A stretch of 33,820 nucleotides of DNA, taken from NCBI GenBank assembly GCA_029266335.1, contig JAQSXC010000029.1, forward strand, positions 1 to 33,820, in the 5' to 3' direction. The number at the start of each line of letters is the position of its first letter. Within the stretch, counting starts at the first letter, position 1. A program made the position numbers and the translations under genes. The stretch is from Eubacterium sp. (GTDB taxonomy: Bacteria > Bacillota > Clostridia > Acetivibrionales > DSM-1351). The notes below the pieces were generated by a model, which did not search any database, was not told the DNA's origin, and was given only the letters and a program-made list of their open reading frames with translations. Shown one piece after another: positions 1-33,820 of this stretch.

Positions 1-1
1 G

Positions 2-196
2 CTGGAACCAATCCGGCTGCGTAGAAAAGAGTTTGAAAAAGATATTCCTGAAATTTATAGAATATTAAAGCAGGGCAGTAATAAAGCAAGAGAAGTTGCA
101 GCAAAAACTTTATCAGATGTAAAAAAAGCCATGAAGATTAATTATTTTGAGGATAACCAGTTGATAAACGGGCAGATAGAAAGATTCAAATCATAA
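2..196 (+). CDS. trpS: Tryptophanyl-tRNA synthetase, C-terminal fragment
   Basis: Only the last 64 codons are in the window, open from the left edge in the frame starting at base 2 and ending at TAA 194-196. The peptide has the TrpS tail pattern: LEPIR followed by charged residues, then an ILKQGS segment, then REVAAKTLSDVKKAMK. TrpS charges tRNA-Trp with tryptophan in the cytoplasm. The catalytic Rossmann core (HIGH and KMSKS motifs) lies off the left edge, so the call rests on the C-terminal helical segment alone. A strong terminator follows, so this gene is not part of the sugar-transport operon downstream. Another class I synthetase is possible but less likely. Confidence 0.8.
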   Translation: MEPIRLRRKEFEKDIPEIYRILKQGSNKAREVAAKTLSDVKKAMKINYFEDNQLINGQIERFKS

Positions 197-244
197 ATTA
201 GTGACAAACAAAAGAATATAATTGTCTAGTACTTAATTGTACAT

Positions 245-295
245 GAAAATACATGTTCACCGGATGAAATTTCATTTTGAGGAACATGTTTTTTC
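245..295 (+). terminator. Rho-independent terminator after trpS
   Basis: The arms 245-258 and 282-295 pair over 14 bp with one mismatch (core ACATGTTC/GAACATGT). The right arm contains a run of six T. The loop is 23 nt. The near-symmetry of A and T tracts would let it work in both directions. Confidence 0.75.
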
Positions 296-370
296 ATTTG
301 CAGTCAGTGTTCTCGCAACATGCTTAATTAAGGGTATTCAAGGATTTATGTGAAATTAGCACCTCGGTTT

Positions 371-424
371 TATTACAATTTGCATATGGCCAATATTACA
401 AATGTAATATGATTCTGATTACAA
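371..424 (+). promoter_or_regulatory. Candidate regulator-binding region upstream of the sugar ABC operon
   Basis: Three direct TTACAA repeats start at 373, 397 and 419, about two helical turns apart. The middle one is half of a perfect palindrome, ATATTACAAATGTAATAT (393-410). They lie just upstream of the weak -35 of the SBP promoter, where an activator would bind. The NarL-type regulator at 7129 is the obvious candidate, but this is inference. The 300-bp gap 197-496 holds only this region, the trpS terminator and the promoter. Confidence 0.5.
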
Positions 425-431
425 AATATAG

Positions 432-460
432 GTGTTTCAGAAGCAGGCCGGATATATTAT
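432..460 (+). promoter_or_regulatory. Candidate SigA-type promoter of the sugar ABC operon
   Basis: GTGTTT (432-437) and TATTAT (455-460) are separated by 17 nt. The -10 is good and the -35 poor, as expected for an activator-dependent promoter. The predicted transcription start is near 467, about 30 nt ahead of the first gene. Confidence 0.4.
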
Positions 461-496
461 GAGAGTGTAGTTAAAAACTATTTGAGGAGGAAATAT

Positions 497-1546
497 ATGA
501 AGAGAAAGTTTTTAAGTATCTTAATGAGTGTTGCATTGACAGCAGGCATACTGGCAGGCTGCGGAGGTTCACAACCCGCCGCTGAAACAGCAGCCCAGAC
601 AAGTGCGGAAACATCTGCTGTAGCAGCATCAACAGAGGCAAAAGAAGCAGTTGCTTCAGCGACAGAAGCTTTAGGCAAGAGACCTGAAGGTGGATACAAA
701 TTCGGTTACACCTGTATGGATGGAACAAACCCATTCTTTGTTATCCTTGAAAAAACAATAAAAGCAGAAGTTGAAAAGAACGGTGACACATTAATCTCCA
801 CCGACCCGGCAAACAATGTAAGCCTTCAGATAACACAGATTGAAGACATGATCACACAGGGAATAGATGCAATATTCCTTAACCCTGCAGAAGCAGAAGG
901 TATTCTTCCTGCACTTGATGCGTTAAAGAAAGCAAATATTCCAATAATAAACTTTGATACAGAAGTTGCTGATTTATCATATGTTCAATCTTATGTAGGT
1001 TCAGATAACGTAAATGCAGGCAAGGTTTGCGGAGAAGATCTGGTAAAGAACTACCCTCAAGGCGGAAACATCATAGTTCTTGACTCTCCTACAATGAACT
1101 CAATCACTGACAGAACTAAAGGCTTCCTTCAGGCAATAGAAGGTAAAGGCTTTAAAATAGTAGCACAGCAGGATGCAAAAGGTAATCTTCAGGAAGCTAT
1201 GAGAATTAGTGAAGACTTATTACAGGCTCATGGTGATGTAGTTGCAATATTCGGAGGTAATGACCCTACAGCGCTTGGAGCTTTGGCAGCAGCAAATGCA
1301 GCCGGCATTAAGAAGTGTCTGATTTATGGTGTGGATGGTTCTCCTGATATCAAAACAGAACTTGCTACAGGTAAATCATTAATCGCCGGAACCGGTGCCC
1401 AATCACCCATAAACATAGCCAAGAAATCAGTAGAAGTAATGTACAAGCACCTGTCAGGTGAAAAAGTTGAAGCCAGATATCCGGTTGAAACTTTCCTTAT
1501 CAATTCAGAAAATGTATCTCAATTCGGTACAGACGGCTGGCAATAA
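497..1546 (+). CDS. Sugar ABC transporter solute-binding lipoprotein (RbsB-like)
   Basis: A 349-residue extracytoplasmic sugar-binding protein for the importer encoded just downstream. The start is ATG 497, preceded by GAGGAGG (484-490); a TTG at 482 is in frame but overlaps this ribosome-binding site. The N-terminus is a lipoprotein signal (basic MKRK, hydrophobic core, lipobox LAGC), followed by an Ala/Thr/Ser-rich linker of about 45 residues. The mature part is a periplasmic-binding-protein type 1 fold of the Peripla_BP_4 class: a TNPFF motif, an IDAIFLNPA segment and a conserved GGNDPTALGALAA/YGVDGSPD region that forms the hinge and pocket in ribose/galactose binders. The protein is clearly paralogous to the SBP at 4831, sharing most of the C-terminal half. 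The exact sugar cannot be read from sequence. Confidence 0.93.
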   Translation: MKRKFLSILMSVALTAGILAGCGGSQPAAETAAQTSAETSAVAASTEAKEAVASATEALGKRPEGGYKFGYTCMDGTNPFFVILEKTIKAEVEKNGDTLISTDPANNVSLQITQIEDMITQGIDAIFLNPAEAEGILPALDALKKANIPIINFDTEVADLSYVQSYVGSDNVNAGKVCGEDLVKNYPQGGNIIVLDSPTMNSITDRTKGFLQAIEGKGFKIVAQQDAKGNLQEAMRISEDLLQAHGDVVAIFGGNDPTALGALAAANAAGIKKCLIYGVDGSPDIKTELATGKSLIAGTGAQSPINIAKKSVEVMYKHLSGEKVEARYPVETFLINSENVSQFGTDGWQ

Positions 1547-1554
1547 TTCTTTAA

Positions 1555-1595
1555 CTTAAGTGCTTACTCTCGGAAACCGGGAGTAAGCACTTAAG
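1555..1595 (+). other. Stem-loop between SBP and ATPase genes (mRNA stabiliser or partial terminator)
   Basis: Perfect 15-bp arms (1555-1569 and 1581-1595, CTTAAGTGCTTACTC and its complement) extend inward through CGG-AAA-CCG. It begins 8 bp after the SBP stop codon and has no T tract. Such hairpins commonly protect the 3' end of abundant SBP mRNA and lower expression of the downstream ATPase and permease. Confidence 0.6.
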
Positions 1596-1774
1596 GAATG
1601 ATTAAGTAATAACTTCCTTTTTCAAGGGGCTACTTTCCGAAAATACTGTGTAGTTGAAAAGTACTGCTTCGCAGTACTTCGCTGCAATAAAGCAATTATT
1701 GCGCCTTCCGCCTCCGTGTCTTTTCGAAAACCATCTCTCTTGAAAATAGGGTTTTATTATTCAATCATTCCTAA
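1591..1774 (+). repeat. MITE-like element, copy 1 (full length)
   Basis: An element of about 184 bp. Its two ends (1591-1629 and 1736-1774) are imperfect inverted repeats of about 38 bp beginning TTAAGGAATGATT and ending AATCATTCCTAA. The centre has a small palindrome around TACTGCTTCGCAGTA and the motif AGCAATTATTGC. A reverse-oriented relative lies at 30568-30751 and a shortened one at 25788-25855. It codes for nothing and sits inside the SBP-ATPase gap of the importer operon. Confidence 0.7.
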
Positions 1775-1806
1775 AATCAGAAAAATAAAAATAAGTGGGT
1801 GATCTT

Positions 1807-3291
1807 TTGAATGCAAATAATTTATTAACTATGAAAAATATACATAAATCCTTTCCGGGAGTATATGCGCTTAATTCAGTTAATTTTGAATTGAAGGCTG
1901 GGGAAGTTCATGCACTTTTAGGTGAAAATGGAGCCGGAAAATCCACACTTATCAAAGTGCTGGGGGGAATTTATACCGCCGATCAGGGAGAAATCCGCAT
2001 TGAAGGTAAAAAGGTTGAAATCGACGGTGTAAGAGCTGCTCAGCAGAACGGAATTGCCATTATTCACCAGGAACTGGTTCTGGTTCCTTTCATGACTGTT
2101 GCAGAAAATATTTTTTTAGGCAGGGAGCCTCTTATAGGCAAATTGGTGAACACTGCAAAAATGCATAAGGATGCACAGGCCCTGCTTGATACCTATGACA
2201 TGAATATTGATGCGGAAACCACGGTCGGCAGGCTGACAATTGCCCAGCAGCAGATGGTTGAGATAGTTAAAGCTATTTCATACAACTCAAAAATCCTTGT
2301 TATGGATGAACCAACATCATCTATATCGGATAAGGAAGTTAATTTCCTGTTTGAGACAATGCGTGTTCTAACAAAAAAAGGTGTTGGAATCATTTATATA
2401 TCACATAAGATGAGTGAACTGGAACAAATATGTGACAGAGTTACGGTAATGCGGGATGGAACCTATGTTGGAACTGAAGTTGTAAAAGAGACAACCAAAG
2501 ATAAGTTGATTTCAATGATGGTAGGGCGTGAATTAACAAATTATTATACAAGGGATTATACGGATACCCATGAAGTAGTTTTAAAATGTGAAAATATTTC
2601 TGATGGAAAAATGGTCAAAGGCGCCAGCTTTGAACTCGGAAAAGGTGAGATTATTGGGTTTTCAGGCCTGGTAGGCGCCGGTAGAAGTGAAGTTATGAAA
2701 TGCATTTTCGGTTTGTCAAAGGATGCATCCGGAGATATTTATCTGGAAGGTAAAAAGGTTGTTATTAAATCGCCGTCTGATGCAATGAAGTATGGAATTG
2801 CACTTGTACCGGAGGATAGGAAGCTGGAAGGTATCTATAAAATTCAGAATATCAGATTTAATACCTCCATAGAGGTATTGAACCAGTTTATTAAAGGTAT
2901 ATTTGTAAATGATGACAAGGAAGATAATATAACTCAAAAATATATTGACATGATGTCTACAAAAACACCGTCACAGGAACAGCTCATAGGAAATTTGTCG
3001 GGTGGTAATCAGCAGAAGGTAATGATCGGAAGATGGCTGGCAACCTTCCCGAAAATATTGATACTGGACGAACCTACAAGAGGTATCGATGTTGGTGCCA
3101 AATCGGAAATTTATGCCATTATGAATCAACTGGCCAAGGAGGGAATGTCTATCATAATGATATCCTCCGAATTACCTGAGATTATCAACATGAGCGACAG
3201 GGTTTATGTAATGTGTGATGGCAAGGTGACAGGATGCTTAAATCATAAAGAAGTTACCCAGGAAAAAATAATGGAGTTGGCAGCAAAGTAA
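1807..3291 (+). CDS. Sugar ABC transporter ATP-binding protein, two NBDs (RbsA/MglA/XylG type)
   Basis: The cytoplasmic ATPase of the importer, 494 residues, the usual length for this family. NBD1 carries Walker A GENGAGKST (about 39-47), a signature-like LTIAQQQ and Walker B VMDEPTS (about 165). NBD2 has the degenerate Walker A GLVGAGRSE typical of the family, a canonical LSGGNQQK signature (about 397) and Walker B LILDEPTRGID (about 419). Start choice: the frame opens with GTG 1795, but GGGTGAT (1797-1803) is well placed as a ribosome-binding site for TTG 1807, giving MNANNLLTMKNIHKSFPG, which matches the N-termini of relatives. The gene is preceded by the MITE-like element and followed by an attenuator-like segment before the permease, so its stoichiometry may be set after transcription. 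Confidence 0.92.
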   Translation: MNANNLLTMKNIHKSFPGVYALNSVNFELKAGEVHALLGENGAGKSTLIKVLGGIYTADQGEIRIEGKKVEIDGVRAAQQNGIAIIHQELVLVPFMTVAENIFLGREPLIGKLVNTAKMHKDAQALLDTYDMNIDAETTVGRLTIAQQQMVEIVKAISYNSKILVMDEPTSSISDKEVNFLFETMRVLTKKGVGIIYISHKMSELEQICDRVTVMRDGTYVGTEVVKETTKDKLISMMVGRELTNYYTRDYTDTHEVVLKCENISDGKMVKGASFELGKGEIIGFSGLVGAGRSEVMKCIFGLSKDASGDIYLEGKKVVIKSPSDAMKYGIALVPEDRKLEGIYKIQNIRFNTSIEVLNQFIKGIFVNDDKEDNITQKYIDMMSTKTPSQEQLIGNLSGGNQQKVMIGRWLATFPKILILDEPTRGIDVGAKSEIYAIMNQLAKEGMSIIMISSELPEIINMSDRVYVMCDGKVTGCLNHKEVTQEKIMELAAK

Positions 3292-3310
3292 GCGCTGACC
3301 TAATAATCTT

Positions 3311-3429
3311 GAGGAGGTCTAGCTTGAAAAGTGCTTCTGAGCATTCATCGTACATTTCAAGCATAAAAAACCCGTAAACGGCTTTTTATACTATTTAAAT
3401 CGCTGCACAGCAGCGGAATGGAGGATAAA
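3311..3429 (+). promoter_or_regulatory. Structured leader with attenuator-like hairpin between ATPase and permease genes
   Basis: The segment contains, in order: a ribosome-binding site GAGGAGG (3311-3317); a perfect 8-bp inverted repeat GCTTGAAA (3322-3329)/TTTCAAGC (3355-3362) enclosing a smaller 6-bp hairpin; a terminator-like stem AAAAA-C-CCGT-AA-ACGG-C-TTTTT (3366-3387); and a 5-bp hairpin CGCTG/CAGCG (3401-3415) ending just before the permease ribosome-binding site. The arrangement of a translatable short ORF followed by a U-tracted stem resembles an attenuator, but function is inferred. Confidence 0.45.
3324..3377 (+). CDS. Possible 17-residue leader peptide
   Basis: A TTG start at 3324 lies 6 nt after a strong GAGGAGG and opens a 17-codon frame (MKSASEHSSYISSIKNP) ending at TAA 3375-3377, inside the loop of the terminator-like stem 3366-3387. 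Five of its 17 residues are serine. No family is recognisable. It could be a genuine leader peptide that couples translation to the hairpin, or a remnant of a shortened gene start; the ribosome-binding site is the main support. Confidence 0.3.
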   Translation: MKSASEHSSYISSIKNP

Positions 3430-4431
3430 ATGGATCAGGTCGTCAGAAAAAATGGATCCGGGATAAATAGAATCGGCAGAAAATTTCTTCAATTTATAAA
3501 GGAAAATATAGGAATAATAATAGCGCTGGTGGTGCTATGTATATTTTTATCTGTTAATCCCATTACAAGTGATTCTTTCTTAACACAAAAAAATGTATTT
3601 AACGTTCTCAGGCAAATATCTTCAAATCTGTTTCTGGCCTGCGGAATGACAATGGTTATAATTCTTGGAGGTATTGACCTGTCGGTTGGCTCCATCATAG
3701 CTTTGTCAGGTTGTATAGCTGCAGGGTGTGTTGCAAGATACAATTTACCCATAGGAGTTGCAATAGTTGTGGGTATATTGGTCGGGCTGGCGGTTGGATT
3801 GTTTAACGGGCTGGTAATTTCAAAAACTACCATTCCTTCCTTCATTGTGACTCTGGCCACCATGAATATAGCCAAAGGTTTGGCCTACGTATACACCGGT
3901 GGTTCGCCTGTAAGAGTTGTAACAAAGGAATGGCAGTTTATCGGTGCAGGGTATATCGGTCCAATTCCCACCCCTGTGCTGATTCTGGTTGTGGTGCTGA
4001 TAATTACCGCGCTGCTTATGAACAAGACAAAAATGGGAAGATACATATATGCAGTTGGTGGAAATGCCCAGGCTGCAGTATTTTCAGGAATTAAGGTTGC
4101 AAAAGTAAAATTCTTTGTACATGCTTTTTCGGGAGTAATGGCGGGGCTTGCAGGAGTTGTACTTGCATCACGTATGTATTCCGGACAGCCTACAGCAGGT
4201 GATGGAGCTGAAATGGATGCCATAGCTGCTGTTGTGGTTGGTGGAACAAGTATGTCCGGAGGAGCCGGAAAAATTGGCGGAACAATAATCGGCGGCTTGA
4301 TCATAGGGGTTCTCAATAACGGTTTGAATCTTCTGAACGTCAATTCTTTCTGGCAGTACGTAGTTAAAGGAGCAGTCATACTCCTGGCAGTATTTATAGA
4401 TTACCTGAAAAACAAGAAAGTAAAAATGTAG
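3430..4431 (+). CDS. Sugar ABC transporter permease (RbsC/XylH family)
   Basis: A 333-residue polytopic membrane protein, the channel of the importer. It has a short cytoplasmic N-terminus and about ten hydrophobic segments. Family hallmarks include GGIDLSVGS (near residue 80), a PSFIVTLATM segment, YAVGGN, SGIKV, AGLAGVVLASR and the AVVVGGTSMSGG coupling region near residue 275. Start: ATG 3430 has GGAGG (3420-3424) at ideal spacing; the upstream in-frame ATG 3418 overlaps that ribosome-binding site and is rejected. Only one permease gene is present, so a homodimer is expected, as in RbsC systems. The class imports monosaccharides such as ribose, galactose or xylose; the substrate here is unknown. 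Confidence 0.93.
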   Translation: MDQVVRKNGSGINRIGRKFLQFIKENIGIIIALVVLCIFLSVNPITSDSFLTQKNVFNVLRQISSNLFLACGMTMVIILGGIDLSVGSIIALSGCIAAGCVARYNLPIGVAIVVGILVGLAVGLFNGLVISKTTIPSFIVTLATMNIAKGLAYVYTGGSPVRVVTKEWQFIGAGYIGPIPTPVLILVVVLIITALLMNKTKMGRYIYAVGGNAQAAVFSGIKVAKVKFFVHAFSGVMAGLAGVVLASRMYSGQPTAGDGAEMDAIAAVVVGGTSMSGGAGKIGGTIIGGLIIGVLNNGLNLLNVNSFWQYVVKGAVILLAVFIDYLKNKKVKM

Positions 4432-4464
4432 AATGTAATATGTTGTTATATATATGCAGAATGC

Positions 4465-4497
4465 AATCACAGCAGTTAAAAAATGACTGCTGTGATT
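4465..4497 (+). terminator. Stem-loop at the end of the ABC operon
   Basis: The 12-bp arms AATCACAGCAGT (4465-4476) and ACTGCTGTGATT (4486-4497) are perfectly complementary, with an A-rich loop. It starts 33 bp after the permease stop. The following T tract is poor, so termination may be partial or Rho-assisted. Confidence 0.55.
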
Positions 4498-4686
4498 TAC
4501 CATTTAAGCAGCAGAAGAATCAGGCCCGGGCCGGTAATTTATAATGTATAAGTTCAGAGGTAAGAGACATATATTGCCTAGTTCTAATATATAGACAAGA
4601 TATTTTATGTTAAGTATACTAAGAATGACCGGGAATGGCTGTTGAGCGAATATAAGCTGGAACGAGATGAGCGTATGAAGATAAAA

Positions 4687-4840
4687 TGTAACGAGGCAAC
4701 AGATGTCCCCCACCTCCTCAGGTGCCGGGTACCTTTTAGGGTTTCAGGCGGCGAGCGCATATCTCCCGCCTCGTTGAAACGCACAGTGGCAAGAAAATTT
4801 TTCTATAGTCGAAAAATTTTATCTGGACCAATGCGTTATA
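4687..4840 (+). repeat. Three-copy structured element, copy A (upstream of the sensor SBP)
   Basis: Closing arms TGTAACG (4687-4693) and CGTTATA (4834-4840) enclose three stems. Stem 1 is AACGAGGC (4690-4697)/GCCTCGTT (4768-4775) with a variable loop. Stem 2 is AACGCA (4778-4783)/TGCGTT (4832-4837). Within stem 2 lies the AT hairpin AAAATTTTTC/GAAAAATTTT. Relatives lie at 18434-18525 and 28449-28586, both in the same orientation. In the 399-bp gap 4432-4830 this element and the operon terminator are the only structures I see; 4498-4686 shows nothing clear. Confidence 0.65.
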
Positions 4841-5799
4841 AAAATATTGCGGGTATGGTTTTACTTATGTTTTTATTGTTTATATTTAATGGATGTTCAT
4901 TATACGATGATTCACAAGTTGCAAATACCGATGTGTCCTCCGCTGAGCCCCGTATATTTGGTGCCACTTATATGACCATGAATAATCCCTACTTCGAGGT
5001 TTTGAATAACAGTATTGAGGAAGTAGTGGAAGCAAACGGTGATGTACTGATTACACGTGACCCGGCTCAGGATCAGGAAAAACAAAACTCACAGATTTTA
5101 GATATGATTGAAGAGGGAGTAGGTGCGATTTTTTTAAACCCTGTGGATTGGAAAAAGGTGGAGCCTGCTCTAAAAGCATGTAAGGAGGCTGGAATTCCGG
5201 TCTTTAATGTTGATACATATGTTTATGATACGGAATATGTTGTGACAACAATCATATCAGATAATTATGATGCCGGTGTTCAGTGTGCGAAGGATATGAT
5301 GTCCAAGCTTGACAGCGCCAGAATTGTGGTTCTGGACAGACCCAATATGTATTCAATCACACAGAGAGTCAAGGGTTTTCTGGACACAATAGAAGGAAAT
5401 GACAAATATACTGTAGTTGCTCAGGAATCAGGCGGTGCGGAACTGCAGGTATCCATGGAGGTAATGAAAGGCATATTGTTAACCGGTAAAACTTTCAATG
5501 TTGTTATGGGAGGTAATGACCCTACTGCATTAGGGGCTTTGGCTGCATTACAGCTGAACCATGTAGATGATGGAGTTCTGATATATGGGGTTGATGGCTC
5601 CCCCGACGGTAAAATGATGATAAAAGAAGGTTATCTTGAGGGAAGCAGTGCGCAATATCCCATAACCATAGGAACAGTAGCTGCCAGGACTGCTTATGAA
5701 TATCTGGAAAATAAGCATGTGGAAAAATGCATTACAATACCTGTTAAACTTATTACGAAAAATAATCTTGATAAATTTGAAATTGACGGCTGGCAGTAA
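4831..5799 (+). CDS. Second solute-binding lipoprotein, probable sensor paralogue of the importer SBP
   Basis: A 322-residue protein from ATG 4831, with a lipoprotein-like N-terminus (RYK, hydrophobic stretch, Cys22 in FNGC, an imperfect lipobox). The body aligns with the SBP at 497 over nearly its whole length: NNPYFEV, GAIFLNPVDW, SITQRVKGFL, GGNDPTALGALAA, YGVDGSPDGK and the same C-terminal DGWQ. It is followed 14 bp later by a histidine kinase rather than a permease. I infer that it presents sugar to the kinase rather than to the transporter. The frame is open back to 4642, and no good ribosome-binding site precedes ATG 4831 or ATG 4855, so the start is uncertain. ATG 4831 lies in the conserved 3' end of the repeated element. 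Confidence 0.85.
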   Translation: MRYKNIAGMVLLMFLLFIFNGCSLYDDSQVANTDVSSAEPRIFGATYMTMNNPYFEVLNNSIEEVVEANGDVLITRDPAQDQEKQNSQILDMIEEGVGAIFLNPVDWKKVEPALKACKEAGIPVFNVDTYVYDTEYVVTTIISDNYDAGVQCAKDMMSKLDSARIVVLDRPNMYSITQRVKGFLDTIEGNDKYTVVAQESGGAELQVSMEVMKGILLTGKTFNVVMGGNDPTALGALAALQLNHVDDGVLIYGVDGSPDGKMMIKEGYLEGSSAQYPITIGTVAARTAYEYLENKHVEKCITIPVKLITKNNLDKFEIDGWQ

Positions 5800-5813
5800 A
5801 GGACTGGAGTTTT

Positions 5814-7136
5814 ATGCGAAATGTGAGGCAGAGATATTTCAAGCTTTTAATGATATTTATAAACCTTATATCTGTACTATTTGTTACCGTTTTCATCTAT
5901 TATACAACAAAAAAAATATGCAACTCCTTTATTGCACGAGAGTTTTTAGATAATGTTAATGCTCTGCCCTGGAGGCCTTCTACCATAATAATAGAGGTTT
6001 TAGGTTTGTTTGGATTGCTGGTGGTGTCCTTTGCCCTTCGGGAGATATTCCATCCTAATAATAATAAAGTTATTTATGTATCCCTTATAGCAGAGTTTAT
6101 TATTATCATAATGATAGTATATTTCCTGAACTTCAATTATAACGGAATACTGTTTTTATTCTTTGCAGACATTATCACATATGCCAAAGGCAGCAAGGAA
6201 AGGTATCTGGTTGTACTTCTTGCAATAGGCAGTTTTCTTTTGGCTGACTACGAATTAATATCTATTAACTACAAGCTGTATTCCATTAATGATTATATCG
6301 GATACTACAATTCCATGACTCAGCAATATTTACTGGGTTTTTACAATGTAATGATTTCTGTAAATATAATAATGTTCATAGTCTATTGTGTTTATGTTAT
6401 ACAGGAGCAGAGAGGAACAATTGACGAGGTCAACATGCTGTACAAAAAACTCAGTGAGGCTAATGAAGATCTGCAAAACGCAAATAACCAGCTGCAGATA
6501 TATGCTACTGTTACCGAGAAAATGGGTGAAACAAAGGAAAGAAACAGACTTGCCAGAGAGATCCACGATACGCTTGGACATACTTTGACAGGAATATCAG
6601 CCGGTATAGATGCATGTATTGCAACAGTAGAAAAGTCTCCCGAAGGTACAAAAAAACAGCTTGAGATTATTTCAAAGGTCACACGTGAAGGTATATCCGA
6701 TATAAGACGGTCCGTTAACCAGCTGAGACCTGACGCACTGGAGCATCTCAGCCTGGAATATGCAATTACTAAAATGATAATGGATATTAACTCGGTAACA
6801 AACACAAAGGTCTTTTTTCAGTCTGAGGTTAAAGTACTTAAATTTGATCATGATGAGGAAAACGCTATTTACAGAGTTATTCAGGAAAGCCTGACCAATG
6901 CAATAAGGCATGGAAAAGCCACAAAGATATGGATAAAAATGCGTAAGGAGTTTTCCGAAATTCTATTAACAATACAGGATAACGGTACGGGATGCGAAAC
7001 CTTTAAACAGGGCTTCGGAACCAGACATATCATGGAAAGAATTGAAATGCTGAATGGTACTGTAAAGTTTGAGAATTCGGACGGATTTGTTGTAAGTGCT
7101 AAAATACCTATCAGATGGGGGGAAGAATATGATTAA
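5814..7136 (+). CDS. Membrane sensor histidine kinase, HisKA_3 (NarX/DesK-like) type
   Basis: A 440-residue kinase. About six hydrophobic segments (roughly 11-32, 57-75, 86-105, 111-124, 131-146 and 174-196) form a membrane sensor without a large extracellular domain. A coiled-coil-like linker (about 197-235) follows, then the dimerisation box REIHDTLGH with the phospho-acceptor His251. The ATPase domain has the N-box ESLTNAIRHG (Asn362) and G-box DNGTGC (Asp389). It overlaps the response-regulator gene by 8 bp, indicating translational coupling. With little extracytoplasmic sequence of its own, it probably senses through a binding-protein partner, either the SBP upstream or the one at 7802. 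The ribosome-binding site is GGAG at 5806-5809. Confidence 0.92.
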   Translation: MRNVRQRYFKLLMIFINLISVLFVTVFIYYTTKKICNSFIAREFLDNVNALPWRPSTIIIEVLGLFGLLVVSFALREIFHPNNNKVIYVSLIAEFIIIIMIVYFLNFNYNGILFLFFADIITYAKGSKERYLVVLLAIGSFLLADYELISINYKLYSINDYIGYYNSMTQQYLLGFYNVMISVNIIMFIVYCVYVIQEQRGTIDEVNMLYKKLSEANEDLQNANNQLQIYATVTEKMGETKERNRLAREIHDTLGHTLTGISAGIDACIATVEKSPEGTKKQLEIISKVTREGISDIRRSVNQLRPDALEHLSLEYAITKMIMDINSVTNTKVFFQSEVKVLKFDHDEENAIYRVIQESLTNAIRHGKATKIWIKMRKEFSEILLTIQDNGTGCETFKQGFGTRHIMERIEMLNGTVKFENSDGFVVSAKIPIRWGEEYD

Positions 7137-7809
7137 AGTATTGATAGCGGATGACCAGGAATTAATCAGACGCAGCCTGCAAATTGTGCTGGAAAACAGA
7201 GAAAATATCAAGGTGACTGATGTTGCAGAAAATGGGCAGGAGGTTATTCAATGTATACGGAAAAACCTTCCGGACGTAATACTTATGGACATAAGGATGC
7301 CGAAAATGGATGGTGTACAATGCACCAAGGTAATCAAGGAACGTTACCCCAACGTAAAAATAATCATTTTAACTACCTTTGATGATGACGAATATGTGTA
7401 TAATGCTCTCAAATACGGTGCCAGCGGGTATTTGCTGAAAGGTGTATCCATGGATGAACTGGTCAACGCCATAACTACTGTTCACAGCGGCAAAGCCATG
7501 ATCAATCCCGATATTGCAACAAAGGTTTTCAAGCTGTTCTCCCATATGGCCAAAGCTGACTATTCCATTCAGGTTGGCAGGCAGGGTATAGAGGAGCTCA
7601 CCAGAACCGAGTGGAAAATCATTGCTCAGGTTGAATATGGCGCTTCCAATAAGGAAATAGCCGAAATCCTCAGCCTGTCGGAGGGTACTGTCAGGAATTA
7701 TCTGAGTGCCATCCTGAACAAGCTGGAGTTGAGGGACAGAACCCAACTGGCTATTTGGGCGCTTCAGACGGGAGTAAGTAAAATGGGGCTGGAGCACGAG
7801 CATGCGTAA
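7129..7809 (+). CDS. NarL/FixJ-family response regulator
   Basis: A 226-residue cytoplasmic regulator. The receiver domain has the acidic pair Asp8-Asp9, phospho-acceptor Asp54 in LMDIRMP, a TTFDDDEY segment and Lys in LLKG. The C-terminal LuxR-type helix-turn-helix has the pattern LTRTEWKIIAQVEYGASNKEIAEIL, then SEGTVRNYLS. Start ATG 7129 overlaps the kinase stop and has a purine-rich ribosome-binding site at 7117-7124; the frame extends upstream to 7096 but only over kinase coding sequence. As the partner of the kinase at 5814 it most likely activates the importer promoter near 371-460 in response to extracellular sugar; this is inference from context. Confidence 0.93.
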   Translation: MIKVLIADDQELIRRSLQIVLENRENIKVTDVAENGQEVIQCIRKNLPDVILMDIRMPKMDGVQCTKVIKERYPNVKIIILTTFDDDEYVYNALKYGASGYLLKGVSMDELVNAITTVHSGKAMINPDIATKVFKLFSHMAKADYSIQVGRQGIEELTRTEWKIIAQVEYGASNKEIAEILSLSEGTVRNYLSAILNKLELRDRTQLAIWALQTGVSKMGLEHEHA

Positions 7810-9112
7810 AAGAATATTAGTCATAATCATTATACTTGCAGCACTGATTAGCTCATGCTCCATATATTATATTAATAAAAGACAAAAGACTGTTACTCTG
7901 GAATTCGGAATGTTTGCAGGGAGCAACTGGGGTGTTGAGAACGCAAACAGTTACGTAATAATTGACAAGGCAATCAAACAGTTTGAAAACAGGCACAAAA
8001 ACGTAAAAATACATTATTACAGCGGTATTGTGAAGGATGACTATTCTGAATGGTTTTCCAGACAGGTCTTACTGGGGAAAACGCCGGATGTGTTCATGAT
8101 CCTGACAAATGATTTTGAAAAGTTTTCAGCCCTGAATATTATGAAGAAGCTGGATACTTTGATACAGAAGGATGATAAGTTCAATTCCGGTGACTTTTAT
8201 TCCACAACCCTCAATACGGGGGTCTTCAAGGATAATCAGTATGCATTACCCTACGAAACAGTTCCTACCCTGATGTTTGTCAATAAGACTCTGCTTGAAA
8301 AGGAAGGGATTCAGCTTCCCGATAACAACTGGACCTGGGATGATTTGTACAATATATGTAAAAAGATTACAAAGGATACAAATGGAGATAAAATCCTTGA
8401 CCAGTTCGGAACCTACAATTACGATTGGCTTGAAGCGGTATATACAAACGGAGCCAATCTGTTTGACAGGGATGGAAAACATGCTAATTTCACTGACCAA
8501 AAGGTAATAGATGCAATAAAATTTGCCAAGCAGATAAATGATATCAATCAGGGACAGAAAGTTATTCAGGACGACTTTGACAGCGGTAATGTGGCTTTTA
8601 TGCCCCTGCTGTTTTCAGATTACAGAACCTATAAGACCTATCCTTACAAACTAAAGAAATATGCCAATTTCCAATGGGATTGCATTACACTTCCGGCAGG
8701 TGAGAATGGGGGGAATATCTCTGAAGTCAATACACTTCTTATGGGAATAAGCGATAAAACCGAGCATGAAGAGCTGTCCTGGGAGTTTTTAAAACAGCTG
8801 ACCTATGACGAAGATATTCAAATGGATATTTTCCGTTACTCACAGGGTTCTTCGGTACTAAAGAACGTTGTAAGATCAAAACAGGCCGAGGCTATTCTCA
8901 GAGAGGATATTGATGACAGCGATAAAATTATTGACAACGGTCTTTTGAGCCAGGTAATTGAAAATGGTATTATCACACCGAAATTTCATAAGTATGAGGA
9001 ATCAATATCTCTTGCACAAAGTGAAGTAGAAAAGATAATAAATCAAAATAAAAATATCGACAGTACTTTAAAAATATTTCAAAGAAAAATCAACCAGTAT
9101 TTAAAACGTTAA
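7802..9112 (+). CDS. Third solute-binding lipoprotein (SBP_bac_1/MalE type), regulator-linked
   Basis: A 436-residue protein whose ATG overlaps the response-regulator stop by 8 bp, so it is translated with the two-component system. The N-terminus is a lipoprotein signal with Cys19 in LISSC. The body follows the SBP_bac_1 plan: a FENRHKNVKIHYY segment, PDVFMILTNDF, a YALPYETVPTLMFVNKTLL motif, a WTWDDLYNICKKITKD segment, and a C-terminal helical region. This family normally binds oligosaccharides for MalFGK-type transporters, but no MalF/MalG-type permease is present here. It may be a second extracytoplasmic sensor subunit, a binding protein for a distant transporter, or an adaptor to the kinase. 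A strong terminator ends the transcript. Confidence 0.85.
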   Translation: MRKRILVIIIILAALISSCSIYYINKRQKTVTLEFGMFAGSNWGVENANSYVIIDKAIKQFENRHKNVKIHYYSGIVKDDYSEWFSRQVLLGKTPDVFMILTNDFEKFSALNIMKKLDTLIQKDDKFNSGDFYSTTLNTGVFKDNQYALPYETVPTLMFVNKTLLEKEGIQLPDNNWTWDDLYNICKKITKDTNGDKILDQFGTYNYDWLEAVYTNGANLFDRDGKHANFTDQKVIDAIKFAKQINDINQGQKVIQDDFDSGNVAFMPLLFSDYRTYKTYPYKLKKYANFQWDCITLPAGENGGNISEVNTLLMGISDKTEHEELSWEFLKQLTYDEDIQMDIFRYSQGSSVLKNVVRSKQAEAILREDIDDSDKIIDNGLLSQVIENGIITPKFHKYEESISLAQSEVEKIINQNKNIDSTLKIFQRKINQYLKR

Positions 9113-9131
9113 TTACACATAAACTATATGT

Positions 9132-9173
9132 AAAAACATGATTTCAGGATAAAATCTGTTATCATGTTTTTTT
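9132..9173 (+). terminator. Rho-independent terminator after the sensor operon
   Basis: AAAAACATGAT (9132-9142) pairs perfectly with ATCATGTTTTT (9161-9171), ending in seven T. Nested partial pairing within the 18-nt loop is possible. Confidence 0.8.
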
Positions 9174-9240
9174 ATGTGAAAAATAATGACAATCATAACA
9201 ATAAAAGGTGATAAATTACATAAAAACTACAAGATTGTTA

Positions 9241-9266
9241 CAAATGATAAATAAAGTTATCATTTG
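9241..9266 (+). promoter_or_regulatory. Perfect 10-bp inverted repeat upstream of the transglutaminase gene
   Basis: CAAATGATAA (9241-9250) and TTATCATTTG (9257-9266) are separated by 6 bp and followed by a T-rich run (9271-9282). It lies about 90 bp before the gene. It could be an operator or a second, AT-rich terminator; the sequence does not decide. Confidence 0.4.
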
Positions 9267-9356
9267 CTTGTTAATTTTTTTTAATTGTCATAGAATATAT
9301 ATTAAAACTTGACCGTGTATTGGAAGTATATGGCATTGCTGGATTGGAGGGATTGT

Positions 9357-11006
9357 ATGAAAAAAATAGTATCAATAATAATGACGGCTGTTATTACAAT
9401 CTCCTGTCTGAGGATCCCCCTAAATACCATAAATGCCGCTGGAGGTTCAGTGTCAGTGGATAATGCAACAGTCCTCCCCGAAAAAGTAAAGGTTAATAAT
9501 ATCAGTGATTTTAAGAAAAAACTGGCTACTGCAGTCAGCCTGAAAAAAAGCTCAATTGTTATAGAAGTAAGCAAATATAATAGTAAAGAGTATGCAGAAG
9601 AGAACATTGATAAATTTTTTGATGATGTAAATTTTGAAATATGTTTTTCAAAAGGATATTTGGCTGAATATTCTGTAACTTGGACTACTTCGGGAAATAG
9701 TGCAAAATATAATTATAGATTTACATATACGGATATCAGCAAAAGTATTAGAACTGAAAGCTTGAAAAAGGTTAGAAATGTTGCTGAGCTTAATCAGGTT
9801 GTTAAGACAGCTGTGCAGCAAAAATCTTCTGTTATCAGTGTGGCATTGACCAATTGCCAAAACGTGGATTACAACCTTGAAATGGCAATAAAACAGGCAA
9901 ATGATGCAGAGATCCTTTCAAAAGGGTACTATGCTTCGTACAAGGGTTATGACGGCCTGAACTTAACTGATAATAAGGTTGTTAATATATATCTGGAATA
10001 TTTTGATTCTCAATATAACAAACCGAGTACCACAAAGATAACCTCCTATGAACAATTTTATACTTCGATTTCAAAACTGGTTAAAAATAAGGAGTGGAAA
10101 TTTGTCTTTGCCATAGATAACTACAACAGTGAAATATACAATCTTGGAGAAATACTATTAAGACTGAATAAAGAAATATTATCACATAACGGCTATTGTG
10201 CCAGAATATCATACAGGACCGTAAAAGGTGAAGCTCCGGCTGTAATGGAAGCATATCTGGAGTATGAAGATGTTAAACCGGGAGTGTACATTCCGGATAA
10301 GGATAAAGCTCTTCCCATATTCAAAAATGAAATGGAATGGTATCAGGCAATTAAAAAAGCAATTACAAATTTTGATAAGGACATTAACTTTAACATAACC
10401 TACTCTTCGGACTCAGGTGATATTATAAGCAAGGTATTGGACCAGAATCCGGATATCAATTATGTTAAGAGCTATTCGACTTCCAGTAATGGGAATATCA
10501 ATTTTAAGTATAAATTTGCTGATGACCAACTTCCCGGTATAAAAAAGAAGGTTGATGAAAAAGCCTCAGAAATAGTTTCAAGGATAATCAAGCCTGACAT
10601 GAATGAAACTCAGAAGGCCGGAGCCATACATGATTACATTATAAAAAACACCATATATGATTACGGGAATTTCAGGAAGGATACTGTTCCGGAGGCGGGT
10701 TATACGGCATATGGAATTTTGATTAACGGAACGGGTGTTTGTCAGGGCTATGCAGGAGCCTTCAAATTAATAGCAGGTATGGCTGGAATAAAATGTATCG
10801 GTATATCCGGAGAAGCCGGAGGACCCCACGCATGGATTATGGCAAGGCTGGATGGAAAAACCGGATATATTGATGTTACCTGGGATGATCCTGTACCTGA
10901 TAAAGGGAGTATATATTATAAATACTTCAATATAAGTGAAACTCAGTTAAGTAAAGATCATAAATGGAACAAGGATGATTTTTGTGAAAAATATCTCGAA
11001 TTCTAA
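9357..11006 (+). CDS. Secreted transglutaminase-like (cysteine protease fold) protein with N-terminal repeats
   Basis: A 549-residue exported protein from ATG 9357 (ribosome-binding site GGAGGG 9346-9351). The signal peptide covers about residues 1-28. Residues about 46-126, 138-217, 228-305 and 321-389 look like four diverged copies of an 80-residue unit: a short helix with xxFxxxLxxAVxxK, a strand pair, YNSxxY, then a GYxAxY element and a terminal Y-D. The C-terminal third is a transglutaminase-core domain with the catalytic triad Cys462 (GVCQGYA), His491 (HAW) and Asp506 (DVTWDD). Such proteins are peptidases or cross-linkers acting on cell-wall or surface proteins; the target here is unknown. 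It appears monocistronic. Confidence 0.85.
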   Translation: MKKIVSIIMTAVITISCLRIPLNTINAAGGSVSVDNATVLPEKVKVNNISDFKKKLATAVSLKKSSIVIEVSKYNSKEYAEENIDKFFDDVNFEICFSKGYLAEYSVTWTTSGNSAKYNYRFTYTDISKSIRTESLKKVRNVAELNQVVKTAVQQKSSVISVALTNCQNVDYNLEMAIKQANDAEILSKGYYASYKGYDGLNLTDNKVVNIYLEYFDSQYNKPSTTKITSYEQFYTSISKLVKNKEWKFVFAIDNYNSEIYNLGEILLRLNKEILSHNGYCARISYRTVKGEAPAVMEAYLEYEDVKPGVYIPDKDKALPIFKNEMEWYQAIKKAITNFDKDINFNITYSSDSGDIISKVLDQNPDINYVKSYSTSSNGNINFKYKFADDQLPGIKKKVDEKASEIVSRIIKPDMNETQKAGAIHDYIIKNTIYDYGNFRKDTVPEAGYTAYGILINGTGVCQGYAGAFKLIAGMAGIKCIGISGEAGGPHAWIMARLDGKTGYIDVTWDDPVPDKGSIYYKYFNISETQLSKDHKWNKDDFCEKYLEF

Positions 11007-11018
11007 CATGGTATTTGC

Positions 11019-11070
11019 ATATATTTAACAAAAAAATAATGAATAAATTTATTAATATTGTTAAATATAT
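11019..11070 (+). other. AT-rich stem-loop after the transglutaminase gene
   Basis: Perfect 13-bp arms (11019-11031 and 11058-11070, ATATATTTAACAA and its complement) flank an AT-rich loop. There is no G/C clamp or T tract, so termination is uncertain. A TATAAT (11096-11101) lies downstream, about 50 bp ahead of the cyclase start, as a possible -10 without a convincing -35. Confidence 0.4.
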
Positions 11071-11151
11071 CCAACATTTTTTAAAAAACTTATTATATAA
11101 TATTGTTTAATATAGCAGCCATTTTCTTGATGGAAACGGGAGTGATCAGAA

Positions 11152-12348
11152 TTGCTTGTAATTGGTTTATTGGAGCTTTATTCAGCCTTTTTATCATCAT
11201 TTACCATTTGCTACATAATATATAAACTGAATACCGACTTGAAAAGAGTTCCTATGATAAACTATATCCTCTGTGGTTTGGTTATTACGGTGATAGAAAC
11301 TCTGGTAAATTTGTCGCTGCCTGATTTGAACGTGTTTTTAAGAGTAATGATTTTCAGTTTATCTGCACTGTTTGTCATTTTGATTTTCAACAGATATTCC
11401 ATATATCATACTACAATCTCTGTATTTTTCAGTATGCTTATCGTAGGGTTGGGGGATCTGCTGGTAACTCTTGTTTATGTATATCCATTAAGGCTGACCA
11501 GGGATGAGTATAGATCCAATTATATTCATATGACCCTTGGCGGATTATTAATATTCCTTTTTTGTTATTTCATTCTCAGACTGATTTCCGATAACTTTAT
11601 GAAGGCTCGTAAAAGAGTATATAAGAAGCATAATAGATTTACCATTCTATTATGTGGGAATCTTATAACTGTTTTTGTAATACTTCTGTTTGTTTTTAGT
11701 CTGTTTAATTATACCATTGAATTTCAGGGAGCTATTAAAAGAAGTAATACGGTTTTTATGAGTGCTGTTTTTGTATTAATAGTGTTAATAGCGTCTATAG
11801 TCGGTACGGTTTATCTTATAAACTATTTCCTGCTGAACAGGATAAAATACGACAGGCTCAAGATGAACAATATTAAGGATGTGATGACAGGAACGCTAAA
11901 CAGAGGCTCCGGGATCAAATTTATAGAGGATCAGCTTGATATTTGCAAAAGGATGAAAAAAAGCCTGACTATATGCTATATAGACGTAAATGATCTCAAG
12001 GTTATAAATGATATGCTGGGGCACAAGGAAGGAGATTATCTGATAAAAACCATAGTGAGAACAATAAAGGAAAATATCAGAGAGACAGATGTCATCAGCA
12101 GACTGGGCGGAGATGAATTTGTTATTGTATTTCCGGGCTGTACTATGGATTATACCGAAAAGGTCATGGACAGGATTTCAGGTAAATTGAGGCAATTGAA
12201 GCCTTTTTCAAATAAGGATTACACTATAAGTATAAGCTACGGTTTTTCACAGTATGACGGAGAAGTGGAGATCACTGTTGATGGATTGCTGGACAAGGCT
12301 GATCACCAGATGTATCAGAATAAAAGAGCACTTAAGGCCATGGCCTGA
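11152..12348 (+). CDS. Membrane-bound diguanylate cyclase (GGDEF)
   Basis: A 398-residue protein. Residues 1-225 contain about six hydrophobic segments of a membrane sensor that I cannot assign to a named domain. A GGDEF domain follows: DVMTGTLNR (near 243-251), the metal-binding IDVNDLKVIND region, and the active-site GGDEF at 319-323. The allosteric I-site RxxD is present as RETD 310-313, five residues before GGDEF, so a catalytically competent, product-inhibited enzyme making cyclic di-GMP from two GTP is expected. The start is TTG 11152, with GGGAGTGATC (11138-11147) as ribosome-binding site; no ATG is nearby. A very stable terminator follows, so the gene is probably transcribed alone. 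No EAL or HD-GYP partner or PilZ protein is in the window. Confidence 0.92.
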   Translation: MLVIGLLELYSAFLSSFTICYIIYKLNTDLKRVPMINYILCGLVITVIETLVNLSLPDLNVFLRVMIFSLSALFVILIFNRYSIYHTTISVFFSMLIVGLGDLLVTLVYVYPLRLTRDEYRSNYIHMTLGGLLIFLFCYFILRLISDNFMKARKRVYKKHNRFTILLCGNLITVFVILLFVFSLFNYTIEFQGAIKRSNTVFMSAVFVLIVLIASIVGTVYLINYFLLNRIKYDRLKMNNIKDVMTGTLNRGSGIKFIEDQLDICKRMKKSLTICYIDVNDLKVINDMLGHKEGDYLIKTIVRTIKENIRETDVISRLGGDEFVIVFPGCTMDYTEKVMDRISGKLRQLKPFSNKDYTISISYGFSQYDGEVEITVDGLLDKADHQMYQNKRALKAMA

Positions 12349-12381
12349 TAATCAATTACTAAATTTCATTTGAAATTCACC

Positions 12382-12455
12382 GGCCCTTCACAATTATTTT
12401 TTTGAGATGTTGTATAATAATATCATTCAGGAAAAATAATTGTGAAGGGCCTTTT
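12382..12455 (+). terminator. Long perfect stem terminator after the diguanylate cyclase gene
   Basis: Perfect 20-bp arms at 12382-12401 and 12432-12451 (outer GGCCC/GGGCC clamp) enclose a 30-nt loop and are followed by TTTT. The loop contains TATAAT (12413-12418). The gap 12349-12545 holds nothing else clear. Confidence 0.7.
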
Positions 12456-12545
12456 AGTGTTCTGCCGGATTTATTTTTAAGACCAGTGAGGAGAATCCCT
12501 GGTGAAAAGTGAAAGAATTAGAACTGGTATAAGGATGGTGACCAT

Positions 12546-13223
12546 ATGCTTAAAATTCTGATAGTTGATGACGAAGCAAGAATACGTGAAATAATAAAAA
12601 AATATGCGGTTTTCGAAGGCCACGAGGTAACTGAAGCAGCTGATGGTATGGAGGCAATCCAAATATGCAGGGAAAGGGATTTTGATATCATCATTATGGA
12701 TATAATGATGCCTGAATTGGACGGTTTTTCTGCCTGCAAGGAAATCAGAAAAACAAAGAAAACTCCCGTACTTATGCTGTCTGCCAGAGGAGAGGAATAT
12801 GATAAAATCCATGGTTTTGAGCTGGGAATAGATGATTATGTGGTCAAGCCCTTTTCCCCGAAAGAACTGATGATGAGAATCAATGCAATTGTAAAGCGCA
12901 GCAGTGGAACCGGCTTGGAAGAGAACAAAAAGGAAATAGTAAGCTTTGAGGGCTTGACGGTAGATTTTACCGGGAGGCTTGTATATGTGGATGAAGAAAA
13001 AATAGATATGTCTCCCAAGGAATATGACTTATTATTTTATATGGTTAAAAACAGGGGAATTGCACTGACCAGAGAGAAGCTGATAACTGATGTATGGGGT
13101 TATGACTTTTTTGGAGACGATAGAACTCTGGATACCCATATCAAGCTCTTAAGAAAGAGTCTGAGTGAGTATAGCAAATATATAGTAACCCTCAGAGGGG
13201 TGGGATATCGTTTTGAAGCTTGA
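12546..13223 (+). CDS. OmpR/PhoB-family response regulator
   Basis: A 225-residue regulator. The receiver domain has Asp8-Asp9, phospho-acceptor Asp52 in IIMDIMMPELDG, Ser in LSARGEEYDK and Lys in VVKPFSPKEL. The C-terminal winged helix has LSPKEYDLL-like (MSPKEYDLLFYMVKN), LTREKLITDVWGYDF, a DDRTLDTHIKLLRKSL recognition helix and a final RGVGYRFE hairpin. The ribosome-binding site is an AAGGATGGTGA stretch ahead of ATG 12546. It overlaps the kinase gene by 11 bp, a classic coupled two-component operon. The inducing signal cannot be inferred; PhoP/PhoR-like and VanR/VanS-like functions are both possible. Confidence 0.95.
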   Translation: MLKILIVDDEARIREIIKKYAVFEGHEVTEAADGMEAIQICRERDFDIIIMDIMMPELDGFSACKEIRKTKKTPVLMLSARGEEYDKIHGFELGIDDYVVKPFSPKELMMRINAIVKRSSGTGLEENKKEIVSFEGLTVDFTGRLVYVDEEKIDMSPKEYDLLFYMVKNRGIALTREKLITDVWGYDFFGDDRTLDTHIKLLRKSLSEYSKYIVTLRGVGYRFEA

Positions 13224-14676
13224 GAAAAAGAGCATAAAGTATAAACTGTTTTTTTACCTGGTAGTATTTGCCGCAGTCATGCTGATAATGCTATGGTTTT
13301 TCCAGATTGTTTTTCTGGATGACTTTTACAGGTATATAAAGATCAATAATATAAAGTCTTCCGCTGAAACTATTGAAAAGAATATTGATAATGATAACAT
13401 CAATGTTTTATTAAATACTATTGCTGAGCGGAATCAAACCTATATAAGAATACTGAATGAGGACGGCAGTAATATTTTTTCTTCGGATGCAGCTCCTGAC
13501 AGCCTGATACACAGAATGCCCAGCAGTGAATTATACCAAATATACAGGTCGGCTGAGCAGAACGGCGGGACTATGCTTGATTTCCGCTCAAGGGAGGAAC
13601 CGAAGGATAGATTATTTAAGGATAAGCATTTTGAGGGAAATGTACCTTACGGTATGGGCAAGATAGATCAAAGCATGATCTACGCGAAAATAGTCGAGAA
13701 GCAGGATGGTTCAAAGCTAATCATAATACTGAACTCAACCATCACACCTGTTAATGCCACAGTGGATACCTTAAGGGTACAGCTGGCATATGTGACTGTA
13801 ATAACTATCTTGATGGCACTTGGATTGGCTCTGTTTATCTCAAAAAGAATTTCAAAACCTATCATAAAGATTAACAAATCGGCAAAAGAACTTGCGAAGG
13901 GTAATTATGAAACTTCATTTGAAGGCAGAGGTTATCTTGAAATTTCAGAGCTTAACGATACACTTAACTATGCCGCAAGAGAACTTTCAAAGGTTGAAGG
14001 GCTCAGGCGTGAGCTCATTGCCAACATCTCACATGACCTGAGAACTCCGCTTACCATGATAACAGGCTATAGTGAGGTCATGCGAGACCTGCCCGGAGAG
14101 AACACGCCGGAAAATGTTCAGATAATTATAGATGAGGCTAAGAGATTAACCACACTTGTGAATGACATACTGGATATTTCAAAGCTTCAGTCAGGTACCC
14201 AGCAGCTGACCACGGAGAGTTTCAATCTTACCCAGAGCATTGAAGAAATCCTGCTGAGGTATGCCAAACTCACAGAACAGGGTGGGTATAAGCTTAAATT
14301 CATCAATAGTGAAGATGCCTGGGTGAACGCAGATCATATAAAGCTCTCTCAGGTGGTTTACAATCTGATAAATAACGCCATCACATATACCGGGCCGGAT
14401 AAGTCTGTGACAATAACCCAGAGTATCAGTCAGGACAGTGTTAAAATTGAGATTGCAGATACCGGTGAAGGAATAGCTGAAGAATCACTGCCGCTGATTT
14501 GGGACAGATACTACAAGGTCGATAAAGCTCACAAAAGAGCTGCAATCGGTACAGGTTTGGGACTGTCCATAGTGAAGACAATTCTTGACCTGCATGAAGC
14601 TAAATACGGGGTCAGTAGTACTGTTGGCCAGGGAAGTACATTCTGGTTTCAATTGAAGCTGGATAAGACAAAATAA
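13213..14676 (+). CDS. Sensor histidine kinase with HAMP domain (PhoR/VanS-like)
   Basis: A 487-residue kinase. Transmembrane helix 1 (about 11-35) and helix 2 (about 191-210) flank an extracytoplasmic sensor of about 155 residues. A HAMP linker (about 211-262) follows, then HisKA with His274 in ANISHDLRTPL. HATPase_c has the N-box NLINNAITYTG (near 384-394), G1 box DTGEGI (416-421), an F-box-like IWDRYYKVDKA and G2 box GTGLGLSIVK. The start is TTG 13213, overlapping the regulator stop by 11 bp with GGGGTGGGAT as ribosome-binding site; no alternative ATG gives a complete first membrane helix. Confidence 0.94.
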   Translation: MKLEKKSIKYKLFFYLVVFAAVMLIMLWFFQIVFLDDFYRYIKINNIKSSAETIEKNIDNDNINVLLNTIAERNQTYIRILNEDGSNIFSSDAAPDSLIHRMPSSELYQIYRSAEQNGGTMLDFRSREEPKDRLFKDKHFEGNVPYGMGKIDQSMIYAKIVEKQDGSKLIIILNSTITPVNATVDTLRVQLAYVTVITILMALGLALFISKRISKPIIKINKSAKELAKGNYETSFEGRGYLEISELNDTLNYAARELSKVEGLRRELIANISHDLRTPLTMITGYSEVMRDLPGENTPENVQIIIDEAKRLTTLVNDILDISKLQSGTQQLTTESFNLTQSIEEILLRYAKLTEQGGYKLKFINSEDAWVNADHIKLSQVVYNLINNAITYTGPDKSVTITQSISQDSVKIEIADTGEGIAEESLPLIWDRYYKVDKAHKRAAIGTGLGLSIVKTILDLHEAKYGVSSTVGQGSTFWFQLKLDKTK

Positions 14677-14690
14677 CCTCCATATGCTCC

Positions 14691-14719
14691 TTGCAGGCTG
14701 TCAGGTATTAGTGTAAAAT
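14691..14719 (+). promoter_or_regulatory. Candidate SigA promoter of the pyrophosphatase gene
   Basis: TTGCAG (14691-14696) and TAAAAT (14714-14719) have an exact 17-nt spacer. The start of transcription would fall near 14726, about 38 nt ahead of the GTG start. Confidence 0.5.
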
Positions 14720-14763
14720 ATTCCTGTCGTTAAAACTTCGAATTATTCATTGGAGGCATGCTA

Positions 14764-16407
14764 GTGAGTGAAAAAATTTATATTACAGGTCATAAGAATC
14801 CTGATACAGATTCCATCTGTGCTGCGATAGCTTATGCCGAACTGAAAAAAAGACATGCAATTGATGCTTTACCAATCAGGATCGGAGATATCAACAGAGA
14901 AACGGAATTTGTACTGAAATATTTTGGTGTGGATGTTCCTGATTATAAGGAAACTGTCAGAACTCAGGTATCGGACCTGAATATGGACATAATTAATCCG
15001 GTATCGGAGGATATCTCAATAAAAGCAGCCTGGAGTATTATGCAGAAAAACAATATCAAGGTATTGCCGGTGGCAGATATTAACAGCAAGCTTTTGGGTA
15101 TTATAACCCTATCCGATATTACAAGCAGCTATCTTGATGCCCTCGAAAACAACATCCTTTCAGCAAGCAACACTCCTTTGAGAAATATAACAGATACACT
15201 TAATGCCAGGCTTCTCTGCGGAAGTGAAGATGAATTCAAAGCCGCGGGCAAGGTTGTGATTGCTGCCATGATACCCGAAGACATGGAACCTTTTGTGGAA
15301 AAGGGTGATATAGTAATTACCGGCAACAGAAAGGACAGTCAGTTAAAGGCAATCTCCATAGGTGTATGCTGCATGATTATTACCTGCGGCGGGCAGATGG
15401 ACCAGGAAGTTTTAAACTATGCTCAGGAAAAGGGTTGTATTGTTCTGGAAACCAATTATGATACTTTTACCACGGCAAGACTTATCAATCAAAGTATTCC
15501 GGTAAGTTATATAATGACAAGAAACCAGCTCGTCTATTTCAATATTCATGATTTCATAGACAATATCAGGGATAAAATGCTTAAGACCAGGTACAGAAGC
15601 TATCCTGTAGTGGATGACGAAGGCCGTATAAAGGGCTTTATCTCACGCTATCATCTTATATCACAGAGAAGAAAAAAGATAATACTTGTGGATCACAATG
15701 AAAGAGCCCAAACCATAGATGGAATAGAGCAGGCCGACATTCTGGAGATCATTGACCACCATAGGATCGGAGATATTCAGACCAGTTATCCCATATATTT
15801 TAAAAATGATGCCGTTGGAAGTACCTCCACTTTGATAGCGAATATGTATTTTGAAAATGGCCTGAATCCCTCCAAAAAGATTGCCGGAATATTGTGTGCA
15901 GCAATAATTTCAGATACCATGAAATTCAAATCTCCCACCAGTACTTATGCAGATGAACTGGCTGCCCATAAGCTTGCCAAAATTGCCGACATAAATATTG
16001 AAGAATTTTCGACAGCCCTGTATAAAGCCAGTGCATCACTTGAGGGAATGAGTCCCCAGACTATTTTGGACTATGATTTCAAAGATTTTATGCTAAACAA
16101 ATACAAGATGGGAATAGGACAGATCAATTCAAGTGATTCTGAAGCGTTCGGAAAAGTCAAGGAAAGTCTGCTGAAGCATATGAAAACAGTACAGGAAAAC
16201 AAAGGCTACAGTTTGATTTTACTAATGGTTACAGATATTATCAACGAAGGCTCTGAGATATTATATGTTGGTGACGAGGCGGGACTTGTAGAAAAAGCCT
16301 TCAATATAAAAAATGGGGGTAGCAGTGGATACCTGAGCGGAGTGGTTTCAAGAAAGAAACAGATAATTCCCATGCTCTCAAGAGCAATACAAAGAGAAAT
16401 GATATAA
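14764..16407 (+). CDS. CBS-domain-regulated manganese-dependent inorganic pyrophosphatase (family II)
   Basis: A 547-residue cytoplasmic enzyme hydrolysing pyrophosphate to phosphate. The DHH-type catalytic domain is split: the N-terminal GHKNPDTDS metal motif (about 8-16) is followed by an inserted CBS1-DRTGG-CBS2 regulatory block (about 70-310). The domain then resumes with VDHNER and DHH 331-333, and ends with the DHHA2 domain carrying SRKKQ (about 532). In characterised relatives the CBS pair binds AMP/ADP (inhibition) and ATP or Ap4A (activation), and the DRTGG domain is part of the Clostridium form. Start: GTG 14764 lies 7 nt after GGAGG (14752-14756); the in-frame ATG 14758 sits only one base after the GGAGG and is rejected. 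It follows the kinase gene but has its own likely promoter. Confidence 0.93.
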   Translation: MSEKIYITGHKNPDTDSICAAIAYAELKKRHAIDALPIRIGDINRETEFVLKYFGVDVPDYKETVRTQVSDLNMDIINPVSEDISIKAAWSIMQKNNIKVLPVADINSKLLGIITLSDITSSYLDALENNILSASNTPLRNITDTLNARLLCGSEDEFKAAGKVVIAAMIPEDMEPFVEKGDIVITGNRKDSQLKAISIGVCCMIITCGGQMDQEVLNYAQEKGCIVLETNYDTFTTARLINQSIPVSYIMTRNQLVYFNIHDFIDNIRDKMLKTRYRSYPVVDDEGRIKGFISRYHLISQRRKKIILVDHNERAQTIDGIEQADILEIIDHHRIGDIQTSYPIYFKNDAVGSTSTLIANMYFENGLNPSKKIAGILCAAIISDTMKFKSPTSTYADELAAHKLAKIADINIEEFSTALYKASASLEGMSPQTILDYDFKDFMLNKYKMGIGQINSSDSEAFGKVKESLLKHMKTVQENKGYSLILLMVTDIINEGSEILYVGDEAGLVEKAFNIKNGGSSGYLSGVVSRKKQIIPMLSRAIQREMI

Positions 16408-16480
16408 ATTATTAAGAAATATTGTTAAGACATAAATTATCTAATAGTTAATAAAAACAAAATAAGTGTATTTCTATTTA

Positions 16481-16521
16481 AAAATAAGGCCATCTCAAAA
16501 CCGGGACGGTCTTATTTTTTT
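16481..16521 (+). terminator. Rho-independent terminator after the pyrophosphatase gene
   Basis: Arms 16481-16496 and 16503-16518 pair over 16 bp with two G-T wobbles and one mismatch, running into a T tract. In the rest of the 372-bp gap 16408-16779, a second hairpin (9-bp arms GACGGATTT 16542-16550 and AAATCCGTC 16572-16580) follows, then the MATE promoter and palindrome. Confidence 0.7.
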
Positions 16522-16653
16522 CAGATAACAACTGCTAAGCAGACGGATTTGATGAAAGAAAGCAACCGAGCAAATCCGTCGCTCAAAAACGTGTTGTACC
16601 TTGTAAATAGAGGGTAAAGAGGCATAATAGTCTCAGTCCGCGATATTTCACAT

Positions 16654-16683
16654 TTGACAATATATCACATATTTACGTATAAT
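16654..16683 (+). promoter_or_regulatory. SigA promoter of the MATE gene
   Basis: Exact consensus TTGACA (16654-16659) and TATAAT (16678-16683) with an 18-nt spacer. It is among the strongest promoter matches in the window. Confidence 0.75.
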
Positions 16684-16725
16684 TACTCCTCATAGGTGTA
16701 TTTTATTTTGTGCTGGAGCAGCGGT

Positions 16726-16753
16726 ATTACATAATACCTGTTATTATGTAAAT
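16726..16753 (+). promoter_or_regulatory. Palindromic operator candidate in the MATE leader
   Basis: TTACATAATA (16727-16736) and TATTATGTAA (16742-16751) form perfect 10-bp arms with a 5-bp spacer, between the promoter and the ATG (16780). The symmetry and size fit a dimeric repressor such as MarR or TetR; no such gene is adjacent. Confidence 0.5.
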
Positions 16754-16779
16754 TATGGCTGAATAAGACGGGGTTAATA

Positions 16780-18147
16780 ATGAAGAAAAAATGGTACAAG
16801 CTAAACGCTAAAGCAGATAAAGAAATCATATCTATGGCATGGCCTTCCATAACAGAGCAGATACTTGAGATGATGGTAGGGATGGTTTCAACCATATTTA
16901 TGGGCAGGATCGGTACATACGCAGTTGCAGCCGTCGGCATGGTTAATATGCTTATGGGGTTCATGCAGACGGTTTTCTCGGGTTTATCAATAGGTACAAC
17001 GGTTGTTATTGCGAGAGTTTCGGGTGAAGGCAACAGGGAAGATGCAAAAAGAGCATTGATACAATCCGGATACATGGCAATTCTTGTAGGATTGATAATT
17101 GTAGTCCCTGGCAGGCTGTTTTCACTTAATATACTGGGCTTGTTTTTTGGGGGAGCTGAACCGGAAGTTTTTAATGCCGGAATAAGTTATTTCAATATTG
17201 TGCTTTTTAATTTGCCTTTTCTTGTGCTTGATATCATAATATCAGGAGCAATGAGAGGTGCCGGGGATACAAAAACTCCAATGGTCATTACAGGCGGAGT
17301 CAACATTCTGAACTTAATATTGAATACGGTACTGATATTTGGTGTTCCGGCACTTCATATACCTGCTTACGGTATTGTAGGCTCTGCAATAGCAGTAACT
17401 ATATCAAGGATCGTAGGTGTTACGGTGAGAATACTTGTTTTATATAACCGTAAAAAGCTCAAACTTAGCCTGAGCTTGAAGGAGGATTACACCATCAGAC
17501 CGGATATGATGAAGAGAATCGTCAGTATAGGCATTCCGGGTTTTATAGAGCAAGCCGTCATGCAGGGAGGCTTTCTTGTGCTTCAAATTATAATTGTCTC
17601 CCTTGGAACGGTCGCTATGGCTGCATATCAGATAGGAATAAATGTAAATGCACTTGCTTTCTTCCCTTTATTCGGGTTTGCCATTGCAAACACTACCCTT
17701 GTGGGACAAAGCCTTGGGGCAAAGGATTATGAAAAAGCGGAGACCTATGCTTATGACAGCTTGAAGATAACTATGGCGGTGGGCTTTGTTCTGGGTATAA
17801 TAATGGTCATATTCTCAAAACATTTGGCAGGTATGTACTCTGATGATCAGCTTGTAATAATGGAGTCGGTGGCTATAGTCTGCACATTCGGATTAATGGA
17901 GCCAATGCTTGCGATTCTGAATTTATGCTCTGCAACCTTAAAAGCGGCAGGTGACATCAAATATGTTATGGTCACTTCATTTGTGGGGCTTTGGACTTTC
18001 AGGGTCGGGTTATCCTTTATACTTATCAAATTGTTTGGTATGGGCTTGATTGCAATCATGATAGGCATATTCTTTGACTTCTGTTCAAGATCCATCATGT
18101 ATCTGCTCAGGATGAACAAGGGCAGATGGAAGCATCTAAAGGTATAA
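16780..18147 (+). CDS. MATE family efflux transporter
   Basis: A 455-residue protein with about twelve transmembrane helices in two homologous halves, the normal MATE plan. Family features: an N-terminal MAWPSITEQILEMMVG segment in helix 1, a GAMRGAGDTKTPM loop, a second-half IGIPGFIEQAVMQGG helix (the equivalent of helix 7) and NTTLVGQSLGAKD. It exports cationic drugs or metabolites using a Na+ or H+ gradient; the substrate is not predictable. It is monocistronic, with a consensus promoter and a palindrome in its leader, suggesting local induction. The ATG is preceded by a weak GACGGGG ribosome-binding site. Confidence 0.92.
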   Translation: MKKKWYKLNAKADKEIISMAWPSITEQILEMMVGMVSTIFMGRIGTYAVAAVGMVNMLMGFMQTVFSGLSIGTTVVIARVSGEGNREDAKRALIQSGYMAILVGLIIVVPGRLFSLNILGLFFGGAEPEVFNAGISYFNIVLFNLPFLVLDIIISGAMRGAGDTKTPMVITGGVNILNLILNTVLIFGVPALHIPAYGIVGSAIAVTISRIVGVTVRILVLYNRKKLKLSLSLKEDYTIRPDMMKRIVSIGIPGFIEQAVMQGGFLVLQIIIVSLGTVAMAAYQIGINVNALAFFPLFGFAIANTTLVGQSLGAKDYEKAETYAYDSLKITMAVGFVLGIIMVIFSKHLAGMYSDDQLVIMESVAIVCTFGLMEPMLAILNLCSATLKAAGDIKYVMVTSFVGLWTFRVGLSFILIKLFGMGLIAIMIGIFFDFCSRSIMYLLRMNKGRWKHLKV

Positions 18148-18249
18148 GCCTCATATCACAAGATAGATTTATTGTAATGTAGAACGATGGAGCTCATCCT
18201 TCATGTGCCCAAAAATGATTCCTGAGGTGAATTATCTCAACAGTTACCA

Positions 18250-18286
18250 GCACGAGAAATAGATATTTATTTCTCGTGCTCTTTTA
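18250..18286 (+). terminator. Rho-independent terminator after the MATE gene
   Basis: GCACGAGAAAT (18250-18260) pairs perfectly with ATTTCTCGTGC (18269-18279), followed by a T-rich tail. The rest of the 430-bp gap 18148-18577 holds a promoter and the second copy of the structured element. Confidence 0.8.
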
Positions 18287-18394
18287 TGTCCAAATCTTTT
18301 TCTAAGTCTAATTTGCAGGAAACAGTTTGCTCTCTCCTCTTTTTTGTTAATTTAATGTTATGAAAAGGTTAAGAATTAACATAGAATTCATTAT

Positions 18395-18424
18395 TTGTTC
18401 AGCTAACCATCACTTTGGTATATT
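18395..18424 (+). promoter_or_regulatory. Candidate promoter of the VTC-DUF4956-CotH operon
   Basis: TTGTTC (18395-18400), an 18-nt spacer and TATATT (18419-18424). The predicted start, near 18431, falls just before the first arm of the structured element (18434), so the element would be at the 5' end of the transcript. Confidence 0.5.
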
Positions 18425-18433
18425 ATTATCTTT

Positions 18434-18525
18434 CTTATAACGAGTCAATAGATATAGAAACGCGCATAAGGTAAGAAAATTTTTCTACAGCCGAAAAATT
18501 ATCTGGTAAACCTATGCGTTATAAG
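18434..18525 (+). repeat. Three-copy structured element, copy B (leader of the VTC operon)
   Basis: The shortest copy (92 bp), with perfect 9-bp closing arms CTTATAACG (18434-18442)/CGTTATAAG (18517-18525). It lacks the GC hairpin of the other copies. It keeps AACGCGCAT (18459-18467)/ATGCGTT (18514-18520), an AGGT/ACCT extension, and the AATTTTTC/GAAAAATT hairpin. Just downstream, ACCTCC (18531-18536) can pair either with the adjacent GGAG or with the GAGGTG ribosome-binding site (18565-18570) of the VTC gene. Confidence 0.65.
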
Positions 18526-18577
18526 GAGCTACCTCCGCAGAAAAAGTATAATCCTAATATAACAGAGGTGAGACAGT

Positions 18578-19261
18578 ATGCATCAGCCAAAGCTGAGACA
18601 TGAATTAAAGCATAGCATCAATTATGCTGACTATATTACCCTTCGTCAAAGGTTAAAATTAATTGCACAGCAGGATCCAAACGTAGATGAAAACGGAAAA
18701 TACAAAATCAGAAGTCTGTATTTTGATAATTTCGATAATAAAGCTCTTATGGAAAAAATAAACGGGATAAATAACAGGGAAAAATTCAGGATCAGATATT
18801 ATAATGACGATTACAGTTTTATCAGACTTGAGAAAAAAGGCAAAATTAACGGTTTATGCTTTAAAAGGTCTGCAAAACTGACAGTAGATCAATGCAATAA
18901 GTTAATAGCAGGTGACCTGGAATGGATGAAGCGATCCACAGAACCGCTGATTATTGAGCTTAATTCCAAGATGAATTATCAGCAGCTAAAGCCCAGGACT
19001 CTTGTTGACTATGTCAGAGAACCCTATATTTACGTACCTGGCAATGTAAGAATAACAATTGATACCGGAATAAAGACAGGTCTTGCTTCAAGGGAGCTTT
19101 TTAATAAGGAACTGCCAACTCTTAAAACCTCAAGGGATCTGATAATTCTTGAAGTTAAATATGATGAATTCCTGCCAAATATTATAAGAGATATTATCCA
19201 AATTGATAACAGAAGAGGTACTGCATTTTCAAAATACGCAGAATGCAGGATTTTCGGTTAA
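18578..19261 (+). CDS. VTC-domain protein (polyphosphate polymerase-like, triphosphate tunnel fold)
   Basis: A 227-residue protein resembling the catalytic VTC domain of yeast Vtc4, which makes polyphosphate from ATP. Tunnel-fold basic and acidic motifs are in order: RHELKH (Lys11), a YFDN segment, KFRIRYYN (near 69-76), the LEKKGK...FKRS lysine-rich strand (near 86-100), RITIDTG (near 152) and ILEVKYD (near 194). It is soluble, with no membrane helices, so it is likely held at the membrane by the DUF4956 protein encoded next. Start ATG 18578 has GAGGTG as ribosome-binding site. Bacterial VTC genes commonly neighbour DUF4956 and CotH genes, as here. Polyphosphate synthesis is inferred from the family and not proven for bacterial members of this type. 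Confidence 0.88.
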   Translation: MHQPKLRHELKHSINYADYITLRQRLKLIAQQDPNVDENGKYKIRSLYFDNFDNKALMEKINGINNREKFRIRYYNDDYSFIRLEKKGKINGLCFKRSAKLTVDQCNKLIAGDLEWMKRSTEPLIIELNSKMNYQQLKPRTLVDYVREPYIYVPGNVRITIDTGIKTGLASRELFNKELPTLKTSRDLIILEVKYDEFLPNIIRDIIQIDNRRGTAFSKYAECRIFG

Positions 19262-19331
19262 GCGATGAGTTATATTTAATTTTAGTTTATTTTTTAAACT
19301 GCCTCCATCTCAAACTTAATAATTCGGGTAT

Positions 19332-19439
19332 AGCATTGATATTAAATTTGGAGACGGTAGATGAATTTTTCTACATTGCTTGCAGGTCAAAGAAATGTAG
19401 AAAAATTGCATCGTGTCGAACAAATTTAATATCAATGCT
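19332..19439 (+). other. Large nested hairpin between the VTC and DUF4956 genes
   Basis: The outer arms are perfect over 19 bp (19332-19350 and 19421-19439). Nested inside are 14-bp perfect arms 19364-19377 and 19394-19407 plus a GATG/CATC extension. The whole forms a 108-nt rod with a loop near 19381-19390. It codes for nothing and interrupts an otherwise tight operon. It may be an insertion remnant, an RNA-processing site or an expression-balancing stem. Confidence 0.6.
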
Positions 19440-19514
19440 GTAAAACAGAATTTTTAATATATTATTTGGAGCGTATATAAAAACCAATATAAATTAAAAC
19501 ACAGGAGGAGTAGT

Positions 19515-20186
19515 ATGAATTTTAATGATATTTTTAAGTCGAGCTTTATTGAAAAGGTAAGCTCATTTTCGCCGCTGGACATGGTTATTGCACTTGGTCT
19601 TTCGTTTGTACTGGGGCTTTTCATTTTTTATGTGTATAAGAAAACCTTTAACGGGGTAATGTATTCTGCAAGCTTTGGAGTTTCTTTAATGGCTATGACA
19701 CTTATCACCACTCTGATTATTCTGGCGGTAACCTCCAACGTGGTTCTTTCACTGGGTATGGTTGGTGCCTTGTCCATAGTTCGTTTCAGGTCTGCTATCA
19801 AGGAACCCATGGACATTGCCTTTCTATTCTGGGCTATTTCGGCAGGAATTGTAACCGGCGCCGGATTACTTCCTCTGGCGATTTTTGGTTCAGTTTTTAT
19901 CGGGATAATAATGATAATATTTGTAAATAAAAAAAGTTCGGACAATCCGTATATACTAGTGGTAAACTGCTCTGACGACAAAGCTGAAGAGCTTGTTACA
20001 AAGACTGTAAAGGATAATGTAAACAAATTTATGATCAAGTCAAAAGCTGTCTCTTCCAGAGGGATTGAACTGACTGTAGAAGTAAGGCTTAAAGATATGA
20101 CAACACAATTTATAAATAATATATCCAGGCTTGAGGGAGTTTCAAATGCAGTGCTTGTAAGTTACAACGGCGATTATATGTCGTAA
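19515..20186 (+). CDS. DUF4956 membrane protein
   Basis: A 223-residue protein. The N-terminal 140 residues form about four transmembrane helices (roughly 23-41, 50-72, 76-92 and 105-137) with the conserved SIVRFRSAIKEPMDIAFLFWAISAG segment between helices, the hallmark of this family. The C-terminal 80 residues form a small soluble alpha/beta domain. The function is not established; the recurring association with VTC-domain proteins suggests a membrane platform or channel for them. The ribosome-binding site AGGAGGAG is strong. It lies between the VTC gene and the CotH gene, 18 bp before the latter, so DUF4956 and CotH are surely co-transcribed. Confidence 0.88.
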   Translation: MNFNDIFKSSFIEKVSSFSPLDMVIALGLSFVLGLFIFYVYKKTFNGVMYSASFGVSLMAMTLITTLIILAVTSNVVLSLGMVGALSIVRFRSAIKEPMDIAFLFWAISAGIVTGAGLLPLAIFGSVFIGIIMIIFVNKKSSDNPYILVVNCSDDKAEELVTKTVKDNVNKFMIKSKAVSSRGIELTVEVRLKDMTTQFINNISRLEGVSNAVLVSYNGDYMS

Positions 20187-20204
20187 GATGGAGGTTCGGT
20201 TAAT

Positions 20205-22373
20205 ATGATTACCAGTAAGTATATAAATATTTTTATAATAGGCATCCTGGTTTTTGCACTTATTTTTACGGGTTTACTGGTCTTCTTACCGAGCGCAGAG
20301 GGTATTGCGGTCACGTCCCGGCAGCCTCAGTATGTTTCCGGTCTATTTGATAAAAATAAGATCTCTACTATTGATATAAAAGTGGACGAAGCTGAATGGC
20401 AGAAAATGCTTGATAGTGCACAGGAACAATATATTTCCTGCGATGTCGTAATAAATGGAACAACCGTTGAATCAGTAGGCATAAGGCCAAAAGGAAATTC
20501 CAGTTTGTCTACAGTAGCCAGATCCGATTCTGACAGATTCAGTTTCAAATTTGAATTTGATCACTTCATAAAGGGTCAAAACTATTTAGGTCTGGATAAA
20601 ATGGTAATAAACAACGTACAGTCCGATGCCAGCTATATGAAGGATTATCTTTCCTATGACCTCATGACCTTTATGGGAGTGAAAACACCGTTGTTTGCTT
20701 ATACAAATGTAACTGTTAACGGTAAGAGCTGGGGCTTTTATATAGCTGTTGAAGCACTTGAGGAATCCTTTGCACAGCGTAATTACGGCACTGACTATGG
20801 TATGCTCTATAAGCCCGAGAGTATGGAAATGGGCGGCAACGAAATGAAGGATTTTACTGCTCCCGATAAAATTGAGCGCAACACTGAAAATAAAACGGCA
20901 GGTAACGCTGAAAAAAATAAGAAAGAAAATGCCGATAATAATACAGTTATTAATCCTCAACAGAATAGTGCTCAACAGAATAGTACTCAGCAAAATAGTA
21001 CTCAACAGAATAACCCTCAGAATGACAGGAATAACGGGTTTGGCGGCAGAGGCATGAATGGGTTTGGAGCAGGAGGACCGGGCGGTGCCTCGGGCGGAGG
21101 GACAGACTTGAAGTATACCGATGATAAGACCGGCAGCTACTCCAACATATTTGATAATGAAGTATTTAAGGGTACTGACTCAGACTACTCGAAAGTTATT
21201 GAAGCCTTAAAAAATCTTAATTCAGGTACTGAACTGGAAAAATACATTGATGTGGATGCCACGTTAAGATACCTGGCTGCTAATACTGTTTTGGTTAATT
21301 TGGACAGTTATTTCAGCAGCATGAAGCACAACTATTATCTATACGAAGAAGACGGCAGGCTGACAATGCTTCCCTGGGACTATAACCTGGCATTCGGAGG
21401 CTTCCAGTCGGGATCGGCCGATGCTGCAGTGAATTTTCCAATAGATACCCCTGTTTCAGGAATTGATATGTCGGAGCGCCCAATGCTTGCTAAGCTTCTT
21501 GAAGTAGACGAATATAAGGATAAATATCATGAATACCTGAAACAGATTGTAGATGAGTATTTTAACAATGGAAGATATCAAACAACGATTGATAATATAA
21601 ACACACTTATTTCGGACTATGTAAAGGAGGATCCGTCAGCATTCTACACATTCCAGCAGTACACGGATGCCGTTTCGGCCATAAAGGAATTTGGAAGACT
21701 TCGTGCACTTAGTATTGACGGTCAGCTAAAGGGCACTATTCCCTCCACAACCGTTGGTCAGACTAAAGACTCTGATAAATTAATTGATGCATCTTCCGTT
21801 AATCTTTCAACAATGGGTTCACAAGGAGGCGGTGCCGGTGGAGGCTGGGGAGGCAACCGCCAAAACAGGAATAACAATAACGAAGCCGTCAACAACGCTC
21901 AGCAGAATACAGGTACCAACAATAATTCCCAACAGAATGCACAGCAAAGTACACAGCAGAATCCTCCGCAGCCGGATAATTCTCAAGAACAATCAGGTAA
22001 TCAGCAGCCGGATGGCCAACAGAACGGAATGATGCAGCCACCTGAGGGCTTCCAGCCTCCTGATGGGGACTGGATGCCTGACGGCACACAACCCCCTGAC
22101 GGTTCGCAGCCGCCTGATGGTACACAAGCACCTGATGGTGTACAGCCGCCCGATGGTATGCAGCAGGGAGGAGATCAGACCCGAGGAAACAATCAGGGAA
22201 TGGGTAATGGAGGGCAGGGCGGCTTCGGTATGGATGGACCTGCTGCCCGGCAGTCTTCGGCTGGAAGTTTATCCGGCAGTAGTTACAACATTCCTGTTCT
22301 GGCCGGCAGCACTGCATTTTTATTAGCAGGACTGATCTTTGTTTTAAAATTCAAGAGGGTTAAATATTTTTAA
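20205..22373 (+). CDS. CotH-family surface protein with Q/N-rich and PPDG repeats
   Basis: A 722-residue protein. Residues 9-31 are a membrane anchor or signal. The CotH domain (about 50-520) has RPKGNSS (near 93), a KMVINNVQSD segment, LYKPE (near 202) and LPWDYNLAFGG (near 390), which in relatives carries the metal-binding Asp of an atypical kinase fold. The domain is interrupted by a Q/N- and G-rich insert (about 225-305). The C-terminal region (about 545-690) is Q/N-rich with seven hexapeptide PPDG-type repeats, ending in a membrane helix (about 694-716) and a basic tail KFKRVKYF. The membrane topology and repeats suggest an extracellular enzyme spanning the wall. B. subtilis CotH phosphorylates spore-coat proteins; the substrate here is unknown. 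Confidence 0.88.
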   Translation: MITSKYINIFIIGILVFALIFTGLLVFLPSAEGIAVTSRQPQYVSGLFDKNKISTIDIKVDEAEWQKMLDSAQEQYISCDVVINGTTVESVGIRPKGNSSLSTVARSDSDRFSFKFEFDHFIKGQNYLGLDKMVINNVQSDASYMKDYLSYDLMTFMGVKTPLFAYTNVTVNGKSWGFYIAVEALEESFAQRNYGTDYGMLYKPESMEMGGNEMKDFTAPDKIERNTENKTAGNAEKNKKENADNNTVINPQQNSAQQNSTQQNSTQQNNPQNDRNNGFGGRGMNGFGAGGPGGASGGGTDLKYTDDKTGSYSNIFDNEVFKGTDSDYSKVIEALKNLNSGTELEKYIDVDATLRYLAANTVLVNLDSYFSSMKHNYYLYEEDGRLTMLPWDYNLAFGGFQSGSADAAVNFPIDTPVSGIDMSERPMLAKLLEVDEYKDKYHEYLKQIVDEYFNNGRYQTTIDNINTLISDYVKEDPSAFYTFQQYTDAVSAIKEFGRLRALSIDGQLKGTIPSTTVGQTKDSDKLIDASSVNLSTMGSQGGGAGGGWGGNRQNRNNNNEAVNNAQQNTGTNNNSQQNAQQSTQQNPPQPDNSQEQSGNQQPDGQQNGMMQPPEGFQPPDGDWMPDGTQPPDGSQPPDGTQAPDGVQPPDGMQQGGDQTRGNNQGMGNGGQGGFGMDGPAARQSSAGSLSGSSYNIPVLAGSTAFLLAGLIFVLKFKRVKYF
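20956..21015 (+). repeat. Four tandem 15-bp repeats in the CotH gene
   Basis: Four units of CTCAACAGAATAGTA or close variants, each coding for a QQNS[A/T]-type pentapeptide. In-frame unit length means copy-number change by slippage would not disrupt the gene. Confidence 0.8.
22035..22160 (+). repeat. Seven tandem 18-bp repeats in the CotH gene
   Basis: Seven consecutive hexapeptide units of the form Q-P-P-D-G-x, with variants PPEG, MPDG and APDG. Codon use differs between units, so they are older than the 15-bp array upstream. Confidence 0.75.
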
Positions 22374-22391
22374 ATGATTAAAACAATAAGG

Positions 22392-22420
22392 GGACTCAGA
22401 TTTGAAGCTGAGTTCTTTTT
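22392..22420 (+). terminator. Rho-independent terminator after the CotH gene
   Basis: GGACTCAG (22392-22399) pairs with CTGAGTTC (22408-22415) with one wobble, followed by TTTTT. The rest of the 336-bp gap 22374-22709 is very AT-rich and contains only the promoter below. Confidence 0.75.
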
Positions 22421-22566
22421 ATTTTTACGATAAAACAAGTCAAGTCTGAACGGTACGGCTTTGATTTTCTCATACTTATTATAAAAGACTTTATGTTAAA
22501 ATTAATATAATTAATCGCATGATTACAAAAATTAATAAATAAATTAAAAATATTTAAATAAAAGTG

Positions 22567-22595
22567 TTGACATTTTTTTAGAATAGGAATAATAT
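22567..22595 (+). promoter_or_regulatory. SigA-type promoter of the DUF2089-DUF4097 operon
   Basis: TTGACA (22567-22572), a 17-nt T-rich spacer and TAATAT (22590-22595). The untranslated leader would be about 110 nt. Confidence 0.65.
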
Positions 22596-22709
22596 ATATT
22601 CATAAGATTAATAATATTAAACAACAGATTAAAAAAATTAATCTTTTTACAAATGATTTTAAGATCAAACAATATAAGAATAATTTCTAAAATTTTAAGA
22701 GGTGATTTT

Positions 22710-23078
22710 ATGGCAAGAGAAGCAATGGGTAAGTGTCCGGTATGCGGAAGCGAAACAGAGGTAACAAGAATAACTTGTAACAGTTGCGATACAGTTATAG
22801 AAGGACACTTTTCTCTGTGTAAGTTTTGCAAATTAACTAATGATCAAAGGACATTTTTGGATGTATTCATAAAATGCAGAGGTAACATCAAGGAAGTTGA
22901 AAAAGAACTTGGCGTTTCATATCCAACAGTAAAAAATAAACTGGAGGATGTAGCATCAGCACTTGGCCACAAGAGTGAGCCTGTTCCCGAGGTTCCGGGC
23001 AAAAGAAAAGAAATACTTGATAAACTGAATGCTGGTGAGATCAGCGTTGAAGAAGCTTTAAGCCAAATGAAGGAATAA
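22710..23078 (+). CDS. DUF2089 family zinc-ribbon/HTH regulator
   Basis: A 122-residue protein. The N-terminus has four paired cysteines (CPVC...CNSC) and a second CKFC pair, forming a zinc ribbon. The middle has a helix-turn-helix-like segment (FIKCRGNIKEVEKELGVSYPTVKNKL). The C-terminus is a helical hairpin, EILDKLNAGEISVEEALSQM. DUF2089 proteins are putative transcription regulators of small membrane-stress operons; direct function is not known here. The start is ATG 22710 after AGAGGTGA. The gene lies 32 bp before the DUF4097 gene, and both carry the same short helical-hairpin domain, implying co-function. Confidence 0.87.
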   Translation: MAREAMGKCPVCGSETEVTRITCNSCDTVIEGHFSLCKFCKLTNDQRTFLDVFIKCRGNIKEVEKELGVSYPTVKNKLEDVASALGHKSEPVPEVPGKRKEILDKLNAGEISVEEALSQMKE

Positions 23079-23110
23079 TAAATGCAGGTTGATTAGGAGG
23101 GATTTTGACA

Positions 23111-24319
23111 ATGTCCAATAGCGAAGAAAGATTACTGATATTAAAAATGGTGGAAGAAAAGAAGATTTCCACTGAAGAAGCTGCAAAGCTTTTAGCAGCA
23201 CTGGAAGATGACAGCAAGAAGGAAAATAACGAAAACTTTACTTATAAAAAGAATCAGAAATCTAACGGATTTGCTGAAGAAGCTGCAAAAGTAAGAGATA
23301 GAGTTAACGATTGGAAAAAGGAATTCAAACAAAATTACAATCAGGCTGATTTTGATAATATGATTGATGACTTTGCCAATAAGGCGGAGAAAATCGGTAA
23401 GAATGTAGCTTCTACAACTGCAGGAATAGTTGACAAGGTAATAGACTATGTCGGAAGCTTCGTAGATACAAATTCATTTAACATCTTCGGCAGCCTGCAA
23501 ACTGTTCAAAGAAATTTTGAAGTGTTTCCTGTTGAAGGTGCAAAACTCGAAATTGTAGGAGTTAACGGCAGCATAACCATAAAGAAGCATCTTGACTCAA
23601 AGATTTTGATCATTTCAAGAATCAAAAGCCCATCCCCCACAGGAGAAGGAATAATAACTTTTGAAGATGATCCTTCGAATATATCAATAAAAGTTAACAA
23701 TGCAGCTATGAACGTAAGTGTATCACATGAAGTTTTTATCCCCGATATCAAGTTCAAGTCCATTGAGATAGAGAATTCAAACGGAAAGATTTATATAGAA
23801 GATTCTTTGTCGGAAGAAGTTAAAGCCACTACAAAAAACGCACATATTGAGCTTATGGGTGTAAACAGTGACAAGGTTTCAGTCAATACAAAAAATGGCA
23901 GAGTCCAGATGAACTACATTATCGGTGATAAAATTGACATAAATACAAGCAACGCCGTAATTGACATAAAGCATATCAAGGTCAAAGATGTAAGTGCAGT
24001 TACAATTAACGGAAGAATTAATATCGAGAATGCTCAGAACATTGATGACAGTACTGATATGACTATGTATCTCAAGACTTCAAACGGTGGCATCAAGGTT
24101 AATATGAACGATATGGACAGCAGGGTTTACAAAGTGAAAGCGCATGCCAGCAATGGGTCAATCAATCTGCTTATTCCTGAAATAGTGTATCATAATGTAA
24201 ACCGTAAAGGTGTTACAGGAAGCTTTGTCGAAGCTGAGAGCAGAAATTATGATTCCGGTGTTAACAAGGTTAATATTACCGGAGAGACAATGAACGGCCA
24301 GATTGAGATCGTGAAATAA
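23111..24319 (+). CDS. DUF4097 (YvlB-like) beta-solenoid protein with N-terminal SHOCT-like hairpin
   Basis: A 402-residue protein. Residues about 1-32 form a short helical hairpin (LKMVEEKKISTEEAAKLLAALE) like that at the end of the upstream DUF2089 protein. A charged coiled-coil-like region follows (about 55-120). From about 140 to the end is a DUF4097 adhesin-like repeat domain: alternating strands with recurring NG[K/R/S]I and T-x-N/S-G motifs, forming a right-handed beta-solenoid. No signal peptide or membrane helix is obvious, so it is probably cytoplasmic or peripheral. In Bacillus, YvlB-type genes belong to cell-envelope stress responses; that role is inference here. ATG 23111 is chosen over TTG 23105 because it is better spaced from AGGAGGG (23095-23101). 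Confidence 0.87.
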   Translation: MSNSEERLLILKMVEEKKISTEEAAKLLAALEDDSKKENNENFTYKKNQKSNGFAEEAAKVRDRVNDWKKEFKQNYNQADFDNMIDDFANKAEKIGKNVASTTAGIVDKVIDYVGSFVDTNSFNIFGSLQTVQRNFEVFPVEGAKLEIVGVNGSITIKKHLDSKILIISRIKSPSPTGEGIITFEDDPSNISIKVNNAAMNVSVSHEVFIPDIKFKSIEIENSNGKIYIEDSLSEEVKATTKNAHIELMGVNSDKVSVNTKNGRVQMNYIIGDKIDINTSNAVIDIKHIKVKDVSAVTINGRINIENAQNIDDSTDMTMYLKTSNGGIKVNMNDMDSRVYKVKAHASNGSINLLIPEIVYHNVNRKGVTGSFVEAESRNYDSGVNKVNITGETMNGQIEIVK

Positions 24320-24410
24320 CTGGTAGAACGGATATACTTTTAATAACTCTTTTCCATTAAATATTTAAGCTTATGTGATTAAATTTATATATAGAATCTT
24401 AACCCCAAAA

Positions 24411-24451
24411 AAGGACTATCTTTAACGGCTACTTAAAGATAGTTCTTTTTT
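24411..24451 (+). terminator. Rho-independent terminator after the DUF4097 gene
   Basis: GGACTATCTTTAA (24413-24425) pairs with TTAAAGATAGTTC (24433-24445) with one wobble, followed by six T. The rest of the 390-bp gap 24320-24709 holds the prfA promoter region. Confidence 0.8.
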
Positions 24452-24507
24452 GTTTTCATAAAATGCAGCAGGGATATTATGCCTGATACACACCTAAAAA
24501 AACGTAA

Positions 24508-24581
24508 TTGCACCACTGGAGGGTTCATGATATAATAATAAATTGCGTAACACTTTTCAGTTTATTTTCTAAACGCAATTT
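24508..24581 (+). promoter_or_regulatory. Candidate prfA promoter and 5'-end hairpin
   Basis: TATAAT (24531-24536) has a partial -35, TTGCAC (24508-24513), at 17-nt spacing. Directly at the expected start lies a perfect 9-bp inverted repeat AAATTGCGT (24540-24548)/ACGCAATTT (24573-24581), which could be an operator or a 5'-terminal RNA hairpin. Confidence 0.45.
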
Positions 24582-24709
24582 ATGTATATTTACCTATGCC
24601 AGATTAAAAATATGGTTAGAATTATTAAGATAACCTGTTAAAAATGGGAAGAATTTATTTGATTGTTCCTTTAAGGCATTTAGCATCTTGGAAACCGGTG
24701 GAGGATTTT

Positions 24710-25789
24710 ATGTTTGATAAACTGCAGTCAGCAGAAGACAGATACGAAGAAATAAGCCATAAGCTAAGCGATCCTGATATAATTAATAATCAGGATGAAT
24801 ATAGAAAATATATGAAAGAATATTCTGAGCTTGAGGAAATAGTTCAGAAGTTCAGAGAGTACAAAAAGGTAACAGCTGAGATTGAGGAAGCCAGAGAATT
24901 GTTGAACGAAACCCTGGACAAGGATTTCAGAGATATGGTTCAGTCCGAGTTTGAGGATGCTCAGGAAAAACTGGAGGGAATCAAGAAGCAGCTTAAGATA
25001 ATGATAGTTCCAAAGGATCCTAATGACGACAAAAACGTAATTATTGAAATCCGTGGAGGCGCCGGAGGTGAAGAGGCAGCCCTGTTTGCAGGAGTTCTCT
25101 TCAGATCCATGACCAGATATGCGGAAAGAAAGCGCTGGAAAACTGAAATACTTGATTCAAACCCTACAGAATTAGGTGGCTTCAAGGAAGTTGTCTTTGC
25201 CATAGAAGGAAAGGGTGCGTACAGCCGCCTGAAATTTGAGAGTGGGGTTCACAGAGTACAAAGAGTCCCATCTACAGAGTCCAGCGGACGTATTCACACG
25301 TCAACTATTACTGTTGCTGTTCTTCCGGAAGTAGAAGAAGTGGATGTAGATATCAATCCAAATGATCTGAGGATTGATACTTACAGAGCAAGCGGTGCCG
25401 GCGGACAGCACATTAACAAGACCGATTCAGCAATCAGAATAACACATTTACCGACCGGCTTAGTTGTAGCCTGCCAGGATGAGCGTTCGCAGCATAAGAA
25501 TAAAGACAGAGCTATGAAGATCCTGAGATCAAAGCTTTATGAAATAGCTCAGGAACAGCAGAACAATGAGGTGGCTCAGGATAGAAAAAACCAGGTTGGT
25601 ACAGGTGACAGAAGTGAAAGAATCAGAACCTATAACTATCCTCAGGGAAGAGTAACCGACCATAGAATAAATCTTACGCTTTATAAGCTTGACCAGATTC
25701 TCGACGGAGATCTGGATGAAATAATCGATGCACTTATAACCACTGACCAATCCGAAAAATTAGGCGGCGGAAGTGACGATGACGAGTAA
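24710..25789 (+). CDS. prfA: Peptide chain release factor 1
   Basis: A 359-residue class I release factor that reads UAA and UAG and triggers peptide release on the ribosome. The N-terminal helical domain is followed by the codon-reading P-x-T motif as Pro187-Ser188-Thr189, and the catalytic GGQ is at 231-233 in [13 protein letters not shown]1-specific context ([15 protein letters not shown]) separates it from RF2. The start is ATG 24710 after GGTGGAGGA; the frame runs open to 24644 but without a ribosome-binding site. A shortened MITE-like element begins at its stop codon. In many Firmicutes prmC (the GGQ methyltransferase) follows prfA, but here a ZIP transporter does. Confidence 0.97.
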
Positions 25790-25855
25790 GGAACATTTAA
25801 ATAATAACTTAAACTGTCTCCCTTGAAAATTGGGTTTTATTATTAAATTGTTCCT
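25788..25855 (+). repeat. MITE-like element, shortened copy 3
   Basis: The ends GGAACATTTAAATAATAA (25790-25807) and TTATTATTAAATTGTTCC (about 25837-25853) are inverted repeats. The right end also shares CTTGAAAATTGGGTTTTATT with copy 1. The central 110 bp or so of the full element is missing, leaving a single hairpin that could now serve as a prfA terminator. Confidence 0.6.
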
Positions 25856-25936
25856 AAATCAGGACGAATTATTAATAATCTGCGGCAGCCTGGAATAGTA
25901 TGTCTTAAAGACTAACTATCAAAGGATGGAATTGCC

Positions 25937-26680
25937 GTGGAACACATATTAAAAATAGCAATAGTAGGCTTGATATCAGGAATTACCGGAACGGGTATTG
26001 GTGGATTGATAGCCTTTTTTGTGGGCAAAAATATAAGTAACAGAATATTGAGCTCGATTCTGGAATTTTCAGCAGGACTTATGACTTCGGTGGTATGCTT
26101 TGAACTGATACCGGAAGCTGTTAAAATAGCTGGCTTGAATCTTACCATAATCGGCGTATTGGCAGGTATACTTTTGGTGATTGTAATTGATGACTTTGTA
26201 AAGCAGTTGGATGCTGTAAAAAACACAAAAGGAAACTCAAATCTTCTAAGAACAGGAATACTGGTTTCAATAGGTCTTGCACTGCACAATCTGCCGGAAG
26301 GTTTTGCAGTAGGGTCGGGTTTTGAAGCATCAATGAGCCTGGGAATTACGCTGACACTGATAATAGCAATACACGACATACCTGAAGGTATTGCTATGGC
26401 CCTGCCCATGAAGGTTGGAGGCTTTTCGGCAGCCAAAGCTTTTCTGCTGACCATACTCTCAGGCGTTCCCATGGGTATTGGTGCTCTGATTGGCGCTGTC
26501 CTTGGACACGTTTCGGAACAGTTTATAGCAGTATGCCTGGGGCTTGCCGGTGGCGCCATGCTGTTCGTTGTCTATGGAGAGCTGATTCCGGAATCAAAGA
26601 GGATTTATCTGGGCAGAATGTCCTCTGTTGGCAATATATTAGGTATTTTGTGTGGTATAATAGTAACTATGGTTAATTGA
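25937..26680 (+). CDS. ZIP family divalent metal transporter
   Basis: A 247-residue membrane protein with about eight hydrophobic segments. The two ZIP metal-binding helices are clear: HNLPEGFAVG (near residue 117) and HDIPEGIAMALP (near 146), whose His and Glu residues form the binuclear site. ZIP proteins import zinc, iron or manganese into the cytoplasm; GufA/ZupT-like members are the nearest match. The start is GTG 25937 with AAAGGATGG as ribosome-binding site. It lies between prfA and the Sua5-type gene with no evident terminator before the latter, so co-transcription is possible. Metal specificity is not predictable. Confidence 0.92.
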   Translation: MEHILKIAIVGLISGITGTGIGGLIAFFVGKNISNRILSSILEFSAGLMTSVVCFELIPEAVKIAGLNLTIIGVLAGILLVIVIDDFVKQLDAVKNTKGNSNLLRTGILVSIGLALHNLPEGFAVGSGFEASMSLGITLTLIIAIHDIPEGIAMALPMKVGGFSAAKAFLLTILSGVPMGIGALIGAVLGHVSEQFIAVCLGLAGGAMLFVVYGELIPESKRIYLGRMSSVGNILGILCGIIVTMVN

Positions 26681-26768
26681 CTTAATGGTTAATGACTTAT
26701 TGATTAAATACATTAAACTGATGTAACAAAGGGATATGCATAAAGAATGTACCAAGGCTGGAGGAAGT

Positions 26769-27824
26769 ATGAATACACGAGTCATAAAATTAGACCCTTT
26801 AAATATTGACATACAGAAACTAAGTGTTGCCGCGGAAGCGCTGAAGTTGGGCAAAATTGTTGCTTTTCCCACGGAAACGGTTTATGGCCTGGGAGCCAAT
26901 GCTTTAAATTCCGCAGCAGTTGAGCAGATATTCAAGGCAAAGGGACGCCCTTCCGACAATCCTCTTATTGTACATATAGCAGATAAGGACAAGGTGAAAG
27001 AGCTCACAGAAAGTATACCTGAAAAAGCTGCCGTATTGATGGACAAACTATGGCCCGGCCCGCTAACGCTTGTTATGAAAAAAAGCTCAGTAATACCGCA
27101 AATCATAACGGCCGGACTGGAAACTGTAGCAGTCCGCATGCCGGAGCATCCTGTAGCGAGAGAGCTGATACGGCTGGCAGGGATACCTGTAGCTGCGCCC
27201 AGCGCAAATGTGTCGGGGAAACCGAGTACCACAACGGCGCAGCACGTACTGGACGATCTGGACGGAAAGATAGAGATGGTGGTTGATGCAGGCAGTTCCC
27301 GGGTGGGTCTCGAATCAACAGTTCTGGATGTTACTGTGGAACCTCCTGTGCTGCTAAGGCCCGGTGGAGTTACACCCGGACAGATTGAAAAATATATTGG
27401 CCCCATTGACATTGATAAAACAATTTTGGGAAAAATAAATTCAGAAAATATTCCTAAATCTCCCGGGATGAAGTACACTCACTATTCTCCAAAAGCACAT
27501 GTGGTTATAGTAAAAGGTGAGGATCTGAAAAAACAGACAGAAAAGATACTTGAACTTGCTGATAGCAATAAAAAGGAAGGCAAAAAAGTGGGAGTATGTG
27601 CTACTCTTCAGACACAGGAAGCCTACCGGGGCTATGAAACAATTTCCGTGGGTGACAGAAATAAACCGGAAACAATAGCAGCCAGTCTGTTTTCAATACT
27701 AAGAGAATTTGATGACCGGGGAGTGGATATTATTCTTGCCGAGTCTGTCGATGATCACGAAGTAGGGCTTGCCATAATGAACAGGATGGTGAAAGCAGCG
27801 GGATATGATATTGTATATGCGTAA
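26769..27824 (+). CDS. tsaC: L-threonylcarbamoyladenylate synthase, Sua5 type
   Basis: A 351-residue cytoplasmic enzyme making threonylcarbamoyl-AMP from threonine, bicarbonate and ATP, the first step of tRNA t6A modification. The N-terminal YrdC domain has FPTETVYGLG, KGRPSDNPL, LWPGPLTLV, VAVRMPEHP and APSANVSGKPSTT. The C-terminal Sua5 domain (about 225-351) follows a PKSPGMKYTHYSPKA linker and is absent from short TsaC proteins, so this is the long form found in Bacillus YwlC. The start is ATG 26769 after CTGGAGG; the frame opens at ATG 26736 but without a good ribosome-binding site. It is followed 38 bp later by the YwlE-like phosphatase gene, preserving the ywlC-ywlE order known from Bacillus. 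Confidence 0.95.
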   Translation: MNTRVIKLDPLNIDIQKLSVAAEALKLGKIVAFPTETVYGLGANALNSAAVEQIFKAKGRPSDNPLIVHIADKDKVKELTESIPEKAAVLMDKLWPGPLTLVMKKSSVIPQIITAGLETVAVRMPEHPVARELIRLAGIPVAAPSANVSGKPSTTTAQHVLDDLDGKIEMVVDAGSSRVGLESTVLDVTVEPPVLLRPGGVTPGQIEKYIGPIDIDKTILGKINSENIPKSPGMKYTHYSPKAHVVIVKGEDLKKQTEKILELADSNKKEGKKVGVCATLQTQEAYRGYETISVGDRNKPETIAASLFSILREFDDRGVDIILAESVDDHEVGLAIMNRMVKAAGYDIVYA

Positions 27825-27862
27825 TAAAGAATTATTGGAGCATTACAAACTTGGAGGCACAA

Positions 27863-28393
27863 ATGATACAATCCCAGACAAACAGTAATTTTAAAAGGGA
27901 GAACAATAACATTAATAATATTGTATTTGTATGTACCGGAAATACCTGCAGGAGCTGTATGGCTGAATGGATTTTCAGGGCTTTTTCGCAGCAGGAGGCA
28001 GCTTTGGCGGAAATGGCAATCTCTTCGAGAGGAATTCAGGCTTTTGATGGGGAGCCTGCATCAGAGAATTCCATAACAGCACTAAAAAAGCTGTGGGATA
28101 TTGATATGGCCATTCATAAAGCAAGACTTCTGTCCCGTGAGGATATCAGTACTGCCGGTTTGGTTCTTACAATGACCAGGCAGCACAGGGATTTTCTCAA
28201 GAGCAGATTCCCTGACAAAAATACTGCTATTTTTACATTAAAGGAATATGCATATCCTAACCTTGCCTCTGATGGCAGAGCTCTGGATATTACCGATCCT
28301 TTCGGCATGTCCTACCAAAGCTATGAAACCTGCGCAAGAGAAATATTTGACAGTGTTCAGGAGGTCGTAAAAAAATTGGCGTCCCGGTATTAA
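27863..28393 (+). CDS. ywlE: Low-molecular-weight phosphatase, YwlE-like protein arginine phosphatase
   Basis: A 176-residue enzyme. The P-loop is VCTGNTCRS, with nucleophile Cys24 and Arg30. The residue equivalent to Thr11 of Bacillus YwlE is Thr28; a Thr here (rather than the Ile of tyrosine phosphatases) is known to favour phosphoarginine. The general-acid loop is DPFGMS. It would remove the arginine phosphorylation set by McsB, which marks proteins for ClpCP. It has an N-terminal extension of about 17 polar, Asn-rich residues compared with typical members, and Cys32 replaces the usual Pro after CRS. Start ATG 27863 follows GGAGG; a TTG at 27851 is part of that site. McsB is not in the window. 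Confidence 0.9.
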   Translation: MIQSQTNSNFKRENNNINNIVFVCTGNTCRSCMAEWIFRAFSQQEAALAEMAISSRGIQAFDGEPASENSITALKKLWDIDMAIHKARLLSREDISTAGLVLTMTRQHRDFLKSRFPDKNTAIFTLKEYAYPNLASDGRALDITDPFGMSYQSYETCAREIFDSVQEVVKKLASRY

Positions 28394-28420
28394 AATATAT
28401 TATTTACAGGGTACTTTTTT

Positions 28421-28449
28421 TTGACATGAGATAATTTATACTATAAAAT
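28421..28449 (+). promoter_or_regulatory. SigA promoter upstream of rpiB
   Basis: TTGACA (28421-28426), a 17-nt spacer and TAAAAT (28444-28449). The transcript would start near 28456, within the first arm of the structured element, leaving a leader of about 285 nt. Confidence 0.65.
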
Positions 28450-28586
28450 AATAACGAGGCGATTATAGATGTCCATAGTGTCCTTTCAGTACGCATTGAG
28501 AACACCTTCGCCTCGTTGAAACGCGCATTAAGTAAGAAAATTTTTTTACAACCGAAAAATTTTCTAATGAGCCTATGCGTTATAAG
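28449..28586 (+). repeat. Three-copy structured element, copy C (leader of rpiB)
   Basis: Stem 1 is AACGAGGCG (28453-28461)/CGCCTCGTT (28509-28517), perfect over 9 bp with a 47-nt variable loop. Stem 2 is AACGCGCAT (28520-28528)/ATGCGTT (28575-28581), containing the hairpin AAAATTTTT...GAAAAATTTT. A short AAAAC-TTC-GTTTTT hairpin (around 28600-28613) follows and could be a weak termination signal. The 346-bp gap 28394-28739 contains only the promoter, this element and its downstream leader. Confidence 0.65.
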
Positions 28587-28739
28587 AAATAGCATAAGGA
28601 AAACTTCGTTTTTGGAGAATTTTTGATATGTTTTCTTATAGTATCTAATTATAAATAAAATATTAGCACACAGGCTGAAAAACTTTATATGGTCTTTAAG
28701 GTAAGTAACTTTACTTTATGCCGGAAATGGAGATTGGTT

Positions 28740-29189
28740 TTGATTGCAATAGGAAGCGACCACGCTGGCTATCTGCTGAAGGCAGATATAATTAAATTTC
28801 TTGAAAGCAAAGGCTTTGAAGTTAAAGATTTTGGTACAAATTGTCCGGACTCGGTTGATTATCCTGATTATGGACAGGCTGTAGCTGAAGCTGTAAGCAA
28901 TAAGGAATGTGACAGAGGTATAGTAATCTGTGGTACCGGTATAGGAATTTCAATTGCTTGCAATAAGGTCCCGGGAATTAGAGCAGCATTGTGTACAGAC
29001 AGTTATATGGCTAAAATGAGCAGACAGCATAATGATGCAAATATTTTAGCTATAGGTGAAAGGGTTGTTGGTCCGGGAGTTGCATTTGATATTATTGAAA
29101 CCTGGCTTGAAACCGAATTTTTAGGTGGAAGGCATGGTAATAGAGTAGGTAAAATTTCAAATATTGAAAAAAAATATTTTACAAAGTGA
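28740..29189 (+). CDS. rpiB: Ribose-5-phosphate isomerase B
   Basis: A 149-residue enzyme interconverting ribose-5-phosphate and ribulose-5-phosphate in the pentose phosphate pathway. Motifs: IAIGSDHAG at the N-terminus, VDYPDYG, the GTGIGISIACNKVPGIRAALC region with the phosphate-binding loop, and RQHNDANILAIGERVVG. The start is TTG 28740: it gives the family's usual N-terminus and has GGAG (28729-28732) at good spacing, whereas upstream ATG 28689 would add a 17-residue tail unlike relatives. The upp gene begins 12 bp downstream, so the two form an operon, matching the conserved rpiB-upp proximity of Bacillus. Some family members act on galactose or allose phosphates. Confidence 0.95.
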   Translation: MIAIGSDHAGYLLKADIIKFLESKGFEVKDFGTNCPDSVDYPDYGQAVAEAVSNKECDRGIVICGTGIGISIACNKVPGIRAALCTDSYMAKMSRQHNDANILAIGERVVGPGVAFDIIETWLETEFLGGRHGNRVGKISNIEKKYFTK

Positions 29190-29201
29190 GGAATTAATAA
29201 A

Positions 29202-29831
29202 ATGGAAAGCGTATTTGTTTTTGATCACCCGCTGATACAACACAAAATATCGTTACTTAGGGACAAGAACACAAACACTAAGGAATTCAGAGAACTGGTT
29301 TCAGAAATAGCAATGCTTATGGGTTATGAAGTTACAAGAAATATGCCGCTTAAGGAAGTGGAGATTGAAACGCCTATTGGAATTGCAAAGACAAATATTA
29401 TATCCGGTAAAAAATTAGGAATAGTTCCGATTTTGAGAGCCGGCCTGGGAATGGTTGATGGTATGCTAAGACTGCTGCCAATGGCAAAGGTTGGACATAT
29501 AGGTCTATATAGAGATCCTGAAACACTGGAGCCTGTTGAATATTACTGCAAGCTTCCTGTGGATGTTGAAGAAAGAGAAATTGTTGTTCTTGATCCAATG
29601 TTGGCAACAGGCGGATCAGCATCAGCTGCTATCCAGTTCATTAAAAACAGAGGTGTCCAAAATATAAAATTGATGTGCCTCATAGCTGCAAAAGCAGGTA
29701 TCGAGAGAATACGCAAGGATCATCCTGATGTTGAAATATACTGTGCAGCTGTTGATGAGGTTTTAAATGATCATGCATACATTGTCCCCGGGCTGGGAGA
29801 TGCAGGAGATAGATTGTTTGGTACTAAATAA
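29202..29831 (+). CDS. upp: Uracil phosphoribosyltransferase
   Basis: A 209-residue enzyme converting uracil and PRPP to UMP in pyrimidine salvage. The sequence is near full-family length with [15 protein letters not shown] at the N-terminus, an [14 protein letters not shown] loop, [21 protein letters not shown], the PRPP-binding [10 protein letters not shown] and a C-terminal [16 protein letters not shown]. Ribosome-binding site GAGGAATT precedes ATG 29202. It is tightly coupled with rpiB. The nucleotide-salvage gene comEB follows after a 301-bp, hairpin-rich interval. Confidence 0.97.
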
Positions 29832-29862
29832 AACATTTTGTACCTTCCTCAATATTTGAACA

Positions 29863-30120
29863 TAGCGGATTTTCTTGGCATATAGAAATTTACAACTTTT
29901 TAAATTTAGTGTGAGTACTATTAAAATTGAGTTTGAAAATTCAATCGGACACATTTCTATATGCAGGGTTTGAAAAGGGGAATCCCCCTTTCCGGTGTAG
30001 AGGGGGTGCTCAGGAGCGTTAGCTCCGTCGAAGGGGGAAGTAGTTCCCCCTAGCGAACAAGAAAATTTGCTCGCTAAATACAAATAAGCGCTAAAAAACT
30101 GAGTGTAGCGGATTTTCTTG
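29863..30120 (+). repeat. Direct-repeat-flanked, hairpin-rich interval between upp and comEB
   Basis: A perfect 15-bp direct repeat TAGCGGATTTTCTTG (29863-29877 and 30106-30120) flanks 228 bp. Inside are perfect 12-bp arms 29878-29889/29953-29964; a G4/C4 hairpin near 29974-29990; GGAGC-GTTA-GCTCC (30013-30026); AGGGGGAA/TTCCCCCT (30032-30051); and TAGCGA/TCGCTA (30051-30076), whose interior holds an inverted variant of the direct repeat. No ORF is present. It may be a small mobile element with target duplication, or a structured RNA. It fills the whole gap 29832-30132. Confidence 0.55.
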
Positions 30121-30132
30121 TAGGGGGTATTT

Positions 30133-30570
30133 ATGAGACCGTCTTGGGATGAGTATTTTATGCAGATAGTTGATTTGATAAAAACCAGATCAACATGCAT
30201 GAGAAGACAAGTTGGAGCAATTATTGTCAAAGACAAAAGAATACTTGCTACCGGCTACAATGGTGCACCTGTGGGTTGTAAGCACTGTTCGGAAGTTGGC
30301 TGCCTTAGAGAAAAGCTGAATATTCCATCAGGCCAGAGACATGAGCTATGCAGGGCCATACATGCAGAACAAAACGCTATAGTTCAGGCTGCCTACAGTG
30401 GAACCAGCGTAAATGGAGCTACATTATATGTAACTACCCAACCCTGTGTTTTATGCGCAAAGTTGGCTATCAATGCAGGAATAACCCGAATTGTATTCAA
30501 TGGGGAGTATCCTGATGAATTGTCGATGATATTGCTGGAGGAAGCCGGGATAGAGGTTGTAAAGGTTTAA
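30133..30570 (+). CDS. comEB: dCMP deaminase (ComEB family)
   Basis: A 145-residue zinc enzyme deaminating dCMP to dUMP to feed thymidylate synthesis. The catalytic zinc motif is His77-Ala-Glu79 (HAEQNA) with Cys105 and Cys108 in PCVLC. The extra Cys/His-rich insert [10 protein letters not shown] typical of ComEB/phage dCMP deaminases is present and may bind a second zinc. The start is ATG 30133 after AGGGGGT. Full-length MnaA-linked genes lie downstream, and a full MITE-like element begins exactly at its stop codon. A competence role is associated with Bacillus comEB by operon position only. Confidence 0.94.
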
Positions 30571-30751
30571 GGTATGATAAAAAAATAAAACTCTGTTTTA
30601 AGGCGTGATATTTTTCGTCAAGACAAGGCGGAGGAAAGAGCAATAATTGCTTATTGCAACAAAGTACTGCGAAGCAGTGCTTTTCGATAAGGTCGTATTG
30701 GAGTGAAGTAGTTGTCTCAAAATGGTGAAATTATTATTTAATTATGCCTAA
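30568..30751 (-). repeat. MITE-like element, copy 2 (full length, inverted relative to copy 1)
   Basis: On the minus strand this 184-bp stretch matches copy 1 (1591-1774) along its length. It shares the central TACTGCTTCGCAGTA-like palindrome, the AGCAATTATTGC block, the CTCCGCC block and the outer inverted repeats (AGGTATGATAAAAAAATAA at the left, TTATTTAATTATGCCT at the right). It begins at the comEB stop codon. Opposite orientations of two full copies argue for mobility rather than a fixed regulatory role. Confidence 0.7.
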
Positions 30752-30773
30752 AGTATTTTGATGAAATTTATAA

Positions 30774-31019
30774 AGAGGGAGTTGGTTATCTCCCTCTATT
30801 TTGATTATAAAGGAAATAGCTTGCGCAAAAGTATTGTGGTAAAGTACTTGCCAATAAGCTATTTCCTTAATAATGAGGCGCGCTGTGAGGGGACTCATTT
30901 CACAGCCTCGAAGGGGATGATACTGTATTATCCCCGAGTAAAATCAAAATTTACCTCACTAGAGAGTTAATCTTTCTATGTGCCGGTGGGGTAAATCAAT
31001 TTTAACACATCGGGCACAT
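30774..31019 (+). other. Run of consecutive stem-loops upstream of the TagO-MnaA gene
   Basis: Stems in order: AGAGGGAG/CTCCCTCT (30774-30797); a perfect 13-bp pair at 30810-30822/30856-30868; GCTGTGA/TCACAGC (30882-30906); GGGGATGATA/TATTATCCCC (30913-30935); 11 bp at 30949-30959/30986-30996; and ATGTGCC/GGCACAT (30978-30984/31013-31019). The last two interleave, so they form either a pseudoknot or alternative states, and the final arm ends one base before the GGAGG of the next gene. With the MITE-like copy this fills the 459-bp gap 30571-31029. Confidence 0.55.
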
Positions 31020-31029
31020 GGAGGGTAAA

Positions 31030-33378
31030 ATGGCCAGTGTATATGAGTATTTTATTTCTTTCACCCTTGCTTTTATAGTAGCATTCTCCACCACTCCGGC
31101 TGTGAAAAGCCTGGCTTTTAAAATAGGAGCGGTTGATGTCCCGAAGGATGAAAGAAGAATGCATAAGGCGCCGATTGCAAGGTTAGGCGGCTTTGCTATC
31201 ATAGCAGGATTTTTCTTTTCAATTCTGTTCAGCATTGTCAGTTCAAAGCTTTTAAATGTCGGTACTGCAATTGTTTTTGACAGACAGTTCATCGGTATGC
31301 TGATTGGAAGCTCAATTATTGCAATACTTGGGGTTATTGACGATATTAAGGCACTGAGCGCAAAGCTGAAATTTCCCATTCAGATAATAGCTGCCCTGAT
31401 AGTTGCCATGACAGGTACGAGGATTGATTTTATAACGAATCCGTTCTCAGACATAGGAATTTCTACGTTTGGCCCCTGGATTTCATACCCTGTTACAATA
31501 TTGTGGATTGTAGGAATAACAAATGCGATAAATTTTATAGATGGTCTTGACGGTTTGGCAGCAGGTGTATCATCAATCGGCTCATTATCACTGTTTTTCG
31601 TATCTGTAATCCGGCCCGAGCCGGATATTCACACCGCTGTGTTGGCAGCAATTCTTGCCGGCTCGGCTCTTGGTTTCCTGCCCTACAATTTTAATCCTGC
31701 AAAGATATTTATGGGCGATACCGGCGCAACCTTTCTGGGTTTCATGCTGGGAACAATTTCAATACAAGGTACATACAAGGCATATACTGCCATTGCAATA
31801 GCAGTGCCGATACTGGTTCTTGCACTGCCTTTGTTTGATACTGTATTTGCCATATTAAGAAGAGTTGCAAGTGGTAAATCGCCTATGACAGCGGACAGAG
31901 GACATCTGCATCACAGGTTGGTTGATATGGGTCTGACACAGAGACAGTCTGTATCTTTAATATATATTGCCAGTGCCGCATTGGGTCTATGTGCTGTGGT
32001 TCTTGATTATAAAGGGCCTGTAAGTGCAATAATACTAATAATAGCTGTTGCAATATTTGTTATAGTGGGTTCCATATACATGAATGAAATGAACAATGCC
32101 AATAAGTCAAAAGAGTGCCATCATCTCGAGAATCCTGCAAGAGTGGCCGCTATTGGAGGTAGAAAGTTGGAAAAATTAAAGGTAATGACCATATTCGGAA
32201 CCAGACCGGATGCAGTAAAAATGGCTCCACTGGTAAAGGAACTGGAGAAATGTGACAGGATAGATTCGGTTGTTTGTGTAACTGCTCAACATAGAGAGAT
32301 GCTGGATCAGGTTCTGAAAATGTTTGAGATAGTTCCTCAGCACGATCTTAATATAATGCAGAGCAGACAGACTTTAACAGGTATTACCACCAGAGCCCTT
32401 GAGGGTCTGGAAAATGTAATAGATCAGGAAAAGCCTGACATAGTTCTGGTTCACGGTGATACTACAACATGCTTTGTCGGCAGTCTTGCAGCTTTTTACA
32501 GGCAGGTGGCGGTAGGCCATGTTGAAGCAGGTCTGAGAACCTTTGACAAGTATTCTCCGTATCCTGAGGAGATGAACAGAAAGCTTACCGGTGCTATGGC
32601 CGATATTCACCTGGCTCCTACTGAAACCAATAAAGCCAATCTTTTGAATGAAGGTGTTAACGAAGATACAATCTATGTTACAGGTAATACTGTAAATGAC
32701 GCCTTAAAGACTACTGTTAAGGATAATTATACTTTTGAATGTGAAGCTCTGAGGAATATAGACTTCAACAACAAGAGAATCATAGCTGTAACAGCTCACA
32801 GAAGAGAAAATCTTGGAGAACCGCTGCGCAATATCTGCCGGGCACTTGCAATCATAGTTAACAATTACAAGGATATTGAGGTTGTTTACTCGGTGCATCT
32901 CAATCCTGCAGTTCAGGAGACGGCAAAAGAAATTCTCGGCAACAAGGAAAGAGTACATTTGATACCGCCTTTGGATGTGCAGGACATGCATAACCTGATG
33001 GCAAGGTCATACCTTATAATGACAGACTCCGGAGGAATTCAGGAAGAAGCTCCCACACTGGGCAAGCCGGTACTGGTGCTCAGGAAGGAAACAGAGAGAC
33101 CGGAGGCTGTCAAAGCAGGAACTGTAAGGCTGGCAGGAACCATTCAGGAGGAGATTGTGGAGCATGCCTCAAAACTTCTTGATGATAAAGCGGATTATGA
33201 AAAGATGGCTAAATCGGTTAACCCATATGGTGATGGGCATGCGTCCGAAAGAATCGTTCAGGTGCTGCTGTTCCACTTTGGTTTGACAGATGACTGTAAA
33301 ACTGCAGGCTTATTTTTTTATTGTCCAGAAAATTATAAATTTTTTGATAAATTTTACGGATTACAAGTATTTGGATAA
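31030..33378 (+). CDS. TagO/WecA-type sugar-phosphate transferase fused to UDP-GlcNAc 2-epimerase (MnaA/WecB)
   Basis: A 782-residue bifunctional frame. Residues about 1-350 form a polytopic GT4/MraY-superfamily enzyme with DVPKDERRMHK, DDIKAL, NAINFIDGLDGLAAG, GDTGATFLGF and DRGHLHHRLVDMG; such enzymes move GlcNAc-1-phosphate to undecaprenyl phosphate to start wall polymers. From residue about 380 is a complete epimerase (IFGTRPDAVKMAPL, TAQHREMLDQ, HGDTTTCF, HVEAGLRTFDKYSPYPEE, TGNTVND, TDSGGIQEEAP) making UDP-ManNAc. These are normally separate genes (tagO and mnaA). GGAGG (32155-32159) precedes an in-frame TTG (32167) exactly at the epimerase's natural N-terminus, so a separate epimerase may also be made. 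The last 25 residues (FFYCPENYKFFDKFYG region) look like non-family tail. The start is ATG 31030 after GGAGG. Confidence 0.92.
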   Translation: MASVYEYFISFTLAFIVAFSTTPAVKSLAFKIGAVDVPKDERRMHKAPIARLGGFAIIAGFFFSILFSIVSSKLLNVGTAIVFDRQFIGMLIGSSIIAILGVIDDIKALSAKLKFPIQIIAALIVAMTGTRIDFITNPFSDIGISTFGPWISYPVTILWIVGITNAINFIDGLDGLAAGVSSIGSLSLFFVSVIRPEPDIHTAVLAAILAGSALGFLPYNFNPAKIFMGDTGATFLGFMLGTISIQGTYKAYTAIAIAVPILVLALPLFDTVFAILRRVASGKSPMTADRGHLHHRLVDMGLTQRQSVSLIYIASAALGLCAVVLDYKGPVSAIILIIAVAIFVIVGSIYMNEMNNANKSKECHHLENPARVAAIGGRKLEKLKVMTIFGTRPDAVKMAPLVKELEKCDRIDSVVCVTAQHREMLDQVLKMFEIVPQHDLNIMQSRQTLTGITTRALEGLENVIDQEKPDIVLVHGDTTTCFVGSLAAFYRQVAVGHVEAGLRTFDKYSPYPEEMNRKLTGAMADIHLAPTETNKANLLNEGVNEDTIYVTGNTVNDALKTTVKDNYTFECEALRNIDFNNKRIIAVTAHRRENLGEPLRNICRALAIIVNNYKDIEVVYSVHLNPAVQETAKEILGNKERVHLIPPLDVQDMHNLMARSYLIMTDSGGIQEEAPTLGKPVLVLRKETERPEAVKAGTVRLAGTIQEEIVEHASKLLDDKADYEKMAKSVNPYGDGHASERIVQVLLFHFGLTDDCKTAGLFFYCPENYKFFDKFYGLQVFG

Positions 33379-33488
33379 CGGCATTATAGAGTATGTATGA
33401 CATTTCCAAGTAAATAAAGAACTTTTGAATCCATGCTTGTACCAGATTTTCCTTGTTGCATTACTGCTTTAAAATATTTATTGCAGGG

Positions 33489-33530
33489 AAAGGCCACGTA
33501 CAAACAAAAGTGGCTTTGCTCCTTTATTCT
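33489..33530 (+). terminator. Terminator-like hairpin after the TagO-MnaA gene
   Basis: AAAGGCCAC (33489-33497) pairs with GTGGCTTT (33510-33517) with one bulge, followed by a loose T-rich stretch. The 349-bp gap 33379-33727 also contains the promoter and operator below; 33600-33727 shows no further structure. Confidence 0.55.
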
Positions 33531-33540
33531 TTTATACTTA

Positions 33541-33591
33541 TTGACAACTGGATATAAATTAGATTAATATAGTGGTAGTAATTAATACTAC
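33541..33591 (+). promoter_or_regulatory. Promoter with overlapping palindrome ahead of the TrmB-like gene
   Basis: TTGACA (33541-33546), 18 nt, TAATAT (33565-33570). Directly after the -10 is the palindrome GTAGTA-ATTAA-TACTAC (33575-33591), where a repressor would block initiation. The leader to the gene start would be about 150 nt. Confidence 0.5.
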
Positions 33592-33727
33592 TAATTTTAA
33601 ATAGCATAAAGTTAATGATTTATAATACTTTTGTATTTACAGAAAAATGATATGTTGAAGCCAATTGAAGATTAAAGATTGCAGATGCTGACTACTGACC
33701 ACTAACTATTTGACTTGAGGTGTGCTT

Positions 33728-33820
33728 ATGGAACTAATAGAAAATCTTATGAAAACGGGACTGACCAGGATTGAGTCTGAGCTGTATACAGCACTTTGCC
33801 GGGAGGGAGAGCTTACAGGC
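33728..33820 (+). CDS. TrmB-like transcriptional regulator, N-terminal fragment
   Basis: Only 31 codons are in the window before the right edge. The peptide begins MELIENLMKTGLTRIESELYTALC and continues with REGELTG, matching the winged-helix start of TrmB-family regulators (helix with L...GLT..E...Y.aLL..G.lt). Such proteins are sugar- or metabolite-responsive regulators. A GAGGTG ribosome-binding site precedes ATG 33728, and a palindrome at its promoter would fit autoregulation. With so little sequence, another winged-helix family remains possible. Confidence 0.55.
   Translation, partial: MELIENLMKTGLTRIESELYTALCREGELTG

Follow-up and report, generated by a model that had tools for sequence, protein, structure and literature searches.

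Palindromic elements of the REP/RAYT type, derived from IS200/IS605, have hairpin ends, insert 3' of a short target and show strand bias. MITEs are described, in the part of the source used here, as short, non-coding, folded, multicopy and intergenic (PMC10969869). The BOX elements of Streptococcus pneumoniae are small and dispersed, with over 100 copies per genome, and are much rarer in other species (PMC3049150). The sections of that account on which we draw describe inner modules, variable in number, between end modules, along with predicted RNA folds and a presumed parasite mobilised in trans (PMC3049150). They also report over-representation between convergent genes (16 compared to 70 upstream of a gene, against a background of 149 compared to 1800) and a leading-strand share of 60.8% (PMC3049150). 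The window analysed here is a stretch of 33,820 nucleotides from Eubacterium sp. (contig JAQSXC010000029.1). It holds three copies of a folded element that, with a probability of about 0.86, is a non-autonomous, structured, modular mobile repeat, both MITE-like and BOX-like, of one clostridial order. Among the titles and abstract openings listed in literature searches of non-subscription journals, none describes this element family.

A sequence-only reading of the window had proposed a three-copy structured element, and three copies are present, all on the + strand. Copy A (4687-4841; copy listing, fold) has a long loop module and precedes a sugar-binding (Peripla_BP_4) gene, copy B (about 18435-18524; copy listing, fold) precedes a VTC-domain gene, and the focal copy C (28450-28585; BLAST, copy listing and an empty site in ten congeners) lies in the rpiB leader, with a low-molecular-weight phosphatase gene and rpiB as its neighbours. 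The copies are related beyond chance: over 69 nt, copy B matches copy C at 87%, and a 31-nt stretch is common to all three at 81% or more. A 42-nt pattern derived from copy B matched copy B alone and is uninformative on the likeness of the three. The proposed features are all there, namely the outer TAACG/CGTTA closure, the AACGC/GCGTT pairing and the hairpin rich in A+T, and a GC-rich hairpin (AACGAGGC/GCCTCGTT) whose loops are unrelated is carried, as had been said, by two of the three copies, A and C. The proposed TACA-type loop holds for B (TACAGCC) and C (TACAACC), but copy A has TATAGTC. Copy B looks like an internal-deletion derivative in which the P1 5' arm is kept and the 3' arm is gone. 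In copy C, the pre-insertion target AATAA occupies 28450-28454, and AATAA also follows the -10 region in the element-free congeners G001 and G009. It overlaps the P1 5' arm AACGAGGC (28453-28460), after which come the P1 variable loop (28461-28509), where a degenerate short module GATGTCC..GTGTCC is discerned by eye, and the P1 3' arm GCCTCGTT (28510-28517). The P2 5' arm AACGC (28520-28524), the P4 AT-rich hairpin (28535-28565, heptaloop TACAACC at 28547-28553) and the P2 3' arm GCGTT (28577-28581) follow; fold and pair counts place P1 and P4, and pair counts place P2. By empty-site comparison, the inserted DNA spans 28455-28585; should the final TAA be a duplication of the target, it would end at 28582 instead. 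The window also holds a 48-nt direct repeat upstream of genes, at 1728-1775, 25811-25858 (85%) and, more weakly, 30705-30752 (63%), which is possibly a shared promoter or operator. Tandem 15-nt units at 20951-21025 lie within the ORF at 20205-22373 and code for a short repetitive stretch.

From 111 listed copies, 102 have a recognisable 5' end, and 94 are left once six near-duplicates and two truncated copies are removed. A complete unit runs in the order xxTAA, CGAGGC, variable loop, GCCTCGTT, GAAACGC, joiner, AAAATTTTTC, TACARYC, GAAAAATTTT, second joiner and GCGTTATAA, and its termini are TAACGAGG and GCGTTATAA. Three stems recur, P1 (AACGAGGC/GCCTCGTT), P2 (AACGC/GCGTT) and the AT-rich hairpin P4, as does the heptaloop TACARYC. 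The ends are sharp, and the putative terminal inverted repeats TATAACG/CGTTATA are about 5-7 bp long and in part target-derived. TAA stands at both termini in 77 of 94 copies, with deviation at the 5' end only in 8 and at the 3' end only in 9. The dinucleotide before the 5' TAA is TA in 70 of 94 copies, AA in 14 and TG in 6, whereas TA precedes the 3' TAA in 91 of 94. The 5' TAA is target sequence; the 3' TAA could belong to the element itself or stem from a duplication of 3 bp. Target duplication amounts to TAA at most, and the own-TAA and duplication models predict equal empty-site length. Tandem head-to-tail copies in G007 and G053 have the common junction CGTTATAACG. Loop modules were scored with strict patterns (long, ..GGTTTTCAGGCGG..; short, GGTGTCC/GGACACC) that degenerate forms escape: the 61 full copies of the own genome comprise 17 long, 14 short, 0 with both and 30 with neither, and the 35 copies from other genomes comprise 9, 1, 4 and 21, respectively. 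By eye, L014, L017, L040 and L044 contain parts of both modules. An additional AAGAACGTG/AACGTTCTT hairpin occurs in the 3' half of own copies L013 and L040 and of some G001 and G009 copies, and the P4 hairpin seems to have been lost from L180 and L186 through deletion between TTGAA repeats. Elements have a GC content of 0.387 compared to 0.386 for the window, and A+T is no higher in elements. The core midpoint falls within a called gene in 0 of 111 copies, and the 5' portion of some copies overlaps the end of the upstream gene.

Empty sites demonstrate insertion at the focal rpiB site, L041 and L084. A promoter TTGACA-17-TAAAAT had been proposed directly ahead of copy C; it is present, matches 11 of 12 promoter positions and leaves copy C in the rpiB leader. 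This sigma-70-type rpiB promoter (28421-28449, + strand; promoter score) lies outside the element, however, and is older: TTGACA..TATAAAATAA is kept in 10 of 10 congeners, and in all ten the element is absent between promoter and rpiB. The site reads ATAAAATAATAA-AGAACGGCATAGGAAAAAC in G001 and G009 and ATAAAATAATAA-element-GAAATAGCATAAGGAAAAC in the window, so the element entered directly 3' of AATAA, beside the expected transcription start, and the promoter is that of rpiB; the focal copy is an insertion. Bases after the -10 region vary somewhat in the other eight congeners (e.g., AATTAAAGATG). The L041 site is empty in all seven loci read (G001, G009, G004, G010, G005, G008 and G002) of eight homologous ones, the eighth being that of G003. 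The L041 element starts at the stop of ATG TAA, the upstream gene ends likewise in element-free G001 and G009, and ATATGTAA is already there in both. The L041-equivalent spacer of G001 and G009 (L241 and L242) carries a different inverted repeat of ~90 nt, TTAGCCAGTACAATATTC..GAATATTGTACTGGC, and G000 has the mobile element there. At the L084 site, the stop GTATAA occurs without the element in G002 and G000, where the right flank is non-homologous. Flanks of the L083 site are 97-98% identical in G009 and are joined by 11 unaligned bases in place of the element, a difference that fits gain or loss of the element alike. The left ends at L041 and L084 are consistent with that of the focal site. 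L061 is uninformative on insertion, with a non-homologous left flank in the loci read; L085 is equally uninformative, as G001 shares its copy and in the other genomes the match begins only at the 3' end of the copy.

The element is numerous in its own genome, where BLAST with the focal copy as query (E <= 1e-3) hits at least 41 places after scoring of 40 of 106 candidates. On a loose alignment of 44 sequences, RNAalifold predicted no consensus pairs, so profile R1, which covers a 68-nt core, was built from sequence only and pairing was counted by script. R1 gives at least 85 matches in the own genome, which equals the number scored, and 21, 1, 0, 13, 0, 1, 62, 1, 21 and 0 in ten congeners. A deeper scan (E <= 0.01) gives 24 matches in G001, 25 in G009 and 82 in G007, of which a few are reverse-strand echoes of the same hairpin. 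Element count within the genus spans 0 to over 80. Among 60 genomes (own plus 59 relatives), 33 match R1: the own genome, seven of the ten congeners and another 25 genomes from the order. A class-wide draw (17 candidates scored in each) gave matches in 16 of 291 genomes, 9 of them the own genome or members of its genus or order. The exact core pattern occurs in at least six stretches of the genome collection, from Acetivibrio mesophilus N2K1, Hungateiclostridiaceae bacterium UBA1305 and Clostridium sp. AS24abBPME_43; the exact pattern had no match in viral contigs, and BLAST found none in plasmids.

Sampled copies do not follow orthologous genes. BLASTP of the genes that flank 111 sampled copies revealed no between-species site in common, apart from those of the near-identical pair G001/G009 and that of one island. 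Among downstream genes of different species, the best match otherwise is that between the genes behind L020 (G000) and L092 (G041), which are 38.5% identical over their full length and have unrelated upstream neighbours. The gene downstream of L050 in G000 is presumably D-ala-D-ala-ligase-like. It has 38% identity to the upstream, opposite-strand gene of L074 (G043), and the remaining likenesses are weaker or of partial length. In G012, G042 and G045, which represent three genera of two families, the island shows the same element between the same printed flanks, so that it has moved, horizontally. On the island (L072, L073 and L075) the element lies between a thioredoxin-like gene and a MGCCETQRNNT.. 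gene; a match in G101, outside the order, has the same 63.4-bit score as the island copy. Divergence was compared for 14 copies shared by G001 and G009, in which the element has 57 differences in 2201 positions (core 22/868, 5' part 35/1333) compared to 63/3818 in other aligned non-coding DNA (Fisher p 0.016) and 657/27166 in coding DNA; the strict local alignment omits badly diverged or inserted non-coding stretches, which biases the non-coding figure low. A pass without separation of coding and non-coding DNA gave 0.0285 compared to 0.0192. In this pair, the element diverges no slower than nearby non-coding DNA and shows no mark of purifying selection. An apparent constraint, which arose from a non-coding divergence of 0.074 under forced global alignment, was rejected as alignment error; strict local alignment gave 0.0165 and reversed the sign.

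Copy C has a predicted fold of -36.5 kcal/mol that beats 200 of 200 shuffles (z -5.2); copies A and B have z values of -3.0 and -2.7, with 0 and 2 of 200 shuffles as good, respectively. Compensatory changes, which had been suggested from the window copies, are found in wider comparison, with two-sided changed cells above shuffles that ignore relatedness among copies: 26 in P1 compared to a shuffled mean of 5.7 (max 14), 9 in P2 compared to 1.9 (max 6), both in 94 copies, and 25 in P4 compared to 6.8 (max 14) in the 65 copies with a recognisable loop. The hairpins carry compensatory changes and include covarying stems. G-T pairs are not favoured over A-C pairs across all copies (71 vs 59, p 0.33), with 26 vs 10 in P4 and 27 vs 38 in P1. 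The G-T to A-C ratio in P1 and P2 together is 34:20 in sense and 1:7 in antisense copies (p 0.017), and the Watson-Crick share in these stems is 0.880 in 59 sense compared to 0.915 in 10 antisense copies. No Rfam family covers the element in the window at gathering level or, at E <= 1, in five other copy-bearing loci, which agrees with the sequence-only reading, where no riboswitch class could be matched by motif. The sole gathering-level Rfam match in the window is Clostridiales-2 RNA (RF02937) at 29958-30038 (63.2 bits), and a THF riboswitch (86.5 bits) occurs in L010 at 1481-1621 (+).

Orientation is strongly skewed. After removal of six near-duplicates, the 94 copies with genes called on both sides by a hexamer gene caller (60 own, 34 from other genomes) comprise 60 codirectional sense, 11 codirectional antisense, 20 divergent and 3 convergent cases, and sense exceeds antisense in codirectional spacers with p 2.6e-9. 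Copy-free spacers of at least 20 nt at the own loci number 154 codirectional, 16 divergent and 24 convergent, and convergent spacers hold 2 of 60 own copies (p 0.05). A sense gene lies downstream of 80 of 94 copies; for 32 of these 80 it starts no more than 40 nt from the element, many spacers being short. Preferential placement beside ribosome-binding sites was considered and rejected, because in spacers longer than 60 nt placement is even, with 27 of 48 sense copies closer to the downstream gene. Exact abutment on a stop codon occurs in 10 of 60 copies, and of the 518 WRTAA sites that copy-free codirectional spacers contain, 49 are stops (p 0.055), so abutment follows mostly from the TAA preference. 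Target asymmetry was likewise rejected as the cause of the sense bias; TATAA sites in copy-free codirectional spacers (150 sense, 120 antisense) are too even for a 60:11 ratio. In the closed genome of G007, 48 of 52 examined copies (of 82 matches) are oriented with replication, presuming an origin near base 1 and a terminus near 2.35 Mb; sampled genes there run 136 with and 19 against replication, and the four exceptional copies are also antisense to genes. At other loci, antisense copies (12 rows, one a near-duplicate) oppose both the gene and the inferred replication direction. Seven sense copies are flagged as possibly lagging, one of which (L033) is lagging by gene content and skew. Transcription and replication are inseparable as causes of the bias, and L033 leans to transcription. 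TATAAT-like hexamers that start 9-14 nt upstream number 28 compared to about 13 expected in 102 copies, and TTGACA-like hexamers at -32 to -37 number 5 compared to about 4. Most copies thus have no recognisable promoter directly ahead.

The proposal of the sequence-only reading, that of a new cis-regulatory 5'-leader RNA, riboswitch-like and in command of a large regulon, is highly improbable on these data, notwithstanding the stable copy C fold, the compensatory changes in three stems and the recurrent TACARYC loop. The 60 sense copies among 71 in codirectional spacers, the sense gene behind 80 of 94 copies, often within 40 nt, and the 38.5% identity of the genes behind L020 and L092 would also suit such an RNA. 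Yet the orthologous site is empty in 10 of 10 congeners for the focal copy and in 7 of 7 loci read for L041, sampled copies have no common between-species site besides the G001/G009 pair and the island, and copy number varies from 0 to over 80 inside the genus. Even placement in longer spacers, the 11 antisense copies, divergence that is no slower than its surroundings and the lack of a wobble preference overall (71 vs 59) point the same way. Co-option of a mobile repeat after its insertion, as a leader module for stability or translation whose sense copies are then kept, is improbable too, if less so. It would account for a sense bias beyond target frequency and for the different P1/P2 wobble of sense and antisense copies (p 0.017), but strand-biased C to T mutation would predict the wobble difference equally, no constraint appears between G001 and G009, and the Watson-Crick share of sense copies is no better than that of antisense copies. 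The mobile repeat with inverted ends, which had been named as the main alternative to a leader RNA, fits. Points that count against it are inverted ends of only about 5-7 bp, the strong sense bias and the few convergent copies, which is unlike BOX. Further such points are a target duplication of TAA at most, an A+T content no higher than in the window, the absence of a mobiliser and of a longer element in the searches described below, and the 32 of 80 downstream sense genes that start close to the element, as for a leader RNA. The sequence-only reading had named equal numbers in both orientations, placement between convergent genes, target-site duplications and a lack of covariation as marks of a MITE rather than a regulatory RNA; the copies are mostly sense, seldom convergent and covarying. 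Such features alone therefore do not establish a regulatory RNA.

Under the mobile-repeat reading, a trans-acting enzyme would recognise the folded ends and insert the unit beside TAA, after which the element would be co-transcribed with its neighbours and then drift. The shortage of antisense copies could reflect selection against them, or insertion coupled to the direction of transcription or replication. Copy C, beside the expected rpiB transcription start, would extend the leader by about 130 nt, and if this alters the expression of rpiB, the effect would presumably be incidental. One form of the mobile repeat, a single-strand IS200/IS605-like derivative of Y1 type (PATE/REP) that inserts 3' of a short target with replication-strand bias, is possible but somewhat doubtful. 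The pre-existing 5' target, the asymmetric ends (TA before 70 of 94 5' TAA and 91 of 94 3' TAA), hairpins near both ends and the leading-strand orientation of 48 of 52 G007 copies are what it would predict. In G014 (18 copies), moreover, a 311-aa Y1 transposase gene (IS200-like, RAYT-like; L178 934-1869, - strand) is located some 120 nt ahead of a complete copy, an adjacency that could be chance. The search for a mobiliser covered Y1 (PF01797) and DDE_3 (PF13358): all 17 genomes lacked a DDE_3 match at E <= 1e-6, and Y1_Tnp matched 14 of 17. Y1 presence is uncorrelated with element copy number, however, given that G041, with 41 copies and a 93% complete genome, has no PF01797 match at E <= 1e-4, and G002 has 13 Y1 matches and a single copy. 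IS608 has a guide 5' of its hairpin, but P1 begins at the cut site and leaves no space for one; antisense copies that oppose gene and inferred replication direction alike also speak against this special case. No longer element with the same ends was found among eight orphan 5'-end loci examined. It is rather unlikely, although conceivable, that the element is a new mobile folded family in which insertion itself, and not retention alone, tracks the direction of transcription. Such a family might, for example, pass through an intermediate of single-stranded DNA or of RNA, which would be placed in the coding strand next to TAA, and that its enzyme is of a kind new to mini-repeats is similarly a long shot.

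The mobile repeat described here occupies leaders and operon spacers of many genes in one clostridial order. With a stable fold, compensatory pairs, a strong promoter ahead and a gene behind, it is a riboswitch look-alike that is most likely no riboswitch. Its sense orientation raises the question of how mini-elements enter or persist in transcribed DNA. Like riboswitches, the element is structured and lies in leaders upstream of genes; unlike them, it has no Rfam match in the window or the five other loci scanned and is not retained at orthologous genes in the sample compared. Hairpin ends, a short 5' target and strand bias are shared with REP/RAYT and IS200/IS605-derived elements, but Y1 transposases fail to track its copy number. 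It resembles MITEs, as the consulted part of their description has them, in being short, non-coding and folded with many intergenic copies. It differs from MITEs in its very short inverted ends, a duplication of TAA at most and an A+T content not above that of the host window, and a parent IS was not found in the search with PF13358 and PF01797. We do not file it as BOX, REP or any Rfam family. Compared to BOX, as far as the sections used here describe it, the host is another one, and the element, in the reverse of the convergent excess reported for BOX, is convergent in 3 of 94 cases; it is sense in 60 of 71 codirectional ones. Pneumococcal BOX nevertheless appears to be closest in kind: the element is also dispersed, modular, folded if transcribed and probably copied in trans, a likeness of kind only.
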